Positions 1 through 64,000 of a stretch of DNA of 64,000 nucleotides are shown here, piece after piece. The stretch is from positions 1-64,000 of the forward strand of contig VGOD01000001.1 in the NCBI GenBank assembly GCA_016876015.1, read 5' to 3'. The stretch is from Chloroflexota bacterium. Lineage in GTDB: Bacteria > Chloroflexota > Anaerolineae > CG2-30-64-16. Every line of letters begins with the position of its first letter. Within the stretch, counting starts at the first letter, position 1. The notes under the pieces are model-generated. The model did no database searches, was not told the DNA's origin, and saw nothing but the letters and a program-made list of their open reading frames with translations. The position numbers and the translations under genes were made by a program.

Positions 1-282
1 GACGCTCGTCACGGCCGGCTCTATGCTTTCACGACCGATCCGGCTGCGTCTGGCCTGGGCCAGCAGGGCGACTGGCTGGCCTACGTCTATATCCATGACG
101 CGAAGCACATCAAGGCCGATCGGTCCGTCCACCCGTGGTGCGACTGCCCCACCTGCGCACGCTACTCGATCGGCTATCTGCACCATCTCTTCGACATCAA
201 GGACATCCTGGCGGAGAGGTTGGCCACGCTGCACAACTTGCGCTTCATGAGCCAGCTCATGGCGAACTTGCGGCGTCGGTAG
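1..282 (+). CDS. tRNA-guanine (queuine) transglycosylase family protein, C-terminal fragment
   Basis: Only the last 93 codons are in the window and the frame is open from base 1. The fragment ends in the zinc-binding tail of the TGT family: CDCPTC, with a histidine 26 residues after the last cysteine (in TLHNLRF), which is the C-x-C-x2-C...H zinc spacing of bacterial TGT, and the YLHHLF stretch typical of the family. TGT enzymes exchange guanine for a deazaguanine base in tRNA. The catalytic part lies outside the window, so whether this is the standard queuine enzyme or a relative cannot be decided. The next gene starts 12 bases downstream on the same strand, so the three genes may form an RNA-modification operon. 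Confidence 0.8.
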   Translation, partial: DARHGRLYAFTTDPAASGLGQQGDWLAYVYIHDAKHIKADRSVHPWCDCPTCARYSIGYLHHLFDIKDILAERLATLHNLRFMSQLMANLRRR

Positions 283-293
283 GGCGACCCCGT

Positions 294-1109
294 ATGGAAC
301 CAACACAGCTCGACCAACTCATTGCGGCCGTGCACGGCAGCGCGAAATATCGCCAGGTATCGCTCGATCTGGTGCGACGCATCGGCGCGACCGAGCTTGC
401 CCGGCGCCGCAGCCTCAAAGACGCGGTCAAGGAGACCAAGAACAAGCTGCACCAGTCGGCCGCCGCGTATCTGGACAGCGCGCCTCCCTACGCGGCCTGG
501 CTGGCGGAGCTGCGCCAGGCTCAACGCGCGGGCGGCGGCGCGGCGGTCAAAGAGGTATGCGCCCAGATCATGGCGCGGCACGCCTCGACGCGCGAGCGCC
601 TGCTGATCCTGGACGAGTTCTATGCCACGATCCTGGCGGGACTGCCGCCGGTGCGCAGCGTGCTCGACGTCGCGTGCGGCCTCAACCCGCTCGCGATCCC
701 CTGGATGCCGCTGGCCCCGGGCGCAAGCTACTACGCGTGCGACGTGTATCACGACCTGGTCGGCTTTCTGAACAGCTTTTTCGAGATCTTGGGCGTGCAG
801 GGTCAGGCCGAGGTACGCGACTTAACCCAGGTCATTCCCGCGCAGGAGGTGGACCTGGCGTTGGCGCTCAAGACGCTGCCATGCCTGGAACAGATTGACC
901 GCTCGGCCGGCGAGCGGCTGCTGCAGGGGCTGCGCGCCAGGCGGATGCTCGTGTCGTTCCCCATCCACAGCCTGGGCGGCCGGCCAAAGGGGATGGCCCA
1001 GAACTACGCGGCCCGGTTCGGGGAATTGGCGGCGGGAAGAGGCTGGGCGATCCAACGCTTCGACTTCGCCACCGAGCTGGCGTTCCTGGTCACGAAGGCC
1101 GCGGGTTGA
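294..1109 (+). CDS. 16S rRNA (guanine1405-N7)-methyltransferase, ArmA/Rmt-like, copy 1
   Basis: 271 residues, close to the usual size of aminoglycoside-resistance 16S rRNA methyltransferases. Visible family features in order are an N-terminal helical RNA-binding part with SAKYRQVS and KNKLHQS, then HASTRERLLILDEFY, the SAM-binding motif VLDVACGLNPLAIPWM, a DLALALKTLPCLEQ stretch (like LLKMLPVLKQQD of ArmA), and the C-terminal LVSFPIHSLGGRPKGM with a late ELAFLVTK strand. The ATG at 294 is chosen over upstream starts because it follows the TGT stop and gives the family's N-terminus. In this family the enzyme methylates G1405 of 16S rRNA and blocks 4,6-disubstituted deoxystreptamine aminoglycosides. 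A second copy follows directly. Function is inferred from family resemblance. Confidence 0.85.
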   Translation: MEPTQLDQLIAAVHGSAKYRQVSLDLVRRIGATELARRRSLKDAVKETKNKLHQSAAAYLDSAPPYAAWLAELRQAQRAGGGAAVKEVCAQIMARHASTRERLLILDEFYATILAGLPPVRSVLDVACGLNPLAIPWMPLAPGASYYACDVYHDLVGFLNSFFEILGVQGQAEVRDLTQVIPAQEVDLALALKTLPCLEQIDRSAGERLLQGLRARRMLVSFPIHSLGGRPKGMAQNYAARFGELAAGRGWAIQRFDFATELAFLVTKAAG

Positions 1110-1140
1110 GGCGGTGGTCGAGGTTGAGGTTAAGGTTGAG

Positions 1141-1986
1141 GTGAAAGAGGTAGGCGCGGGGGGCGAGCGGGAGATCGAGGCGACGTTGGCGGCAATCTTG
1201 CGCTCCAGCAAGTATCGCAGGCTCGATTTGTGCGAGGAGACGATTCGCGATCTGCTGCGAGCGGAGTTGCCCCGCCGCCGGCCGGCCGAGGCGATCCAGG
1301 CGGTTCGGAAGAAGCTGCACAACATCGTCGCGGCCTACCTGGGGGACCCAGACTACGATGTCGCGGCCGCGCAACTGGCTGCGGCGTTCCAGGATCCTGC
1401 CCCCGCGGCCGTGCGCGGCGTCTGCGCGCAGATCATGGCAGCGCACGCGTCGACCCGCGAACGGCTGGCGATTCTCCATGACTTCTACCCGCGCATCTTC
1501 GCCCACACGGCCGCGCCGCGCTCTCTGCTGGATTTGGCGTGTGGGCTGAATCCTTTGTCGTTCCCGTGGATGGATCTCCCGGCAGCCACCAGGTATCATG
1601 CCTACGACATCCGGCCCAGGCGCATCGCGTTGATCAACCACTACTTCGCCCTGCAGGGGCTGGAGCCGCTGGCCAAGACCCAAGACATCCTCGCGCAGCC
1701 TCCGACCGAGGCGGCCGACCTGGCGCTCATCTTGAAGGAGGTGCACCGGTTCGAACAGCGGCAGCGCGGCTGCACCGCGGCGCTGCTCGACGCCCTGCGC
1801 GTGCGCTACGTGGTCGTCTCGTTCCCCAGCGTCAGTCTCAGCGGCCGCCAAGACCTGGCCGCCAGCTATCGCGGCCTGCTGGCCAAGATCATCCGGGGCA
1901 GTGCGAAGCCTCCCTGTGGGAGAGCGTGGCGTGTCGAGGAGCTGAGGTTCGAGGGAGAGATCGTTTTCTGCATTGACAAAGCGTGA
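1141..1986 (+). CDS. 16S rRNA (guanine1405-N7)-methyltransferase, ArmA/Rmt-like, copy 2
   Basis: About 281 residues and clearly paralogous to the gene before it: SKYRRLDL, RKKLHNIVAAYL, HASTRERLAILHDFY, the SAM motif LLDLACGLNPLSFPWM, YHAYDI, LILKEVHRFEQ and VVSFPSVSLSGR. The copies differ strongly outside the motifs, so this is not a recent duplication. The motif LKEVHRFE departs more from the ArmA sequence than copy 1 does. No ATG is present near the start. GTG at 1141, preceded by TAAGG five bases upstream, gives an N-terminus that lines up with copy 1, and GTG at 1114 is the alternative. The start lies in a short GAGGTT-type repetitive stretch. Same predicted activity as copy 1; specialisation of the two is unknown. 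Confidence 0.8.
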   Translation: MKEVGAGGEREIEATLAAILRSSKYRRLDLCEETIRDLLRAELPRRRPAEAIQAVRKKLHNIVAAYLGDPDYDVAAAQLAAAFQDPAPAAVRGVCAQIMAAHASTRERLAILHDFYPRIFAHTAAPRSLLDLACGLNPLSFPWMDLPAATRYHAYDIRPRRIALINHYFALQGLEPLAKTQDILAQPPTEAADLALILKEVHRFEQRQRGCTAALLDALRVRYVVVSFPSVSLSGRQDLAASYRGLLAKIIRGSAKPPCGRAWRVEELRFEGEIVFCIDKA

Positions 1987-2012
1987 CGGCCGCGACGATC
2001 GCCGCGGCCGTC
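1985..2012 (+). terminator. hairpin between convergent genes
   Basis: A perfect 10-bp stem (GACGGCCGCG at 1985-1994 with CGCGGCCGTC at 2003-2012) and an 8-base loop directly overlap the stop codon of the second methyltransferase. No clear T-run follows, so it may be a bidirectional or factor-assisted terminator for this gene and the convergent gene that ends at 2036. Confidence 0.5.
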
Positions 2013-2035
2013 TCCCTGTGCGGGCCTGACGCGCA

Positions 2036-2524
2036 TCAGGTGCGCGCTATCAGCCAGATGACCCCCTGGCCCAAGAGATAGAACGCGAACACCGCCAGCG
2101 GGAACAACAGCGCCCTGGGCAGCCGCCGCGCCAGGATGTCGAGACCGAGGCGTTGCAGACGCGTCTCGGTCGCGCTGCGCCGGCCCGCGGTTCCGCCGCC
2201 CAACGCAGCGCGCGCGCGGCGCATGCGCACCGCGGCGATGCTGGATCGGAAATACTCCTCGATGTAGATCATATAAACCACCCAGATGATGGCCAACACG
2301 ACCAACCCGAAGCGATCCACCGAGTTCGCGACGCCGCCCAACTCCGTCGTGTGCAGTTGATACCAGGGGTTGGGCGCGAGCAGTAGCACCGTGATCGGCG
2401 CGAGCACTGACCTGATGAGCAGAAGCGCCACGCCAGCGACCGCGCTCAAGATGATCCAGAGCGAATATGCCAGCAAATAGCCAAGAATATCGGCCGAAGT
2501 CAGTTTGTCGGTAGTGCCTTCCAT
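2036..2524 (-). CDS. small integral membrane protein of unknown family
   Basis: 162 residues starting MEGTTDKLT. Three or four hydrophobic segments are visible: a long one from about residues 10 to 48 that could be a pair, one near 65-85 (GLVVLAIIWVVYMIYI) and one near the C-terminus (LFPLAVFAFYLLGQGVIWLI). A positively charged loop (RMRRARAA, GRRSATETRLQRL) lies between the last two. No family motif was recognised. Upstream in-frame codons as far as 2656 overlap the DinB gene and read as shadow sequence, so the ATG at 2524 is preferred. It follows the DinB gene with a 37-base gap and may be co-transcribed with it. Confidence 0.6.
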   Translation of the reverse strand: MEGTTDKLTSADILGYLLAYSLWIILSAVAGVALLLIRSVLAPITVLLLAPNPWYQLHTTELGGVANSVDRFGLVVLAIIWVVYMIYIEEYFRSSIAAVRMRRARAALGGGTAGRRSATETRLQRLGLDILARRLPRALLFPLAVFAFYLLGQGVIWLIART

Positions 2525-2561
2525 ATGCGTATGCCTCTTTGCAATCGAGGTTGCCCGGCAG

Positions 2562-3068
2562 TCAGAAGGGCAAGCCCTTGACCCCTTGCACCCCCTTGGC
2601 CGCGGCGATCTCGCCTGCATGGCCCAGGGCATGAACGACCAACAGGGCCAGCACATCGGCCACGGCGCGCTGGCCGCCGAACAAGCTCACCTGGCGATCC
2701 AGTTCTTCCGCCGTGAGGCCGGCTAGATAGGCATCGGTCGCCGCCCGGACCGCCTGCTCATAGGCCCTGGCAGGGGCCACGGCCAGCGTCGCAGCCCTGG
2801 TCTCATCCCACGCTCCGCGCCCCAGCGCGCTCGTCAAGCCAACCTTCTCCCCCCAGCCCTCAGCCTCCCACAGGCGCGGCTTGCCCTGGATCGCCCGCTG
2901 GATGAAGCTATCCTCAGCCGCGACCAGGTGGATGAATGCCGACTTGATCGGGTTCGCAACGCCGGGCGGCGCCCAGTTGAACTGCTCGTCGCTGACGTCT
3001 TGCATGGCCGCATCCAGCAGGCGGCGCGCTGCCGCGATCTGCCTTTTCACGTATTCGACCGCATCCAT
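2562..3068 (-). CDS. DinB superfamily protein
   Basis: 168 residues. The pattern fits the DinB/YfiT-like four-helix bundle: an N-terminal helix (VEYVKRQIAAARRLLDAAM), then DEQFNWAP, a first histidine in SAFIHLVAAEDSFIQRAI, and late histidines in LLVVHALGHAGEIAAAKG. The histidines are the likely divalent-metal ligands. Members include thiol-dependent transferases (bacillithiol or mycothiol S-transferases) and many uncharacterised proteins, so the reaction here is unknown. The ATG at 3068 has a strong GGGGAGGAG ribosome site. It overlaps the end of the original TspO reading frame, which suggests the two genes were translationally coupled before TspO was interrupted. Confidence 0.8.
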   Translation of the reverse strand: MDAVEYVKRQIAAARRLLDAAMQDVSDEQFNWAPPGVANPIKSAFIHLVAAEDSFIQRAIQGKPRLWEAEGWGEKVGLTSALGRGAWDETRAATLAVAPARAYEQAVRAATDAYLAGLTAEELDRQVSLFGGQRAVADVLALLVVHALGHAGEIAAAKGVQGVKGLPF

Positions 3069-3820
3069 GATCTCCTCCCCTGGATAGCCGCCCCGACCAG
3101 CAGCCCGATCAGCAGCCCCGCGCTGACCCAGGCGGCCGTGGCCACCAGCGGCGCGGCCGCGTGTTCGACCGCGATGCCGGCAAACGCCTACACGAGCACC
3201 AACACATAGGCTACATCGCGCCTGGTGAGCCGCATCGCCGCAGCGATGGCGACCCCGGCCGCCAGCATGATGACGGCCCACAGCGTATCGGCGAGGCCCC
3301 AGCCGCCCCAACCCCAATAGTCCAACAGCGACGTGGCGTTGGCGATCGTTGCCACGGTGATCCAGCCCAGGTAGATGCTGAACGGCGTGTGCACGAGCCA
3401 CCGCTCGGCCGGAGCAACCGCCACGCGGCCGATGCCCAGCCTCAGATAGATGGCGATCAGCGATCCCAAGAGGGTGAGCATGGCCACGATCGTCCAGGCG
3501 AACTGCTCGTAGTGCCACAAGAACAGCCAGGCCGTGTTCGCGACGCAGTTTAGCACGAACAGATAGCCCACGCGGGCCAGCCGCGGGTTGTCTCGCTGCG
3601 CCGGCAATGCCTGGTAGATAGCGAAGAGGATCAGCCCCAGGTAGATGACGCCCCAGATCGAAAAGACGTAGCCTGCGGGCACGAAGTAGACCTGGAACCG
3701 ATCGGAAATCTCGCCGGTGGTCAGGCCGTTAAGGGGCAAGGCGCTGGCCAGACCATTGACGATGAGCGTTGCGATGACAGCTACGACGTTGACTGCTTGT
3801 CGGAGGGTGTTACGGTTCAC
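3047..3820 (-). pseudogene. tryptophan-rich sensory protein (TspO/MBR family) interrupted by an in-frame amber codon
   Basis: The reading frame starts at GTG 3820 (AAGGAG seven bases upstream) and encodes a TspO/MBR-type membrane protein with QVYFVPAGYVFSIWGVIYLGL, NCVANTAWLFLWHY, STYLGWITVATIANAT-like helices and LADTLWAVIMLAAG. Translation stops at a TAG (3188-3190) after AYVLVLV. The same frame continues without shift as AFAGIAVEHAAAPLVATAAW, then a last hydrophobic helix, and ends at TGA 3047. In long members of this family a Trp commonly stands where the stop is, so a TGG to TAG change is the simplest explanation. As written, the 210-residue product lacks its last helix. It could be a real nonsense mutation, a sequencing error or readthrough. 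TspO proteins bind porphyrins; the role here is unknown. Confidence 0.75.
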
Positions 3821-4949
3821 GGGAGAGCTCCTTGATAGCCGCCTCATCCAATAGCTCCCATACATTCTCCGGCGGCACATCGTCCTGGATGTTGTGCACC
3901 GCACCCAGGACATAGCCGCCGGCCAGACCGTTCATGGCGCGCACCGTGTCGCGCACGGCCTGGCGCACCTCTTCTGGCCGGCCGTGGGGCAGCAGGCGCT
4001 GTGTGTCAATGCCGCCCCAGAACGCCATCCGGCCAGCGAAGCGCCGATGCAGGTTTTGGGGCGTCATCTGGGTCGCGGCCACCTGCATCGGGTTGAGCAC
4101 ATCTATGCCTATTTCGATGTAGTCTTCCACCAGGTCAACGATGCTGCCGCACGCGTGGTTGAGGATCTTGGCGCCGGTGTGACGCCGGATCGTCTCCACG
4201 TAGCGCCGGTGGAATGGTTTGACCATCTTCCGGTAGAGTTCGGGCCGGATGATGGGGCCGCGCTGTGTGCCCATGTCGTCCGAGATCGTGATCACGTCTG
4301 CGTAGGGGCCGACTTCGGTCAGGAAGGCGACATGACGCCGGCATTGCACATCCGCGACCTTTTCGAGCAGGGCGAGGCTGAACTCCTGGTCGAGAAGGAG
4401 ATCGGCCAGGAATTGGGCCATGCCGCGCAGCATCCAGGCCTTGTCGAAGATCGTGGTGTCAGCGGTGCTCACCGACACCGCATAGTCCGTGTTCTCGTGG
4501 AGGTCACGCGCCAGGTCTCGCAGGCCGGCGTAGCGCGACGGATCTTCCACAGCAGGCCAATCGTAACGCTCCAGGTCAGCCACGGTCGCCTCGGCCAGCG
4601 GGTGCGCAACCGGATCGTACTGGACGCCGCTCTCGGCGCGGCGGAAGGTGATCCCCCACTCATCCACGAAGGAGCGGTCATCCAGCCAGCGCGTGCGGCT
4701 CTGGGCGGGTGGTCGTGCGTAGATCGCCCGCGTGTCCACGGGCAGCAGGCGCAGCACGGCCTCATCCATGACGACCGTCTCGAAGACCCGGCTGAGCTCG
4801 ACCGTGGGGGCGTCCACGCCCAGATACCGCTTGAAGTTGTCATACGCGCCCGCGCACATGGTGCTGTTCTGCGTGCCGCCCAGGTCAATGGGGACACGGT
4901 CAACCTCTCGATGGCTCAAGGCCCGTAAGACGCGCTCTCGGGGTTTCAT
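3810..4949 (-). CDS. uroporphyrinogen decarboxylase (URO-D) family protein, probable corrinoid-linked methyltransferase
   Basis: 379 residues beginning MKPRERVLRALSHREVDRVP, the standard opening of the MtaA/CmuA-like branch of the URO-D family. Further family marks are ITISDDMGTQRGPIIRPELYRKMVKP, the metal-binding-type motif ILNHACGSI, and FWGGIDTQRLLPHGRPEEV. Members of this branch move methyl groups between substrates and corrinoid proteins or coenzymes rather than making haem. A corrinoid protein, its activator and two further methyltransferase genes lie 2-6 kb away, which favours a corrinoid role over haem synthesis. The methyl donor is unknown. Its end overlaps the start of the TspO gene by 11 bases. 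Confidence 0.8.
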   Translation of the reverse strand: MKPRERVLRALSHREVDRVPIDLGGTQNSTMCAGAYDNFKRYLGVDAPTVELSRVFETVVMDEAVLRLLPVDTRAIYARPPAQSRTRWLDDRSFVDEWGITFRRAESGVQYDPVAHPLAEATVADLERYDWPAVEDPSRYAGLRDLARDLHENTDYAVSVSTADTTIFDKAWMLRGMAQFLADLLLDQEFSLALLEKVADVQCRRHVAFLTEVGPYADVITISDDMGTQRGPIIRPELYRKMVKPFHRRYVETIRRHTGAKILNHACGSIVDLVEDYIEIGIDVLNPMQVAATQMTPQNLHRRFAGRMAFWGGIDTQRLLPHGRPEEVRQAVRDTVRAMNGLAGGYVLGAVHNIQDDVPPENVWELLDEAAIKELSREP

Positions 4950-4970
4950 ATCACCATTCCTCTATGACTT

Positions 4971-5642
4971 CTACGATTTCACGATCAGCACGAACTCGCT
5001 CTTGCGCTGCGCGAGTTGTTGCAGCACGGTGGCAACCGGGCCGCGATAGACCCGTTCGCCTGGCAAGGTAAGATCGCAGGCGAGGATGATCTGCCGCTGA
5101 CCGCCGAGGACCTCCGCAACGCTGCGGAGCAGATCGGTCAGGCGATAGGGAGCATCCATGAGTACGATGGGCAAGCCAGCTGCGGCCAGCTCCACAAGCC
5201 GTCGCCGGCGCTGGTCTCGGCTGCGAGGCAGAAAACCCTCGAACAGAAACCGCTCGATCTTGAAATCGCACAGCGAAAGCGCGGCGGTCAGCGACGACGG
5301 CCCAGGGATGGGAACGACGGCCACGCCGGCCTCGACCAGCCCGCGGATCAACATGTGGCCAGGATCGGAAAACACGGGCGTGCCGCAGTCGGAGATCAGG
5401 GCAAACGACCGCCCCTGCTGCATCTGGCTCACCAGGTCGGCTGTGCTGGCCTTTTCCGTGTGCTCGTTCAGCAAGACAAGCTCTTTGGCGATGCCGAGCT
5501 GCTTGAGCAGCGCGCTGCCCTCTCGATGCTCCTCGCAGATCACGCCGTCCACCGTCTGCAAGGTCTCGATCGCGCGCAGCGTGATGTCTTTGGGGTGGCC
5601 GATGGGTACAGCGACGACGTATAGGCAACCTGGGCTCGCCAT
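4971..5642 (-). CDS. rsmI: RsmI-like 16S rRNA (cytidine1402-2'-O)-methyltransferase, tetrapyrrole methylase fold
   Basis: 223 residues. Start GCLYVVAVPIGHPKDITLRA matches the L-Y-x-V-x-T-P-I-G-N-x-x-D-I-T-x-R-A signature of RsmI with VPIGHP in place of TPIGNL. ICEEHR, LISDCGTPVFSDPGH, VVPIPGPSSLTAALSL and FLFEGFLPR follow in the family's order. RsmI uses SAM to methylate the ribose of C1402 in 16S rRNA. The protein stops right after the methylase domain and lacks the C-terminal extension of many RsmI proteins (about 280 residues), so a divergent paralog is possible. It is the third or fourth RNA-modification gene in the first 6 kb. Confidence 0.75.
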   Translation of the reverse strand: MASPGCLYVVAVPIGHPKDITLRAIETLQTVDGVICEEHREGSALLKQLGIAKELVLLNEHTEKASTADLVSQMQQGRSFALISDCGTPVFSDPGHMLIRGLVEAGVAVVPIPGPSSLTAALSLCDFKIERFLFEGFLPRSRDQRRRRLVELAAAGLPIVLMDAPYRLTDLLRSVAEVLGGQRQIILACDLTLPGERVYRGPVATVLQQLAQRKSEFVLIVKS

Positions 5643-5717
5643 CTCTACCTGTCATAGAGCACAAGAATGCATCCCATAGCGTGTCGGATTCTAGCACACC
5701 TCAACCGGAAACGCACA

Positions 5718-6626
5718 TCAGGACGATTCACCCTCTCGCGTCTCAAGCGCCGCCCGCATCGCGGCGATGTGCGCGGGGGTCGAACCGCAGCAGGCGCCGA
5801 TGTAGCGGACACCCATCTCCCGCATCTTGCGCGCATACGCGGCCATCACCTCGGGCGTACCGTCGTAGGTGATCTTCTTGTCGGCCGAGCTGTACTTGGG
5901 CAGGCCTGCGTTCGATTGGGCGATCAGGTGGACGTCGACGGGCCTGGCCGCGAGCATCTCGCCCACGACGCGCTCGATTTCGGCCGGGCCGTTGCCGCAG
6001 TTGGCGCCCATCACGCGAATGCCCCACTCGTAGAGCGCCTGAACCGCCTGCACGGGCTTGACTCCCATCATGGTGCGGAAGCGCGTGTCGAAGGTCATGG
6101 TGGCCGCGATGGGCAGGTCGCACCCCGAGCGGATGCCGGCGATCGCAGCTTCCACCTCATCCAGCGCGCTCATCGTCTCGATCAGGAAGAAATCCACGCC
6201 GCCTTCGGCCAGCGCCGCGGCCTGTTCGGCAAAAGCCAGCCGGGCGCTGTCGGGGGTCAAGGCGCCCAGCGGCTCCATGATCTCGCCCGTGGGGCCGATG
6301 TCGCCGGCCACGAGCACGTCGTGGTCGGCCTCGTCGGCTGCCTGGCGCGCCAAGCGCGCCGCGGCCAGGTTGAGCTCGTGAACGCGGTGTTGCAGGTTCT
6401 CGCGGCCCAGCCGGAACCGAGTGCCGCCAAACGAGTTGGTGGTGATGACCTGCGATCCCGCGTCCACGTAGCTCTTGAAGATGCCCTTGAGCACCTCTGG
6501 CCGTGTGACATTCCACTCCTCCGGCGCGCCGCCCGTGGTCAGCCCCGCGGCCTGTAACATCGTCCCCATCGCGCCGTCGCCGAGGATGAAGGGATGAGTG
6601 ATCAGAAACTGCGTTAGTTTGTCCAC
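5718..6626 (-). CDS. homocysteine S-methyltransferase domain protein (MetH N-terminal-like)
   Basis: 302 residues. ILGDGAMGTMLQAAGL at the start and the zinc-ligand motifs GANCGNG (about residue 205) and GACCGSTPAHIAAM (about 285) identify the Pfam S-methyl_trans fold as found in MetH domain 1. The enzyme moves a methyl group to homocysteine (or another thiol) from a methyl carrier. It is a stand-alone domain here, with a stand-alone corrinoid protein, a pterin-binding protein and a RACo-type activator nearby, so it looks like one component of a split methionine synthase. Translation probably begins at GTG 6626, inside the end of the Phd gene (13-base overlap, GGAGG upstream), which indicates coupling. 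Confidence 0.85.
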   Translation of the reverse strand: MDKLTQFLITHPFILGDGAMGTMLQAAGLTTGGAPEEWNVTRPEVLKGIFKSYVDAGSQVITTNSFGGTRFRLGRENLQHRVHELNLAAARLARQAADEADHDVLVAGDIGPTGEIMEPLGALTPDSARLAFAEQAAALAEGGVDFFLIETMSALDEVEAAIAGIRSGCDLPIAATMTFDTRFRTMMGVKPVQAVQALYEWGIRVMGANCGNGPAEIERVVGEMLAARPVDVHLIAQSNAGLPKYSSADKKITYDGTPEVMAAYARKMREMGVRYIGACCGSTPAHIAAMRAALETREGESS

Positions 6627-6934
6627 AGCGTTTCTTCCTCCAGAGGCGGGGAGGCAGCAACCTCAAGGCGCTCGCCATGCAGAGCCTCATACTGATCCAA
6701 TAGCGCTTCGACGGAAACCAGCCCTTCACTGACAGCCTTTGCCATGCGCAGGATTTCTTCATCGCGCTCCCGCTCGAGGCGTTCAAGGCGCTCGAGCTCG
6801 GCTACACTGATGAGAGCTGCCAGCGGATCTCCCCGGCGCTTCACGATGAATCGCTCTCCGGCATACCGCACCCGATTTAGAACATCACCAAAGTTGTCTC
6901 GCATGCGCCCAGCGCTGATGGTTACAGCATTCAT
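6614..6934 (-). CDS. Phd/YefM-family antitoxin
   Basis: 106 residues starting MNAVTISAGRMRDNFGDVLNRV, with ERFIVKRRGDPLAALISVAELERLE: the DNA-binding and dimerisation part of the Phd/YefM antitoxins. The acidic C-terminal half (ERDEEILRMAKAVSEGL) would be the toxin-binding tail. GGAGGG lies five bases before the ATG. No toxin gene is adjacent: upstream is a 97-base gap and downstream the reading frame runs into the homocysteine methyltransferase. It is therefore an orphan antitoxin, possibly a domesticated repressor, or one whose toxin has been lost. The gene overlap means it may be transcribed with the methyltransferase. Confidence 0.8.
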   Translation of the reverse strand: MNAVTISAGRMRDNFGDVLNRVRYAGERFIVKRRGDPLAALISVAELERLERLERERDEEILRMAKAVSEGLVSVEALLDQYEALHGERLEVAASPPLEEETLWTN

Positions 6935-7031
6935 ATTGCCCTCCAAATCCCGTTGGCACAGCTACCCCAGTGAGACCAGCATATCACCGGCGGCGCGCGC
7001 TGTCAACGGGCCTTCCGTACACCCCGACGTT

Positions 7032-7721
7032 TCAGGTTTCCCGCCTTATCAATGCCCTCGCGGCCGCGACCCCTTCGGCCGCGTCCTTGCAGTAGCGATC
7101 GGCGCCGATGTCCTCGGCGAAGGCCGCGTTGAGGGGCGCGCCGCCCACCAATACCTTGACATGGTCGCGCAGCCCTTCTTGATGCAGGCGCTCGATCACG
7201 GTCGCCATGTAGGGCATCGTCGTGGTCAGCAGCGCGGACATGCCGAGCAGGTTGGCGTGATGCTCGCGGATGGCCGCGATGAACTTATCGGCGTCCACGT
7301 TGTTGCCCAGGTTGTGCACCTCGAAGCCGGCGCCTTCCCACATCATCGCCACCAGGTTCTTGCCGATGTCGTGGATGTCGCCCTTGACGGTGCCGATGAC
7401 CGCGATGCCCGCCTTTGGCGCGCCGGTTTGGGTCAGCAGCGGCCGCAGGATCTCCATGGCGGCCTTCATCGCGTTGGCCGCGCGCAGCACCTCGGGCACG
7501 AACAGGATGCCGTCGCCGAAATCCTTGCCCACGATATCCATGCCGGCCACCAGGCCGCGCGCCAGGATATCGACCGGCGCCTGACCCCACGCCAACGCCT
7601 GTCGGGTCCCCTCCACGACCGCGGCCGTCACGCCATCGTAGAGGTCGTCCTGCATGGCCTCGTAGTGCGCCTGTAGATCAACCGTGTCCCCACTCAACTC
7701 CCGCATCCCGATCGTGGTCAT
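7032..7721 (-). CDS. corrinoid (cobalamin)-binding methyltransferase protein, MtbC/MetH B12-domain type
   Basis: 229 residues. The N-terminal part is the helical cap (ILARGLVAGMDIVGKDFGDGILFVPEVLRAANAM). The Rossmann-like B12 domain follows with GTVKGDIHDIGKN, where His117 is the lower axial cobalt ligand (D-x-H-x-x-G), then LLGMSALLTTTMPYM and VLVGGAPLN. Such proteins shuttle methyl groups between two methyltransferases. The GGAGGCG ribosome site and a strong promoter (7767-7795) lie just upstream, between this gene and the end of the activator gene, so it can be transcribed separately. The neighbouring homocysteine and pterin methyltransferases are plausible partners. Confidence 0.9.
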   Translation of the reverse strand: MTTIGMRELSGDTVDLQAHYEAMQDDLYDGVTAAVVEGTRQALAWGQAPVDILARGLVAGMDIVGKDFGDGILFVPEVLRAANAMKAAMEILRPLLTQTGAPKAGIAVIGTVKGDIHDIGKNLVAMMWEGAGFEVHNLGNNVDADKFIAAIREHHANLLGMSALLTTTMPYMATVIERLHQEGLRDHVKVLVGGAPLNAAFAEDIGADRYCKDAAEGVAAARALIRRET

Positions 7722-7766
7722 GGAACGCCTCCGAAAGCAGCGTCGAACCTGTTTCAGTTGAATTCG

Positions 7767-7795
7767 AGTATACTTGCCGCGTCAGGCTAAGTCAA
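7767..7795 (-). promoter_or_regulatory. sigma-70-type promoter of the corrinoid protein gene
   Basis: Reading on the minus strand, TTGACT (7795-7790) is followed by a 17-base spacer and TATACT (7772-7767), 46 bases before the ATG at 7721. It lies in the gap after the RACo gene and overlaps the last bases of that gene. Confidence 0.75.
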
Positions 7796-10023
7796 GATGC
7801 CTTCGCCAGTCTGGCCCTTCTCTCACGCGCGCTTACCGTGTCGCTCACCCCGCGGGCGCGGCGACGACCGGCGGCCGCTTGCAGGATCTCGGTCAGGTGC
7901 GGGAACGCATCCACCGAATGGGGCATAGGCAACGCCTCGACGAACGCGTCCTGGAAGCGCGGCTCCATGGCGACTCCGATGTAGTTCGTCCAGCGCGCCA
8001 GCCGCCGCGCCTCCTCGCGCTGCTGCTTGTTGAGCAGCGCGATGCGCGCGCCGTCGCCGGCTGAATTGCCGACCGTGGTCACCTTCGTCAGATCGCAATC
8101 GGGGATCATGCCGAGGATCATGGCGTGCGTGGCGTCAATATATGATCCGAACGCGCCCGCCAGCAGCACCCGATCCACCCGATCCACCCCCATCCGTGCC
8201 ATCAACAGGCGGGCGCCGGAGTAGAGCGCGGCCTTGCCCAGTTGTATGTTGCGCACATCGTCGCTGGTGACGACGATTGGCCGGCCCGTGCTCGCCTCGT
8301 GCGGCCAGGCCAGCACGAACTCGGCCTTCGAGCCTTGCCAGCTCAGTCGCGGTGAGCGCGCCTCGGCTGCGAACCGGCCGTCAGGCGTCAACACGCCCGC
8401 CACGAACAGCTCGGCGATCGCCTCGATGATGCCGGAGCCGCAGATGCCGGCCGCGAGAATGGGGGCATCGCGTGGTCTAGCTTTTTGGCCAGGTGAGGTA
8501 GATTGGTACGTTGGTGGATTGGTAGGATGGTAGGTGGGCAGGTTGGTACGTTGCGTTGGCAGTCTATCGGCTTCCCAATCTACCGACTTACCAGTTTCCC
8601 AATCTACCAATTTACCCATCTCCCACTCGTTGCTCCATTCCTCCCGGCCGATGACCTTGAAGCGTACCTCCAGCGTCTCGGGGTCAATGCGCACACGTTC
8701 GATGGCGCCCGCCGCGGCGCGCATCCCGTGGCGGATTTGCGCGCCCTCGAACGCCGGCCCGGTGGGGCTGGAGGCCGAAAAGAGTCGCTCGCGGTTGCCC
8801 AAGAGTAGTTCGCCGTTGGTCCCCACGTCCACGATCAGCCAGATCTCGTCGGCTGGCGCGCGGTGCGGTTCTTCGGCCAGGATCACGCCCACATTGTCCG
8901 CGCCGACATGACCGGCTTCCACGGGCAAGACGTGCGCCTGCGCGCCCGGCGCCAGCCGCAGTCCCAACTCCCGCGCCTGGATGTCCACCGCATCGCTGAC
9001 CGCCGGTCCGAAAGGCGATTGTCCCAACTGCCGCGGCGGGATGTTTAGCAGGATGTGGTGCATGACCGTGTTGCCCACCAGCACGATGTCGCTGATGGCC
9101 TCTGGGGTCACACCTGCCTCGGCCGCGGCTTCGGCAGCCAGCTCGTTCAGCGCGTTGATCACTGCTCCGCGCAGCGTGGCCAGCCCGTCCTCGCGAGTGT
9201 CGCAGTAGCTCACCCGGCTCATCAGATCCTCGCCGTAGGCCACCTGGGGGTTCATGCGACTGGCCGTGGCGAGCACTGCGCCGGTGCGCAGGTCGCACAG
9301 GTGCATAGCTACCGTCGTCGTGCCGATATCCACCGCCAGCCCATAGGCTTCCTCCGCATAGCCGGGCTGCACGCGTACCACCTCGCAATCTTGCCACACG
9401 GTGACAGTCGCCTTCCAGTTCCCCTCGCGCAGGATCGGCTGGAGGGTGTGCAGCAGGATCGGATCCAGCCGCAATCCCTGGAGGCCGAAGCGCCGGGCCA
9501 ATTCCGCGGCCAGCCGATCCCAGTCGCCCAACTGGTTTTCCAGGGTTGGCGGCTCGATCTCGACATAATAGAGCCGGATGGCCGGATCTACGACAATGGC
9601 GCGCTCGGTGACGGCCTTGCGCACCACCTGTTTGCGCGCCTGGCTCTCCGCTGGCACGCTGATCAGCAGGTCGCCGCGCACCTGGCAGGCGCACGCCAGC
9701 CGGCGGCCAGCCGGCCGCGGATGCTGGTCCCAATAGCGCGCCTCGCGGCCATCGGCCGCGCTGAGGTGCTCTGCATCAGAGGTCAGCCCGTGCTTGGCAA
9801 AGAAGCCCTCTTCGACAGTCACCTGGCACTTGCCGCAGGTTTGGCGGCCATTGCAGATGGCCTCGATCTCGACGCCAAGGCTGCGGGCGGCATCCAGCAA
9901 GTTGCTGCCGGCGGCCGCCTCTCCCTGCCGGCCGGAGGGCTGGAAGACGACGCGATAAGCGGCGCGCCCCTCGTCGGAGGGGCGTGAAGCAGTCGGTTGA
10001 TGTGGGTTCGATGGTGGTGTCAT
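7792..10023 (-). CDS. RACo-type reductive activator of corrinoid proteins (2Fe-2S ferredoxin plus ASKHA ATPase)
   Basis: 743 residues. An N-terminal ferredoxin domain has CNGRQTCGKC (Cys57, 63, 66) and a fourth cysteine in LACACQV. A linker domain is followed by an actin-like (ASKHA) ATPase domain with GLAVDIGTTTVAMHL, VLVGNTVMHHILL, IVDVGTNGELLLG and LLAGAFGSYIDA. Proteins of this class use ATP to re-reduce inactive Co(II) corrinoid proteins, which fits the corrinoid gene downstream. About residues 467-511 are repeat-derived sequence (WETGKSVDWEADRLPTQ and following) that interrupts the ASKHA part in frame. The ATG at 10023 is supported by a promoter whose -10 box ends nine bases upstream; the longer frame to 10116 reads as noncoding. 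Confidence 0.88.
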   Translation of the reverse strand: MTPPSNPHQPTASRPSDEGRAAYRVVFQPSGRQGEAAAGSNLLDAARSLGVEIEAICNGRQTCGKCQVTVEEGFFAKHGLTSDAEHLSAADGREARYWDQHPRPAGRRLACACQVRGDLLISVPAESQARKQVVRKAVTERAIVVDPAIRLYYVEIEPPTLENQLGDWDRLAAELARRFGLQGLRLDPILLHTLQPILREGNWKATVTVWQDCEVVRVQPGYAEEAYGLAVDIGTTTVAMHLCDLRTGAVLATASRMNPQVAYGEDLMSRVSYCDTREDGLATLRGAVINALNELAAEAAAEAGVTPEAISDIVLVGNTVMHHILLNIPPRQLGQSPFGPAVSDAVDIQARELGLRLAPGAQAHVLPVEAGHVGADNVGVILAEEPHRAPADEIWLIVDVGTNGELLLGNRERLFSASSPTGPAFEGAQIRHGMRAAAGAIERVRIDPETLEVRFKVIGREEWSNEWEMGKLVDWETGKSVDWEADRLPTQRTNLPTYHPTNPPTYQSTSPGQKARPRDAPILAAGICGSGIIEAIAELFVAGVLTPDGRFAAEARSPRLSWQGSKAEFVLAWPHEASTGRPIVVTSDDVRNIQLGKAALYSGARLLMARMGVDRVDRVLLAGAFGSYIDATHAMILGMIPDCDLTKVTTVGNSAGDGARIALLNKQQREEARRLARWTNYIGVAMEPRFQDAFVEALPMPHSVDAFPHLTEILQAAAGRRRARGVSDTVSARERRARLAKAS
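8491..8622. repeat. GGTAGATTGG/CCAATCTACC inverted repeat array inside the activator gene
   Basis: About 130 bases made of imperfect iterations of GGTAGATTGGTA-like words on the left and their complements (CCCAATCTACCA) on the right. It is read in frame by the RACo gene and encodes the low-complexity peptide with NLPTYHPTNPPTYQS. A related array lies at 15293-15385. Confidence 0.75.
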
Positions 10024-10032
10024 AGCACGGCG

Positions 10033-10061
10033 ATTGTACGCCAAGTGAGACGGGATGACAA
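10033..10061 (-). promoter_or_regulatory. promoter of the RACo gene, close to leaderless
   Basis: On the minus strand TTGTCA (10061-10056), a 17-base spacer and TACAAT (10038-10033), then nine bases to the ATG at 10023. A transcription start about seven bases after the -10 box leaves a leader of one or two bases and no ribosome site. Confidence 0.7.
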
Positions 10062-10096
10062 ACTGCGCCCCACATTGACTCAACGCGCTCTGCAAC

Positions 10097-10126
10097 TTGC
10101 GCCCCCACTGCTTCATGGACTATAAT
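10097..10126 (+). promoter_or_regulatory. promoter of the methyltetrahydrofolate methyltransferase gene
   Basis: TTGCGC (10097-10102), an 18-base spacer and TATAAT (10121-10126), 42 bases before the ATG at 10169. It is divergent from the RACo promoter, so one 145-base region drives both genes. Confidence 0.65.
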
Positions 10127-10168
10127 GGCGTTGCAGGGCGGTACGAATTAGCTTCAGGAGTCTTCTTC

Positions 10169-11134
10169 ATGCACACGATTCTTCGTTCCAGGACCGGCGT
10201 CGAGGTCATTATCGGCCCGGATCAGCCTTTCGTGATGATCGGCGAGCGGATCAATCCGACCGGCCGCAAGGCGCTGGCCGCGGAGATGTTGGCGGGCGAC
10301 TACGGTCGAGTGAAAGCCGATGCGTTGGCGCAGGTGGAAGCCGGCGCCACGGTGCTCGACGTGAATGCCGGACTGGGCGTCGCCAACGCCAACGAGCTGG
10401 AGCCCGAGGTCATGGTGCGGGCCATCGAGGCGGTGCAATCGGTCGTGGACGCGCCCCTCAGCGTGGATTCGTCGGTCGTGGCCGCGTTGCGCGCGGGGTT
10501 GCAGGCCGCGGGCGGCAAACCGCTGGTCAATTCTGTGACCGGCGAGGCGGAGCGGATGGAGGCGGTCTTCCCGTTGATCGCCGAGTATCGCGTCGCGGTG
10601 ATCGCCATGTGCAACGACGAGACCGGTATCAGCATGGATCCCAAGGTGCGTTTTGGCGTCGCCAAGAAGATCGTGGCGCGCGCCGAGTCGTTCGGCATCC
10701 CGCGCGAGAACATCCTGATTGATCCGTTGGTAATGCCCGCGGGCGCGGTGCGCGGCTCCGGCGCGATGGTGCTCGACATCGTCCGCTGGGTGCGCGAGGA
10801 GCTGGGCTGCAACACGGTCTGCGGGGCCAGCAACGTGTCATTCGGTCTCCCCAACCGCGAGGCGATCAACGCCAACTTCCTGGCCATGTTGATCGGCGCG
10901 GGCATGACCAGCGCGATCACCAATCCCCTTAAGCAGGAGCTCAAGACCGCCATCCTGGCGGCCGATATGCTGATGGGGCATGACGAAGACTGCATGCGTT
11001 GGCTGCGCTATCAGCGACAACTGGCTCGCGCGGCGGCCGCCGCTGCCGCAGCCGCCTCTGGCGAGGCCACAGCGACCGATGAGCGCGCTGCCCGTCGCGC
11101 CGCGCGCCGGGAGAGTCGCACATCTGAAGGCTGA
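10169..11134 (+). CDS. dihydropteroate-synthase-fold methyltetrahydrofolate methyltransferase (MeTr/MetH pterin-domain type)
   Basis: 321 residues. MIGERINPTGRKALAAEM, TVLDVNAGL, LSVDSS, KPLVNSVTGE, DPLVMPAG and NTVCGASNVSFGLPNREAIN are the conserved stretches of the pterin-binding family as seen in AcsE and in MetH domain 2. These proteins bind methyl-tetrahydrofolate and pass the methyl group to a corrinoid protein. The C-terminus ends in an alanine run and a basic, low-complexity tail (ARAAAAAAAAASG) that is not part of the fold. CAGGAG lies eight bases before the ATG. It is divergent from the RACo gene and probably works with the corrinoid protein and homocysteine methyltransferase encoded on the other strand. 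Confidence 0.85.
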   Translation: MHTILRSRTGVEVIIGPDQPFVMIGERINPTGRKALAAEMLAGDYGRVKADALAQVEAGATVLDVNAGLGVANANELEPEVMVRAIEAVQSVVDAPLSVDSSVVAALRAGLQAAGGKPLVNSVTGEAERMEAVFPLIAEYRVAVIAMCNDETGISMDPKVRFGVAKKIVARAESFGIPRENILIDPLVMPAGAVRGSGAMVLDIVRWVREELGCNTVCGASNVSFGLPNREAINANFLAMLIGAGMTSAITNPLKQELKTAILAADMLMGHDEDCMRWLRYQRQLARAAAAAAAAASGEATATDERAARRAARRESRTSEG

Positions 11135-11214
11135 TGTCGTCTGCGTCTCGGTCGCGCGTCTCGAGGGCAGCATAGGCCGTCAATGTCTTGCCTGCATTCC
11201 ACAAGGAGTCCCAG

Positions 11215-12087
11215 ATGAACCCTGTTCTCGTCAAAATCGGCCCGTTCGCAGTGCACTGGTATGGCTTGCTGATCGTCATCGGCGCAGTGATCGCGGCGTG
11301 GATCGCCACGAAGGAGGCCAGGCGTCGCGGGGAAGACCCGGAGCACGCCTGGAACCTGCTGACCTGGTGCTTGATCCTTGGCATCATCGGCGCGCGCGCC
11401 TATCACGTCTTCTCGACCCCCGTCGGCAACTTCGCAGGCTGGGCCTACTACCGCGAGCATCCCATCGAGGCGATCGCCTTCTGGAACGGCGGGTTCCGCG
11501 GGCTGGCCATCTATGGCGCGGTGGCGGGCGGGGTGCTCGCCGTCGTGCTTTATACCTGGCGGGCCAAATTGAGCCTGCTGCGTTGGCTTGACATCCCCAC
11601 ACCGGGCCTGCTGGTTGCCCAGGTCGTTGGTCGCCTGGGCAACCGCATCAACCAGGAGCTCTATGGACCGGCCACGAATCTGCCCTGGGCCTTTCACATC
11701 AACCCCACCTACCCGTGCCAGGAGCCGCCAGGCTCTCCTATGGCGTGCGGTCTGCCGTCCGAGATGCTCAGCGAGCCGGTGCGCCAGTGGTATGCGGCCA
11801 ACGGGTTCCACCCCACCTTCTTCTACGAGGCGCTTTGGAACATCGTGGGTTTCCTGCTGCTCTGGTTCGGCGGCCGGCGCTTTGCGCGTTGGCTGCGCGA
11901 TGGCGACATCTTCTTGTTGTACCTGATCTGGTATCCGCTGGGGCGGTTCTGGGTCGAGATGTTCCGGCCGGACGCATGGCGCATGGGCGCCCTGGCCACA
12001 GCCCAATGGATCGCCATTGCCTGCATCGCAGGCGCGATCGCCGGGCTCGTGCTCAACCATCGGCGGCCGAGGACAGCGGGGGCGTAG
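11215..12087 (+). CDS. lgt: prolipoprotein diacylglyceryl transferase
   Basis: 290 residues with about seven hydrophobic segments. FAVHWYGLLIVIGAVIAAW at the start, GIIGARAYHVF, the Lgt signature GRLGNRINQELYGPATNLPW and HPTFFYEALWNIVGF are all present. Lgt attaches diacylglycerol to the lipobox cysteine of prelipoproteins in the cytoplasmic membrane. Substrates in this window would include the lipoproteins at 23781-26210 and 50030-50703. AAGGAG precedes the ATG. The central loop has an extra cysteine-containing stretch (YPCQEPPGSPMACGLPSE) compared with short Lgt proteins. Confidence 0.95.
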   Translation: MNPVLVKIGPFAVHWYGLLIVIGAVIAAWIATKEARRRGEDPEHAWNLLTWCLILGIIGARAYHVFSTPVGNFAGWAYYREHPIEAIAFWNGGFRGLAIYGAVAGGVLAVVLYTWRAKLSLLRWLDIPTPGLLVAQVVGRLGNRINQELYGPATNLPWAFHINPTYPCQEPPGSPMACGLPSEMLSEPVRQWYAANGFHPTFFYEALWNIVGFLLLWFGGRRFARWLRDGDIFLLYLIWYPLGRFWVEMFRPDAWRMGALATAQWIAIACIAGAIAGLVLNHRRPRTAGA

Positions 12088-12174
12088 TGCGTATTGCGTG
12101 GTGCGTGGAATCTCGTCTGCCGACTGCTGTCCACTATCGGTTGCACAGGTTCCACCAGGAAAGGAGCTTTCTCC

Positions 12175-13272
12175 ATGACTGCTATCGTACAGGATGAACG
12201 TCGCCGGCTGGCGGTAGACTATGCGGCGGGAGTCGAGGCGTTGCTGGCGCTCGCGCCCCCGCGCGAGGCCGGTCTGCGAGCCAGGTCCACGCCGCGCGTG
12301 GGCCGGCTCCTGGTGAAGTCTCAGGCGCTGAAGAACGCGGCCTCGGCCGCGCTTGCTGGCTCGACCGATCCGCTGGACAGGGCCGCAGCCGAAGTGCAAC
12401 TGTTGGCGGGCGCGGCGCTCGACCTGGCTGTGGCCAGCCAGTTGGCGGGCGCGCCGGCAACAAGGGCGCGCGATCTCGCGGCCCCTGCCGTAGATGTCGC
12501 CGGCCTGCGGCGTCTGATCGAAGCCCCAGAAGCATATCTGGCGGGCGCCGTGGCGGTGACGCGCGTGCGGGCGGTGGAGGATGCCAGGCAGAGCATGAGC
12601 GCGGCCGCCCAGTCCGCGCTGGATGGCATCAGCTCTGCGGTCGTCTCGACGGGCGGCGAGGTGATCGAGGGGTTGCTGCTGTTGGACGCGGCGCTGCTCA
12701 AGGAAGCGTTGCAGTTGGTCGGCGGCCAGCTTGCCGCGAAGATCGGGGTAGACCTGAAGGGGCTGAGCAAGCGCATCATAGATTTCGTCATCGCGGCCAA
12801 CGAGAAGATCGTCGCAATGCTCGGCATTGACGCCGTGGCAGAGGCGCAGAAGCAGCTCGCGCAGTGGCTCGAAGAGCTACAGGCCGGCACGCTTTTCCCG
12901 CGGCTGGTCGAGCAACTGTATCAGACCGACGCCATCGAGGCAGAGATCATGGGGTGGCTGGCGGGTTACGCGGGCGGTGAGGCTGTCTTGTTGATGGGGC
13001 GCGAGGAGATCACCCTGTTGGCGGGTCGCTTCGCGGCCAAGGCCAAAGTCGCCGATCAGCTCACCGCGGCGTTGGCGCTGGTCAAGCTGGCGCCGCCGCT
13101 CGCGACCCCCTATGGCCGGCTCGGCATCGCCGTCGCCTACCTGGGCCTGCTGGCCTATCTGGTCGGTTCCGGCTACGATCACGTGGACTCGGACCGCTTG
13201 CAGGTGTTGGACTGGGTCGAAGGCGTGCGCGGTATCGCCAAACGGCTGCTGGTGACGTTGCCGCCGGCGTAG
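12175..13272 (+). CDS. unknown protein, alanine/leucine-rich and largely helical
   Basis: 365 residues with a clear AAGGAG ribosome site. The sequence is rich in Ala and Leu and almost certainly helical. A region near residues 195-245 (LQLVGGQLAAKIGVDLKGLSKRIIDFVIAANEKIVAMLGIDAVAEAQKQLAQWL) looks amphipathic. One hydrophobic stretch near the C-terminus (RLGIAVAYLGLLAYLVGSG) could be a membrane segment. No signal peptide and no family motif were recognised. It stands alone after lgt, with an 87-base gap holding a short GTGCGT-type repeat, and no functional link is suggested by its neighbours. Confidence 0.7.
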   Translation: MTAIVQDERRRLAVDYAAGVEALLALAPPREAGLRARSTPRVGRLLVKSQALKNAASAALAGSTDPLDRAAAEVQLLAGAALDLAVASQLAGAPATRARDLAAPAVDVAGLRRLIEAPEAYLAGAVAVTRVRAVEDARQSMSAAAQSALDGISSAVVSTGGEVIEGLLLLDAALLKEALQLVGGQLAAKIGVDLKGLSKRIIDFVIAANEKIVAMLGIDAVAEAQKQLAQWLEELQAGTLFPRLVEQLYQTDAIEAEIMGWLAGYAGGEAVLLMGREEITLLAGRFAAKAKVADQLTAALALVKLAPPLATPYGRLGIAVAYLGLLAYLVGSGYDHVDSDRLQVLDWVEGVRGIAKRLLVTLPPA

Positions 13273-13372
13273 CAAGAGCACAGAGCGCCGTGTTCTTTGC
13301 TTTGCTTCCGTGGCTGCACGCAGTGGGCTGTGGCTGTTTGGGTGATTGGTTGGTCATTTTTGCTGCCACACC

Positions 13373-13507
13373 GACAAGGAGTACTTGCTGACAGACGCCA
13401 TCTCGTTCACAATGATGACGCGCCTGCACCAGAAGACAGCCTTCGCCTTCGACAAGCACTTCGGCCAGTACGGCTGGCAGATCCTCGAACCGGAACGAGA
13501 TAAGTGA
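13373..13507 (+). pseudogene. PIN-domain (VapC-like) toxin, C-terminal remnant
   Basis: A 44-codon open stretch reads DKEYLLTDAISFTMMTRL, then TAFAFDKHFGQYGWQIL, and ends at TGA 13505. This is the last part of a PIN-domain nuclease: the (S)LTDA-SF-MM-RL helix with one of the acidic metal ligands and the FDKHF strand. No start codon with a ribosome site and no upstream PIN motifs were found in the 100 bases before it, so the N-terminal two thirds is gone. It lies directly before a second, apparently intact toxin-antitoxin-like pair. Confidence 0.65.
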
Positions 13508-13530
13508 CTGGTTATAGAGAGGTCTATTCC

Positions 13531-13839
13531 ATGGCATCAATGACCCTCAGCACGATCCTGGACGACTTGCGCGCTGCCGATGCCGTGCTGCGCAAGTTCG
13601 AACAACGCTATTGGTTGAGCTCCGAAATCTTCTACAATCTGTACGCGCGCGGCGTTCTCGACGACGGTGAGCATCTTGAAGATTTCGCCGAATGGGCCGG
13701 TTTCTACAAGATCAAGCAGCACCGCGAGGCAGTGCTGCGCCAGTTTTCAGAGCAGCGGGTATCCAGGTTGCGCGCAGGCGGCACAAACGCTTTTGTCCGC
13801 TTGGCGCCTGAAGAGCCGTTGATCGAGGTAGCAGCATAA
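13531..13839 (+). CDS. putative antitoxin of a TumE-like pair
   Basis: 102 residues starting MASMTLSTILDDLRAADAVL, with KFEQRYWLSSEIFYNLYARG and EDFAEWAGFYKIKQHREAVL. This pattern (a helix with LSSE-F-LY-G, then an acidic -EWAG- segment) is common in small proteins encoded just before DUF6516/TumE-type toxins. The next gene starts five bases after its stop. The ATG at 13531 has AGAGAGG upstream. Function is inferred from gene order; no DNA-binding domain was identified. Confidence 0.55.
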   Translation: MASMTLSTILDDLRAADAVLRKFEQRYWLSSEIFYNLYARGVLDDGEHLEDFAEWAGFYKIKQHREAVLRQFSEQRVSRLRAGGTNAFVRLAPEEPLIEVAA

Positions 13840-13843
13840 CCGT

Positions 13844-14263
13844 ATGCCCTTTCCTTCGCGCGCTGAGTACGAGCACCTGATCTACACGCTGCCGTACAGC
13901 CATCCGGATGTTGTTTCGTCATCACTACGCCTTTTCACTGTCAGTGACGGCACGGCCATGGTGAGAGGGAGCGTGTATTTTCGCAACGGCCTCGAATTGC
14001 GCGTGGTCGAGGTCGTTGACTTCGTGGCCGGCCACATCAGCGACTACGGCTATACGATCCTCCGAGAACAGGAGCGGATCTGTTGGTATGACCCCCAGGC
14101 TCATCCCGAAATCCCCGAGCTGCGCGCCACTTTCCCGCATCATCGTCACGAGCCGCCCGAGATCAAACACAATCGCCGCCCCGCGCCGGGCATCAGTTTC
14201 ACCGCGCCCAACTTGCCGGCCTTGATCGCCGCTGGCGTTGCTCTCGGCGCCGATTTGTCTTGA
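13844..14263 (+). CDS. DUF6516 (TumE-like) toxin family protein
   Basis: 139 residues. The core VSSSLRLFTVSDGTAMVRGSVYF, LELRVVEVVDF, HISDYGYTILREQERICWYDPQAHP and a terminal histidine cluster (FPHHRHEPPEIKHNR) match the DUF6516 fold, whose best-known members are called TumE toxins. Such proteins usually pair with a small upstream antitoxin, here 13531-13839. The C-terminus runs on (RRPAPGISFTAPNLPALIAAG) beyond the usual PPH-type end. A nearby PIN remnant makes this a small toxin-antitoxin patch. Family assignment rests on pattern recognition only. Confidence 0.65.
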   Translation: MPFPSRAEYEHLIYTLPYSHPDVVSSSLRLFTVSDGTAMVRGSVYFRNGLELRVVEVVDFVAGHISDYGYTILREQERICWYDPQAHPEIPELRATFPHHRHEPPEIKHNRRPAPGISFTAPNLPALIAAGVALGADLS

Positions 14264-14289
14264 GGAGTCCCACCGAGTCGCGGTATAAT
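14260..14289 (+). promoter_or_regulatory. lipA promoter
   Basis: TTGAGG (14260-14265), an 18-base spacer and TATAAT (14284-14289), 27 bases before the lipA ATG at 14317. Confidence 0.65.
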
Positions 14290-14316
14290 ACCCGCAGCGT
14301 AGGACATTGAGCAGAT

Positions 14317-15288
14317 ATGCAGACCACCATTACGATTGATCCCATTCCCGAGACGCAGCCCCGGCCTGCGGTCCGCCGGGCGCGACTGCACGTCGAAGAT
14401 TCCCGTCAGGCGCAGGCCCAGACCGCAGCCGGCCGCAAGCCGGAGTGGCTGCGAATCAAGCTGAACCAGAACGACGAGTATTGGCGTCTGAAGTCGCTGA
14501 TGCGCGGACAGACGCTGCACACCGTCTGCGAAGAGGCATTCTGCCCGAACCTGGGCGAGTGCTGGGGCCGCGGCATCGCGACCTTCCTGCTGATGGGCGA
14601 CATCTGCACCCGCTCGTGTAAGTTCTGCAACGTCCAGTCGGGCCGGCCGCTGCCCCTTGACGAGGATGAGCCGCGCCGCGTCGCTGAATCGGTGCATGAG
14701 ATGGGCCTGCGGCATGTGGTTCTCACCAGCGTTGACCGCGACGATCAGCCTGACGGCGGCGCGCACATCTTCGCTGCGGCCATCCGCGCCATCCGCGACC
14801 GCCAGCCCGGCTGCACCATCGAAACCCTCATTCCCGATTTCAAGGGGGATCGCGCGGCGCTGAAGATCGTCGTGGACGCCCGGCCCGAAATCCTCAACCA
14901 CAACGTCGAGACGGTTCCGCGGCTCTCGCGCTGGGTGCGGCCGCAGGCCAGGCATGAACGCAGCCTGGCCGTCTTGCGGATGGCGAAGGAGCTGGATCCA
15001 ACAGTCATGACCAAGAGCGGAGTCATGGTCGGCCTGGGCGAGGAATGGGACGAGTTGCTCGCGGTCATGGATGACCTGCGAGAAGCAGATGTGGACATCC
15101 TGACGATCGGCCAGTACCTGCAGCCGAGCAAGCTGCATCTACCGGTCGCTCGCTTCTATCACCCCGATGAGTTCGCCGCGCTGGCTGACGAGGCGCGCGC
15201 TCGCGGCTTCCAGTGGGTAGAGTCGGCCCCGCTGGTGCGCTCATCCTATCACGCAGACCAACAGGCGCGGGGCATCAGGGGCTGGTAA
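14317..15288 (+). CDS. lipA: lipoyl synthase
   Basis: 323 residues. The auxiliary cluster motif is [12 protein letters not shown] (Cys71, 76, 82) and the radical-SAM motif is CTRSCKFCN (Cys97, 101, 104). [18 protein letters not shown] and [17 protein letters not shown]-like segments and the [18 protein letters not shown] end are typical of LipA. The enzyme inserts two sulfurs into protein-bound octanoyl groups. Its likely clients include the H protein of glycine cleavage, consistent with a GcvT domain at 18822-22052, but no gcvH or gcvP is in the window. The first 40 residues are an unconserved lead. It has its own promoter. Confidence 0.95.
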
Positions 15289-15312
15289 CGTGGTAGATTG
15301 GTAGGTCGGATC

Positions 15313-15385
15313 TACCGGCTACCGTTCTCCCAATCTACCAGTTACCGTTCTCCTAATTTACCAGTTACCGTTCTCCTAATCTACC
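15313..15385 (+). repeat. three tandem 23-bp units immediately before the DUF1786 gene
   Basis: Units at 15313-15335, 15336-15358 and 15359-15381 share the form TACCAGTTACCGTTCTCCTAA plus two bases, then a partial TACC. An inverted counterpart (GGTAGATTGGTAGG) lies at 15294-15307. The array ends five bases before the ATG at 15391. It is related to the array at 8491-8622. Confidence 0.75.
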
Positions 15386-15390
15386 AACAT

Positions 15391-16539
15391 ATGCAAATAC
15401 TCACAGTAGACATCGGAACCGGCACCCAAGATATCCTGCTCTTCGACAGCGAGCGGGCGCCGGAGAATTGCCTGAAGCTGGCGATGCCCTCGCCGACGCT
15501 GTTGATCGGCGAGCGGATCAAGCGAGCCACTGCCGACCGCCGCGCCCTGCTGATCACCGGCGTGACGATGGGCGGCGGACCGTGCGCCTGGGCCGTCGAA
15601 GCCCACTGCCGTGCGGGCCTGCGCGTGCTCGCTACGCCTGACGCGGCGCGTACCTTCAACGATGATCTGGAGCTGGTGCAGCATGACATGGGCGTCGAGA
15701 TCATCGTCGAGGAGGCCGGCCGCAAACTGGCCGCTGGCGACGACCACACCCATATCGAATTCCGGGATTTCGACTATGCCGCGATCCGCAGCGCCTTCGC
15801 CGCCTTCGGGCTGGACTTGCAGCCCGATGCCCTGGCGCTGGCGGTTTTCGACCACGGGGCCGCGCCGGCCGGCGTCAGCGATCGGCAGTTCCGCATGGAC
15901 TACCTGGTCGAGCGCCTGCGCCAGGACCGCCGGCTCAGCGCCTTTGCCTTTCACAGTCACGCCGTCCCAGAGATCATGACCAGGCTGGCAGCCGCGGCCG
16001 ACACAGCCGTGGCCCAGGCTGATCTGCCGGTCATCGTGATGGATACGGCCCCCGCGGCCGTGCTTGGCGCGCTGGAAGACCCGGTCGTCGCCGGCCGGCC
16101 CGATGCCTTGGTGGTCAACGTCGGCAACTTCCACACGCTGGCGTTTCAGTTTCGCGGCCGCCAGCCACGGGCTGCCACAGGGCAGGTGGCGCGGCTATTC
16201 GAGCATCATACCGGGCTGTTGACCCCTGCCGCGCTGACCGGCTGGTTGGCCGCGTTAGCCGAAGGGCATATCGCTCACGCCGCGGTCTTCTCGGACCACG
16301 GCCACGGCGCGTTGGTGTTGGATGACACGCCCGTTGCGCTGAGTTTTGTGGCCGCGGTCGGCCCGCGCCAGGCGCTGCTGCGAGACACCAGCCTGCCCGT
16401 CTACTTCGCTGTGCCGCACGGCGACCAGATGCTCACCGGCTGCTACGGCCTTCTCCGGGCCTGCGCCGATCTGGAGCCCACGTGGCGCGAGCCTATCGAG
16501 GACGCACTCTCGGGCAGGGCGGACAAGAGTTTGTGGTGA
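15391..16539 (+). CDS. DUF1786 family protein (ASKHA-like fold)
   Basis: 382 residues. MQILTVDIGTGTQDILLFD is a phosphate-1-type loop of the actin/sugar-kinase superfamily; GVTMGGGPCAWAVEAH, DFDYAAIRSAF, AFHSHAVPEIMTRL, VVNVGNFHTLAFQF and FFEHHTG-like motifs fit DUF1786, a family sometimes labelled pyruvate-formate-lyase activating protein without proof. The substrate is unknown. No ribosome site is seen because the tandem 23-bp units run up to the start. Two flavin reductase genes follow 10 bases downstream and probably share its transcript. Confidence 0.75.
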   Translation: MQILTVDIGTGTQDILLFDSERAPENCLKLAMPSPTLLIGERIKRATADRRALLITGVTMGGGPCAWAVEAHCRAGLRVLATPDAARTFNDDLELVQHDMGVEIIVEEAGRKLAAGDDHTHIEFRDFDYAAIRSAFAAFGLDLQPDALALAVFDHGAAPAGVSDRQFRMDYLVERLRQDRRLSAFAFHSHAVPEIMTRLAAAADTAVAQADLPVIVMDTAPAAVLGALEDPVVAGRPDALVVNVGNFHTLAFQFRGRQPRAATGQVARLFEHHTGLLTPAALTGWLAALAEGHIAHAAVFSDHGHGALVLDDTPVALSFVAAVGPRQALLRDTSLPVYFAVPHGDQMLTGCYGLLRACADLEPTWREPIEDALSGRADKSLW

Positions 16540-16549
16540 GGAGGAACCG

Positions 16550-17035
16550 ATGCCTATACCCGATACGACCAAAGATGTCCTGCGTCTCTTCAGCTACGGC
16601 CTGTACGTGGCGGCTGCGATCGGGGCTGACGGTCCGCGTGCGGCCACCGTCAGTTGGGTGACGCAGGTGTCTTTTGATCCGCGGCTGTTGGCTGTCGCCA
16701 TGCGTAAAGACTCGTCCATCTGCGAAACGGTGCGCGCCAGCCGGCGCTTCACGCTGCACGTGGTCGGCGCCGACCAGACCGACTTCGCGCGGGCGTTTTT
16801 CAGGTTCAGCCAGGCCGGCCCGGAAGATATCGCGGGCTACCACTACACGGTCGGCCCGACCCGCGCGCCGGTGTTCGACCATGCGATCGCCTGGCTGGCG
16901 TGTGAGGTGGTGGAAGAGGCCAACGCCAGCGGAGATCACGCCCTGTTCATCGCCCAGATTGTGGGCAGCGGCCAGCGCGTGCCCGGCGCTGCGGCGTTGA
17001 CGTTGCGTGATACCCCCTGGCGCTACGGAGGATAA
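16550..17035 (+). CDS. flavin reductase-like domain protein, paralog 1
   Basis: 161 residues. LFSYGLYVAAAIGADGPRAATVSWVTQVSFDPRLLAVAMRKDSSICETV is the FMN-binding split-barrel opening seen in flavin reductases and high-molecular-weight-rubredoxin-like proteins, and the end WRYGG is the typical C-terminus. It would bind FMN and use NAD(P)H or act as a flavoredoxin-like electron carrier. GAGGAG lies upstream of the ATG. It starts 10 bases after the DUF1786 stop and is followed three bases later by a paralog, so the three genes form one transcription unit. Confidence 0.8.
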   Translation: MPIPDTTKDVLRLFSYGLYVAAAIGADGPRAATVSWVTQVSFDPRLLAVAMRKDSSICETVRASRRFTLHVVGADQTDFARAFFRFSQAGPEDIAGYHYTVGPTRAPVFDHAIAWLACEVVEEANASGDHALFIAQIVGSGQRVPGAAALTLRDTPWRYGG

Positions 17036-17038
17036 GCG

Positions 17039-17545
17039 ATGGCTGTAGAATCAATGACAGATGTGCGCGATGACGCATTGCGTCTGCTCTCGAACGGCCT
17101 GTATGTGCTGACGACTGTGCTGGATGGCATGATCCATGCGGCCGCGGTGTCCTGGATCACCCAGGCGTCGTTTCAGCCGCCGTTGGTGCTGATCGCGTTG
17201 CGCACCAATTCGCGGCTTGCGCAGGCGGTGCAGAAGTCGCGGCGCTTCGCGTTGAACATCCTGGGGGCCGATCAAGAGGCGCTCGCCGAGCATTTCCTGA
17301 CGCATCTGACCCTGCCGGCCGATGCGCTCGATCTGGCCGGCCATGACTATCGGCTGACCCAGGGGCGTTGCCCACTGGTCACCGAGGCGTTGGGATGGCT
17401 TGAGTGCCGCGTGGCTGCCGAGCCTCCCACTCCCGGCGATCACGCGTTGATCCTGGCGGAGGTCACGGGCGCCGGAATCCGCCGGCCGGGTCAACCCCTG
17501 GTGCTATGGCGCACGCGGTGGTCCTATGGAGGCCTCCGAGATTGA
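17039..17545 (+). CDS. flavin reductase-like domain protein, paralog 2
   Basis: 168 residues, with LLSNGLYVLTTVLDGMIHAAAVSWITQASFQPPLVLIALRTNSRL, SRRFALNIL and a final WRTRWSYGGLRD. It has the same split-barrel FMN domain as the previous gene, and the two are tandem paralogs that have diverged widely (about a third of aligned positions look identical by eye). Overlapping its end is a 36-codon frame that leads into the amidohydrolase gene. ATG at 17054 is an alternative start. The electron acceptor is unknown. Confidence 0.8.
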   Translation: MAVESMTDVRDDALRLLSNGLYVLTTVLDGMIHAAAVSWITQASFQPPLVLIALRTNSRLAQAVQKSRRFALNILGADQEALAEHFLTHLTLPADALDLAGHDYRLTQGRCPLVTEALGWLECRVAAEPPTPGDHALILAEVTGAGIRRPGQPLVLWRTRWSYGGLRD

Positions 17546-17636
17546 AATGCGCCTGACTGATCCCAACGTGGAGACGACCTGTCTGGCGCTGTTGGGCTCG
17601 AGCGCCTATCGGCAGCGCGGAGAGAGATACCCATGA
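17526..17636 (+). CDS. 36-residue open frame bridging two genes
   Basis: An ATG inside the end of the second flavin reductase opens a frame reading MEASEIEMRLTDPNVETTCL and 16 further residues, and stops with TGA inside CCATGACG, so its stop overlaps the amidohydrolase ATG by the ATGA arrangement. The double overlap could serve translational coupling. It may also be a leftover of a longer gene. No family was recognised. Confidence 0.3.
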   Translation: MEASEIEMRLTDPNVETTCLALLGSSAYRQRGERYP

Positions 17637-18856
17637 CGCTACCCGATTTCCGCAGCGAAGCGGACAACCTGGCGACGCAGTTGATTGCCTGGCGCCGCGA
17701 TCTCCACCAGCACCCGGAGCTGTGCTTCCAGGAAACGCGCACGGCCGGGCTGGCGGCTCGGACGCTGGCAAAGCTCGGGTACGAAGTACGCACCGGCGTC
17801 GGGCAGACCGGCGTGGTCGCGCTGTTGCACGGCGGCCGTCCGGGCCCCACGGTGATGCTGCGCGCCGACATGGATGCGCTGCCGATCCAGGAATTGAGCG
17901 ACGCGCCCTACGCCTCGCAGACGCCGGGGGTGATGCACGCCTGCGGGCACGATGGCCACGTCGCCATCGGCCTGGCCGCGGCGACCATGCTCGCGCGCCA
18001 CGCGGCCGAGCTGCCCGGCAATGTGCTCTTTCTCTTCCAGCCGGCCGAGGAGAAGGGCGGAGGCGCCAGGGCGATGATCGCCGATGGCGCGTTGGCCGAC
18101 CCGACGCCGGCTGTCGCCTTCGGCCTCCATTTGTGGAACTCGCTGCCGGCCGGTCGCGTGGCCGCGCAGGCGGGGCCGCTGATGGCTGCTGCGGACATTC
18201 TCAAGATCGTCGTGCGCGGCCGCGGGGGACATGGCGCGCACCCGCACGAGACGACCGATGCGATCGCTGTGACCGGCCAGGTGCTCTCGGCGCTCCAGAC
18301 GATCGTCAGCCGCAACGTGGACCCCCAGGAGACGGCCGTGCTGACCATCGGCACGGTGCACGGCGGTTCGGCCTTCAATGTCATCGCCGAGACGGTCGAG
18401 CTGCAAGGCACGGTGCGCACCTTTTCGCCGGCCGTGAGGGAGACGGTGCTGACGCGGCTGCGCGTGCTGCTGGACGGCGTCACAGCCGGCATGGGCGCCA
18501 GCTATACGCTCGATGTGCAGGGGATCGCGCCGGCCGTGGTCAACGATCCGGCCGCCAGCGAGATCGCCCGCGCCGCAGCCATCCAGGTGGTGGGGGGGGC
18601 GGCCGTCGCCTGGCGGCCGCCGCTGATGGTCTCGGAGGACTTCTCCGAATATGGTCGCCGCGTGCCGGCCTGCTTCATGCTGCTTGGCTCTGGCAATGCC
18701 GGGCTGGGACTGAACGCGCCGCATCACAACCCGCGTTTCGACTTCGACGAAAGCGTGTTGCCGATCGGCGCGGCGCTGCTCGCCACGGCCGCGGCGAAGT
18801 TCCTGCACGACAACGCCCTGGCTACGTCTTGTTCAGAAACCTCTCGATCACCGTGA
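17633..18856 (+). CDS. M20 family amidohydrolase (peptidase M20D / carboxypeptidase Ss1-like)
   Basis: 407 residues. WRRDLHQHPELCFQE, VMLRADMDALPIQE, MHACGHDGHVAIGLAAA, LFLFQPAEEKGGGARAMI, GGHGAHPHETTDAI and VSEDFSEYGRRVPACFMLLGSGN carry the metal ligands and the glutamate base of the M20 amidohydrolases that remove N-acyl groups from amino acids. The specific substrate is unknown. The last 35 bases overlap the convergent GlyA-GcvT gene, and the extra tail ATSCSETSRSP is read from that overlap. Confidence 0.9.
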   Translation: MTLPDFRSEADNLATQLIAWRRDLHQHPELCFQETRTAGLAARTLAKLGYEVRTGVGQTGVVALLHGGRPGPTVMLRADMDALPIQELSDAPYASQTPGVMHACGHDGHVAIGLAAATMLARHAAELPGNVLFLFQPAEEKGGGARAMIADGALADPTPAVAFGLHLWNSLPAGRVAAQAGPLMAAADILKIVVRGRGGHGAHPHETTDAIAVTGQVLSALQTIVSRNVDPQETAVLTIGTVHGGSAFNVIAETVELQGTVRTFSPAVRETVLTRLRVLLDGVTAGMGASYTLDVQGIAPAVVNDPAASEIARAAAIQVVGGAAVAWRPPLMVSEDFSEYGRRVPACFMLLGSGNAGLGLNAPHHNPRFDFDESVLPIGAALLATAAAKFLHDNALATSCSETSRSP

Positions 18857-21800
18857 TTCCATCTGGCAATTGGATGCGGTCGCCTGGCTTCAGCTCTTCG
18901 AGGCCGCGGCTCTCCCAGTTGCGGTGTCCCAGCCGGTAGACCCCCAGCCGCGTGCCGCGCTGCCAGTGCGGGTCCTGCACATAGCCGAGGCCGATCTGTC
19001 GCCCTTCGCGGCCGATCGAGCAACTGGTGATGTGGCCGACCACGCGGCCCTTCAGACTGACGATCAGGTCCCCCTGGCCCAACATCGGGCCGCGTTCCTC
19101 ATCGGTCTGGAAGCGGATTAACCGCGCCAGGCGCGCGGTCTCGTACTCAGCATAGGCCGCCTTGCCCACGAAGAACGGCTTCGACAGCTTGACGTAGGCT
19201 GCGAAGCCGGCGTCGGCCGGGTTGAGGTTCAACGGGCCGGCCAGTTCGTGGCCGTAGAGGGGCAACCCGGCCTCGATCCGCAAGCTATCGCGCGCGGCCA
19301 GACCGATCGGCTTCAGCGCCCAGGCCGCGCCCACGCGCAGCAGATCGCGCCAGAACGCCGGCAGCTCATCCGGGTGGACGAAAAGCTCGAACGCCATCGG
19401 CTCGCCTGTGTAGCCGGTGCGCGACAGCCACACGTCGTAACCCCGCAGCGCGGCGTGGATGATCTCGGTGCGCTGCATATCCATGAGGCGCTCGGCGGTT
19501 TGCGCGTCGTCATCCGCCATCGCCAACAGGACATCGCGCGATCGCGGGCCCTGCAGCGCCAGTTGCCCGCGCGTCTCATCGTCCCACTGCGGGTCGCGCA
19601 GATCGCGCAGCAGCACCGATTCGCTGCCGAGTGCGCGCGACCAGGGGCGTTGCGGGTCAATCATGACCTGCGACTCGCGCACGGCGTTCAGCCAGGCCCA
19701 GTCCTTGTCGTTGTTGGCTGCGTTGACCACCATCCAATAGCGCGTCTTGTCCAGCCGATAAACCCACACATCGTCGAGCACGCTGCCATCGGGCGCCAGC
19801 AGATAGGAGTAATGAGAGCCGCCGATCTTCAGCGCGGAGATGTCGTTGGTGGCGACCGTGTTCAGAAACAGATGGACGTTCTCGCCGCTGAACTCGAAGA
19901 GGCCCATGTGGCTCACGTCGAACAAGCCGGCCGCGTCCCGCACCGTCTGATGCTCTTCCAGCACTGCCGTGTACTGAATCGGCATCTCGTAGCCTGCAAA
20001 GGGCGCCATCTTGGCGTTGGCCTTGCGATGCCAGTCGTAGAGCCGCGTGCGGCGGCCGGGCTGCTCGTCCTCTGACGGCCAGGCGAAGGCCGGCAGCGGC
20101 TGCAGATCGCCGGGCGCGGCCGCGTGCGGCCGCTGGCCGATCCAATAGGTCTTGTGGAAGGCCCAGCCCACCGCATCCTGCCCGAAGCTCTCCAGGGCGG
20201 GCGGCTGAAGCTCCCACCCATAGGACAACTCATGCGGCAGACGGCGCACGACCACCGGGCCGGGCGACTTGACGAAGGGATCGGCCAGATCCATAGTCAC
20301 GAAGCCGTCGGAGAGTGCGCGCAGCCAATGGACTACCCGCGGCTCCGCGCTCTTGGCAATGAGCATATGCAGCCGGGTGCTTTCCGGGCCAGGGCGCTTG
20401 AGCACAGCCGCAGCCATCGGCCGGCCGTCCGGCTCCAGGATCCAGGTGGGCTGGCTGTCGCCGGACTGCAATGCGTAAACATCGTTGGTCAGCGCGACGT
20501 TGCAGAAGCCGCGTGCATGGGGTCCCTCGATCTCGATCACATCCCAATCGGGGCTGGGATCGGTGGTCGGCTTGTGCAGGAAGTAGTGGTGCGGATAGCC
20601 GCTCGGCTGATAGTCGCGGCCCAAATCCACACAGCAGGCCAGGTCAACGACATCCCACTTGGCCTGCTCCAACAGATCGAAGTCCAGTTTGGCATGATAG
20701 ATCGGCCCCTGCCGGCCGACGTAGGCTACTGGCTGGCACGCCTTCAGCACGCGCGCCAGGATTTCCGCCAGCCGCACGACCTGGGGCGCCTCGAAACCGC
20801 GTTGGGTGATCCAAGGCGTGCCCAACCGGATGCCGCTCGGCGTGCGCGCGCTGCGGTCGCCGGGGATGGTGTTGCGGTTGCACACCAGTCCGGCCAGGTC
20901 CAGGATGCGCGCGGCCGGATCGCCCATCAGCGGTGTGCCTTTATTGCCGTCAGGGCTTAGCCCAGCTTCGCTGCGGATGCTTTTGCAATCCACCAGCAGC
21001 ATGTGGGTGTCGGTGCCGCCATAGGGAACGCGCAGACCGAGCCGCTGCAGCTCGGCGGCCAGTAGCCTGGCGTTGTCCACCACCTGCTGTTGAAGGCCGA
21101 TGAACTCAGGGGTGCGGGCCAGTTTGAACGAGACCGCCATGGCCGCGATGGTGTTGACGTGCGGGCCGCCTTGCTCGCCCGGAAACACCGCGGCGTCCAC
21201 CTTCGCGGCCAGCTTCTTGTCGCTGGTCAAGATGCACGCGCCGCGCGGACCGTAGAGGGTCTTGTGCGTGGTGAAGCTGATGACGTGCGCATGGCCGATG
21301 GGGCTGGCCACCACGCCCGCGGCCACCATGCCTGCGATGTGCGAGATGTCGGCCAGCAGGTACGCGCCCACCGCATCAGCGATCTGGCGGAAGCGGGCCC
21401 AGTCGGGCATCCAGGGATAGGAGGTGTAGCCCGCGATGATCATCTTGGGTTTGTGCTGTCGCGCCAGCGCCTCGATCTCGTCGTAGTTCAGCCGCTCGGT
21501 GATGGAATCAATCCCATACGAGATCACTTTGTACAGCTTGCCAGAGCGATTGGCGGGCGAGCCATGCGTCAGGTGGCCGCCGGCCAGCAGGCTCATGCCC
21601 ATCACCGTCTCGCCCGGGGACGCCAGCGCCGCGTAGATCGCGCTGTTGGCGGGCGAGCCCGAGAGCGGTTGCACGTTGGCCCAGATTTCCTCCGGCGGCA
21701 CGCCGTTGGCGGCGAACGCCTCGGCCGCGCGACGGCGAGCAAGCGCCTCGAGGACGTCTACATACTCGACCCCCTTGTAGTAGCGTTCGTCGGAATTGCG

Positions 21801-22052
21801 GCGGTAGGTCGCCAACTGCACGTCATAGTCCAGGATTTCCGTCTCGGTCAGGCCATAGGTGGCCGGATCGGGGTAGCCCTCGGCGTAGATGTTCTGGAAC
21901 ACCGAGCCGAGCGCCTGACGCACCGCCGCCGGGGCCTGGCTCTCCGAGGGGATCAAGATCAGCTTGCGCGCCTGGCGCTCGGCCTCGTAGCCGATGAGCT
22001 GTTGGACGGCTGGGTCGAGGCCGGCGAGATCGGTGTGGAAGAAATCGGACAT
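18822..22052 (-). CDS. serine hydroxymethyltransferase fused to glycine-cleavage T-protein (GlyA-GcvT fusion)
   Basis: 1076 residues. Residues 1-455 are a complete serine hydroxymethyltransferase with LILIPSESQAP, QPLSGSPANSAIYAAL, LADISHIAGMVAAG and SFTTHKTLYGPRGA (PLP lysine near residue 264). Residues 670-1076 are a complete aminomethyltransferase with MAPFAGYEMPIQYTAVLEEH, LFDVSHMGLFEFSGENV, LSRTGYTGE and GLAARDSLRIEAGLPLYGHEL. Between them, about 455-650 holds IEIEGPHARGFCNVALTNDV and RPMAAAVLKR, which look like a decayed folate-binding GcvT-like domain. Both activities handle methylene-tetrahydrofolate, so the fusion could channel it. No gcvH, gcvP or glycine riboswitch is visible. Confidence 0.92.
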   Translation of the reverse strand: MSDFFHTDLAGLDPAVQQLIGYEAERQARKLILIPSESQAPAAVRQALGSVFQNIYAEGYPDPATYGLTETEILDYDVQLATYRRNSDERYYKGVEYVDVLEALARRRAAEAFAANGVPPEEIWANVQPLSGSPANSAIYAALASPGETVMGMSLLAGGHLTHGSPANRSGKLYKVISYGIDSITERLNYDEIEALARQHKPKMIIAGYTSYPWMPDWARFRQIADAVGAYLLADISHIAGMVAAGVVASPIGHAHVISFTTHKTLYGPRGACILTSDKKLAAKVDAAVFPGEQGGPHVNTIAAMAVSFKLARTPEFIGLQQQVVDNARLLAAELQRLGLRVPYGGTDTHMLLVDCKSIRSEAGLSPDGNKGTPLMGDPAARILDLAGLVCNRNTIPGDRSARTPSGIRLGTPWITQRGFEAPQVVRLAEILARVLKACQPVAYVGRQGPIYHAKLDFDLLEQAKWDVVDLACCVDLGRDYQPSGYPHHYFLHKPTTDPSPDWDVIEIEGPHARGFCNVALTNDVYALQSGDSQPTWILEPDGRPMAAAVLKRPGPESTRLHMLIAKSAEPRVVHWLRALSDGFVTMDLADPFVKSPGPVVVRRLPHELSYGWELQPPALESFGQDAVGWAFHKTYWIGQRPHAAAPGDLQPLPAFAWPSEDEQPGRRTRLYDWHRKANAKMAPFAGYEMPIQYTAVLEEHQTVRDAAGLFDVSHMGLFEFSGENVHLFLNTVATNDISALKIGGSHYSYLLAPDGSVLDDVWVYRLDKTRYWMVVNAANNDKDWAWLNAVRESQVMIDPQRPWSRALGSESVLLRDLRDPQWDDETRGQLALQGPRSRDVLLAMADDDAQTAERLMDMQRTEIIHAALRGYDVWLSRTGYTGEPMAFELFVHPDELPAFWRDLLRVGAAWALKPIGLAARDSLRIEAGLPLYGHELAGPLNLNPADAGFAAYVKLSKPFFVGKAAYAEYETARLARLIRFQTDEERGPMLGQGDLIVSLKGRVVGHITSCSIGREGRQIGLGYVQDPHWQRGTRLGVYRLGHRNWESRGLEELKPGDRIQLPDGITVIERFLNKT

Positions 22053-22061
22053 GGTTGCGCC

Positions 22062-22769
22062 TCACAATAGGGAAGAAAAAACGATGGACATCTGCCCTGG
22101 CCCATACGTCAGCCAGATGATGTCATCCAGCCGGCGGAAGCGCAGGCCGCCGAAGAGACGGCCGGCCAGGATCAGATCACTGAATAGAAAGAGCGCCGCG
22201 CCGACCGCAAACGGCACGAAACGTCGCGCCTGGAGCGCCAGACCGGTCGCGAAGCCCGCAGTGCTGGCGAGCAGCAGCGCGTAGGGCAGCGCGACCCAGG
22301 GCAAGACCGCGTTGGCCGCGGTCGCTTTGCGATTGCGGAACACGACCAGCAGCCAGCCGAAGCCGCCGATCGCCAGCCAGACGATCCAGGCGCCAAAGCG
22401 CGGCCCCGCCGCGTTCAGGCCCGCCGTATTCCCCAGGCTGAGCGCGGCGGCGATATAGGCGACGTGACCCAACCCGAACGCGGCCATCCCGGCCAGAAGA
22501 TAGCGCCGGAGCGGGAATACCCGCGCCATGAGCAGGTCGCCCACGAAGCCCAGGGTCATGCCCATGGCGATCAGCACGCCAAAGCCCTGATCGGCCGTGG
22601 ACTGATTGAGCCAGGCCGCGTTCCAGCCGGCGATCACCAACGTGAATGAAGACGCCAGACGAAACCAGCCGGCCAGCCGGCCGCCAAAGAGACTGCTGGC
22701 CAGTGTGATCGCCCACAGCCCCCACAAGCCGACAAGCCAGGGGGTCAGACCGATCAATGATCCTTGCAT
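22062..22769 (-). CDS. YhhN/TMEM86 family protein, predicted lysoplasmalogenase
   Basis: 235 residues with about eight hydrophobic helices. FVGDLLMARVFPLRRYLLAGMAAFGLGHVAYI and RFVPFAVGAALFLFSDLILAGRLFG contain the two conserved acidic motifs (GD-LM and FSD) of the YhhN family. Animal TMEM86B cleaves the vinyl ether bond of lysoplasmalogens; the bacterial role is less clear. The ATG at 22769 starts MQGSLIGLTPW. A TATAAT-type -10 box is present on the same strand at 22826-22821. The GlyA-GcvT gene follows after nine bases, so this gene probably leads that transcript. Confidence 0.8.
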   Translation of the reverse strand: MQGSLIGLTPWLVGLWGLWAITLASSLFGGRLAGWFRLASSFTLVIAGWNAAWLNQSTADQGFGVLIAMGMTLGFVGDLLMARVFPLRRYLLAGMAAFGLGHVAYIAAALSLGNTAGLNAAGPRFGAWIVWLAIGGFGWLLVVFRNRKATAANAVLPWVALPYALLLASTAGFATGLALQARRFVPFAVGAALFLFSDLILAGRLFGGLRFRRLDDIIWLTYGPGQMSIVFSSLL

Positions 22770-22938
22770 GGCAACGCCTTTCGTCGCTCGGCGGTCGAGC
22801 AGTACAGCTACACGAACGATATTATACTCCAGGTAGTCGGTCATACGCCAAACCACTGTCGCCATTGGCGCGCAAGTGCTGAGTGTGATAGGATAGCCCC
22901 CAGACGTCATCCATTTCATTCAACCAGAGGAGCGATGT

Positions 22939-23760
22939 ATGAGCCAACCATCCGTCCGCGATCTGCACATGGCCAAACCCGGCGAGGAGTTCCGGATTAA
23001 AGATGTTGACCCCGCTGAGGTCCGCTTGCCCGTGGGCAAGCGAGAAGGCAAAGACGCTCTCAAGACCGACCGCCAGGAGCTGGTCCGGCTGCAGGAGATT
23101 CTCTACGCGGAGGGGAAACAGGCGGTGCTGATCGTGCTGCAGGCCATGGACACGGGCGGCAAGGACGGCGTGATCCGGCACGTGGTGGCCGGGGTCAACC
23201 CCCAGGGTTGTATCGTCACGCCGTTCAAGGTCCCCACGCCCGAAGAGTTGGCGCACGATTACCTGTGGCGCGTCCACAAGGCGGTTCCGCCCAGGCGGAT
23301 GATCGGCATCTTCAACCGCTCGCACTACGAGGATGTGCTGGTGGTGCGCGTACACAACCTGGTCCCCAAGGCTGTCTGGAGCAAACGCTACGACCAGATC
23401 GCCGCGTTCGAAAAGCATCTGGCCGAAAACGGGGTGACGATCCTCAAGTTCTTCCTGCACATCTCCAAGGAGGAGCAGAAGGAGCGTCTGGAGGAGCGTC
23501 TGCACGACCCGAACAAGCAGTGGAAGTTCTCGGTCGGCGATCTTAAGGAACGCGAGCTGTGGGATGACTACATGGCCGCCTACCAGGATATGGTGAATCT
23601 CACCAGCACGAAATGGGCACCGTGGTACGTCATCCCCGCGAACCGCAACTGGTATCGCAACCTGGCCGTGGGGCGCATCCTCCTCGAGACGCTGCGCGAG
23701 TTCAACATGCAGTACCCGGCGCCGAAGGATGACCTCTCGGGAATCGTGATCCCGGATTGA
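22939..23760 (+). CDS. PPK2 family polyphosphate:nucleotide phosphotransferase
   Basis: 273 residues. Walker A is LQAMDTGGKDG and the Walker B/lid region is IGIFNRSHYEDVLVVRVHNLVP; KFFLHISKEEQKERLEERL and WAPWYVIPANRNWYRNLAVGRIL follow as in single-domain PPK2 enzymes. They use polyphosphate to phosphorylate nucleoside mono- or diphosphates. Acidic and basic residues that separate the classes were not analysed, so substrate preference is open. CAGAGGAGCG precedes the ATG, and a plausible TTGGCG-18-TAGGAT promoter lies at 22865-22894. Confidence 0.92.
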   Translation: MSQPSVRDLHMAKPGEEFRIKDVDPAEVRLPVGKREGKDALKTDRQELVRLQEILYAEGKQAVLIVLQAMDTGGKDGVIRHVVAGVNPQGCIVTPFKVPTPEELAHDYLWRVHKAVPPRRMIGIFNRSHYEDVLVVRVHNLVPKAVWSKRYDQIAAFEKHLAENGVTILKFFLHISKEEQKERLEERLHDPNKQWKFSVGDLKERELWDDYMAAYQDMVNLTSTKWAPWYVIPANRNWYRNLAVGRILLETLREFNMQYPAPKDDLSGIVIPD

Positions 23761-23780
23761 CCTGGCCGCATCCGGCCGGC

Positions 23781-26210
23781 TCAATCGGAGCGCAGCCGCA
23801 GATAGAACGCCGCGGTCGCGGGCAGGGTACACGTGCTATCCGCGCAAAGCGCGCGGAACTCCACCAGTTGCCCTGGATTGATCGGCCAGTCAATCTGTCC
23901 GTCGGCGTCGTCGGCGATCTGCGTCACCGCGATCTTGATCGTCAGCACCGTTTGGCCTGCGAAGCCAGCGCCGACGAACAACGGGTTGATGCCATCCACC
24001 AGCAGATGCCAGCCCGGTTGATCGCCGGGCGTGGCGCCATCCAGGTCCGGCAGCATGATGACCTCATTGACGATGCCCTGGGCGATCAGCTCGCTCGCAT
24101 TCAGCGGCGTCGTGATCAGATTCAGGACGATCTGCCTGGAAGCGGTGCGGCCGTCGCTGGCGACCGCGCGCAGGACATAGGTTTGGCCGTTTCCCGCCGG
24201 GCAGACCTGCTGCGCTCCTTGGCCAACGACGCCCTGTTCGGGCCCATCAGCCAGCAAGTAGATCGCCTGCACATCTTGAACCGCCCAGTGCAGGGTCGTA
24301 CATTTGTCGGGTTGCAGCGCGTATTGTTCGACCCAGAAGCGCATCAGGATCTTGTCGGCCGCCGCAACCGTGATGGTCAGCCGCTTGGTGGCGATCCCGC
24401 CTGAGGCGTCCACCACGCGCAGATCGTACTCGGTCGTCGTCTGCGGACAGACCTTGCGCGAGGCCTCGCCGGCGACCCCCTCGTCATTCAGATATACCGC
24501 GCTGACATTCACCGCCCGCCAGTGCAGAACTGTGCACTTGCCCTGAGTGATCTCGTAGTCGTCGGCCGTGAACTCGATGGCGGCCTGGGCAGCAGTGCTC
24601 ACGGTGATCGTCACCCGGCGATCTTGCGTTCCAGCGCTATCGCTCACGCGCAACGTGTAGATGGTGGTGGCGGTCGGACATACCTTGCGATCCTCGGCGC
24701 CCGTCACCGGCCGATCGTCCAGATAGACCGCGGTGACGTTGTCTACCTTCCAATGCAACATCGTGCAGTCGCCCGGCGCCAGCACATAGCGATCGGCCCA
24801 GAAGACGCTGGCCCAGGCCGGGCGGGTGGGCGTGGCGGTGGCGCTGACGGCTGTCGGCGTGGGCGACAGATCGGCTGCGGGCGTGGGCGTGCGCTCGCCT
24901 GGCGGGATGCGACGCGTCGGCGTGGCCGGGGTCGTCGCGGTCGGCGTCGCCATGCCGCGGCCCGGTTCCTGGCCGATCGGCTGGCTGGTGGGGGTTGACG
25001 TGGGCCGCGGCGTGGGCGTGGAGGTGGCCGGCAGCGCCAGCTTGACAGTGACCTCGTTGCTGACAGCCACATAGCGTCCCTGGAACTCAGCCTCCAGGAT
25101 GATGCGGTAGTCCCCCAGCCCTCCCTGCGCCAGGATCTCGGCCAGGGGCAGCGTCGTTTCCTTGGCAGACAGGTGGCGGAACGGCTGGCCGTTGAGCGCC
25201 ACATTCCAGCGCAGCGCCGATCCGCCGGTCAAAGCTGGCCGCACCACATCTGCGCCTACGATGCGGATCGGTACGACCAGCGTGTATTCGACGCTGCTGC
25301 TCAACTGGCGGGTCGGCGCTGCGGCGTCCTCGACGATCAGCACGGCGTAGAGACGGCTCGTGCTGCCGGGGGCCGCATCCAGGTCGGCCGGCGCCATCTC
25401 GAAGACATAGGAGAACTCGATGACCCCCTGGGCTTGAGCAGGGTTGGGCTTGAACCAGAGCACGACCTCGGCCACGGTCCTGTCGAGCGCCTCATCGCCG
25501 CTCACCTGGCCGGCGCCGCCCGAGATGTCGCGCTTGAGCAGCAGTCTGGCCGGCACGTAGTCGTGCTGCAGAGCCGGCAAGGCCGAAAAGCGATACTGTC
25601 CCGCCACAGCCATTGGCGTGGTCTGGCGACCTGGCTCGACCGGTGGGATGACCAACGCCAACGCGGCGTCGGCCATGCGCCAACGGCCGAGGACGGCGAA
25701 CACGCCGGGCTGGGCGGCCCCCATCTGCATCGAGGCGTCAGTCAGGCGGCCGCCGGCGCGTTCCCAGGCGCGACCGTTCCAGCGATAGGCTGCGAAGTCA
25801 TATTCATCCGGGCTGACCTGGGCCGGCAGCGGCAACGTGAGCCGGGCGACGCCGATCAAAGCGCCGCCTTCCAGGGAGAATTGGTACGCCCGACCGATGA
25901 TGCTGCGCGGGATCGGCGCACGCGGAGGCGCATCGAGCACGCGCAACGTGACCACGGCTGGCTCGGTCAGCGCATCCGGCGGCAGGATCACCTCTGCGCC
26001 ATCCCGCAAGCCGACATTGCCCCCCTCTTCGGGCCGCACGGCTGCCGTCACGCTCTTTTCGGGCCGCGCCTCAGCGCGCGCGGTCGCGGCCGGGGGCCTG
26101 GTCGTGGGCGTCGGGGTCGTCCGGCCGCAGGCAACCAGGATCAGCGGCCCAAGCATCAGGAGCAAGATGAGAGCGGCGATGCGCCGCCGGTAGCGAGACG
26201 GATTAGCCAT
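23781..26210 (-). CDS. exported lipoprotein with ZU5-like domain, Thr-Pro linker and three Cys-paired repeats
   Basis: 809 residues. The start has a lipoprotein signal ending in LILVACG, so Cys28 would be lipidated by Lgt. Residues about 50-180 (NVGLRDGAEVILPPDALTEPAVVTLRV) resemble a ZU5-type domain. A middle part of unknown fold is followed by a Thr/Pro linker. Three tandem Ig-like repeats of about 90 residues follow, each with C-T-LHW-V-V-AVYL and later CP--T-Y-LRV (for example GDCTMLHWKVDNVTAVYLDD), so each probably has one disulfide. The C-terminal domain is unrecognised. It looks like a surface adhesin or scaffold. The ATG is placed by a promoter ending seven bases before it. Confidence 0.8.
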   Translation of the reverse strand: MANPSRYRRRIAALILLLMLGPLILVACGRTTPTPTTRPPAATARAEARPEKSVTAAVRPEEGGNVGLRDGAEVILPPDALTEPAVVTLRVLDAPPRAPIPRSIIGRAYQFSLEGGALIGVARLTLPLPAQVSPDEYDFAAYRWNGRAWERAGGRLTDASMQMGAAQPGVFAVLGRWRMADAALALVIPPVEPGRQTTPMAVAGQYRFSALPALQHDYVPARLLLKRDISGGAGQVSGDEALDRTVAEVVLWFKPNPAQAQGVIEFSYVFEMAPADLDAAPGSTSRLYAVLIVEDAAAPTRQLSSSVEYTLVVPIRIVGADVVRPALTGGSALRWNVALNGQPFRHLSAKETTLPLAEILAQGGLGDYRIILEAEFQGRYVAVSNEVTVKLALPATSTPTPRPTSTPTSQPIGQEPGRGMATPTATTPATPTRRIPPGERTPTPAADLSPTPTAVSATATPTRPAWASVFWADRYVLAPGDCTMLHWKVDNVTAVYLDDRPVTGAEDRKVCPTATTIYTLRVSDSAGTQDRRVTITVSTAAQAAIEFTADDYEITQGKCTVLHWRAVNVSAVYLNDEGVAGEASRKVCPQTTTEYDLRVVDASGGIATKRLTITVAAADKILMRFWVEQYALQPDKCTTLHWAVQDVQAIYLLADGPEQGVVGQGAQQVCPAGNGQTYVLRAVASDGRTASRQIVLNLITTPLNASELIAQGIVNEVIMLPDLDGATPGDQPGWHLLVDGINPLFVGAGFAGQTVLTIKIAVTQIADDADGQIDWPINPGQLVEFRALCADSTCTLPATAAFYLRLRSD

Positions 26211-26217
26211 AGCGCAG

Positions 26218-26246
26218 AGTCTAAAGCGGCTGGGGATAGTTGTCAA
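26218..26246 (-). promoter_or_regulatory. leaderless-type promoter of the lipoprotein gene
   Basis: On the minus strand TTGACA (26246-26241), a 17-base spacer, TAGACT (26223-26218), then seven bases to the ATG at 26210. Transcription would begin at or next to the start codon. Confidence 0.75.
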
Positions 26247-26256
26247 GTGCGGCCGC

Positions 26257-26285
26257 TTGCAAAATCACGCCGCCTGGGTGATAAT
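26257..26285 (+). promoter_or_regulatory. promoter of the secreted glycoside hydrolase gene
   Basis: TTGCAA (26257-26262), a 17-base spacer and GATAAT (26280-26285), 41 bases before the ATG at 26327. It is divergent from the lipoprotein promoter. Confidence 0.55.
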
Positions 26286-26326
26286 AACCATATCTGGGCG
26301 ATGCTTGATACCAAAGGATGTCAAAT

Positions 26327-27856
26327 ATGTCGCGTTCTACTCGCGTGCAGTTGCGTTTCAGTCTTTTCCTCATTGCCAGCCTGACGCTGGCTCTGCTGCC
26401 GGCCTCGGCCTCGGCCACGGCCAGTCCCCCGCGCACCACGTCTGTCTATGGGATGGATATTTTTGGCCTGGGCTGGCAGTGGTCATTCCCGCGCATAGAT
26501 GCCTACCCGCGCATGTCGGGCTCGATCCGGTTGGATATGCTCGACAGCGCCATCCGCCAGGCGGCCGAAGCGGGTGTGCGCTGGAACCGCCTGACGGTGT
26601 GGTGGTGCATGGTGGAGCCGGAACGCGGCCAGTGGTTTTGGGATGACGTAGATGCAGCCATTCAGATCAGCCGCAACTACGGCATCGAGACGGTTCCCAC
26701 GATCTTGTATCCTCCCTATTGGGCGGTTGCCGGTGCGCCCTACGCGCCGGAGTGCGTCAACAACAGCCGCAAGAACTACCCACCGACGAATCCGGCCGAT
26801 TGGGAGAACTTCGTGCGCACGATGGTGCGGCGCTACGGACCGGCCGGCAAGAACGTCGTGCGCTACTGGGAGATCTGGAACGAGCCGGATTTGCCGGAGT
26901 TTCTCTCGATGGTGAACGATCCCGGCGATGGAACAGTGCAGGTCTACGCCGACCTGTTGAAGCGGGCCACGGCCATCATCCGGGCCGAGTCGCCCGGCGC
27001 GCAAATTCTCATCGGCGGACTGTCAGACATCAGGGGGCCGGAGTTCCTGGACAAGCTGCTGCAATTACGCGGCCCCCTGGACGTGCGCGGGGACTTCGAT
27101 GTGGTGTCGCTCCATGCCTACAGCAACCACAGCCTCAAGATCAGACTGATTCGGGATGTGCTGGTGAAACATGGTCTGCAGCACCTTCCGCTGTGGGATA
27201 CCGAGCTGAATTTCCTGGGTTGGTCGTATGAACAGGCGCAGGTCGGGCTGCCGGGTCTCTACCAGCTCATGCAGACCCTGGGCGTCTCGCGCTCGTTCTG
27301 GTATCTGGGCACCACCACGCGCTGGGGGCCGGGCATTTTTAACGAGCGCTATCCGGAGTGGGATCCGATCCCATTCACGCCCAGCCCCTTCTACCCGACC
27401 TTCAAGGCTCAAGCCGCGCCCTCGCGTTTGCCAGGGAAACCGATCGTGCTGGAGCCGGTCGGCACGCTGAAGAGCGCGCAGCCTCGTTTCCAGTGGCAGG
27501 CGCCGCCAACAGGCGTCTATCCGTTGGCGGGCTACAAGCTGCTGGTGGACAACAAGCTCTTTCTGAACGCGACGCTGTTCGCCAATCCTGGCCTGGACGT
27601 GTGGGTGTCGGACGGCTTTGCGACCTATCTGCCGCTCGCCACAGGCGGACGCGGGCGCGATCTCATCGGCGCCAACCTGAGCGCGGGAGCGGTCGCGGCC
27701 GCAACGCGCGGCCATACGCCGGTCGCGCCGCTGGCCTGGGGGGCTCACTACTGGCGCGTTGCGGCCGTGGACGTGCAGGGCAACGTCGGCCCCTACAGCG
27801 ACCCCGTGGCCTTCTTCATCCGGCCGGCCCACTCGGTTTACATCCCCCTGCCGTAG
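26327..27856 (+). CDS. secreted clan GH-A glycoside hydrolase (GH39/GH5-like)
   Basis: 509 residues with a signal peptide (LRFSLFLIASLTLALLPASASA). The barrel has VRWNRLTVWWCMVEPERGQWFWDDVDAAI at the start, the acid/base motif YWEIWNEPDL (Glu near residue 186) and the nucleophile segment LPLWDTELNFLGW (Glu near 293), as in clan GH-A enzymes. A C-terminal domain of about 140 residues (LEPVGTLKSAQPRFQWQAP to HSVYIPLP) is probably a beta-sandwich. ATG 26327 is preferred to 26318 because AAAGG is nine bases away. The substrate is not predictable; other genes in the window point to plant cell-wall glycans. Confidence 0.8.
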   Translation: MSRSTRVQLRFSLFLIASLTLALLPASASATASPPRTTSVYGMDIFGLGWQWSFPRIDAYPRMSGSIRLDMLDSAIRQAAEAGVRWNRLTVWWCMVEPERGQWFWDDVDAAIQISRNYGIETVPTILYPPYWAVAGAPYAPECVNNSRKNYPPTNPADWENFVRTMVRRYGPAGKNVVRYWEIWNEPDLPEFLSMVNDPGDGTVQVYADLLKRATAIIRAESPGAQILIGGLSDIRGPEFLDKLLQLRGPLDVRGDFDVVSLHAYSNHSLKIRLIRDVLVKHGLQHLPLWDTELNFLGWSYEQAQVGLPGLYQLMQTLGVSRSFWYLGTTTRWGPGIFNERYPEWDPIPFTPSPFYPTFKAQAAPSRLPGKPIVLEPVGTLKSAQPRFQWQAPPTGVYPLAGYKLLVDNKLFLNATLFANPGLDVWVSDGFATYLPLATGGRGRDLIGANLSAGAVAAATRGHTPVAPLAWGAHYWRVAAVDVQGNVGPYSDPVAFFIRPAHSVYIPLP

Positions 27857-27880
27857 TGAATCGTGCGCCAGGCGCTTCGT

Positions 27881-28393
27881 TCAGCGGCCAACGACCAGCC
27901 GCGCCAGCTCTCCCAACCAGCGCGGCACGCGCTCGGCAAGGCGTTTGCGATACAGGACCATCATCAGCAGCACCCAGGCGATGATCAACAGGCCGAGCCG
28001 GGGGAGATAGGTAAACAAGATCACGGCCGCGGCCAGGTCTATCATGCGCAAGAAGAGGATCACGACCGACTTGCGCCGATAGATTAGCCCGGCTGCGATG
28101 GCCGCGACAGCGAAAGCCAACGCGCCGATCTTCGGGACGAAGCCCGCCAGCGCCAGGTAGGCAAATTCGCCGGCGTACAAGACGACATCCACGGGGAACT
28201 CGTGTGCGCCGAGACGGGTCGGCCGATTGGCGCGCCGCGCGGCCCAACCGTCCAACTGATCCGTAGTCCAGGCGCCCCAGAGCACCCCTACGGCCACGGG
28301 CAACGTTTCTGGCCCCCGAAAGCCCAACCAGATGAGGATGCTTGCGGCGACGATGCGCGCCAGCGTGAACAGATCGGCTGCCAGAGCTAACAT
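27881..28393 (-). CDS. CDP-alcohol phosphatidyltransferase family protein with a degenerate active site
   Basis: 170 residues with about five membrane helices. The family motif D-x2-D-G-x2-A-R-x8-G-x3-D-x3-D is present as DQLDGWAARRANRPTRLGAHEFPVDVV: the first two aspartates, DG, AR and G fit, but the third aspartate is replaced by Phe and the fourth is shifted by one. Aspartates three and four bind metal and act in catalysis, so the enzyme may be inactive or altered. A TATACT box sits seven bases before the ATG, another leaderless arrangement. Its tail (about 27858-27885) shares a GCGCCAGGCGCTTCG word with the hairpin at 28419-28459. Confidence 0.7.
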   Translation of the reverse strand: MLALAADLFTLARIVAASILIWLGFRGPETLPVAVGVLWGAWTTDQLDGWAARRANRPTRLGAHEFPVDVVLYAGEFAYLALAGFVPKIGALAFAVAAIAAGLIYRRKSVVILFLRMIDLAAAVILFTYLPRLGLLIIAWVLLMMVLYRKRLAERVPRWLGELARLVVGR

Positions 28394-28418
28394 ACGTTAG
28401 AGTATACCACATGAGATT

Positions 28419-28459
28419 CCCCACGCGCCAGGCGCTTCGGAAGCGCCTGGCGCGTGGGG
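28419..28459. terminator. 19-bp perfect stem-loop between divergent promoter and ROK gene end
   Basis: CCCCACGCGCCAGGCGCTT pairs perfectly with AAGCGCCTGGCGCGTGGGG around a CGG loop. It lies eight bases after the ROK gene stop on that gene's strand, and upstream of the CDP-alcohol gene. No T-run follows. It may be a terminator for the sugar-acid operon or a palindromic repeat. Confidence 0.55.
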
Positions 28460-28466
28460 GTGGAAC

Positions 28467-29432
28467 TCACCCCAGTTGGCGCGCCAGCCACGCGCAGCCG
28501 AGGATTGGGCCGTCATCGCCCAGCTCGGAGCAGACGATGCGCACGCGACTGGCGACCGAGCGAAAGCAGTGACGCGGCACGGCCGCGCGCGCCGGCTCCA
28601 ACAGCAGGTCGCCGCACCTGGCGACGCTGCTGCCGATCACGTATAGATCCACATCCATCAGCATCGCCAGCGATGCGATCGCGGTGCCCAACGCTTCGCC
28701 CGCCTCTGCCAGCACGCCCAGGGCCAGTGGATCGCCCATGGCTGCGCGCTGCGTCACCAGCTCGCCGTGGATGATTTCGGGCCGCTCGGCCTGGGGCGCG
28801 TGGCGACTAGCCAGCGCCCGCGCGTAGCGGGCGGCCAGCGCCGGGCCCGAGGTGAAGGTCTCCACGCAGCCGACGTTCCCGCACGCGCAGCGGTCGCCGG
28901 CCGGGTCAATGGTGATGTGGCCCACCTCGCCGGCCGAGTTGTGCGGCCCGCGATAGAGCTCGCCGCCGATGATCATAGCCGCGCCAACCCCCGTGCCGAC
29001 GACGATGTAGACCATGTCGGCTGCGCCGCGGCCCGCGCCATAGTAGTACTCGCCGAGCGCGGCGGCCTTGGCGTCGTGCTCTAGCCGCACCGGCAGACCG
29101 GTCGCGTCCGCGACCATCTGGCGCAAGGGGATGTCGCGCCAGCCGGTCAGGTTGGGCGGCTCAATGAGCACGCCTGAGCGGTGATCCAGCGGGCCAGGCG
29201 AGCAGATGCCGATGCCCGCCACGCAGCGTTCGTCCGGCGCGGCCTGCCGCAGCTCAGCCACGGCGGCCGCCATGCGCGCCACTGCCGCCTGTGGGCCGGC
29301 CGGCGCCAGGGTGGGCAGACGCCGCCGGCCGATCACGCGGTTTTGGGGGTCCACCAGGCCCAGCGCGATCTTGCTGGCGCCCAGGTCAATGCCGATGACC
29401 CAGGCCGGTTGTTCGCTGGCAAGGTCGTTCAT
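28467..29432 (-). CDS. ROK family sugar kinase or regulator
   Basis: 321 residues. WVIGIDLGASKIALGLVD is the ATP phosphate loop, VRLEHDAKAAALGEYYYGAG carries the catalytic Asp, GTGVGAAMIIGGELYRG and GEVGHITIDPAG are family motifs, and CACGNVGCVETF is the ROK zinc-binding motif. No N-terminal helix-turn-helix precedes the kinase, so a glucokinase- or mannokinase-like enzyme is more likely than a repressor. The ATG follows the enolase-family stop with one base between (TGAGATG), so it is translated as part of the sugar-acid operon, and it is the last gene. Confidence 0.9.
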   Translation of the reverse strand: MNDLASEQPAWVIGIDLGASKIALGLVDPQNRVIGRRRLPTLAPAGPQAAVARMAAAVAELRQAAPDERCVAGIGICSPGPLDHRSGVLIEPPNLTGWRDIPLRQMVADATGLPVRLEHDAKAAALGEYYYGAGRGAADMVYIVVGTGVGAAMIIGGELYRGPHNSAGEVGHITIDPAGDRCACGNVGCVETFTSGPALAARYARALASRHAPQAERPEIIHGELVTQRAAMGDPLALGVLAEAGEALGTAIASLAMLMDVDLYVIGSSVARCGDLLLEPARAAVPRHCFRSVASRVRIVCSELGDDGPILGCAWLARQLG

Positions 29433-29433
29433 C

Positions 29434-30753
29434 TCACCGGTCCCAACGCCGATCGGGCTGCCAAAAGCCGAGCTTGGGCGTGTTCCATTCATCGGTCGGC
29501 TCGAAGAGGCCAGGCGTCCGCAGGTTCGCCTCGATGCCCGTGTAGTTCAGGTCTATGCCCAGGCCGGGCTTGTCGGGCACGCGCACGTAGCCGTCTTCTA
29601 ACAGCGGCTCTGGCAGGCCGGTCGCCAGTCCAGGCCAGAACGGCAGATCCAGGCCATGGTGTTCGAGCGCGACGAGGCTGGGGATCGCGGCCGCGGTGTG
29701 CAGGTTGGCCATGAAAGCGATGGGCGACCCGGCGAAGTGCAACGCGGTGGGCAGGCCGTATCGCTCGCCGTAATCCGCGATCTTCTTGGTCTCGGCCATG
29801 CCGCCGGCCGTCAGCAGGTCGGGATGGAGGATGTCCACCGCACGCGTCTCGATGAGCTGGCGGAAGCCGTCCCACAGGTACAGTTCCTCACCGGCCGCGG
29901 TGGGCACGTTGATCGCCGCGGTGACGTGGCGATGCCCCTCGATGTCCCACCAGGGCATCGGGTCCTCCATCCATGCCAGGCCAAACGGCTCCAGCGCCTT
30001 GCCCAGGCGAATGACCTCCTTGGCGGTCATGTAGCCGTGGCCGAAGTGGTCAATGCAGAGCGAGACATCCCAGCCGACCGCCTGGCGCACGGCCGCTGCG
30101 ATCTCGGCCATGCGAGCGATGCCCGCATCGGTGACGCGGCTGCCGTAACTGCTGCCCGGCGCACGCCAGCGCAACCCCATGGCGTATTCATCGCGCGGGG
30201 GTGCGCCGATCAGCCCGTTGGGCGTGGCCGCGAGCACGCCGGGGCCGATGTCGAACTTGATAAAAGTCAGCCCCAGCGCCTTGCGACCCAGAACCCGCTC
30301 GACGTAGGCCGCCGGCGTTGGCTCGGCCGGGGTGGGCGTGTCCGCGTAGATGCGCACGCGGTCGCGGTATTTGCCGCCCAGGAACTGATAGCACGGCACG
30401 CCGTAGGCCTTGCCGGCCAGGTCCCACAGCGCGATCTCGATGCCGGACACGCCGCCGCCTTCGCGACCCCAATTGCCGAACCGCTTGATGCTGCGGAAAA
30501 TCATATCCACGTTGCAAGGGTTCTGGCCGACCAGGAGGCTCTTGAATTGGAGGGCGTTTTCCTTGTGTCCGGCGTCCCGCACCTCGCCGATGCCGTAGAT
30601 GCCCTGGTTGGTGTCCAGGCGGATGATGGGATAGTCGTAATTGCTGCACACCACCGCCACGCGCAGATCGGTGATCTTGAGCTGCGATGGGCTGGAACCG
30701 GTCTTCACCTTGTCCAGGCTGCGTTCGGCTGCCTCGTGAATAGGGTCTTTCAT
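29434..30753 (-). CDS. enolase-superfamily sugar-acid dehydratase (mandelate racemase/muconate lactonizing type)
   Basis: 439 residues. LKITDLRVAVVCSNYDYPIIRLDTNQGIYGIGEV is the capping domain. The barrel has LTFIKFDIGPG (base on strand 2), VSLCIDHFGHGYM (metal ligand, strand 3), FGLAWMEDPMPWW (metal ligand, strand 4), VPTAAGEELYL (strand 5), ILHPDLLTAGGMAETKK and ALHFAGSPIAFMANLHTAAA. These enzymes dehydrate sugar acids such as rhamnonate or galactarate. ATGA overlap with the DUF362 gene upstream couples their translation. A DHDPS-family gene in the same operon could cleave the 2-keto-3-deoxy product. Confidence 0.85.
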   Translation of the reverse strand: MKDPIHEAAERSLDKVKTGSSPSQLKITDLRVAVVCSNYDYPIIRLDTNQGIYGIGEVRDAGHKENALQFKSLLVGQNPCNVDMIFRSIKRFGNWGREGGGVSGIEIALWDLAGKAYGVPCYQFLGGKYRDRVRIYADTPTPAEPTPAAYVERVLGRKALGLTFIKFDIGPGVLAATPNGLIGAPPRDEYAMGLRWRAPGSSYGSRVTDAGIARMAEIAAAVRQAVGWDVSLCIDHFGHGYMTAKEVIRLGKALEPFGLAWMEDPMPWWDIEGHRHVTAAINVPTAAGEELYLWDGFRQLIETRAVDILHPDLLTAGGMAETKKIADYGERYGLPTALHFAGSPIAFMANLHTAAAIPSLVALEHHGLDLPFWPGLATGLPEPLLEDGYVRVPDKPGLGIDLNYTGIEANLRTPGLFEPTDEWNTPKLGFWQPDRRWDR

Positions 30754-31973
30754 GCGGCGCACCTCTGTAGCGTCTCCTCGTAGACCTCGAAATGCTCCCC
30801 TTCGGCTTCTTCGGGGTCAACGTATTTCAGCCACATGGCCTGGCCGGGATGCTCGCCCGACAGCAGCCTGCGGCTGGTCAACAGCTCGCCCGTCGTGCTG
30901 GCCCATTGCACCTGGCCCATCTGCAACAGGATGTAGTGGCCCGCGTACTGCTCCGCGATCGCATGGCGATGATCACGGTAGAAGAGCGCCTGCTCTGCGG
31001 TGGTGCGCCGCCAACTGACGACCGTTTCCTGGGGGTCGGTGGTCTTGGCGAAAAAGCGGCCCAGCGGCGCCTGGACCTCGGAGAGGAAGTCAATTGCGCT
31101 CAAGTCAACGGTCCCGAAGCCGCCCTCGGCCGCGACGAGCAGGGCGTTGCGGTCCCGATGGAACGGTTCCGTCAGCCAGTCTGACCGGGGGTCGTGCCCC
31201 ATCAGGTAGGCAGCGCAGGCATCGGTCGCGATCACCTGGTCGCCCGCGATCAGCGTGTTGCAGATGCGCGGCTGGTCGCCGGCGCCCCACTCCTCGCCGG
31301 CCTGGCACACCAACCCATCCACGATGTTGAGCGCGGGGTCGAAGATGCGCCCCAGGTCGGCCAGCATGTAGGGCATGCGCACCAGGTGATGATAGTAGGC
31401 GCGCGGCCGGCCGGCCGGCGGCAGCGGCATCAGGCCGAAGAGGTTCTTCAGGCAGAGGGTGACGCCCATGAACAGGTGGTTCTTGAGCTTCTGGACCGAT
31501 ACCAGCGCATCGGCCTCGACGCACGAACGCGGCGCGGGGTAGCGGTCGAACATCCGGCCGCCGGCCGGCGTCTCGACCCACACGACCGGGGCTGTGTGGC
31601 CGTTGACGAACGGCACGTCAAATTCGCGCAACACGGGCAAGATGGTGACGCACGACTCTGGGGCCGAATCTGGATCGGGCCGATTCACCCCGACATCAAT
31701 CGCGAAGAGCTCCGCGCGCGTGCGCTCGCGCAGCAGGCGCAACGTGGCGTGCGCCACCGGATCGCTGACCAACTGCTGGCGATGGCCCTCGTGCATCACG
31801 ACCTTGCTGGCGGTCCAGTCCTGGTTGAACTTGATGCCGATCCGCCGGGCCTTGCCCAGCCGTTCCCATGCGCGCTCGAGCGGCGCAGTAGCCCGGCCGA
31901 GCGCGGCGTACACCGCGTCATCGGCCGACCGATAGTCACAGTGGACAGCACGAACGCGATATGACTTCTCCAC
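30750..31973 (-). CDS. DUF362 family protein
   Basis: 407 residues. RIGIKFNQDWTASK near residue 45, HATLRLLRERT, VSVQKLKNHLFMGVTLCLKNLFGLMP and LNIVDGLVCQAGEEWGAGDQ, then LIAGDQVIATDACAAYLMG, match the DUF362 domain, whose biochemical function is unknown. There is no ferredoxin domain in this version. The C-terminal part (AEQALFYRDHRHAIAEQYAGHYILLQMG) is specific to this subgroup. It sits between a DHDPS-family and an enolase-family gene, with ATGA coupling to the latter and a three-base gap to the former, so it is probably involved in the same sugar-acid pathway. Confidence 0.8.
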   Translation of the reverse strand: MEKSYRVRAVHCDYRSADDAVYAALGRATAPLERAWERLGKARRIGIKFNQDWTASKVVMHEGHRQQLVSDPVAHATLRLLRERTRAELFAIDVGVNRPDPDSAPESCVTILPVLREFDVPFVNGHTAPVVWVETPAGGRMFDRYPAPRSCVEADALVSVQKLKNHLFMGVTLCLKNLFGLMPLPPAGRPRAYYHHLVRMPYMLADLGRIFDPALNIVDGLVCQAGEEWGAGDQPRICNTLIAGDQVIATDACAAYLMGHDPRSDWLTEPFHRDRNALLVAAEGGFGTVDLSAIDFLSEVQAPLGRFFAKTTDPQETVVSWRRTTAEQALFYRDHRHAIAEQYAGHYILLQMGQVQWASTTGELLTSRRLLSGEHPGQAMWLKYVDPEEAEGEHFEVYEETLQRCAA

Positions 31974-31976
31974 GGC

Positions 31977-32876
31977 TCACTTTCTCCAGATGAGATAGGG
32001 TTGGATGCGTTCCCACACGCGATCAATCTCGCGCAGGTCCGACGCGTCGAGCGGCTGCGCTTGCATCCTCATGCGGTGGTTCTTGAAGACCCCGCGGCGC
32101 ACCATGATCTCCTTGGCAAAGGCCATCCCCATCAGTCCCTCTAGCACCAGCCCCGGCAGCACGCGCTCGAAGAGGTCGCGGCCAGCGTTCTCCTGGCCGG
32201 CGTCCAGCAGATCCCAGATGCGCTGCACGATGTCGCAGAACTGGCAGGCATGGATCACGCCGGCCGCGCCCCGCTCGCGCTCGGTGATCAGGTAGCGACC
32301 GCCCGCGCCGCCCATCACACCTGCGATCGCCGGGCTCTTGCGGCCCACCAGCGCGGCGATGCGATGGGTGCTGGGCGCCACCTCCTCCTTGATCCAGCTC
32401 ACGTGCTCGATCTCGGTGCAGAGCGTGACGATCTGATCCACCGACAGGGGAACCAGCCCCGCGTTCTGAATCCAGACCGGGATGGTGACGTTGTCCGAGA
32501 TGGCCTTGAAATACGTGAAGGTGGTCCGGAAGTCCGGCGCGAGTCCGTAGGGCGGCATGGCGATCACTGCGTCTGCGCCGACCTCCTGTGCATAGACCGC
32601 GTGGCTGACCGCCAGGGGGGTGTTGATGGCCGCGCAGTTGGCCACGATCGGCGTGCGGCCGGCCGCCGCTTCGACCGGGATGCGGATCAGCAAGCGGCGC
32701 TCCTCCTCGGAGAGCGCCTGGAATTCGCTGACCATGACCGGCGCGACGATGCCGCCCACGCCGGATGCGATGCAGAACTCGATCTCGGCGGCGAGCGCAT
32801 CCTGGTCTATGCGATCGTCGTCGTCGAAAGGGGTCATCGGGATGGCAAAACTGCCGCGCCAAACTGGGGTTGTCAT
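31977..32876 (-). CDS. dihydrodipicolinate synthase/KDG aldolase family protein
   Basis: 299 residues. GSFAIPMTPFDDDDRIDQDALAAEIEFCIASGVGGIV is the standard start. The pocket motif TPIVANCAAINTPLAV, the Tyr in VIAMPPYGLAPDF and the Schiff-base lysine in HVSWIKEEVAPSTHRI mark a class I aldolase/dehydratase of the DapA superfamily. Next to an enolase-family dehydratase it is more likely a 2-keto-3-deoxy-sugar-acid aldolase or dehydratase than a lysine-biosynthesis enzyme. It is the first gene of the operon; the region to the divergent SulP gene is 113 bases. Confidence 0.85.
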   Translation of the reverse strand: MTTPVWRGSFAIPMTPFDDDDRIDQDALAAEIEFCIASGVGGIVAPVMVSEFQALSEEERRLLIRIPVEAAAGRTPIVANCAAINTPLAVSHAVYAQEVGADAVIAMPPYGLAPDFRTTFTYFKAISDNVTIPVWIQNAGLVPLSVDQIVTLCTEIEHVSWIKEEVAPSTHRIAALVGRKSPAIAGVMGGAGGRYLITERERGAAGVIHACQFCDIVQRIWDLLDAGQENAGRDLFERVLPGLVLEGLMGMAFAKEIMVRRGVFKNHRMRMQAQPLDASDLREIDRVWERIQPYLIWRK

Positions 32877-32950
32877 GCGCCTCTCTCCGTGTGGGATGCG
32901 CCGCGTGCGGGCACTGTAACGACTATCATCATAGCGCAGTGATGGGGCTG

Positions 32951-32980
32951 CTGTCAATAATCCCGATTCTGCGGTATAAT
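32951..32980 (+). promoter_or_regulatory. leaderless-type promoter of the SulP gene
   Basis: CTGTCA (32951-32956), an 18-base spacer and TATAAT (32975-32980). The in-frame GTG at 32987 and ATG at 32990 lie six and nine bases after the -10 box, so the message has almost no leader. Confidence 0.65.
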
Positions 32981-32989
32981 CGCTCTGTG

Positions 32990-35272
32990 ATGTATTCTGA
33001 TTTCGTGCCGGGTCAACCTCTGGCCGAGGCGGATCCGCCGCCGCGTCCGCGTCTCTCCGGCCTGCGCACCCTGCCCATCTTCTTCATTCGACCTCTGCGG
33101 ATCTTCCGGGACTATCGCCTGGCGGATTTGCGCCCCGATCTCCTCGCCGGGCTGACCGTGGCGCTGGTGGTGCTGCCGCAGGCCATCGCCTACGCGCTGG
33201 TGGCTGGACTTCCGCCGCAGACCGGCCTCTACGCAGCCATCGCCGGCGCGATCGCCGGCGCGCTGTGGGGTTCGTCCAACCAACTACACACTGGCCCGAC
33301 CAACGCCGCCTCGCTGCTGGTGCTATCGGTTCTGCTGGCCGTGGCCGTGCCCGGCGAGCCTGAGTACCTGGCGGCTGCGGGGCTGTTGGCTATCCTGGTC
33401 GGCGTCTTTCGCCTGGTGATGGGCCTGGCCAGGCTGGGGATGCTGGTCAACTTCGTCTCCGACTCCGTCATCGTCGGTTTCACCGCTGGCGCGGGCGTGC
33501 TGATCGGCGCCAATCAGGCTCGCAACCTGCTGCGTCTGCCCATCCCCTCCAGGCCAGAGCTGATGGACACCGTGGCTGACGCGCTGGCGCACCTGGGGCA
33601 GACGCATTGGCCCAGCCTGGCCTGCGGTCTGGGCACGATGGCGATCATCTGGGCCGTGCAACAGCGCAATCGGACGCGGCGAGCGGGCAGGCTGCCGCTT
33701 CCCGGTCCGCTGATCGCCCTTGTCGCGGCGTCCGCGGTCGTGGCTGCGCTCGGACCGGCGACCGCGGTCAAGGTTATCGGCCAGATTCCCCACGGACTGC
33801 CCCCCCTGGCGCATCTGCCCATGACCGATTGGCAGTTGGTCGGCAAGCTGTCCACGGGCGCGCTGGCGATCGCCGCCATCGGCCTTGTGGAGGCGATGGC
33901 CATCGCTCGAAGCATAGCCGGCCAGACGCAGCAGCGGCTCGACAGCAACCAGGAATTCGTGGGGCAAGGGTTGGCCAACATCGCCAGCGCCCTCGTCTCT
34001 GGCTACACCTGTTCCGGGTCGTTCACCCGTTCGGCGGTGAACCTGAAGGCGGGCGCGCGCACCGCGTTGAGCAGCGTCTTTTCCGGCCTTTTCACGCTGT
34101 TGGCCATGTTGGTCTTTGCGCCGCTCGCAGCGGCCATCCCGTTGAGCGCCCTGGCCGGCGTGCTGGTGATCACCGCCATCGGTCTGATAGACAGACGGGA
34201 GATGGCTCGCATCTGGCGCAGCCGTGGCGCCGACCGCACGATCATGGTGGTCACGCTGCTGGCCACCCTCTTCCTGCCCCTCCAGTTCACGGTGCTCACC
34301 GGCATCTTGATGTCGCTGGCGTTTCACATCCTGGAGACCAGCACCCCGCGGGTGCGCACCGTGCTGCCTGATGACCGTTTCGAGCACTTCATCTATCAGC
34401 CCGGAAAGCCGGCCTGCCCGCAACTGGGGATCATCGAAATCCTGGGCGATCTCTACTTCGGCGCAGTTCATCACGTGGAAGAGTGCATCGAGCGCAACCT
34501 GGCCGAGAACCCGTCCCAGCGCTTCTTGCTCCTGCGGATGCAGAGCGTCGAGCACTGCGACATCAGCGGCATCCACGCGCTGGAACACGTGGTGCGCGCA
34601 TATCGCGAGCGCGGAGGCGATGTGTTCCTGTCACGGGTCCGCGGGTTGGCGTTCCCCGTGATGGAGGCCAGCGGGTTCTACGAGCGCCTGGGCGCCGATC
34701 ACTTCTTGCCGCAGGACGCCGCGGTGAGCCACCTGTTCCACAAAGTGCTGGACCCGGCGGTCTGCATCTACGAGTGCCCTCTGGCCGCGTTCCGTGAATG
34801 TCAAAACCTGCCCAAGCGCCTGCCCGAGGCCGGGCCGGCCGAACGCGTGGCGCTGCCGGCCCTCTGGCATCACGCCGGCCAGCCGGATGGTGGACCGCTG
34901 GCAGACGTGCGCAGCATCCCCCCGCGCGATCTGCGACAGGCGCTGCGGTCGGCCGATCCGCCGCTGGTGCTCGATGTGCGCGAGCCCCGCGAGTTCAGGC
35001 GCGGGCACATCGCGGAGGCCCGGCTGACGCCGCTGCCGACCTTGTTGCGCTGGCTCGAAAACCAGACGTCAGGGGTCGCCGACCGAGACGACCAACTGGC
35101 CGCGCTCTCACGGGATGCGCGCCTGGTCTTCGTGTGTCGCGGCGGCCGGCGCAGCAGCCGGGTGGCCGCCCTGTTCCAGGCGCGGGGCTATCAGAATGTG
35201 ATGACTTTGCAGGGCGGAATGCTGGCCTGGGAGGCCGAGGCGCTGTTGGAGGCAGTGGACGAGATCGCGTGA
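32990..35272 (+). CDS. SulP anion transporter with STAS and rhodanese domains
   Basis: 760 residues. Residues about 30-430 are the SulP membrane part (DLLAGLTVALVVLPQAIAYALVAGLPPQTGLY, YTCSGSFTRSAVNLKAGART). A STAS domain follows (LGIIEILGDLYFGAVHHVEE, FLLLRMQSVEHCDISGIHALEHVV). At about 640-750 there is a rhodanese domain (DLRQALRSADPPLVLDVREPREFRRGHIAEA) with Cys in FVCRGGRRSSR as the active-site loop. SulP proteins carry sulfate, bicarbonate or carboxylates. The attached rhodanese suggests sulfur handling. Between STAS and rhodanese is a linker with CIYECPLAAFRECQNLP that could be a small Cys motif. Confidence 0.9.
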   Translation: MYSDFVPGQPLAEADPPPRPRLSGLRTLPIFFIRPLRIFRDYRLADLRPDLLAGLTVALVVLPQAIAYALVAGLPPQTGLYAAIAGAIAGALWGSSNQLHTGPTNAASLLVLSVLLAVAVPGEPEYLAAAGLLAILVGVFRLVMGLARLGMLVNFVSDSVIVGFTAGAGVLIGANQARNLLRLPIPSRPELMDTVADALAHLGQTHWPSLACGLGTMAIIWAVQQRNRTRRAGRLPLPGPLIALVAASAVVAALGPATAVKVIGQIPHGLPPLAHLPMTDWQLVGKLSTGALAIAAIGLVEAMAIARSIAGQTQQRLDSNQEFVGQGLANIASALVSGYTCSGSFTRSAVNLKAGARTALSSVFSGLFTLLAMLVFAPLAAAIPLSALAGVLVITAIGLIDRREMARIWRSRGADRTIMVVTLLATLFLPLQFTVLTGILMSLAFHILETSTPRVRTVLPDDRFEHFIYQPGKPACPQLGIIEILGDLYFGAVHHVEECIERNLAENPSQRFLLLRMQSVEHCDISGIHALEHVVRAYRERGGDVFLSRVRGLAFPVMEASGFYERLGADHFLPQDAAVSHLFHKVLDPAVCIYECPLAAFRECQNLPKRLPEAGPAERVALPALWHHAGQPDGGPLADVRSIPPRDLRQALRSADPPLVLDVREPREFRRGHIAEARLTPLPTLLRWLENQTSGVADRDDQLAALSRDARLVFVCRGGRRSSRVAALFQARGYQNVMTLQGGMLAWEAEALLEAVDEIA

Positions 35273-35301
35273 CGGGTTCTCGTACCGCTGGAGGTGGATC
35301 T

Positions 35302-36270
35302 ATGGCGTTACTGTTATCTCGGAATTTCGCCCTTGACCTGGTCCGCGCGACCGAGGCGGCCGCGCTGAGCGCGGGCCGGTGGATGGGGATGAATCAGCCC
35401 GCGGCCGCGGACCGGGCCGCCAATGCCGCCATGCTCAACTTGTTGTCTCACATCGAGATGGACGGCCGGATCGTCGTCGGCGAACGCAGCCCGGCCGGGC
35501 CAGAAAACTGCTTTCGCCCCGGACAGGCCATTGGGACGGGGAATGGGCCGGCGGTTGACCTGGTCGTGGATGCGATTGACGGCTGCCGGCTGCTGGCCCA
35601 GGGCTACGGCGCGGCGATCAGCGTGGCGGCCATCGCGCCGCGCGGGACCATGTGGGCGCCCACGCCTGCGGTCTACATGGACAAGATCGTGGTGGGCGCA
35701 GACCTGGCCCTGGCGCTCGCGTCAGAATGCCTGGATGCGCCGGCCGCCTGGACCCTGGCCCTGGCCGCGCGGGTCAAAAAGAAGCCGGTGCGCGATCTGG
35801 TGGTCTACGTGTTGAACCGGCCCCGCCATGACGACCTGGTCGCTGAAATTCGCGCGGCGGGCTCGCACGTGTTGCTCAGCCCCGAGGGTGACATTCTCGG
35901 CGCGTTGCTGGCGATCACACCGGGCAGCGGCGTGGACCTGCTAATGGGTACGGGCGGCGTCCCCGAGGGGCTGATAGCCGCCTGCGCCATTCGCGCCGCG
36001 GGCGGCGCCATGCTGGGCCGGCTGGACCCGCAGAACCAGGCCGAGAAAGAGGCGATTGCGGCCGCCGGGTTCGAGGCCAGGCGGATTCTCACGGCAGACC
36101 AACTGGTCGCCAGCCGCGAGATCTTCTTCGCCGCCACCGGCATCAGCGATGGCCCGCTGCTCCAGGGCGTGCGCTATGCCGGCAACCATGCCACCTCCAA
36201 CTCGATGACCCTGCGCGGGGAAACGCGCACGCGGCGCACGATCATCTCCGAGCACCTGTTGGAGGATTGA
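35302..36270 (+). CDS. glpX: fructose-1,6-bisphosphatase class II
   Basis: 322 residues, close to the usual length. ALDLVRATEAAALSAGRWMG, IVVGERSPAGPE, VDLVVDAIDGCRLLAQG (metal-binding DxIDG), VYMDKIVVG, LLMGTGGVPEGLIAACAIRAAGGAM and ATGISDGPLLQGVRY are all GlpX family motifs. The conserved GE is here GERSP where typical members have GEGE. It hydrolyses fructose-1,6-bisphosphate in gluconeogenesis. GGAGGTGG lies upstream of the ATG. It follows the SulP gene by 29 bases on the same strand; co-transcription is possible but the functional link is unclear. Confidence 0.92.
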   Translation: MALLLSRNFALDLVRATEAAALSAGRWMGMNQPAAADRAANAAMLNLLSHIEMDGRIVVGERSPAGPENCFRPGQAIGTGNGPAVDLVVDAIDGCRLLAQGYGAAISVAAIAPRGTMWAPTPAVYMDKIVVGADLALALASECLDAPAAWTLALAARVKKKPVRDLVVYVLNRPRHDDLVAEIRAAGSHVLLSPEGDILGALLAITPGSGVDLLMGTGGVPEGLIAACAIRAAGGAMLGRLDPQNQAEKEAIAAAGFEARRILTADQLVASREIFFAATGISDGPLLQGVRYAGNHATSNSMTLRGETRTRRTIISEHLLED

Positions 36271-36278
36271 TTCTCTCG

Positions 36279-36977
36279 CTACGTCCACTCGCAGCGCATG
36301 ACCAGGCGACCGGCGCGGCGGTGAATCGGCAGGCTGAAGGCGAACCGATCCACCGCTGTGCTGTGCACCAGGTCTTCGGCCGGGAAATCGGGCTGCGTCA
36401 GGACCAGGAACTTGCGGGCGACGTAGGAGTCGTGCACCCGCCGCGCGATCGCGGCCGTGTCGGGCGTCTCTCCGCGCAACAACGCCTCGACGTAGTCGGC
36501 GCACGCGATGTCTTCGTCACCGTCGTTTTCGGGGCTGCCGGCCGCGACGCCGGTGATGACGAAAGAGACGGCGGCCGGCGCCAGCCGCTGGATGTGGCGC
36601 GCGGTCGCGGCCGCGCAGCACAGGCTACACCCGAGCAGGGCCCCGGCGCGGGCGCTCCCGCCGACCACCCCCTGTGTGCCCGCGCTCGTCCGCTGGATAA
36701 GACGCCGGCCCGTCAGGTCGCGGCCGATCAGCGCGGTGGGCGAGTTGCCCAGATCGAACCCCTCCGGTTTCAGCCCACCCACCTCGCCCATGATGAGCGC
36801 GTCCGGGTCGGCTTCGCGCAGCACCAACGCCTCCTCCACACTGCTCACCAACACGATCTCGCGTGCGCCCGCGGCGAACGCGTGCGCGGCCGTGGTGAAT
36901 GCGCGCAGCACGTCAATCACGATGACCGCGCCTGTTGCCTGGGCGCAGTCCCGCAGCGTCAAACGTCTGAATTCCAT
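36279..36977 (-). CDS. 2-phosphosulfolactate phosphatase (ComB) family protein
   Basis: 232 residues. AVIVIDVLRAFTTAAHAFAAGAREIVLV, LIMGEVGGLKPEGFDLGNSPT, LIQRTSAGTQGVVG and YVEALLRGETPDT are the conserved stretches of ComB. In methanogens the enzyme makes sulfolactate in coenzyme M synthesis, but ComB-like proteins occur in many bacteria without that pathway and their role there is open. The gene converges with glpX, and only eight bases separate their stops. No coenzyme M or sulfolactate gene was seen nearby. Confidence 0.85.
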   Translation of the reverse strand: MEFRRLTLRDCAQATGAVIVIDVLRAFTTAAHAFAAGAREIVLVSSVEEALVLREADPDALIMGEVGGLKPEGFDLGNSPTALIGRDLTGRRLIQRTSAGTQGVVGGSARAGALLGCSLCCAAATARHIQRLAPAAVSFVITGVAAGSPENDGDEDIACADYVEALLRGETPDTAAIARRVHDSYVARKFLVLTQPDFPAEDLVHSTAVDRFAFSLPIHRRAGRLVMRCEWT

Positions 36978-37083
36978 AAGATCTCCACTACACGGTCGCA
37001 GCCTCGTCAAGCTGCATCTGGTTTGCTGCCATTGTCCCCGTGATGTGGTACAATCCTGCCACTCTATTCATCAAGGGACGCGT

Positions 37084-37995
37084 TTGGAAACATCATACCT
37101 GGGCGCGGCGGCCGCACTGACTACGGCCGGTCTCTGGTCAATCTCCTCCATCCAGTTCTCCATCGCAGGCCGGCGGGTAGGCGCAGTGATCGTCAACCGC
37201 ACGCGCCTGGCGCTGGCGGTGCTGTTCGTCGGCGCGATGCACTGGCTGATGTTGGGCCGGCCTTTTCCGGCCGGCGTCGAGCTGTATCGTTATTTGTGGC
37301 TGGGCCTCTCAGCCCTGATCGGCCTGGTGTTGGGAGATGGGATGCTGTTCCAGTCTTACGTGCTGGTGGGGCCGCGCATCGGCGTGTTGCTGTTGTCCAT
37401 GTCGCCGGTGTTCAGCACGATTCTGGCCTGGCTCTTTCTGGGGGAACGGTTGGCGCCTGGCGAGTTGGGGGCGATGGCGCTGGCGTTGGGCGGCATGACG
37501 TGGGTGGTGCTCGAACGCGGCCGGGGCGCGGCGACGCGCGATATTTCCGGTCGAGACTTTGCGCTGGGCATCCTCTTCGGTCTGGCCGCAGCATTTTGCC
37601 AGGCCGCCAACCTGGTCGCCGCGCGGCAAGGGCTGGCAGGCGATTTCCCGGCCCTTTCCGCCACGATGATCCGCATGACCGTGGCGATGGCGGCCATGTG
37701 GCTGTGGGCCGCGATCGTCGGCCAATTCGGCCACACGATCCGCAGGGTGCGCGCGGATGGCGTGGCCGGCCGCGCCATCGCCGGCGGCGCATTCATCGGA
37801 CCGTTCCTGGGTGTCTGGATGTCTATGCTCGCCATCCAGATGGCCCGCATCGGCATTGCTTCGACGCTGATGGCGATGACGCCGGTGCTCTCATTGCCCC
37901 TGGTGTGCATCATCTTCCGAGAGCAGGTGAGCGGCCGGGCCGTGTTGGGCACACTGATCGCGATCGTGGGCGTCGTTCTGATGATCTTGCTGTGA
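37084..37995 (+). CDS. DMT-superfamily (EamA) transporter
   Basis: 303 residues with ten predicted helices in two EamA repeats (first about 5-140, second about 155-300). LGAAAALTTAGLWSISSIQF, LLSMSPVFSTILAWLFLGERL and MAMTPVLSLPLVCIIFREQVSGRAVLGTLIAIVGV are typical. It is probably an exporter of metabolites such as amino acids. Translation most likely starts at TTG 37084 (AGGGA upstream), because the frame further upstream is antisense to ComB. A TACAAT box at 37049-37054 is a plausible -10. Confidence 0.85.
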   Translation: METSYLGAAAALTTAGLWSISSIQFSIAGRRVGAVIVNRTRLALAVLFVGAMHWLMLGRPFPAGVELYRYLWLGLSALIGLVLGDGMLFQSYVLVGPRIGVLLLSMSPVFSTILAWLFLGERLAPGELGAMALALGGMTWVVLERGRGAATRDISGRDFALGILFGLAAAFCQAANLVAARQGLAGDFPALSATMIRMTVAMAAMWLWAAIVGQFGHTIRRVRADGVAGRAIAGGAFIGPFLGVWMSMLAIQMARIGIASTLMAMTPVLSLPLVCIIFREQVSGRAVLGTLIAIVGVVLMILL

Positions 37996-38031
37996 GTCAG
38001 AGTTGCCATCTATCCGCAGCGATGGCGAGCT

Positions 38032-39009
38032 CTACCATGACAGCAGGACTGCGACGATGCGCGCGCAGAGTTCCTCTGCGGTCCGCCCTCCCTCGTAGGG
38101 AACGCCGTTGATGAACAGTGTGGGCGGCAGCTTGATGCCGGCTGCCACTGCCCGTCTGAAATCCTCGTTCACCGCTTCCTGATGCCGGCGATCATCCAGC
38201 TCCGCGGTGAATCGCTCGACGTCCAGCCCGATCTCCGCGGCATAGGCGATCAACTGGTCTCGCTCGTGCGCGTCTTGTGCGGCGAACAGGCGGTCGTGCA
38301 TCGCCCAGAATCGGCCCTGGGCGCCGGCCGCCTCGGCCGCTTCGGCCGCGAGCTGCGCCAACGGATGCGTGGCGCGCAGCGGCAAGTGCCGGTGAACCAC
38401 CAATACCCGATCCCCAAAGTCGCGCTCGACCGCTTTGAGCGCCGCGTGCAGCGCTGCGCAGTGCCGGCACTGATAGTCGCTGTACTCGATCAGCGTCACC
38501 GCGGCGTCGTGCGGGCCGAGCCGCCAATCAGCGTCGGTGATCGCGGCGGGCCGCGGCGCGTCGTTGAGCTTGCGCGCCGTCCGCGCCACGGCCGCGGGGT
38601 TGGGGAGGTTGGGATAGCGGTCGGCCTCGTAGGTCGCGCGCACGATGCCCGCTTCGTCCAGCAGGTAGACCGTGGGCATGACCCGGCCGTCCGCGGCCAC
38701 CACATCGAGCGCCGCGAGCAAGCCGCCGGCCGGGTCGCCCAGCAGCGGGAAACGCAGGCCGTGTGACGCCGTCAGGTCGTCGAGCTCCGCGGCTCGCGCA
38801 TTAGTGACGCCGATGACTTCGCCCCCGATGTCGGAGAAGGCAGTCAGGCTCTCTTGAAACCTGGTCAGGCCGGCGCGCAGCTCGGCGGGGGCGCCGGATG
38901 GGAAGCAGATCAGCACGAGCCGCCTGGCGCCGCCGGCGGATGCGAGGCGGCGGCCCAGGTCCGATGTGGCGGGAAGGCCGGCGAGCGGCCGGCCGCCTGG
39001 TTGCAGCAT
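38032..39009 (-). CDS. peroxiredoxin-like (AhpC/TSA) domain without peroxidatic Cys fused to a DsbA-like thioredoxin domain
   Basis: 325 residues. Residues 1-150 look like an AhpC/TSA domain (LVLICFPSGAPAELRAGLTRFQESL, GGEVIGVTNARAAELDDL, FPLLGDPAGGLLAALDV, MPTVYLLDEAGIVRATY) but the usual P-x3-[TS]-x2-C is replaced by SGAPAELRAG, so it has no peroxidatic Cys. Residues about 170-325 are a DsbA/FrnE-like domain with EYSDYQCRHCAALHAAL (CRHC active site), RHLPLRATHPLAQLAAEAAEAAG and GIKLPPTLFINGVPYEG. No signal peptide is seen, which suggests a cytoplasmic redox protein. GGAGG precedes the ATG. Confidence 0.8.
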   Translation of the reverse strand: MLQPGGRPLAGLPATSDLGRRLASAGGARRLVLICFPSGAPAELRAGLTRFQESLTAFSDIGGEVIGVTNARAAELDDLTASHGLRFPLLGDPAGGLLAALDVVAADGRVMPTVYLLDEAGIVRATYEADRYPNLPNPAAVARTARKLNDAPRPAAITDADWRLGPHDAAVTLIEYSDYQCRHCAALHAALKAVERDFGDRVLVVHRHLPLRATHPLAQLAAEAAEAAGAQGRFWAMHDRLFAAQDAHERDQLIAYAAEIGLDVERFTAELDDRRHQEAVNEDFRRAVAAGIKLPPTLFINGVPYEGGRTAEELCARIVAVLLSW

Positions 39010-39097
39010 GTTGGTCCTCCATGTCTTTGCTTCTCTTACGATGGGTCTGCGCCGCGTTATGGTTAACCGCATCGCGGCGGAGCCTATCACGTCCGGT

Positions 39098-39916
39098 TCA
39101 CGCGGCCAATGGGATCAATCGACGCAGATAGGCGATGCTCTCCACGGCCCAGGCCGCTTCTTTGGCGATAGTGGCGGCCAGATCGAGCTCGGGCGGGGTC
39201 CACTGTTCCAGGATGGCGTTAGGGTCACGGCCGAGCTGGCGCAGCCGGCCGAGCAGCCAGGGCAGGTCCAGCATCCCCTGGCCCGCGGGCAGCCCCTCGA
39301 CGACAAAGCCCATGTTATGGCTCGCCCGGCGCACCACGAACTCCTTGACGTGCAGATTCACGACCCACGGCCCCAGGGCGTCCAAGACGACATCCGGTCC
39401 CTCCAGCGCGCCAAAGGAATTGACGGTATCGAGACAGATGCCGATGTGAGAACTGTCCACGCGTTCGAGGATCGCGGCCAGGGTTGCGGCTCTGAAACGG
39501 TCGTGGTTCTCGATTGCCAGGACAACGCCGGCGGCTTCGAATTCGGGCAGCAAGGCGCGCAGTCGGGCGACAATCTCGTCTGGGTCAAGGTGATGCTGCG
39601 CGGTGTCTATCACCAGGCGCAGGATGGGCGAGGCGAACTGCTGCGCGATGGCCAGATAGCGCCGCAGATGCTCGGCCTCGATCCCGCGCGTGCCGACCTC
39701 GATCTTGATCCCCGCCTCGCGCGCCGCGCGTGCGAGGCGGCATCGCGCCTCGGTCGAGAGGCGATCGAGCGGCAGATTGTCGCAGTACTGGACAACGGAT
39801 ACGCCGAGCTCGACAGCGCGGTCGAGCAGGTCCTCGACTGTCAGCGGCCGGGGTGGAGGGTTGTTGGCCACCCCGACGGCCCAGGTGAACGTATGGCTTC
39901 CAATGCCGAGTTGCAT
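39098..39916 (-). CDS. xylose isomerase-like TIM barrel protein, possible 3-oxo-isoapionate decarboxylase (OiaC-like)
   Basis: 272 residues. IGSHTFTWAVGV, DLLDRAVELGVSVVQYCDNLPL, GIKIEVGTRGI, LRLVIDT, VVLAIENHDRF (metal Glu), IGICLDTVNSFGALEG (metal Asp), VVNLHVKEFVV and a late GQGMLDLPWLL follow the sugar phosphate isomerase/epimerase fold. The gene lies just downstream of an ApnO-like gene and a broken ApnL-like gene, a context that matches known D-apionate pathways in which a protein of this fold decarboxylates 3-oxo-isoapionate to L-erythrulose. This specific call is inference from neighbours; the fold is firm. Confidence 0.65.
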   Translation of the reverse strand: MQLGIGSHTFTWAVGVANNPPPRPLTVEDLLDRAVELGVSVVQYCDNLPLDRLSTEARCRLARAAREAGIKIEVGTRGIEAEHLRRYLAIAQQFASPILRLVIDTAQHHLDPDEIVARLRALLPEFEAAGVVLAIENHDRFRAATLAAILERVDSSHIGICLDTVNSFGALEGPDVVLDALGPWVVNLHVKEFVVRRASHNMGFVVEGLPAGQGMLDLPWLLGRLRQLGRDPNAILEQWTPPELDLAATIAKEAAWAVESIAYLRRLIPLAA

Positions 39917-40020
39917 CTCTGATGACCTCAAAATCCGCGACTGTGTTGGCGTCGGGCAAGGTCACGACCGCGCCGCTGCCCGAACGCACCTCTAGCAGGC
40001 TCTTGGCTTCACTTCGCGGC

Positions 40021-40884
40021 CTATCGGTTCAGGCTATCGGTGATCTCCTTGACGCTAGCGCGAATCGCGTCGAGCGAGAGGACGCGTTCCTTCCAGTCGG
40101 GCACGAACAGCCGCTCTTGGGCCTTGCGGATGGCGAGCATGGCGCCATCGGAGAAGGAGAAGCCGGCCCAGCCGAACACGATAGCCAGTTCGATGCGCAG
40201 GTGGCCCATCAGCATGGCGTCGCACGCCTCGGCCGGCACGCCCATGCGATTGACCACGTCATCGCGCAGATGCTTGATGGACTGAATCATGGCGGCCGCA
40301 AATGTCTCCACCAGCGCCGGCTCAAGGACCGCCATCTGCTCCACTGTGATGCGGTGCGACTTGATGACGGGGCACTCGGCGTTACCGAACATGTCGAACG
40401 CCAGTTGCTCGCCCCTGGCATAGTCGGCTTCTGGGCCACGGTGCAGCGCACAGACGATGTGTTGGCTGGCGTGCACACCGCCGAACCAGTCATAGCGCCT
40501 GGCCTCCTCGATGTCGTCGTTGAAGAGGGGCGGATGGCAGGGGTGCGTGACAAAGTAGGTCAGGTCGGGGCGGATCGGCATCACCTCGGCGTAGGCCGCG
40601 GCCGGATCGAGGCCCACGATCATGACGCCCGGCCGCAGAGTGGGGATGATTTGCTGGCTGATCTTGCCGATCAAGCGATCGGGCAGCGCCAGGACGACGG
40701 CGTCGGCCTGCGCCAGCGCATCGGCTTCGGGCGTGGCGTGCAGCCCGCGTTTGGCCAGGTTGACCAGCCCCGGCTCGCTGATCTCCACATAGAGCATCTG
40801 ATACGCGGGCCGGCCGTGCATGTTGTCCGTGATGCGGCAGCCCATCTTGCCGCCTGCCCCCATGAGTGCGACCTTCATTTCCAT
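40021..40884 (-). CDS. phosphogluconate dehydrogenase C-terminal domain protein, probable D-apionate oxidoisomerase (ApnO-like)
   Basis: 287 residues. MKVALMGAGGKMGCRITDNM is an NAD(P)-binding Rossmann start, followed by VVLALPDRLIGKISQQIIPTLRPG and THPCHPPLFNDD, and a helical C-terminal part (EQMAVLEPALVETFAAAMIQSIKHL, HLRIELAIVFGWAGFSFSDGAM). This is the architecture of the PGDH_C group that contains ApnO, which turns D-apionate into 3-oxo-isoapionate. A TIM barrel gene follows and a broken lactonase-like gene precedes it, which supports the apionate assignment. If it is correct, the pathway uses an apiose-derived plant sugar acid. Confidence 0.65.
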   Translation of the reverse strand: MEMKVALMGAGGKMGCRITDNMHGRPAYQMLYVEISEPGLVNLAKRGLHATPEADALAQADAVVLALPDRLIGKISQQIIPTLRPGVMIVGLDPAAAYAEVMPIRPDLTYFVTHPCHPPLFNDDIEEARRYDWFGGVHASQHIVCALHRGPEADYARGEQLAFDMFGNAECPVIKSHRITVEQMAVLEPALVETFAAAMIQSIKHLRDDVVNRMGVPAEACDAMLMGHLRIELAIVFGWAGFSFSDGAMLAIRKAQERLFVPDWKERVLSLDAIRASVKEITDSLNR

Positions 40885-40903
40885 TGCGCGTGACTCCTCT
40901 CTG

Positions 40904-41896
40904 TTAACCGTCTAGCCGAGCCACTGCGTAAGGCGGCAGGGTGAGCGCCAGGCGGCCTGCGGTGGTTTCCTGGATGCGGCCGGGCTGAGCCCGGAACGCC
41001 GCGGTCGTCTGCATCGCCGCGACGACATTGGTCGCATCGAGCAGCCGCGTGCTGACCTGCCTCGGCAGCCCTCGCATGACCGCGGTCTGCGCCCCCGCGG
41101 TCATGTTGGCGACCAGGATGCGGATGCGGCCGTCCTTGCGCAAAGCGAGGCCGTCAACAGCTAATGGCTGATCGCCGCTGAGCGCCAGCACGTCTCCGCC
41201 CGCGAAATCGGCCACATCCGCGAAGACGTGGTAGAGCGGGAAGACGCCGCCAGCGAAAGAATGGAACAACTCGGGCAGCGGCGAGCCGCCGGCAGTCTTC
41301 ATGACCCCGTGCCAGCCGGTGGTTTCGTAGTAGGTGATCGCCGCCACGCCGGTCGCCGCGAGTGAGCGGAGACTGCAAACTGTCCAGCCGGCGCCGAAGA
41401 GCGACATCTGGCGCACATCCAGATGAAGATGTAGTCTGCATCGGTTCCTGCGGCGAAGCGAGCGGCCGGCGCCAGACCATCCAGCGCGACGTGCGCCAGC
41501 TCCAACGCCTGACGCACCGGCGATCCGCCCCAGAAGAGCTCGCGAGCCGGGTAGACAAGCCATGCCGCCACCTGGTGGCTTGAGCTCAGCCACGAGATCG
41601 GCCAGCGCGGAGACCTGGGCTGGGCCATCCTCGACGGCGATGTGCAACGCCAGGTGCAGCGGGACGCCGAGCGCGTCAGCGTCGCCCATCGCCCGGCGCA
41701 GACGGGCCGGATAGTCGGGCTGGGCCAGCTCCAGGTCGGCGCGCAGATGGCCCAGCCGCAGATCGCGCAGCCGGCCGATCTCGGGCGCCGAAAGGGGCTG
41801 GCCGTGGCTGGCGGCGTCCAGGCCGAGCTCGGGCAATCGCGCCGGCGAGACGCCCAGGTCGAGGGTTAGAGTCGGCGCAGCGGGTTCGGCCCGTGG
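40904..41896 (-). pseudogene. D-apionate lactonase-like (ApnL) gene, frameshifted and internally deleted
   Basis: Three pieces of one protein are found in two frames. The first (about 41896-41585) reads LTLDLGVSPARLPELGLDAA and LGHLRADLELAQPDYPARLRRAMG. The second, shifted near 41580, reads HQVAAWLVYPARELFWGGSP, then LAPAARFAAGTDADYIF. The third, shifted near 41425, reads LDVRQMSLFGAGWTVCSLRS, then GVAAITYYETTGWHGVMKTA, and runs to the stop at 40904. The last segment closely resembles the ApnL lactonase family. Compared with my recollection of that family, about 100 residues are missing between GTDADYIF and DVRQMSLFGA. It sits directly before the ApnO-like gene. Confidence 0.6.
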
Positions 41897-41960
41897 CGTG
41901 ACCGGCTCTGCGCCAGAACCCGAAGTGCGGCACGCGTTGGGGCAACATGGGATGGAAAAC

Positions 41961-42196
41961 CTACTCAGAGAGTCCGCATTGCGAGAGTCCCTCCTCCAGC
42001 TCTGGCAAAGCAGCGAAGGCCTCTTGGCAACTGCGGGCGTGCTCCAGGTGGGTGGTCATGGAGCGGCAGGCCGCGTCGGGTTCGTGATCGGCGGTGGCCT
42101 GGAGAATGGCCGTGTGATCCGGGAGGATCGTGTCGTAGACTACCGGGAAGCGGTGAACCTGCAAACGAACCTCAAGGCCCCTATCCGCGGGGTGTC
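41961..42196 (-). pseudogene. GntR/FadR-family regulator, C-terminal (FCD) remnant
   Basis: A 78-codon open stretch reads GLEVRLQVHRFPVVYDTILP, then DHTAILQATADHEPDAACRS and MTTHLEHA. The H-x-AIL-A---DPDAA---M--HL pattern is the last helix set of the FCD ligand-binding domain of GntR regulators. The DNA-binding domain and the first FCD helices are absent, and a TGA stands in frame just upstream. It is probably what is left of the local regulator of the apionate-like cluster. Confidence 0.6.
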
Positions 42197-42270
42197 AGCC
42201 TATGGCTAGACTTCGGCCCCCCGCCAGGGAAGAAGTTATCGCTGATTTGTATGGCCAGATGATGGCCAGA

Positions 42271-42285
42271 CCAGTTTGGAACTGG
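42271..42285. promoter_or_regulatory. perfect 6-3-6 palindrome, possible operator
   Basis: CCAGTT-TGG-AACTGG lies in the 230-base gap between the GntR remnant and the GNAT gene. Its size and symmetry suit a GntR-type operator. No homologous site was found near other genes in the window by eye. Confidence 0.35.
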
Positions 42286-42428
42286 CGGCAGTCTACCACA
42301 CCAGGCAGTTGTTGTCAACACGACCATATCAAGACGCTTGCAGCCTTTCCTCGTGCAGAGTCATTTCCGTTGCATCAGGGATTTTCCAAGTCGGGGCTGT
42401 TGGGAGATAATGGCGGTAGGGGGCTATC

Positions 42429-43543
42429 ATGCACGAACTTGCCAAGTCCGATTTGGAGCGGGTTGCTCCGCTTTGCGCATCCCTGAGCGAGCACCTGGCG
42501 GTGTGCGCTGCCCGCGAGGGCAGCGTGCCCGCCCGGGTCTTTGTTGATGACGCCCATGCGCCTCAGGCGGCCTTGATCAACATCCGGCGCCAGCGTTTCT
42601 ACCTGGCTGGCCGGCCGGCCGCTGCCTTTGCCCGGTCGCTAGGACGCCTCTTCACAGAGGTGATCTATCCCGAAGCGCGCACGGCCGGGGATGCGATGTT
42701 GATGCTCTACCATCCCGGCGCCGGGTGGGAGGAGCAGAGCGGCGCCATCCTGCCGGACAAGGCGCCCATCGCCGCCGCTCGCCACTACTATCGCTTCCGG
42801 CAGCCCCGGTACGACTGGCGCAACCTGCTGCCGGCCGGCTTCACGTTGCGCGAGGTCAACGCCGCGTTCCTGGCGGCGCCGCGCGCCAATCGGGACGCGC
42901 TCCTCGATGAGCTTTGCTCGGAGCAGCCGTCGGCAGAGGACTTCCTGGCGCGCAGCTTTGGCCTCTGTCCGGTGACTGCCGATGAGGGCGCAGCTTCCGG
43001 CGAGATTGCCGGCTGGTGTCTGTCCGAATACAACACCGGCGACTGCTGCGAGGTGCGGATCGCCACATTGGCGCCGCATCAGCGCCTCGGCCTGGCGACG
43101 GCCACCGGCTTGGCCTTCAGCGAGCTTGCGCGCGCCAGGGGCATCCGGCAGATCGGCTGGCACTGCTTCGCGGCCAACCGGCCGTCGGTCGCGACCGCAC
43201 TCAAGATCGGCTTCGAGCTGGCTGCGGAGTGCCAGGCTTACATGGCCTGGTATGACGAAGCCGAAAACATGGCCGCAACGGCAACAGCCGTCTCTGGCGC
43301 GGCGAGTACGCGGCGGCAACCGCCTGGTTCGACGCTGCGTTCGCCCACGGCGCGGATCAGGCGTGGGCCTACTGGGGCGCCGCGTGCGCTGCCGCCATGC
43401 AGGGGGAACGCGCTGCCGCGTTCCGCCATCTTCGCCAGGCGATGGCGCGCGGTTTCGCCGACCTGGCGCGGATTCGCAAGGCGGAGTATCTGGCGAGCCT
43501 GCGCGACACGCCGGAATGGGCTGCGTTGGTCGGCCCGTCATGA
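42429..43543 (+). pseudogene. GNAT acetyltransferase with helical C-terminal domain, frameshifted near 43270
   Basis: Residues 1-280 form a GNAT-type protein (VRIATLAPHQRLGLATATGLAFSELARARGIRQIGWHCFAANRPSVATALKIGFEL) of the group with a long N-terminal partner domain. After ENMAA the coding sense moves to the next frame: SRLWRGEYAAATAWFDAAFA, then a TPR-like run (QAWAYWGAACAAAMQGE, AFRHLRQAMARGFADLARI) and a stop at 43541-43543. The original frame stays open by chance into the gamma-glutamyltransferase gene, which gives a misleading fused frame. As sequenced the product loses the last 85 residues. GGTAGGGG precedes the ATG. Confidence 0.7.
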
Positions 43544-43598
43544 AAGCAGCAAGCCCCGACCGGTTTCCGAGAACCGGCGTGGTGTGGAGGAGTCACAT

Positions 43599-45266
43599 AT
43601 GCCCGGCATGATCGTCGCCCCAGAGCCGCTCGCGGTCGAAGCGGGCGCGCGGGTCTTGATGCGTGGCGGCAACGCGATCGACGCGGCCGTGACGTGTGCG
43701 TTCGTCGAGGGGGTCGTCAACCCGATGAACTGCGGCATCGGCGGCTATGTGCTCGCCACGCTGCACCTGGCTGATGCCGCGGCCCCTGGGCTTGCCGAAG
43801 GGCCAGTCCGCGGTTCGACCGGCTCACCGCCCGTGGTCGGCGGCGCTGTTGCCCTCGACGCGCCCGCACTGGCCGGCTCGCTGACGACGCCGGGCATGTG
43901 GGAAGCCGCGTCCCTCGGCCCGAATCCCGAAGGGTGGGGCTTCCTCGTGCGCGACCGCCGCAACTACATGGGCTATAGCTCGATCTGCACGCCGGGCGCG
44001 GTGGCTGGGCTGGCGATGCTGTTGTCGCGCTACGGTACGATCTCCTGGGCGGATGCCATTGCGCCGGCCGCGCGGATCGCGCGCGACGGCTTCATGGTCG
44101 GGCAGACGCTGGCTGCGTCGTGGCGCTATCGGGCGCGTGATCTCCGGCTGTGCAACACGCTGGACTGCCTGGCGGCCAACCCCGAAGCGCGGCGCATCTA
44201 TCTGCGGGAGGGCCGCGAGCTGCTCGAACCCGCCGATCTGCTCCGCAATCCCGATCTCGCCGACACCCTGGAACGCCTGGCCGCGCGCGGGCCAGACGAC
44301 TTGTACGCCGGGGAGTTGGCCGCGGAGATCAGCCGCGACCTGGCGGCTAATGGCAGCTTCGTCACCGCGGGAGACCTGGCCGCCTACGCGGTGCGCGACA
44401 TCATGCCGCTGGCCGGAACGTATCGCGGCTGGGAGATCCGCACCGCGCCGCCGCCCCACGGCGGGCCGACGCTGCTCGCGGCGTTGAGCATCCTCGAAGG
44501 GCTGGATGTGGCCGGCAGGGGCCACAACTCCGCGGAATATATCTATCAGGTGGCGATGGCGCTCAAGGCGGCCTTCGCCGACCGCAACCCCTATCTGGGC
44601 GACATGACGTTCGTGGACGTACCCCTCGACTGGATGATCTCCAAAGACCGCGCGGCCGAGTGGCGGGAGCACATCGCCGCGGGCCGGCCGATCATGGTGG
44701 ACTACGCGCCGCCGGAATCACCCGACACGACGCACGTCAGCGTGGTGGATCGCTGGGGCAACTGCGTCGCCTTGACCCATTCGCTCGGCTCCGGGTCGGG
44801 CGTCATCACGCCGGGGCTGGGCTTCATCTATAACAACTCGATGTGCAACTTCAACCCACTGCCCGGCACGGCCAACTCGATCGCGCCGCGTAAGAGCCGC
44901 ACGACCGGCATGGCCCCCACGGTCATCTATCGCGATGGCAAGCCGGCCCTGGTGATCGGCGCGTCGGGCGGCACGAAGATCATCACCTCCGTGCTGCAAG
45001 TCATCCTCAACATCCTCGACTTCGGCATGAGTCCCACCGAAGCCGTGCTCGCGCCGCGCTTCGACTGCCAGGGCGATCTGATCACCTGCCAGCCGCGCAT
45101 CCCCGGCTATGTGCGCGACGAAGTGGCCCGACGCCACCCGGTCGCGGCCAGTCCTGCGAGCCACGGCGGCATGGGACTGGTGCACGTGATCGCGCTCGAT
45201 GGCGCCAGCGGCGAGCTGACCGGCGGCGCGGATACGGGCGCGGGGGGCATGGCGCTGCGCGTTTGA
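43599..45266 (+). CDS. gamma-glutamyltransferase family Ntn hydrolase
   Basis: 555 residues. MIVAPEPLAVEAGARVLMRGGNAIDAAVTCAFVEGVVNPMNCGIGGYV is the family start. The autocleavage site is PDTTHVSVVDRWGNCVALTHSLGSGSGV, where the Thr before HVSV becomes the nucleophile. PGLGFIYNNSMCNF and SGGTKIITSVLQVILNILDFGMSPTEAV follow. There is no signal peptide, and the substrate could be glutathione or another gamma-glutamyl or acyl compound. Residues about 63-78 (PGLAEGPVRGSTGSPP) come from a repeat inserted in frame. GGAGG lies eight bases before the ATG. Confidence 0.9.
   Translation: MPGMIVAPEPLAVEAGARVLMRGGNAIDAAVTCAFVEGVVNPMNCGIGGYVLATLHLADAAAPGLAEGPVRGSTGSPPVVGGAVALDAPALAGSLTTPGMWEAASLGPNPEGWGFLVRDRRNYMGYSSICTPGAVAGLAMLLSRYGTISWADAIAPAARIARDGFMVGQTLAASWRYRARDLRLCNTLDCLAANPEARRIYLREGRELLEPADLLRNPDLADTLERLAARGPDDLYAGELAAEISRDLAANGSFVTAGDLAAYAVRDIMPLAGTYRGWEIRTAPPPHGGPTLLAALSILEGLDVAGRGHNSAEYIYQVAMALKAAFADRNPYLGDMTFVDVPLDWMISKDRAAEWREHIAAGRPIMVDYAPPESPDTTHVSVVDRWGNCVALTHSLGSGSGVITPGLGFIYNNSMCNFNPLPGTANSIAPRKSRTTGMAPTVIYRDGKPALVIGASGGTKIITSVLQVILNILDFGMSPTEAVLAPRFDCQGDLITCQPRIPGYVRDEVARRHPVAASPASHGGMGLVHVIALDGASGELTGGADTGAGGMALRV
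43784..43830. repeat. REP-like inverted repeat read in frame in the gamma-glutamyltransferase gene
   Basis: CCTGGGCTTGCCGAAGGGCC and GGTTCGACCGGCTCACCGCC resemble the two arms of the widespread CCTGAGCTTGTCGAAGGG / GGTTCGACAGGCTCACC repeat, with a few changes. The 48 bases are translated as an extra loop. Confidence 0.5.
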
Positions 45267-45279
45267 CCGATGAACGAGA

Positions 45280-45450
45280 GGAAGGCGTCGAAGTAGCGCG
45301 CCAATACCTGTCTGGGATTGTGTTTGAATCCGCTCCAGTGATACTCGACCCAGGCGCGTGTCGAGGTGACGTCAATGTGGCTGGAGGCGGTTGACCTCGG
45401 CTTGTTCCGCGGCCGTCAGGGCGCGATCAATCGTCTGCCATTCGTAGTGA
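45280..45450 (-). pseudogene. fragment of a SWIM-type or related hypothetical protein, N-terminal part
   Basis: On the minus strand, HYEWQTIDRALTAAEQAEVN followed after one frame change by HIDVTSTRAWVEYHWSGFKH and NPRQVLARYFDAFL. This resembles the conserved N-terminus of proteins (some with a SWIM zinc finger) that begin Y-(W/Y)-x3-DR-LT--E---L-SH---TSTRA. It is cut off at about 45280 and fused at 45450 to an ATPase remnant. Assignment is tentative. Confidence 0.35.
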
Positions 45451-45806
45451 CCGGCGCCGCCCGCTCGAGCAGATCGAGGTCGCGCAGTGTGTTCAAGTAG
45501 TAGCCCAACGAGGTGCCCTTCACGCCAACTGCCTGGCTGATCTCCTCCTGGCGCACGCGGCCGGCGGCGATGGCTGCGAGGACTGCGAAGTAGACCCGCG
45601 GCTCGCGCAGTTCCTGCGTGCTTTCGGGGTCGTTGTGGAACAGCTCGCCGTACCGCCGCGCGAGTTCCGCCAGGGTGCTGGCCTCGGTGCCCAGGTCGGC
45701 CACGTAGAAGAAGTGGCGCTTGCCCTCGCAGAAGCGGCGCAGCAGCTCGGTCTTGCCCACGCGGCGCCGGCCGTAGAGCACGACCAGCTCGCCGACTTCA
45801 AGCGTT
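45440..45806 (-). pseudogene. archaeal-type AAA ATPase (DUF234 group) with large internal deletion
   Basis: LEVGELVVLYGRRRVGKTEL is the Walker A start of these ATPases, followed by RHFFYVADLGTEASTLAELA. After YGELFHNDPEST the sequence jumps to LREPRVYFAVLAAIAAGRVR and GTSLGYYLNTLRDLDLLERA, the C-terminal winged helix. About 200-250 residues between are missing, and both ends are truncated by neighbouring fragments. The longer frame to 46129 is antisense to the methylase fragment. Confidence 0.65.
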
Positions 45807-45808
45807 GA

Positions 45809-46356
45809 TGGCTCTTCTTCCGCCGCGACGCGTTCCTGCCCGATGCCCGCGGCCGGTCGTTCGTGCAGCAGGTGCGCGAAGGCTCGGCCACCTATGCCAG
45901 GCGCGTCAGCGACAAGCTGAAGGAGCTGGTCTTCGACGAGGTGATGCCGGAGATCGCTAACGGCTTTGTGGCCCACCGCCGCGCGCAGTTGGGCATCGGT
46001 GAGGAGACCGACGCCAGCCTGCGCGAGATCTACGCCGCGGGGCTGAGCCTGCTCTACAAGCTGCTCTTCGTACTCAATGCTGAAGCACGCGACCTGCTGC
46101 TGATGCGCAACCCCGGCTATCGCGAGCAAAGCCTGACCAGCCTGGCGGCGTGGGCGGCCGAACGGCTTGATCGCTCCCTACCGCTCAGCGAGGCCGCCTG
46201 CGCCACGCCCCGCTACGACGCGCTGCTGGCCCTCTTCCGACGCATTGACCGCGGGGATCTCAGCCTGGGCATCCCGCGCTACGACGGCGGGCTCTTCAGC
46301 GCCGACACGCTCGAAAACCGCTTCCTGGAGCGCCACAAGCTGAGCGATCGCGCAGT
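45809..46356 (+). pseudogene. internal fragment of an Eco57I-type restriction-modification methylase
   Basis: The frame WLFFRRDAFLPDARGRSFVQ, then GSATYARRVSDKLKELVFDE, LGIGEETDASLREIYAAGLS LLYKLLFVLNAEARDLL and IPRYDGGLFSADTLENRFLE matches the middle of large type IIG/Eco57I-like methylases (also seen in BREX and DISARM relatives). The SAM-binding N-terminal half and the target-recognition C-terminus are missing. It joins an ATPase fragment on the left (TGA at 45806) and a 40-bp palindrome on the right. It is a relic of a defence gene. Confidence 0.65.
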
Positions 46357-46396
46357 GGCAGAGATGCCATCTCTTCGAAGAGATGGCATCTCTGCC
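46357..46396. repeat. 40-bp perfect palindrome at the methylase/IS110 junction
   Basis: GGCAGAGATGCCATCTCTTC followed immediately by its exact reverse complement, with no loop. It lies exactly where the methylase fragment ends and the IS110 fragment (opposite strand) ends. Confidence 0.9.
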
Positions 46397-47169
46397 GTTG
46401 GCGCACCTGGGCCATGGCCGGTTCCTGGGAGTCGCGGATGGCGGTGCGGCGCTCGGTTTCCAATTCCAGGATTTGACGCTGCACGAACTGCCAGCACGCG
46501 AACTCGCGGCGCAGGCGGGCGGCCAAGCCGTCCGGCAAAGATGCACCGTCCCAGAGACGCAGTTCCGGCAGGTGCGTCAGGAAGTCGGCCGCCACCTCGA
46601 GGCGAATGCCCTGGCCGACCAGCAGCGCTTTGATGCGGTTGACGTAGCGGGTGCGCTCGCCTTTCAGAGCCAGCAGTTGGCGGTGGAGTTGGCGCTGCGC
46701 TTCGGCGGCAAGGCTGGGCACTTGGACGACGCTCCAGACCCGCGTAGCGCCGCCATGGTAGCGCAGCAGCATGGACAGCAGCTTTTCGACGTCCAGGCGG
46801 TCGGTCTTGGCGTGCTTGCCGCGGCGGCTGACCTCGATGCTGGCCGAGTCCACGACCAGGCTTCGTCGTGAGCTCAGCCGAACGGTTGGTCACGTGCTCG
46901 TGTTCCAGGAAGCGGTGCAGCCAAAAACCGTCGCGGCCCGCTTCGTAGCAGCTCAGCACCGGTGCATCGGTGGGTAAGCCAAAGCGCTGTTTGGCCAGCG
47001 CGATCTCCTGCTTGAGCGCCGTCGTGTCACCGGCCGTGATCTTGCGCTGCCGTGGGGATTGGCCCAGGCCGACCGTGAAGCCCAGCTTCCAGTCCTGGTT
47101 GCTCAACTCGAAGGCCAGGTACAGGGTGGGTTGGGTGTTTTCGTCTTTGGTGTAACGCGTCTGTTTCAT
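46363..47169 (-). mobile_element. IS110-family insertion sequence remnant
   Basis: The transposase starts at ATG 47169 (MKQTRYTKDENTQPTLYLAF) with the DEDD domain pieces VLSCYEAGRDGFWLHRFLE and, in another frame, LVVDSASIEVSRRGKHAKTD RLDVEKLL and RTRYVNRIKALLVGQGIRLE. Near 46865-46895 an extra stretch of about 25 bases breaks the frame. The C-terminal Tnp_20 domain with its serine is absent, so the element is dead and truncated at the 40-bp palindrome. Terminal repeats were not identified, as expected for IS110. Confidence 0.75.
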
Positions 47170-48431
47170 GGTATACTCCTTTCTGCGGGGCAGCTTACCA
47201 TCAATGCCGCGCCCGGCCAAGCCCCATAGTATCTGACGGCTGCGCCGGTACGGTCAGGGGTCGCGAGAGTACGTGAGCCGCAGGCGCAGGTGAACCTGAC
47301 CGTTGTGCGCCAAGAAGCTTGGCGTTTCTGACAGGGTGCGAGTCCCTGTGGGGCAAGGGCTAACCACCCACCCCTATCGAGTGTTGCAACACGGACGGAG
47401 GAACGTAGACCGGTTGGAGGAGTGACCGCCGCAGGGAAAACCTCGGCGTCGGGAGGCGAGCGCGCAGCGCCCCGACGAGCCTGGCAACAGGGACACAAAG
47501 CCGCTGCGCCGTGACCGAACCACCGTGTTGAAGCGTACACCCTGGCCTGGCCGCCAGGGCAGGCAGAGTAGCCACCAGGCCGCAGGGGTGATCGCACACC
47601 CCGAAGTTTGATACAGCCTCGTTAAGACAATAAAGCAGACGGCGATGCGTTAACGGCCGCAGAAGCCTACACAGAGCGCACGCTTTGGTGAGTGCGCCGA
47701 GGGTCTGCCGGGGTCTCCAAAGAGCGCGGCATGGGGCAGAGAAACGTCACAGAACTTGGGAGGCCCCAACCTTTCCTGGGAAGACCAGGCAGGCGGACGC
47801 GAAGCACAAGTAGGGAAGCCGCACAGGGTTGGGGAGTCAGATCAGCTCATAGTACTCTGAGCCGGGCGAACCGGGCACATGGGGAAGGGGCTGCCAGAAA
47901 GACGGAGCTTGCAAAGGAAACGCTGTCTGGACATGCCGGATCAGAGCACAGTGCCCACCTCCCTGCAAGGATTAGCGAACAAGGCTGCCAACCAGCCGAA
48001 CTACCGGTTTCGCAACCTCTACGGGCTGTTGAACGAGGACCTGCTGCTAGACTCCTGGACGCTGGTGCGCCAAGACGCCGCCCTCGGCGTGGATCGCGTC
48101 AGTGCGCAGGACTACGAGCAGGACTTGGCCGCCAACGTCCAAGACCTCGTGACGCGGCTCAAGGAGAAGCGTTACCATGCCAAACTCGTCAGACGGAGCT
48201 ACATCCCGAAAGCCGATGGCAAGCTACGGCCATTAGGGATCCTGGCCACGGAAGACAAGCTGCTGCAACCCTAAAGGGGGCCTGCGGCTCCTGGCCGTCA
48301 AACGTGTTCTGGAGGCCATCTATGAGCCGGACTTCTTGCGCTGCTCCTACGGCTACCGCCCGCAGGTCGGGGCGTTGGACACCGACGGCAAAGTGCTGCA
48401 TCCCACCACGGGTACACCGCAAGGGGGCATC

Positions 48432-48472
48432 ACACCTGCACTTGCGCCGGAGCGCAGCGCAGGTGCAAGTGT
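48432..48472. repeat. 41-bp inverted-repeat element, copy 1
   Basis: Starts ACACCTGCACTTGCGC and ends GCGCAGGTGCAAGTGT around CCGGAGCGCA, so the ends are an imperfect inverted repeat. It is inserted after GTPQGGI of the reverse transcriptase, where the family reads GGIISP, and adds 14 residues without shifting the frame. Confidence 0.85.
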
Positions 48473-48566
48473 CTCGCCGATCCTGGCGAACATCTACCTG
48501 CACTATGCGCTCGATCTCTGGTTTCACAAAGTGGTTGTGCCCCGCGGTCGCGGCGAAGCCTGCTTG

Positions 48567-48607
48567 ACACCTGCACTTGCGCCGGAGCGCAGCGCAGGTG
48601 CAAGTGT
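48567..48607. repeat. 41-bp inverted-repeat element, copy 2
   Basis: Identical to the copy 135 bases upstream, in the same orientation and phase. It splits the stretch that normally reads L-V-RYADD just before the catalytic YADD. Confidence 0.85.
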
Positions 48608-49192
48608 TCGCTACGCCGATGACTTCGTCTGCGCCTGCGAGTACGAGGCTGAGGCGCAGCGGTTCTACGGGGCGCTGGGAGAGCGTCTCGCCAAGTTCGG
48701 CCTGACGCTGGCGGCCGCCAAGACCCGGATCATTCCGTTCAGTCGCGGCGCGCGCCAGGGCCAGACCAGCTTCGACTTCCTGGGCTTCGAGTTCCGTTGG
48801 GGCCATGACCGGGCGGGCAAACCGCAAGTCAAACGCCGCACGGCGCGCAAGAAGCTCAGAAGCGCCCTTCTGAACTTCAAAGTCTGGTGCAAAGAGAATC
48901 ACCATCGCCGCCTCAAAGACCTGTTCGCACGGCTGAACGCCAAGCTCCGGGGCTACTATCAGTACTATGGCATCCTGGGCAACGCCGACAGCCTGCACCA
49001 GTTCTTCTATGGCGCGATGCAGCATCTCTTCCGCTGGCTCAACCAGCGCAGTCAACGCACCAGCTCCACCTGGACGGGGTTCCAGGAACTCATCCAGCAG
49101 TTCGGCATCGTGAAACCGAAGATCGTGGCATATCCCAAAACGCGAGCGGCGCGTTCGGCGGCCTAAGCCGCGGCGAGAAGCGAGTCTTTCTG

Positions 49193-49229
49193 AAGAGCCC
49201 GGTGCGGGAAATCCGCACGCCGGGATCTG
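49193..49229 (+). ncRNA. group II intron domain V
   Basis: AGAGCCCGGTGCGGGAAATCC and the following GCACGCCGGG form the 34-base domain V hairpin with its GAAA tetraloop; domain VI follows at about 49230-49267. Confidence 0.75.
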
Positions 49230-49293
49230 TGCGGGGGCAGCCGGGCAACTGGCTGTCCTACCGCGATAGGCGCGGAGGGAGAGTTATTCGAGA

Positions 49294-50025
49294 ATGAAAG
49301 ATTATGATCCCATAATGAGTTTCGGTGAGGATGTCGCCGTGATGTGTCGCGATCTCCAGCGCGGCGACGAGATCGCAGCCGTCGAGTTTCTGGCACAGCT
49401 TGCTGAGCATGGCCCCGCCTTGGAACTCGCCATTGGCACCGGTCGCATTGCTTTGCCACTCGCTGCTCGCGGTATTCGCGTGGACGGGATTGACCTTTCA
49501 CCCGCGATGGTTGACCAGTTGCGAGCCAAGCCGGGCGGTGACAAACTCTCTGTGGTCATTGGCGACTTTGCTGATGTACCGGTGTCCGGCACCTACCACT
49601 TGATCTATGTGGTGTGGAATACGCTGTTTAACCTTCTCACTCAGGAAGAGCAAGTCAAATGTTTTATGAATGTCGCCCATCATCTCACCGAGGATGGCTC
49701 TTTCGTCATCGAGACCTTCGTGCCAGCCTTTCTTTACCGACTGCGCAATGACCAATATGTAGAAGCGGAAGCGATTGAAGTCAATGTGGTTCGGCTCGAT
49801 GTGCTTCGACATGATGCCGGAAGGCAGATGATTGAGGAGAGTCATGTGTCACTCTCACCTGCCGGAATCCATCTGAATCCGGTGGTTCAGCGTTATGCTT
49901 GGCCCAGTGAACTCGACTTGATGGCAAGACTCGCCGGGTTGCGGCTAAAGAATCGTTGGGGAGGCTGGAGTCAAGAGCCATTCGGCTCCAGTAGCAGTAT
50001 GCACGTATCTGTTTATGGACGCTGA
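49294..50025 (+). CDS. class I SAM-dependent methyltransferase
   Basis: 243 residues. ALELAIGTGRIALPLAARGIRVDGIDLSPAMVDQLRAK is motif I and the acidic loop, VVIGDFADVPVSGTYHLIYVVWNTLFNLLTQEEQ is motif II and III, and DGSFVIETFVP follows. This is the common small-molecule methyltransferase type; the substrate is unknown. Base composition is noticeably less GC-rich than most neighbours (VEAEAIEVNVVRLDVL region), which hints at recent acquisition. It begins 27 bases after the intron, and its end abuts a truncated transporter gene. Confidence 0.85.
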   Translation: MKDYDPIMSFGEDVAVMCRDLQRGDEIAAVEFLAQLAEHGPALELAIGTGRIALPLAARGIRVDGIDLSPAMVDQLRAKPGGDKLSVVIGDFADVPVSGTYHLIYVVWNTLFNLLTQEEQVKCFMNVAHHLTEDGSFVIETFVPAFLYRLRNDQYVEAEAIEVNVVRLDVLRHDAGRQMIEESHVSLSPAGIHLNPVVQRYAWPSELDLMARLAGLRLKNRWGGWSQEPFGSSSSMHVSVYGR

Positions 50026-50029
50026 GCAG

Positions 50030-50703
50030 GTGGTCGCGCCGAACTCGTTGTAGGCGACATCCTTGCCCGAGTCGAGCAGGCCCTGTACATCGAAGAGCAG
50101 CCGTTTGGCCGAGCCGAAGTTGTCGCGATAGCCGGCCGCCTGCGTGGTCGCCATCATGCCCAGGTAGCCGAAGAAGTTTTCGAAGTCCTTGGCCGTGATC
50201 GGCGATCCATCCGAGTACTTCGCGTTCTTGCGCAGCTTGAACGTGTAGGTCTTGCCGTCCGCGCTGATCTCCCACGATTCCGCCACGCTCTTTTCCTTGA
50301 CCACGTTGGCGGCGGTGTCGCCGAAGACCAGGGGCGCCCACAGCAGCGAATGGAAGCCCCAGGTGCCGCGCCGCGCCGGGTCGAGCTCGGCTGCGTCGAA
50401 GGGGTTGCCCATGAAGGTAGGGTAGACGATCAGCTCCTGTTTCTCGGCTTTGTCGCCGCCCGCGGCGGCAGGCGCTGCAGTAGGAGCAGCGGCCGCGGGC
50501 GCCTTGGTTGGTTCGGGTGCCTTTGCGGGAGCGGCCGTGGCAGCCGGAGCGGCTGCGGCGGGTGCCTGTGTGGCTTTTGCGGGAGCAGGTGCAGGCGCAG
50601 GCGTAGGCTCCGGTTGGGCACAAGCAACCAGCAGTGTGCTGGTGGCCGCGCCGGCGGCCAGGCCCGGGAACTCACGGCGGGTCAAAGATCTCTTGCGGGT
50701 CAT
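50030..50703 (-). pseudogene. peptide/oligopeptide ABC transporter substrate-binding protein, 5' fragment
   Basis: An N-terminal lipoprotein signal with a twin-arginine-like start (MTRKRSLTRREFPGLAAGAATSTLLVACAQ) is followed by a Pro/Ala linker and the start of an SBP_bac_5 domain (ESWEISADGKTYTFKLRKNAKYSDGSPITAKDF). The family usually has 500-600 residues, but here homology ends at KDVAYNEFGA, about 225 residues in, and the rest of the frame is antisense to the methyltransferase gene. The gene was cut by the rearrangement that brought in the region to its right. Confidence 0.75.
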
Positions 50704-50796
50704 CTGTCTGCCTCCTTGTCAAATCATCAAGAGCATGACGGAACGGTCTTCTCGTGGATGTGGAGGAACAGGGCACAGCCGAATCGATGATACTCG

Positions 50797-50935
50797 AACA
50801 CGCCGATGCTGGATGCGTTGATCCAGCAAAGCGTCTGCCTGACCCAGCACTACACGGGTTCGCCGGTCTGCAACCCGTCGCGCGCGGCGCTGCTGACGGG
50901 CCGCTACTCGCACCGCACCGGCTCGCTCGACACCC
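50797..50935 (+). pseudogene. sulfatase fragment carrying the active-site motif
   Basis: NTPMLDALIQQSVCLTQHYT followed by GSPVCNPSRAALLTGRYSHR TG is the N-terminal part of a type I sulfatase. The CNPSR motif (Cys to formylglycine) and TGRYSHRTG are intact. A stop lies in frame just upstream, and after SLDTLEW the frame runs into a regulator fragment. Nothing else of the sulfatase remains. Confidence 0.75.
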
Positions 50936-50936
50936 T

Positions 50937-53100
50937 CGAGTGGTGGGGGCTGGAGCGGCTGGCGCTGCGCGAGGAGTGGCTGCTGCCGCTGGGCGGGTTG
51001 GCGGTACCGGGGGATTTGGATCACGAAGCCGCGAAGGAGGATAAAGAACGCGAAGCGCGAAGTGATGTGCACGAACCTTCGCGGCCTTCGCGCTTCGTGA
51101 GCTTCGCGCCGCTTCGTGACTTCGTGTTCCAACCCGCCGCCCTCGACCACTACGCCGCCACCGCGCTCTTCCTGGCCTGTGTGCGCCGGCTGCGGCCCGA
51201 CTTCGCCCCCACGGCCGACGACGCCCGCCACATCGCCCGCATCTGCCGGCTGCTGGAGGGGATGCCGCTGGGCATCGAACTGGCCGCGCCCTGGGCCGGC
51301 AAGCTGCCGCTGGGAGAGATCGCCGACGAGTTGGCCGCGGGGCTGGGTCTGCTGGCGACGACGCTGCGCGATGTGCCCCCGCGCCACCGGAGCATGCGCG
51401 CGGCGTTCGACCGTTCGTGGGCTTTGCTGAGCGTGCCGGAGCGCGACATCCTGCGACAGTTGTCGGTGTTCCGCGGCGGCTTCACGCGGGAGGCGGCGGA
51501 AGCTGTGGCCGGCGCGACGATGGCCGATCTCTCGAACTTGACCGATCGCTCCCGGCTGCGGGTCGAGCCGTCCGGCCGCTACGCGGTGCACGAGCTGATC
51601 CGCCAGTACTGCGGCGAGCGGCTGGGGGCCGAGCATGAGGCGGAAGCTGGCGAGACGGCGGAGCAGGTGCACGACCGGCACGCTGCCCACTATGCTGGAT
51701 TCCTGCGAGTCCTGGAACCGCAGATCAACTGGCGGGCGAGCATCAATTCGGAGGTCGGCCCCGAAACGGGCAACCTGGACGCGGCCTGGCGATGGGTGAT
51801 CGAACAGGGGCGCTACGAGCTGGTCCAGGCCATGGTCATGGGTCTCTATCACATCGCGGTGGCGGAAGGGCGCTATCAAACCACGCTGCGGCTCTTCGAC
51901 GCGGCGGTGCAACGGCTGCGGGCGCAGCGCGGCCGGGGCGAGGGTGGGGCAGGGGATGCGCCAACAGACTTGCTGCTGGCGTTGCTCCTGTTCTGCCAGG
52001 GTCACATGTGCATTGACCTGGGGCTGCTGCGACGGGCGGAGGCGTGTACCGAGGAGAGCCTGGCCGTACTCGACGGGATCGCGCCCGGTCGGCTACGAGA
52101 GGAGCAGACGCTGTATACCAAAGGGCTTGTGGCGTTGCTGCGGTCCTGGCAGGGGGAGTTCGCGGAGGCTCTGCGGCTGCGTGGCGAGCTGCTCTCCTGG
52201 CTGCGGACGACCGAGGTGAGCGTGTGGCCGCACGTGCCCCAAGTGGGCACGTTGTTCGTACAGGCTAACGAGTGCGCATCCCTGGGTTTCTTGACGTGGC
52301 ACTTGGGGCAGTATGATGTGGCGCAGGGCTGGTTGCGCGAGAGCCTGGCGATCCGCGAGCAGCTTGGCGAGGAGCGGTGGAGAGCGTACGGGCTGCGAAC
52401 GTTGGCCGGCGTGCTCCGGACGATCGGTGAGCTCGAGGATGCCGAGCGCCTGACGCGCAAAGGACTGGCGTTGAGCGAGGCGCATCAAGATCGCATAGGA
52501 ATCGGCTGGAGCCATTCGGCGCTGGCTGCGACCTTGATGAGCGCGGGGCGGCCTGGGGAGGCGCAGTCCCACTTCGTTGAGAGCCTGGCCGTCGCGCAGG
52601 ACAGCGGCCATCACGCTCTGCTGATCCTGAGTCTCAACGGCTTGGGTGCGCTGGCCCTGAGACGCGGGAACCTGGACGAGGCGGGGCAGTTGTACGAGGA
52701 GAGTCGCGCGTCGTTCGAGCGGCTGGGGATCGCCGGCACGCTACGCTATGCGGAGGCAGTCATCGGGCTGGGGGAGGTGGCGCTAGCCCGCGGTGACTGG
52801 TCCCGAGCCAGGGCGCGCTTCCGGGAGGCGTTGGCTGCACGGGCCTGCAGGGCGTGGGAGAAGATGGACGCCGTTGCGGGCATGGCGCAGGTCTTTGCCG
52901 GTGAGGGTGATACATCGCAGGCAGCGGAGCTCCTGGCACTGGTTGCGCACCATCCCTTCACCGCGCACGCGACGCGGGAGCGGGTCGAGGCGTTGCTGGC
53001 GGAGCTCGAAGCCGAGCTGCCGGCCGAGGTTTTCGCCGTAGCCACGGCGCGCGGCCGGGCGCGTGAGCTGGACGAGGCGGTGGAATGCCTGGCCGCGTAG
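50937..53100 (+). pseudogene. NB-ARC/TPR regulator fragment fused to the sulfatase piece
   Basis: Open from 50806 to 53100. From ERLALREEWLLPLGGLAVPG onward it follows the C-terminal two thirds of the full regulator at 54516-58121: RHIARICRLLEGMPLGIELAA, RHRSMRAAFDRSWALLSVPE, ILRQLSVFRGGFTREAAEAV, RYAVHELIRQYCGERLG and then TPR-like repeats to ARELDEAVECLAA. The DNA-binding BTAD part and the P-loop are missing. A palindromic repeat adds about 36 residues near the start. The chimeric frame could be translated but has lost the functions of both parents. Confidence 0.7.
51022..51127. repeat. CACGAAG/CTTCGTG inverted repeat in the chimera
   Basis: The left arm has CACGAAGCCGCGAAGG and GCGAAGCGCGAAGTG, and the right arm has CTTCGCGGCCTTCGCGC, CTTCGTG and CTTCGTGACTTCGTG. 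The 106 bases are read in frame as DHEAAKEDKEREARSDVHEP and following residues. Confidence 0.7.
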
Positions 53101-53137
53101 CAGCGGTTCCGGCACGGCAATGGCGAGGACAGCGCGC

Positions 53138-54325
53138 TCATGAACTGGTGACGATGGTGACGACAAAGCCGCTCTCCGTCTCCGCATCCACCGCGATCGT
53201 GATCCCGTGCGCCTTGTCGGTGAAACGCTGCCCCACCTTCCACATGCTGCCGGTGGCCTGGAGGTTGCGTTCCTCCTCGCGGCTGACCAGCACGGCCGGC
53301 GCATCGCGTGCGGTATCCACCTCGTGGATCACCACTGCGTCCGCGGGCAGGCTGGCATCGAACCCGATCCGCCGCCGCGCCTCTACCGTGTAGAAGTGGC
53401 TGGTTGCGCCGGCGATCGGGATTTGCACGAGCAGATAGCCGGCTGGCGCGGGTTGCGCCAGCCGCTCCAGCGTGATCGTCTGCGTCCTGGCCGTCGCCGT
53501 GAACTTGCGCGCCGCGGGGATGCAGCCGAGCAGGTCCTTGTCGTGGGCGATCATGTGCTGGGGCGCCGGGTTGTAGTACGGATCAGGCCACCACTGGCCA
53601 TCCTGGCTCATCACGTCCCAGGCGTTGCCGAACTCCTCCTCGCTGGCGACGGTCGAATGGCTTAACCCGAACGCGTGTCCGATCTCGTGCGCTACCAGAG
53701 CCCGGTTGCGGGAGTTGGCCGGCCAGAGCCAGAACGCGCCATAGCAGTTCGTTTGGCCATCCAGGTCCAGGCAGACCTTACCGCCCCGCGAGCTGGCCTT
53801 GACATCCATGTTGAATGCCATGCCGATGCCGGTGTAGTCCGGGAAGTGGATGTCGGCGTCGGCCGTAGCGGTGCAGTCCACGGCCAGGCGGTAGAGATCC
53901 ACATCGGCGCCATCTTCGGTTCGATACGCGGCTGCATCCTGGGGCAGCGTGTACCACCCCACGACCTTGCTTCCCGCCAGGCTGATCCGGCCATACGAAG
54001 CCTCGCGCCAGTAGGCGTCCAGGCCGTCCTGGCCGAACAGCAGTTTCTCGAAATCAGCGGGTGTCTGCCACGTCTCAGGCGCGTCCGCGAACTTGCACAA
54101 GATCATCGCGAAAGGCTGCGCCCCGCTCGGCGCGACCCGGGTCGGCTCGAAGAACACCGTGGGCCGCGGTACCGTGGGGGTCACCGCCTGCGTCGCCTGG
54201 GCGGCCGGCTGGAGTGCTGCCACACTCAGCGACACGTGGCCGCCCCATGGCGCCGATCCGGCGATCAGCAGCGCCGCAAAGATGATCCATATCGCCCTGG
54301 TAGATGCCCTTGTCAGCCGCTTCAT
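53138..54325 (-). CDS. secreted metzincin-type metalloprotease (M6-like)
   Basis: 395 residues with a signal peptide (IWIIFAALLIAGSAPWGGHVSLSVAA). The zinc site HEIGHAFGLSH (H-E-x2-H-x2-G-x2-H, near residue 211) is followed by a Met-turn-like WDVMSQDG. FDGLDAYWREASYGRISLAGS-like text (GLDAYWREASYGRISLAGSK) before it is the M6/immune-inhibitor-A or related region. A C-terminal beta-rich domain starts near residue 280. It would act outside the cell. The gene is divergent from the BTAD regulator with 190 bases between, so it may be under that regulator's control; no operator was recognised. Confidence 0.85.
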   Translation of the reverse strand: MKRLTRASTRAIWIIFAALLIAGSAPWGGHVSLSVAALQPAAQATQAVTPTVPRPTVFFEPTRVAPSGAQPFAMILCKFADAPETWQTPADFEKLLFGQDGLDAYWREASYGRISLAGSKVVGWYTLPQDAAAYRTEDGADVDLYRLAVDCTATADADIHFPDYTGIGMAFNMDVKASSRGGKVCLDLDGQTNCYGAFWLWPANSRNRALVAHEIGHAFGLSHSTVASEEEFGNAWDVMSQDGQWWPDPYYNPAPQHMIAHDKDLLGCIPAARKFTATARTQTITLERLAQPAPAGYLLVQIPIAGATSHFYTVEARRRIGFDASLPADAVVIHEVDTARDAPAVLVSREEERNLQATGSMWKVGQRFTDKAHGITIAVDAETESGFVVTIVTSS

Positions 54326-54515
54326 GGTTGCGCCTGGCCTTTCTGGAGCTTGGGGTTGTCTCAACCTGCGCTTCCAGATTAGCCGGCCGCCGGTGCCGGT
54401 GCGGCTCAGGGGCGGTGCGGGAGGCGGTGCAGAAACGTTGCAGACAGGAGATTTGCAAATTCGTGGGTGCGTTCGGGCGATTTTGGGTGTACAATGTGAG
54501 GTGCAAGGAGGCCCT

Positions 54516-57500
54516 ATGTCTGGCCTGAACGTCTACCTCTTTGGCGCCCCGCGCGTGGCGCGCGATGGGGTCGCAGTGACCGTCGAGCGGCGCAAGACGC
54601 TGGCGCTGCTCGCGTACCTGGCGGCCATGCCCGGCGCGCACGGCCGCGCCACCCTCGCGACCCTCCTTTGGCCCGAGCTGGACGAGCGCGCCGCCCATGC
54701 CGGCCTGCGCCGCGTCCTGGTCGAGCTGCGCCAGACCATCGGCGCCGAGTGGCTGGCGGCCGAAGGGGATCAGATCGCGCTGCCGGAGGCGGCCGGCCTG
54801 GCTGTGGACGCCCGCAGCTTCCGCGCCGGCCTGGCCGCGGTCGCCCGCCACAGCCATGCCCGCGGGCAGGCCTGCGCCAACTGCCTGGCTGAGCTGGGCC
54901 GCGCCGCCGAGCTGTACCGCGGCGACTTCCTGGCCGGCTTCACGCTGCGCGACGCCCCCGACTTCGACACCTGGCAGACCTGCCAGACCGAGACCTTCCG
55001 CCTGGAGCTGGCCGAGGCGCTCGAGCTGCTCGCCGAGGGCCATGCCGGCCGCGCTGAACCGGACCGCGGCCTGCCCTATGCCCGCCGCTGGCTGAGCCTC
55101 GATCCCCTGTGCGAGCCGGCCTATCGCTGCCTGATGCGCCTGTACACCGCGACCGGCGATCGCCGCGCCGCGCTCCAGCAGTACGCCGCGTGTCAGGAAG
55201 CATTGTCCAAGGAGCTGGGCATCCCGCCCGAGCCGGAGACGACCGCCCTCTACGAGCGCATCAAGGCCGGGCTGCTCCTCCAGCGCGCACCGCCGGGCAA
55301 GGCCCCGCCGCCGGCCGCGCTGGAACCGCCGGCTGCGCCCACCCTGCGCAAGCTGCCAGCCATCTCCGGTGCCTTCTTCGGTCGCGAGGCCGAGTTGACG
55401 CTGATCGCCGCGCGTCTCGCCGATCCGGCCTGCCGCCTGCTGACCATCTTGGGGCCGGGCGGCATTGGCAAGACCAGCCTGGCGCTCCACACGGCCGCCG
55501 CGGTCGCTGACCATTTCCCCGCCGGCGTCTGTTTCGTTCCGTTAGCCACGGTCGTCGCGGCCGAGCTCGTGCCCTCAGCCATCCTCCAGGCCCTCGACGT
55601 ACCCCCGCGCGGCAGCATCGAGCCACAACGCCAGCTCCTCGAGCACCTGGCAGAGCGCCGCATGTTGCTCGTCCTCGACAATTTCGAGCATTTCCTTGCC
55701 CGCCCTGAGCACGGCCCCCCCAGCCCCCCGACGCCGGGGGGAGGCGCGTTCCCCCCAGGATTGGGGGGTCAGGGGGGCGCTGAGCCAAGCGCGGCCGATC
55801 TGCTGCCCGATCTGCTGGCCGCCGCGCCGGGCGTCAAGCTGCTGATCACCTCCCGCGAGCGGTTGGCGTTGCGTGATGAGTGGCTGCTGCCGCTGAGCGG
55901 GCTGGCTCTGCCGCCGGACGATAACTCGGTCAGTTCCCTTTCTATGGCGAGCCAGATCGAGATTGGGCCTTCGCGATCCGGAATAGAGGCTTCAGCCGGT
56001 TTTCCTGGACAACGACCCCAACCGGCTAAAGCCTCGACTCCGGAAGATCAAGCGGCGGCCGTAGCCGAGGCATGGAGCGAAGCCGAGCTCCTCTCCGAAC
56101 CCGTCCCCATGCCGCCCGATCTGGAGGCATACGCCGCCACGCAGCTCTTCCTCCACTGCGCGCGGCGCGTCCGCCCCGACCTGCGGCCCGACGCCGACAC
56201 CGCCCGGCTCATCGCCCACATCTGCCGCCTGGTGGATGGGCTGCCGCTGGCCATCGAGCTGACCGCGCCCTGGGTGCGCGCCCTGCCGCTGGCCGATCTC
56301 GGCCGCCGGCTGGCGGCCGGCCTCGATTTGCTCGCGACGACCCAGCGCGACGTGCCCCCGCGCCATCGCAGCATGAGGGCCGCGTTCGACCATTCCTGGC
56401 GGCTGCTCTCGGCGCACGAGCGGAGCATCCTGCGCCAACTGGCGGTCTTCCGCGGGGGCTGCACGGCCGAGGCGGCCGAGGCGGTGACGAGCGCGACGCT
56501 GCTGGACCTGGCCGGTCTGGCCGACAAGTCGTGGCTGCGCGTCGAGCCCTCCGGCCGCTACGACCTGCACGAGTTGGTGCGCCAATACTGTGCCGAGAAG
56601 CTGGCGGTCGAGCACGAAATCGAGACCGGCGAGACTCCCGACCAGGTGCGCGACCGCCACTGCGCCTGCTTCGCTCGCCTGGCCGACGACTACGATGTGT
56701 GGTTCAGGGCGCCACGCAACCCGGACTTGAAAGTGTTGACGCCCGAGTTAGCCAACCTGGAGGCCGCCTGTCTGCACGCCATCGAACGCCGCGATGCGGA
56801 CAGATTGCGTCAACTGCACCCGCTTTTCGGCTTGAGCATTGAGCTTGGTCGCTACCGGGCATCGTTGCAGATCATTGATCCGACCATCCAGAAGCTGAAC
56901 AGCGAATGGGAGGCCGAGGCCGAAAAAGCTACCGACCGGGCATCCACGACGGCTCTGCTCCTGGCTTACCTGTACTGGGTTCGAGCGTGGCAATACACCT
57001 TCCTGGATCAGTTCGCTGAGGTGCTGACCTCCACCACCCAAAGCCTGGCTTTACTGGAGCGAGGGGAACGCGGTGAGCTCTGGCAGGGTACCTACGTCTG
57101 GCTGCACGTCCTGCGCGGCGAGGCGATCTGTCACCTGGGCGATCCGGCTCCGGCTGTTCGGGGGTTGCTCGAAGTGTCCGCCTATCTGGAGCAGGCTGAT
57201 GCCGGGCGCTGGTCTCCCGGGACCGAGGCGGCGCGGCTTGGCTGGCGAGCGTGGGTCGCCAATTGTCGCTCCGGTCCTCTGACTATGCTTGGCCGCTATG
57301 AGGAAGCGCAGCGCCTGCAAGAGCAGGCGCTGGCCCTGTACCAGGCTGGTGGAGGAGGGAAACTCTGGAGCGCTTTCACTCTGGGTTTGCTGGGAAGCAC
57401 CCTCTATCTACGCGGCCAATACGGTGAGGCTCGCCAACGCGAGCTCGAAGCCCTGGACATCTATCAGGCGGGCGGAAGCCGATTCGGAATCGGCCAGGTG

Positions 57501-58121
57501 CTGGCCTTCCTGGCGGAGATCGAAGCCGCATCGGGAGAAGTCGCCCAGGCGCGCGAGCACTTCCGGCGCAGCCTGGCGATCGCCCATGCGATTGACCGGT
57601 ATGGGCTGGTGTGCTTCAACCTGGAAGGCTTGGGGCGACTGGAACTGGAGATGGGCAGGCCTGCCAGGGCCGCCGAGATGTACCGTGAATCGCTGGCTTT
57701 CGGCGAGCGCACCGGCATGGCGCACGATTATCATACGCCCATCGCCCTGGGCGGCTTGGGACGCGCTGCGCTGGCGATGGGAGATCAGGCGGGAGCCAGT
57801 GAGTACCTGCGGCGCTCCTTACGCTGCCCGGTGTATTTCGTGCATGATCGGATCGAAGCCATCGCGACCATGGCCCAGGTCTTCGCGGCGGAAGGGGATG
57901 TGCTGCGAGCGGTGGAGCTGCTGGCTTTCGCCGTCGCCCATCCCGCCACGGCCCATCGGGTGCGCCAGCCTCTGGCCCGGCTGCTGGCCGAGCTCGAAGC
58001 CGAGCTGCCCGCGGAGTTGTTCGCCGCCGCGACGGCTCGCGGCCGGGCGCGCGAGCTGGACGAGGTGGTGGCGGAGCTCGTGGGCGAACCGGTGAGGCGA
58101 GCGGCGGATGAGGAATGCTAA
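54516..58121 (+). CDS. AfsR/SARP-like regulator: BTAD, NB-ARC ATPase and TPR domains
   Basis: 1201 residues. MSGLNVYLFGAPRVARDGVAVTVERRKTLALLAYLA is a winged-helix start, followed by the BTAD domain (YRGDFLAGFTLRDAPDFDTWQ, EPAYRCLMRLYTATGDRRAALQQY). The NB-ARC part has FFGREAEL, the P-loop ILGPGGIGKTSLAL and MLLVLDNFEHFL, then RHRSMRAAFDHSWRLLSAHE. TPR repeats fill about 770-1190. Such proteins activate transcription after ligand or partner binding. Two inserts of repeat DNA are read in frame near residues 398-424 and 488-510. AAGGAGG precedes the ATG, and TACAAT (54490-54495) is a possible -10. Confidence 0.88.
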   Translation: MSGLNVYLFGAPRVARDGVAVTVERRKTLALLAYLAAMPGAHGRATLATLLWPELDERAAHAGLRRVLVELRQTIGAEWLAAEGDQIALPEAAGLAVDARSFRAGLAAVARHSHARGQACANCLAELGRAAELYRGDFLAGFTLRDAPDFDTWQTCQTETFRLELAEALELLAEGHAGRAEPDRGLPYARRWLSLDPLCEPAYRCLMRLYTATGDRRAALQQYAACQEALSKELGIPPEPETTALYERIKAGLLLQRAPPGKAPPPAALEPPAAPTLRKLPAISGAFFGREAELTLIAARLADPACRLLTILGPGGIGKTSLALHTAAAVADHFPAGVCFVPLATVVAAELVPSAILQALDVPPRGSIEPQRQLLEHLAERRMLLVLDNFEHFLARPEHGPPSPPTPGGGAFPPGLGGQGGAEPSAADLLPDLLAAAPGVKLLITSRERLALRDEWLLPLSGLALPPDDNSVSSLSMASQIEIGPSRSGIEASAGFPGQRPQPAKASTPEDQAAAVAEAWSEAELLSEPVPMPPDLEAYAATQLFLHCARRVRPDLRPDADTARLIAHICRLVDGLPLAIELTAPWVRALPLADLGRRLAAGLDLLATTQRDVPPRHRSMRAAFDHSWRLLSAHERSILRQLAVFRGGCTAEAAEAVTSATLLDLAGLADKSWLRVEPSGRYDLHELVRQYCAEKLAVEHEIETGETPDQVRDRHCACFARLADDYDVWFRAPRNPDLKVLTPELANLEAACLHAIERRDADRLRQLHPLFGLSIELGRYRASLQIIDPTIQKLNSEWEAEAEKATDRASTTALLLAYLYWVRAWQYTFLDQFAEVLTSTTQSLALLERGERGELWQGTYVWLHVLRGEAICHLGDPAPAVRGLLEVSAYLEQADAGRWSPGTEAARLGWRAWVANCRSGPLTMLGRYEEAQRLQEQALALYQAGGGGKLWSAFTLGLLGSTLYLRGQYGEARQRELEALDIYQAGGSRFGIGQVLAFLAEIEAASGEVAQAREHFRRSLAIAHAIDRYGLVCFNLEGLGRLELEMGRPARAAEMYRESLAFGERTGMAHDYHTPIALGGLGRAALAMGDQAGASEYLRRSLRCPVYFVHDRIEAIATMAQVFAAEGDVLRAVELLAFAVAHPATAHRVRQPLARLLAELEAELPAELFAAATARGRARELDEVVAELVGEPVRRAADEEC
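55708..55787. repeat. C/G-run inverted repeat inside the regulator gene
   Basis: Runs of CCCCCC and GGGGGG alternate (CCCCCCAGCCCCCCGACG, then CCCCCCAGGATTGGGGGGTC) and fold back on each other. Translated in frame as GPPSPPTPGGGAFPPGLGGQ between the P-loop domain and its sensor region. Confidence 0.65.
55977..56044. repeat. 25-bp-arm inverted repeat inside the regulator gene
   Basis: TCCGGAATAGAGGCTTCAGC CGGTT (55977-56001) pairs with 56020-56044 with three mismatches in 25, around an 18-base loop. It is read in frame as RSGIEASAGFPGQRPQPAKA. Confidence 0.75.
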
Positions 58122-58148
58122 CGAAATAAGAATGAGAGGGAATTCTCC

Positions 58149-61100
58149 ATGCTTTGCTTCAGACAGTTCTTCGCCTGTGGACTTGCTTTCATGCTCGCTG
58201 CGCTGGCACTCATAGGTTTCGCCTTGGCGCCTACCGGGACGGCGGCGTTGTCTCCGGCGGGCTATCCGCGGCCGGTCGCCACCGCGCTTCTGTACACCAC
58301 CCTGGACGAGCCGGCCGCGATCACCGCGCCAGCGGTCGGCATGGGCGGTGTGAGCACGCTGCTCGCCAGCGACTTCGTGCCAGCGCGCGTCGGCAACGGT
58401 GCCCGATTCCTGCCCCAGGCGCAACCCTGCCATGTCCTCCAGTACGTCAGCTTCCCCGCCGCCAACGGCAGCGCGCAAAACGTCGAGTTGGACCGGGGCG
58501 AGCTCGAATTCTGGTATCGTCCCAACTACAACGCCGGCTATGGCGACGCCGGTCACACCCTGGTGCACATCGGCATTGACGGCTATAACCCGCCGTACTT
58601 ACACCTCGTAGAAGGCGACGATTTCAATCTCTCGGTGGTCGAGGCTGACTGGACCGCCCACAGCACGGCGGGCGATTGGAACGCACCGCTGTGGAACGCC
58701 GGGGAATGGGTCCACATTCGCGCGTCCTGGGACGCCGCTGATCCGACCGACAGCCTGCGCCTGTACGTCAATAACAATCGCGTGGATAACAACCGTGCGC
58801 CGGGCGGCTGGAGTCTGGGGCCTGAGACCGCGGACTTGCGCATTCTCGTCGGCTCGAGAGACACTTGCGGCAGCTTCATCGCCGACGGGATCATAGACGA
58901 GCTGATCATCCGCGATGCGGCGCAACCGCCCGCTACCGCGACGCCCACACCGACACCGACGCTCACGCCGACGCCAACCGCAACGACCGATGGCAGCCTG
59001 CCCACCGCCACCCGTACAGCTACGGCGACCATCACCCGCACGGCTACGGCGACCGCCACGCCAACGGGCGGCGGCGTCGGCATCACGGACCCGAACCGAG
59101 TCGTCACGCCGGCCGCGCTGCCTCTCCAGCCGGCGGGGGCCCGCTTCGTGGACCCGGTCTTCGGCCTCACTCTGCGTCGCGTTTCCGACACGAGCGATAG
59201 CGGCGGCTTCGAGACCCACGAGTATTCTCAGTTACAGGCTTTCTCCGCTGACAACGCCTATCTGTTGCTGACCGGGTCAAACGGCTACCTGGTGCGTCGG
59301 GTGAGCGATCTCAGCCCGGTCGCCGGCCTGGATACGTCAGATTGGAACGCGGCCCGCTGGTATCGGCCCCAACTCCACACACTCATCCACTTCGACAGCA
59401 ACGCCGACACGACGATCCGTGTGCAGCTCACTAGCGTGGACGCGCAGACCACGACGACCATCTTCACCTTCCCGGCGCCCTATCAACGGATCGTCGCCAA
59501 CCGTTCCTCCGATGAGCTGTCCGAGGATGGCCGCTGGCTGGCCGGCGTCGCCACGCGCGGCGATGGGGCCTGGGTCATTTTTGCGCTGGATACGGTCAGC
59601 CGAACGTTGGGCGCACAGATAGCGATCCCGGATCTGTACACCGGCCCCTGCCAGCCGGACCCGCAGTGGGGCGCGGTGGTGCCCGATTGGGTCGGCGTCT
59701 CGCCGCTGGGCCGCTACCTGGTGGTGCAATGGACGCGCGACGGCACGGCTCGTTGCAGCGGCCTGGAGACCTTCGACCTGCAGAGCGGCGCCTTCATCGG
59801 CCGCGTCTACGACGGTCATCAGCATGGCGACCTGGGGGTGGACGCGGACGGCGGCACCGAGTTTTTCATGACTTTCGAGCTGGCCGCGCCGCCGCCGAAC
59901 AATGATCGCCCCGCCATTGGCCTGCGCAGGCTGCCCGGCAGTTCCACCGTCAGCCCACCGACCTACCTGCAAGTGCTGGATTGGGGGAACAGCGAACACA
60001 TCTCTTGCCGGGGACCCAACGGCGCTTGCCTGGTCACGGCCGGTACGTGGGATGTGAACGGCTGGACGTCCTTCGAGGGCGAGTTGTTTCTCCAGTACAC
60101 CGATGGCCGTGTCTTGCGGCTGGCCCATCACCGCTCCAGCAGTTGCGGTTACTGGGTGGCGCCCCGCGCCAGCCTTTCCCGCGATGGCCGCTATGTGGTC
60201 TTCGCCTCGGATTGGGGCCGGCAATTGGACTGCGATGATTTCGGCCGAGGCGACCCCTACATCGTTGATCTGTTGGCCGCTCTGCCTGCTGGCTGTTCGC
60301 CTGACACGGACGGTAATGGCCTGGTGAACATCCTGGACATCCAGCGCCGCGCTGCCGATCTGAACTGCCGGTTCTACCTTCCCATGATCGTCCAATACTG
60401 GCGTCGGACCTGGCCCGAAGTCACGCCGACTGCCACCGCCACTCCTACGGCGACGGTCACGCAGACCAGTTTGCAGGTCACGCTGCTCATCCAGGAAGCC
60501 ATTCCTGACGATCCGATCCAGGAAGGCTTCCAACTCCTGCCTGGAGTGGACCGCAGCCAGGAGCCTGTCACCTTCGGCCTGCCTCTGCCGGAGGACTCTG
60601 GCATTTCCGATGTGAACCAGCTCGGCCTCGCGGGTGCGCAGGTGGGCCAGTTCCGCGTCCTGAAGCGCTGGCCCAATGGCAGCATCCAGTGGCTGCTGGT
60701 GGACCTCCAGGCTGACGTCCCAGCCGGCGGCCAAAACACCGCTATCAGTCTGACCTCTGGTTCTGGCAACCCTTCGACAAGCTCAGGCCGCGACTTGGGC
60801 GGGCCGAATCTGGCCAGCGATCAAGGGGCGACGATCGCGGTTGACACCGGGCCAGCCCAGTTCATCATCAGAAAGCAGGGGTTCAATCTCCTCGAGGCGG
60901 TCACGGTCAACGGGGTGGCGTTGGTGTTGCCTGGCGCCTCGCCGGGGATCGTGCTGACCGGCGACGACGGCACGGTCTACCGGGCGGCCGATGACTTCAG
61001 CGTGCAGGTTTCTATCGAAGAAAATGGCCCGATGCGGGCGGCGATCCTGGCCAGGGGCGCGCATCGCTCGAACGCCGACGGGCGCAACCTCGATTTCACC

Positions 61101-63260
61101 GTGAGAATGCACTTTTACAGAGGTAAGAGCCGGATCAGGATCTTCTACACTCTCCGGAACGCCAGCAAGGAGCAATTCATCAATGCTCCCCTCCGGTCCC
61201 TCGAGTTGGTCGTGCGGACGACGTTAGCCCGGCCGCAGACCGTTTTCGCCCTCGACAACACGGAGCATACCGATTCCTTGGCGTCCACAGATTCGATGCA
61301 TCTCTTCCAGGGAATTACTGCATTCCCGATCGAAGCTTCAGGCTGGGGCAACCAACTCGTCCAGCCGACCTTGCTCGAAGGCTACCGGTTGAGCAGGAAC
61401 GGGACGACGATCCGCACTGGCGCGCGGGATCAGATCATCAACCTTTTCTACGCTCAAGCGCGGGATGCCCAAGATAACGCGGTGACCGTCGGAACCCGAT
61501 TTGCCGCGGGATGGTATCCCCAAGGGTTGGGCATTGACGGTGACGGCGCAGTGCGCGTGGGGCTTTTCCCGGCAGGGAACGACAAGACCTTCTACGTGCG
61601 CTTCAATTCCTGGAACACCCGCGAAGTCCTCTTCGACTTCACCGGGGCCGCTCAGACCAGCCCGCGGCATCAGTTCTTCAGATTCCAGTACCCGCTGGTC
61701 GGCAGAGCATTGAACAAAGAGTGGTACAACCAGACCGGGGCGATCTGGGAACGCCTGGCCTCATTCACCGACGAATACAACTACAACGTCGCCCAGGGTT
61801 GGGCCGATCCCAACGTGCCGACAACGTACTGCAATCCGGGGGACACCAATGCCTGCGCCAGTCTGCCGCGCGATATGCGGCCCGAGTTGGTTATCTGGCG
61901 CGCGTGGGGCTGGCCGGCAGGCGGCGGGGTGAATCAGTACGATTCTACCAGGCGGGGTTTCATCAACTTCCTGCGCGAGGACGCCATCTATGGGGCGGCC
62001 TATTTTCTGAACGCCGAGCAGCGCGTCCTGTTCACCGCGGACCGGGCCATTTTGCACGCTGACGACTTCGACATTGGCGACGGCGATCTGGAACACGGCA
62101 TTCCAGGGTATACTGGCAACAATGCACCCTACGCGCAGGCTCCCAACTATGCCCAAGTCGAGATCTACGGCGACAACTTCGATTTCGAGCATCCCCATGC
62201 CTCCGGTATCGGCCTGAGTTATTTCCTCACCGGCGATGAACGCCTGCGCGAAGCGTATCTCCAGTGGGGCGAGGTTATGCTGACCCCCAACGACTTTGAG
62301 CAAGGCGATCGGTCGTTGGCCTGGCTTCTCTTCAACCTCACCGATCTCTATCGCTTCACGGGCCAGCGGAGATTGCGCGATCAGGCATGGGCGTTCTTGC
62401 GCGACGAAGTGCTCAATCGTAGTGCGGTCTACCTGCAATCGTATGGCACCGACTGGCAGCGCGGTTTCTATGTCGCGCTGCGCGATCAGTGGGATTGGGG
62501 GAACGAACTCTACACGGCCCGGTCCATGGCGCCGTTCATCAAGAGCGCCATGTACCCGCGATCCTATGCCTACTTCCATGCCTTCGGCGCCGAGAGCAAT
62601 CTGGAGGCCGACCGCACCCGCGATGTTCTGGAAGGCATCGTCCGGTATTCTGCAGGCGAGCTCTGGTACGAATTCTCGCCAGAGCCAGGGGATTTCGGAT
62701 TCCCCTATCGCGACTCGCCGGACACCCTGGTGCGCGATGTGCGGCAGGATGAAGACTGGTATCAGGGCATTCGGGAGTGCTTTGCGACCTTCATCTACGG
62801 CTACCTGTTGACCGCCGACCAGGAGTTCTTGAGGAAAGGACGACTGCTCTTGAAGGGCGTAGCTCTGGGCGAGAACCACTGGAACTACAACTTCCCCGAA
62901 AAAGAGGCCTTGACCCATCTGTTGCAGCATACAGACGACTACCCGGTCTGGCGCGACCTCTCGCTGACAGTACAAGGCAATTCCGGCGGCTCCTACACCC
63001 TTTCCTGGACCGTGCCGCCCGGCGCCCGGCAGTATTGGATCAAGTACTCTGACAGGCTGATCGTCCCATGGCTGAATTTTGACCGCTACACGGGGCAATA
63101 TCAGTACGATCCGGCCCAGTACGTCGCGTTCTTCGCGGCTCAGAATGTTTCTGATGAACCAGAACCGGCTTCACCTGGAACGGTGCAGACCTACACGATC
63201 TATGGCCTTGACCCTGGCAAGACGTATCGCTTTGCGGCCCGGTACAATACAGGTTGGTGA
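58149..63260 (+). CDS. giant secreted protein: LamG-like, propeller-like, dockerin-like and exo-rhamnogalacturonan lyase-like parts
   Basis: 1703 residues. A signal peptide (LAFMLAALALIGFALAPTGTAAL) leads to a concanavalin/LamG-like domain (about 45-260: GELEFWYRPNYNAGYGDAGHTLVHIG), a TPTPT linker, a beta-propeller-like region (about 310-690: AFSADNAYLLLTGSNGYLVR, SLSRDGRYVVFASDWGR) and a dockerin-like DTDGNGLVNILDIQRRAADL (about 717-740). After a second linker, residues about 783-1590 resemble the PcRGLX/YetA-like exo-rhamnogalacturonan lyase family (EGFQLLPGVDRSQEPVTFGLPLPE, VLKRWPNGSIQWLLVDLQAD, WGNELYTARSMAPFIKSAMY). The end is fibronectin-III-like. It starts 27 bases after the regulator and may be co-transcribed. 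Confidence 0.8.
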   Translation: MLCFRQFFACGLAFMLAALALIGFALAPTGTAALSPAGYPRPVATALLYTTLDEPAAITAPAVGMGGVSTLLASDFVPARVGNGARFLPQAQPCHVLQYVSFPAANGSAQNVELDRGELEFWYRPNYNAGYGDAGHTLVHIGIDGYNPPYLHLVEGDDFNLSVVEADWTAHSTAGDWNAPLWNAGEWVHIRASWDAADPTDSLRLYVNNNRVDNNRAPGGWSLGPETADLRILVGSRDTCGSFIADGIIDELIIRDAAQPPATATPTPTPTLTPTPTATTDGSLPTATRTATATITRTATATATPTGGGVGITDPNRVVTPAALPLQPAGARFVDPVFGLTLRRVSDTSDSGGFETHEYSQLQAFSADNAYLLLTGSNGYLVRRVSDLSPVAGLDTSDWNAARWYRPQLHTLIHFDSNADTTIRVQLTSVDAQTTTTIFTFPAPYQRIVANRSSDELSEDGRWLAGVATRGDGAWVIFALDTVSRTLGAQIAIPDLYTGPCQPDPQWGAVVPDWVGVSPLGRYLVVQWTRDGTARCSGLETFDLQSGAFIGRVYDGHQHGDLGVDADGGTEFFMTFELAAPPPNNDRPAIGLRRLPGSSTVSPPTYLQVLDWGNSEHISCRGPNGACLVTAGTWDVNGWTSFEGELFLQYTDGRVLRLAHHRSSSCGYWVAPRASLSRDGRYVVFASDWGRQLDCDDFGRGDPYIVDLLAALPAGCSPDTDGNGLVNILDIQRRAADLNCRFYLPMIVQYWRRTWPEVTPTATATPTATVTQTSLQVTLLIQEAIPDDPIQEGFQLLPGVDRSQEPVTFGLPLPEDSGISDVNQLGLAGAQVGQFRVLKRWPNGSIQWLLVDLQADVPAGGQNTAISLTSGSGNPSTSSGRDLGGPNLASDQGATIAVDTGPAQFIIRKQGFNLLEAVTVNGVALVLPGASPGIVLTGDDGTVYRAADDFSVQVSIEENGPMRAAILARGAHRSNADGRNLDFTVRMHFYRGKSRIRIFYTLRNASKEQFINAPLRSLELVVRTTLARPQTVFALDNTEHTDSLASTDSMHLFQGITAFPIEASGWGNQLVQPTLLEGYRLSRNGTTIRTGARDQIINLFYAQARDAQDNAVTVGTRFAAGWYPQGLGIDGDGAVRVGLFPAGNDKTFYVRFNSWNTREVLFDFTGAAQTSPRHQFFRFQYPLVGRALNKEWYNQTGAIWERLASFTDEYNYNVAQGWADPNVPTTYCNPGDTNACASLPRDMRPELVIWRAWGWPAGGGVNQYDSTRRGFINFLREDAIYGAAYFLNAEQRVLFTADRAILHADDFDIGDGDLEHGIPGYTGNNAPYAQAPNYAQVEIYGDNFDFEHPHASGIGLSYFLTGDERLREAYLQWGEVMLTPNDFEQGDRSLAWLLFNLTDLYRFTGQRRLRDQAWAFLRDEVLNRSAVYLQSYGTDWQRGFYVALRDQWDWGNELYTARSMAPFIKSAMYPRSYAYFHAFGAESNLEADRTRDVLEGIVRYSAGELWYEFSPEPGDFGFPYRDSPDTLVRDVRQDEDWYQGIRECFATFIYGYLLTADQEFLRKGRLLLKGVALGENHWNYNFPEKEALTHLLQHTDDYPVWRDLSLTVQGNSGGSYTLSWTVPPGARQYWIKYSDRLIVPWLNFDRYTGQYQYDPAQYVAFFAAQNVSDEPEPASPGTVQTYTIYGLDPGKTYRFAARYNTGW
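60771..60787. repeat. CCTTCGACAAGCTCAGG repeat word in the giant secreted protein gene
   Basis: A complete 17-bp half of the widespread CCTTCGACAAGCTCAGG repeat, read in frame as NPSTSSGR in the first domain of the lyase-like part. The second arm is not present. Confidence 0.7.
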
Positions 63261-63265
63261 GACAT

Positions 63266-64000
63266 ATGAGGCCTGATTCGGAATTCGCCGTCGCGCTCAT
63301 CACGGGCGCATCGAGCGGGATCGGCGCGGCGTTTGCCCGCAAACTGGCGGCGTCGGGCTACGACCTGGCGCTGGTCGCCCGCCGTGCTGACCGGTTGGCG
63401 GCCCTGGCGCAGGAACTCCAGCAGGCCCATGCCGTCCACGTCGAGGTCATGCCCGCCGATCTGACCGATGCGAACGACCTGGCCGACGTGGCCGGCCGGC
63501 TGGCGGAGCTGCCGGCGCTCGCTTTGCTGATCAACAACGCAGGCTTCGGCGGCGAGGGGCGGTTCGCCCAGTCGGATATCTGCTTGCAGCTTGACATGAT
63601 CCGCCTGCACGTGGCGGCAAGCGTCAGCCTGACGCACGCGGCGCTGCCCAGCATGATCGCCCGCGGATGCGGGAGCGTCATCAACGTCGCATCGCTGGCG
63701 GGGTTCGTTGCGCTGCCGGGCGCTGCCAACTATGGCGCGACGAAGGCGTATCTCATCGCCTTTTCGCGGGCGCTGCAGCTCGAGCTGATCCGCACCGGCG
63801 TGCGGGTGCAGGCGCTCTGCCCTGGCTTCATCCACACCGAGTTCCACGCCCGCGGGTCAGACGGCCTGGCGGCGCGCCTCCCGAAGTTCATGTGGATGTC
63901 GGCCGAGGCGGTGGTGGAGGCATCGCTGCGCGGGCTGGCGCGTGGCCAAGCGGTTTGTATTCCGGGCTGGGGAAACCGCATCCTGAAGCTGTTGGGCAGC
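63266..64000 (+). CDS. short-chain dehydrogenase/reductase, 3' end outside the window
   Basis: 245 residues are visible. ALITGASSGIGAAFARKLAA is the NAD(P)-binding TGxxxGIG motif, LLINNAGFGG the NNAG motif, VINVASLAGFV the catalytic Ser, and YGATKAYLIAFSRAL the YxxxK. VQALCPGFIHTEFHARG follows, as in the DltE/YqjQ-like general SDR group. The substrate is unknown. The gene starts six bases after the giant secreted protein and may be read from the same transcript. Confidence 0.9.
   Translation, partial: MRPDSEFAVALITGASSGIGAAFARKLAASGYDLALVARRADRLAALAQELQQAHAVHVEVMPADLTDANDLADVAGRLAELPALALLINNAGFGGEGRFAQSDICLQLDMIRLHVAASVSLTHAALPSMIARGCGSVINVASLAGFVALPGAANYGATKAYLIAFSRALQLELIRTGVRVQALCPGFIHTEFHARGSDGLAARLPKFMWMSAEAVVEASLRGLARGQAVCIPGWGNRILKLLGS

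What the first reader, a model, noticed from the sequence alone, without database searches (positions are those of the whole stretch)
48432..48607. Identical 41-bp palindromic element inserted twice, in phase, at the catalytic core of a reverse transcriptase
Both copies are identical over 41 bases, both add TPALAPERSAGASV, and both lie at conserved core motifs (GTPQGGI|SP and L|RYADD), 135 bases apart. The ends are inverted repeats. The length of 42 bases per insert keeps the frame. This is like the in-frame palindromic elements known from Rickettsia, but inside a mobile element's own gene. The identity suggests recent spread, or gene conversion between the two places.
Basis: seen in the sequence. 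Interest (0 to 1): 0.75.

Follow-up and report, generated by a model that had tools for sequence, protein, structure and literature searches.

The report
In-frame palindromic inserts in Anaerolineae genes
The two identical inserts in this broken reverse-transcriptase gene belong to a large, apparently undescribed family of very short (about 27-51 base) DNA palindromes. They seem to jump around genomes of Anaerolineae bacteria and are often found inside working genes, where they almost always add a short peptide without breaking the reading frame.

Summary
In detail: two identical 41-mers at 48432-48472 and 48567-48607. The insert itself is 39 bp (CAC...GTG). It was placed between A and T of an Ile codon, without target duplication, and adds 13 residues. 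The nearest related reverse transcriptase (62% identical) lacks both. The host gene is a group II intron reverse transcriptase that is already dead: an inferred 22-bp frameshift, and 61 residues lost including a catalytic Asp. In this genome the 39-mer occurs only there, but exact copies sit in three other Chloroflexota genomes, one in frame in a multicopper oxidase.

A relaxed search found the wider family in 64 of 396 Anaerolineae genomes (about 380 copies, reversed-pattern control 2). Members are imperfect palindromes with a conserved left/right asymmetry and variable centres. Exact empty sites confirm insertion at A|T. In-frame copies lie inside intact SerRS, PolA, FtsK, PEP-synthase-like and other genes. 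Where an open frame of at least 200 aa crosses the site, 24 of 26 inserts are multiples of three. Most variants are stop-free in all six frames.

It works like Rickettsia palindromic elements but shares neither sequence nor the GTAG/CGTC tag. The mobilising enzyme is unknown; trans-mobilisation as a single-stranded hairpin is inferred.

The parts
48433..48471 (+). Palindromic element, copy 1 (39 bp CACCTGCACTTGCGCCGGAGCGCAGCGCAGGTGCAAGTG), between A48432 and T48472 of an inferred ancestral ATC (Ile) codon; adds 13 residues at GTPQGGI|SP
   Evidence: sequence shown directly
48568..48606 (+). Palindromic element, copy 2, identical and in the same orientation, between A48567 and T48607 of an inferred ancestral ATT (Ile) codon; adds the same 13 residues at CL|RYADD
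48336..49166 (+). 3' part of the group II intron RT/maturase ORF (pseudogene) carrying both elements: RVT_1 and GIIM domains
47879..48274 (+). 5' part of the RT ORF, ends at a premature stop; different frame from the 3' part
48269..48290 (+). 22-bp extra sequence (CCCTAAAGGGGGCCTGCGGCTC) with a stop codon, shifts the frame; inferred, because the relative is masked at this place
   Evidence: inference
48374..48381 (+). Junction of a 183-bp in-frame deletion (61 aa, includes the VVEADIRGFFD motif with a catalytic Asp) between short TGGA(C) repeats
47339..47723 (+). Group II intron RNA, domains I-IV (Rfam RF02005)
49193..49267 (+). Group II intron RNA, domains V-VI (Rfam RF00029)

Best explanation
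The two inserts are copies of a non-autonomous mobile palindromic element family that is widespread in Anaerolineae. The element is CACCTGCRCT-N(variable)-GGYGCAAGTG, most often 27 bp, here 39 bp. It inserts between A and T (rarely A and A) with no target duplication and no loss of bases [shown]. Because the sequence is nearly always stop-free in all six frames, and because frame-breaking insertions are removed by selection, copies inside genes are mostly multiples of three and add 9-13 mostly small residues such as TPALAPGASV [length bias and open frames shown; selection inferred]. When A|T falls in an ATN codon the gene keeps ACA...GTN (Thr...Val). That is the commonest phase, and both copies here have it [shown]. 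The hairpin-like form, the absence of target duplication and the conserved left/right asymmetry suggest mobilisation in trans as a folded single strand, by an HUH/Y1-type enzyme or a similar single-strand recombinase [inferred, enzyme not found; I would give this step alone about 0.35]. The intron's RT gene was hit twice, at two Ile codons, probably when it was already decaying or dead, and possibly in an earlier host [inferred].
For: Same 39-mer in three other Chloroflexota genomes, in frame in a multicopper oxidase and in an integron-type integrase pseudogene. Family in 64 of 396 class genomes, with a near-zero reversed control. DNA-level empty sites, 28 of 28 bases identical, in the same genome: L118 against L190 and L219 against L216. 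RT empty sites in G510. In-frame copies in genes with intact domains: SerRS, PolA, PPDK_N/PEP synthase, LuxR, PNP, glycosyltransferase, FtsK, NACHT, CHAT-STAND, acyltransferase, radical SAM. An open frame of at least 200 aa crosses the empty site for 24 of 61 inserts of length 3n, against 2 of 29 others; Fisher p = 0.0012. 50 of 63 unique elements are open in all six frames, against 11% of shuffles. Asymmetric ends 86 against 8 symmetric. Flanks in all held copies: 94 A|T, the real exceptions being A|A or its reverse T|T, plus sub-matches inside longer copies.
Against: No transposase is linked to the copies: no Y1-type gene within about 1.5 kb of the sampled copies, and no longer autonomous version with the same ends in the loci held. 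Flanks show no extra consensus beyond A|T and no hairpin preference, so target choice is weakly explained. The 41-mers fold well as DNA hairpins, but the 27-bp elements barely exceed shuffles. Mobility is inferred from empty and filled sites, not observed. The 63 unique elements are related, so the six-frame result is not 63 independent tests. Many genomes are metagenome assemblies.
Confidence: 0.72

Rival explanations
1. The two copies in the RT arose from one insertion, and the second copy was made by gene conversion or local duplication.
For: Identical sequence and orientation, 135 bp apart, and no other close copy in the genome.
Against: Flanks differ, each site is a clean insertion relative to the relative's sequence, and identical 39-mers exist in three other genomes, so two independent insertions of one master sequence suffice.
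Confidence: 0.15
2. The elements are regulatory or RNA hairpins (REP-like transcription terminators or mRNA stabilisers) that only happen to overlap genes.
For: Many copies are intergenic and hairpin-like, and several sit inside other palindromic repeats or repeats such as GTCA|TTGCGAGG.
Against: Conserved asymmetry against perfect pairing, in-frame copies deep inside intact genes and precise A|T insertion point to mobility first. A regulatory use of some copies is not excluded.
Confidence: 0.12
3. Assembly or library artefact (adapter-like oligonucleotide captured in metagenome assemblies).
For: The exact 39-mer appears in several metagenome assemblies from different projects.
Against: Dozens of sequence variants, the A|T rule, mod-3 behaviour in genes, and presence in single-contig or very large-contig assemblies such as G005 and G619.
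Confidence: 0.02
4. The inserts are an ancestral part of this RT lineage.
For: Both are in frame at core motifs.
Against: The nearest relative lacks them, and the sequence is found in unrelated genes.
Confidence: 0.01

Closest known systems
Rickettsia palindromic elements (RPE; Ogata 2000/2002, as summarised in PMC10969869 and PMC3733652)
   Same: Dispersed palindromes inserted in frame in unrelated, apparently functional genes, adding a compatible peptide; mobilising enzyme unknown
   Different: Here 25-53 bp adding mostly 9-13 aa, against RPE of about 150 bp (PMC10969869); no CGTC terminal tag (reported for R. conorii RPEs in PMC3733652); other phylum; A|T target; open in six frames
GTAG- and CGTC-tagged REP families (Di Nocera 2013, PMC3733652), including GTAG-23 of Thermomicrobium roseum and intragenic REPs, some twice in one gene
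   Same: Imperfect palindromes of 20-40 bp, multi-copy, some intragenic (including DNA polymerase I), some nested in other palindromes
   Different: No GTAG or CGTC at the ends; no RAYT/Y1 gene seen near the copies; A|T insertion; conserved CACCTG/CAAGTG asymmetry
MITEs
   Same: Non-autonomous short inverted-repeat elements
   Different: No target-site duplication; one 27-51 bp palindrome instead of two terminal repeats around a body
Group II intron retroelement (the host gene here)
   Same: Intron RNA domains and RT/maturase homology present
   Different: The RT is broken, and the palindromes are unrelated to intron mobility

Membership tests
Rickettsia palindromic element-like protein-coding palindromes (kind, not family) | Palindromic repeat dispersed in several unrelated genes of one clade | tested here: met
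   64 of 396 class genomes; many unrelated genes
Rickettsia palindromic element-like protein-coding palindromes (kind, not family) | In-frame insertion within apparently functional genes | tested here: met
   Fisher p = 0.0012 for multiples of three at gene-crossing sites; SerRS aligns full-length to solved SerRS. Function of the proteins was not tested.
RPE families of Rickettsia | CGTC end (RPE-4, RPE-6) / sequence shared with RPEs | tested here: not met
   Ends are A|CAC...GTG|T with no fixed flank tetranucleotide; RPE sequences themselves were not aligned
GTAG/CGTC REP superfamilies | Terminal GTAG or CGTC tetranucleotide | tested here: not met
   Position counts around 81 unique sites show only A|T, which the search pattern itself required; exceptions are A|A or T|T
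GTAG REPs / RAYT system | Associated Y1 (RAYT) transposase gene flanked by the repeats | tested here: inconclusive
   Only one Y1 gene in about 1.08 Mb of held loci, beside the RT relative and not beside a copy; whole genomes were not screened
MITE | Target-site duplication | tested here: not met
   Exact empty sites show no duplication
IS200/IS605-type single-strand transposition | Insertion without duplication, 3' of a fixed tetra/pentanucleotide, by a Y1 enzyme | tested here: inconclusive
   No duplication, but only A|T is fixed and no enzyme was identified
Functional group II intron | Intact RT/maturase ORF | tested here: not met
   Stop and frameshift at about 48270, 61-aa deletion, two inserts; RNA domains are present

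The most novel reading that the evidence does not exclude
A previously undescribed family of 25-53 bp transposable palindromes, mobilised in trans by an unknown single-strand recombinase with a minimal A|T target. It has evolved, or been filtered, to be readable in all six frames, so it can sit inside essential genes (SerRS, PolA, FtsK) and supply short linker peptides across the Anaerolineae.
Probability: 0.4. Interest if true: 0.8.

Novelty: new variant of a known kind. Interest (0 to 1): 0.62.

Why it matters
In-frame protein-coding palindromes are best known from Rickettsia, and how they move is unsolved. A second, apparently independent system in a distant phylum, with clean empty sites, a simple A|T target, a very small unit and in-frame copies in named housekeeping genes, makes two old questions testable: which enzyme moves such elements, and whether 'selfish' DNA supplies new protein linkers. 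It also warns annotators that TPALAP..GASV-like stretches in Anaerolineae proteins are insertions.

Tried and rejected
The exact 39-mer is absent from IMG/VR, and plasmids and phages gave only chance-level matches. A relaxed 39-mer pattern in 400 phylum genomes found nothing but the window, which first suggested a rare element; loosening the centre and length revealed the family. The intron has no DNA-level relative in 400 phylum genomes and none covering most of it in plasmids. I first placed the insert before GT, or after a 1-bp duplication; empty sites and the A|A cases showed A|T placement. Flank palindromy as a target signal was tested and rejected: 2.89 matches against 2.90 in shuffles. 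Longer autonomous versions with the same ends were looked for; none were found, only repeated copies near ffh. Symmetric palindromes from IMG/VR (for example CACCTGCACCCCTTTAGGGGTGCAGGTG) were set aside as different things. Literature searches for the sequence and for the element in Chloroflexi/Anaerolineae gave no description; the library holds open-access papers only.

Full report
What is in the window. The two 41-mers ACACCTGCACTTGCGCCGGAGCGCAGCGCAGGTGCAAGTGT are exact, at 48432-48472 and 48567-48607. No shuffle of the window contains one at up to three mismatches. They lie in the 3' open frame (48336-49166) of a group II intron reverse transcriptase/maturase (Pfam RVT_1 and GIIM). Intron RNA domains I-IV and V-VI are recognised on either side.

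The gene was broken anyway. The 5' frame (47879-48274) ends in a stop, and the 3' part is in another frame. The best reading is a 22-bp extra stretch at 48269-48290; this is inferred from frames, because the relative is masked there. Alignment with the nearest RT found (G510, 62% identical) shows that the window lost 61 residues, including the motif with a catalytic aspartate, between short TGGA(C) repeats. In-phase insertion at the core therefore cannot be read as proof of a tolerated insertion in a working enzyme.

The size and place of the insert. The G510 relative reads GTPQGGI-V-SP and CL-I-RYADD. Each window insert therefore adds exactly 13 residues, or 39 bp. Read as CAC...GTG, both fall inside an ATN codon: ATC A|TC TCG and TTG A|TT CGC. 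The ATN codon becomes ACA...GTN, which is why the inserts read T...V. For the RT sites alone, placement just before a GTN codon would fit equally well; the A|T placement is fixed by the DNA-level empty sites described below.

It is not confined to this gene. A scan of genome contigs found the exact 39-mer in three other Chloroflexota assemblies. One copy (L005) is intergenic, between A and A of what is probably a CCGGCTGAAGCCGCGACTCC repeat. One (L006) is in frame in a multicopper oxidase, in the other orientation. One (L007) is in an integron-type integrase pseudogene. In the window's own genome (6.5 Mb, 533 contigs) no other copy exists at up to three mismatches, and the core is unique too. 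Identity of the two copies is thus simply identity to a widespread master sequence.

It is a large family. Searches of the three positive genomes and of the window's own family found variants with other centres and lengths. The pattern ACACYTGCRCN{5,35}GYGCARGTGT then matched 64 of 396 genomes of the class, about 380 copies (sum of the forward column), at up to 30 per genome; the reversed pattern matched twice. Of 123 distinct copies tabulated, net lengths are mostly 27 (52), 28 (27), 39 (9) and 29 (7). Of the genome copies, 86 have unlike ends (CACCTG...CAAGTG or its complement) and only 8 have the like ends of a perfect palindrome. The asymmetry is therefore conserved. In the full-length hairpin it leaves a mismatch at the outer hexamers.

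Insertion mechanics. The left and right flanks of several copies were found joined, without the element, elsewhere. In the same genome, L118 matches L190 and L219 matches L216, each at 28 of 28 bases. L197 matches L195 in another contig of its genome; L136 and L138 match other genomes with mismatches. There is no target duplication and no loss. Among held copies the flanks are A|T in 94; the true exceptions are A|A or, read the other way, T|T, and the remaining rows are sub-matches inside longer copies. The class search demanded A...T, so the unbiased evidence for A|T is the empty sites plus the earlier core and arm searches. No further target consensus and no flank palindromy were seen. Many intergenic copies are nested in other dispersed repeats.

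Relation to genes. With the element removed, an open frame of at least 200 aa crosses the site in 24 of 61 cases when the insert is a multiple of three, and in 2 of 29 otherwise (one of those two a transposase already carrying another insert); Fisher p = 0.0012. Open frames of this length can be spurious in GC-rich DNA, so the named cases matter more. Named hosts include SerRS, PolA (in the 3'-5' exonuclease domain), PPDK_N/PEP synthase, a MalT/LuxR regulator, a PNP-family nucleosidase, a group 1 glycosyltransferase, FtsK, NACHT-HEAT and CHAT-STAND proteins, an acyltransferase, an O-antigen ligase and a radical SAM protein. The SerRS aligns over its whole length with solved SerRS structures; the extra residues follow SKEIGK in the N-terminal domain. 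Most use the readings TPALAP..GASV or TLAP..ASAGV; a few use the LHLH..QVQV frame (L222, L207) or the Cys-rich frame (L059). 50 of 63 unique elements are open in all six frames, against 11% of shuffled copies; since the copies are related, this is one inherited property and not 63 tests.

How it most likely works. Shown: dispersed family, precise A|T insertion without duplication, bias to in-frame lengths in genes, near-universal absence of stops, conserved asymmetry. Inferred: mobility in trans; a single-strand, hairpin-recognising enzyme; selection removing frame-breaking insertions. The enzyme was not found: no Y1 gene lies near sampled copies, no longer element with the same ends was seen, and folding energies of the 27-bp elements are not exceptional.

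Comparison with what is known. The behaviour matches Rickettsia palindromic elements and intragenic REPs. PMC3733652 reports intragenic GTAG/CGTC REPs, some twice in one gene, some in DNA polymerase I, GTAG REPs in Chloroflexi, and CGTC ends on R. conorii RPEs. PMC10969869 reviews RPEs. Here neither tag is present, there is no duplication as in MITEs, and the unit is smaller than an RPE. No held paper contains the sequence in a relevant context. I therefore file it as a new variant of a known kind: it works like an RPE and is not a member of the RPE or GTAG/CGTC families.

Limits. Many sources are metagenome assemblies, but several copies are in very large contigs (G005, G337, G619, G666). Mobility is inferred from empty sites, not observed. 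The window genome is listed at 5.5% contamination, and the two copies lie on one 163-kb contig, so the contig could in principle be foreign.

Noticed in passing
window 46279-47220 (- strand): Frameshifted IS110-type (DEDD) transposase remnant immediately upstream of the group II intron; weak Pfam match below the curated cut-off.
   Followed up: partly
window 47335-49270: Group II intron with complete recognised RNA domains but a dead RT: possibly dependent on trans-acting maturases. No DNA relative in 400 phylum genomes.
   Followed up: partly
window 48269-48290: 22-bp extra stretch CCCTAAAGGGGGCCTGCGGCTC that breaks the RT frame; origin unknown, no second copy in held loci.
   Followed up: partly
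G000:C106:7159-7207 (L107, L251): A third, different palindrome with like ends and another centre in the window's genome (net 47 bp); membership in the family unclear.
   Followed up: no
L137, L211, L237, L238, L249, L130, L133, L136: The palindromes repeatedly hit another dispersed repeat, GTCATTGCGAGG, at GTCA|TTGCGAGG in several genomes: nested small repeats.
   Followed up: partly
L206, L207, L129/L225: Identical or near-identical longer flanks CGCAAGGACA[..]TCGGGACGAT around copies in different genes (L206 and L207 are in one genome), so a composite repeat seems to spread as a unit, including into genes.
   Followed up: partly
L157, L161, L164, L171 (IMG/VR contigs): A perfectly symmetric palindrome (CACCTGCACCCCTTTAGGGGTGCAGGTG and its CACTTG variant) in similar surroundings in several viral contigs; looks like an operator or terminator, not this family.
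   Followed up: no
L085/L022 (G541:C42:437-489): A longer copy with an extra hexamer on each arm (51 bp), suggesting that the arms can grow by hexamer units.
   Followed up: no
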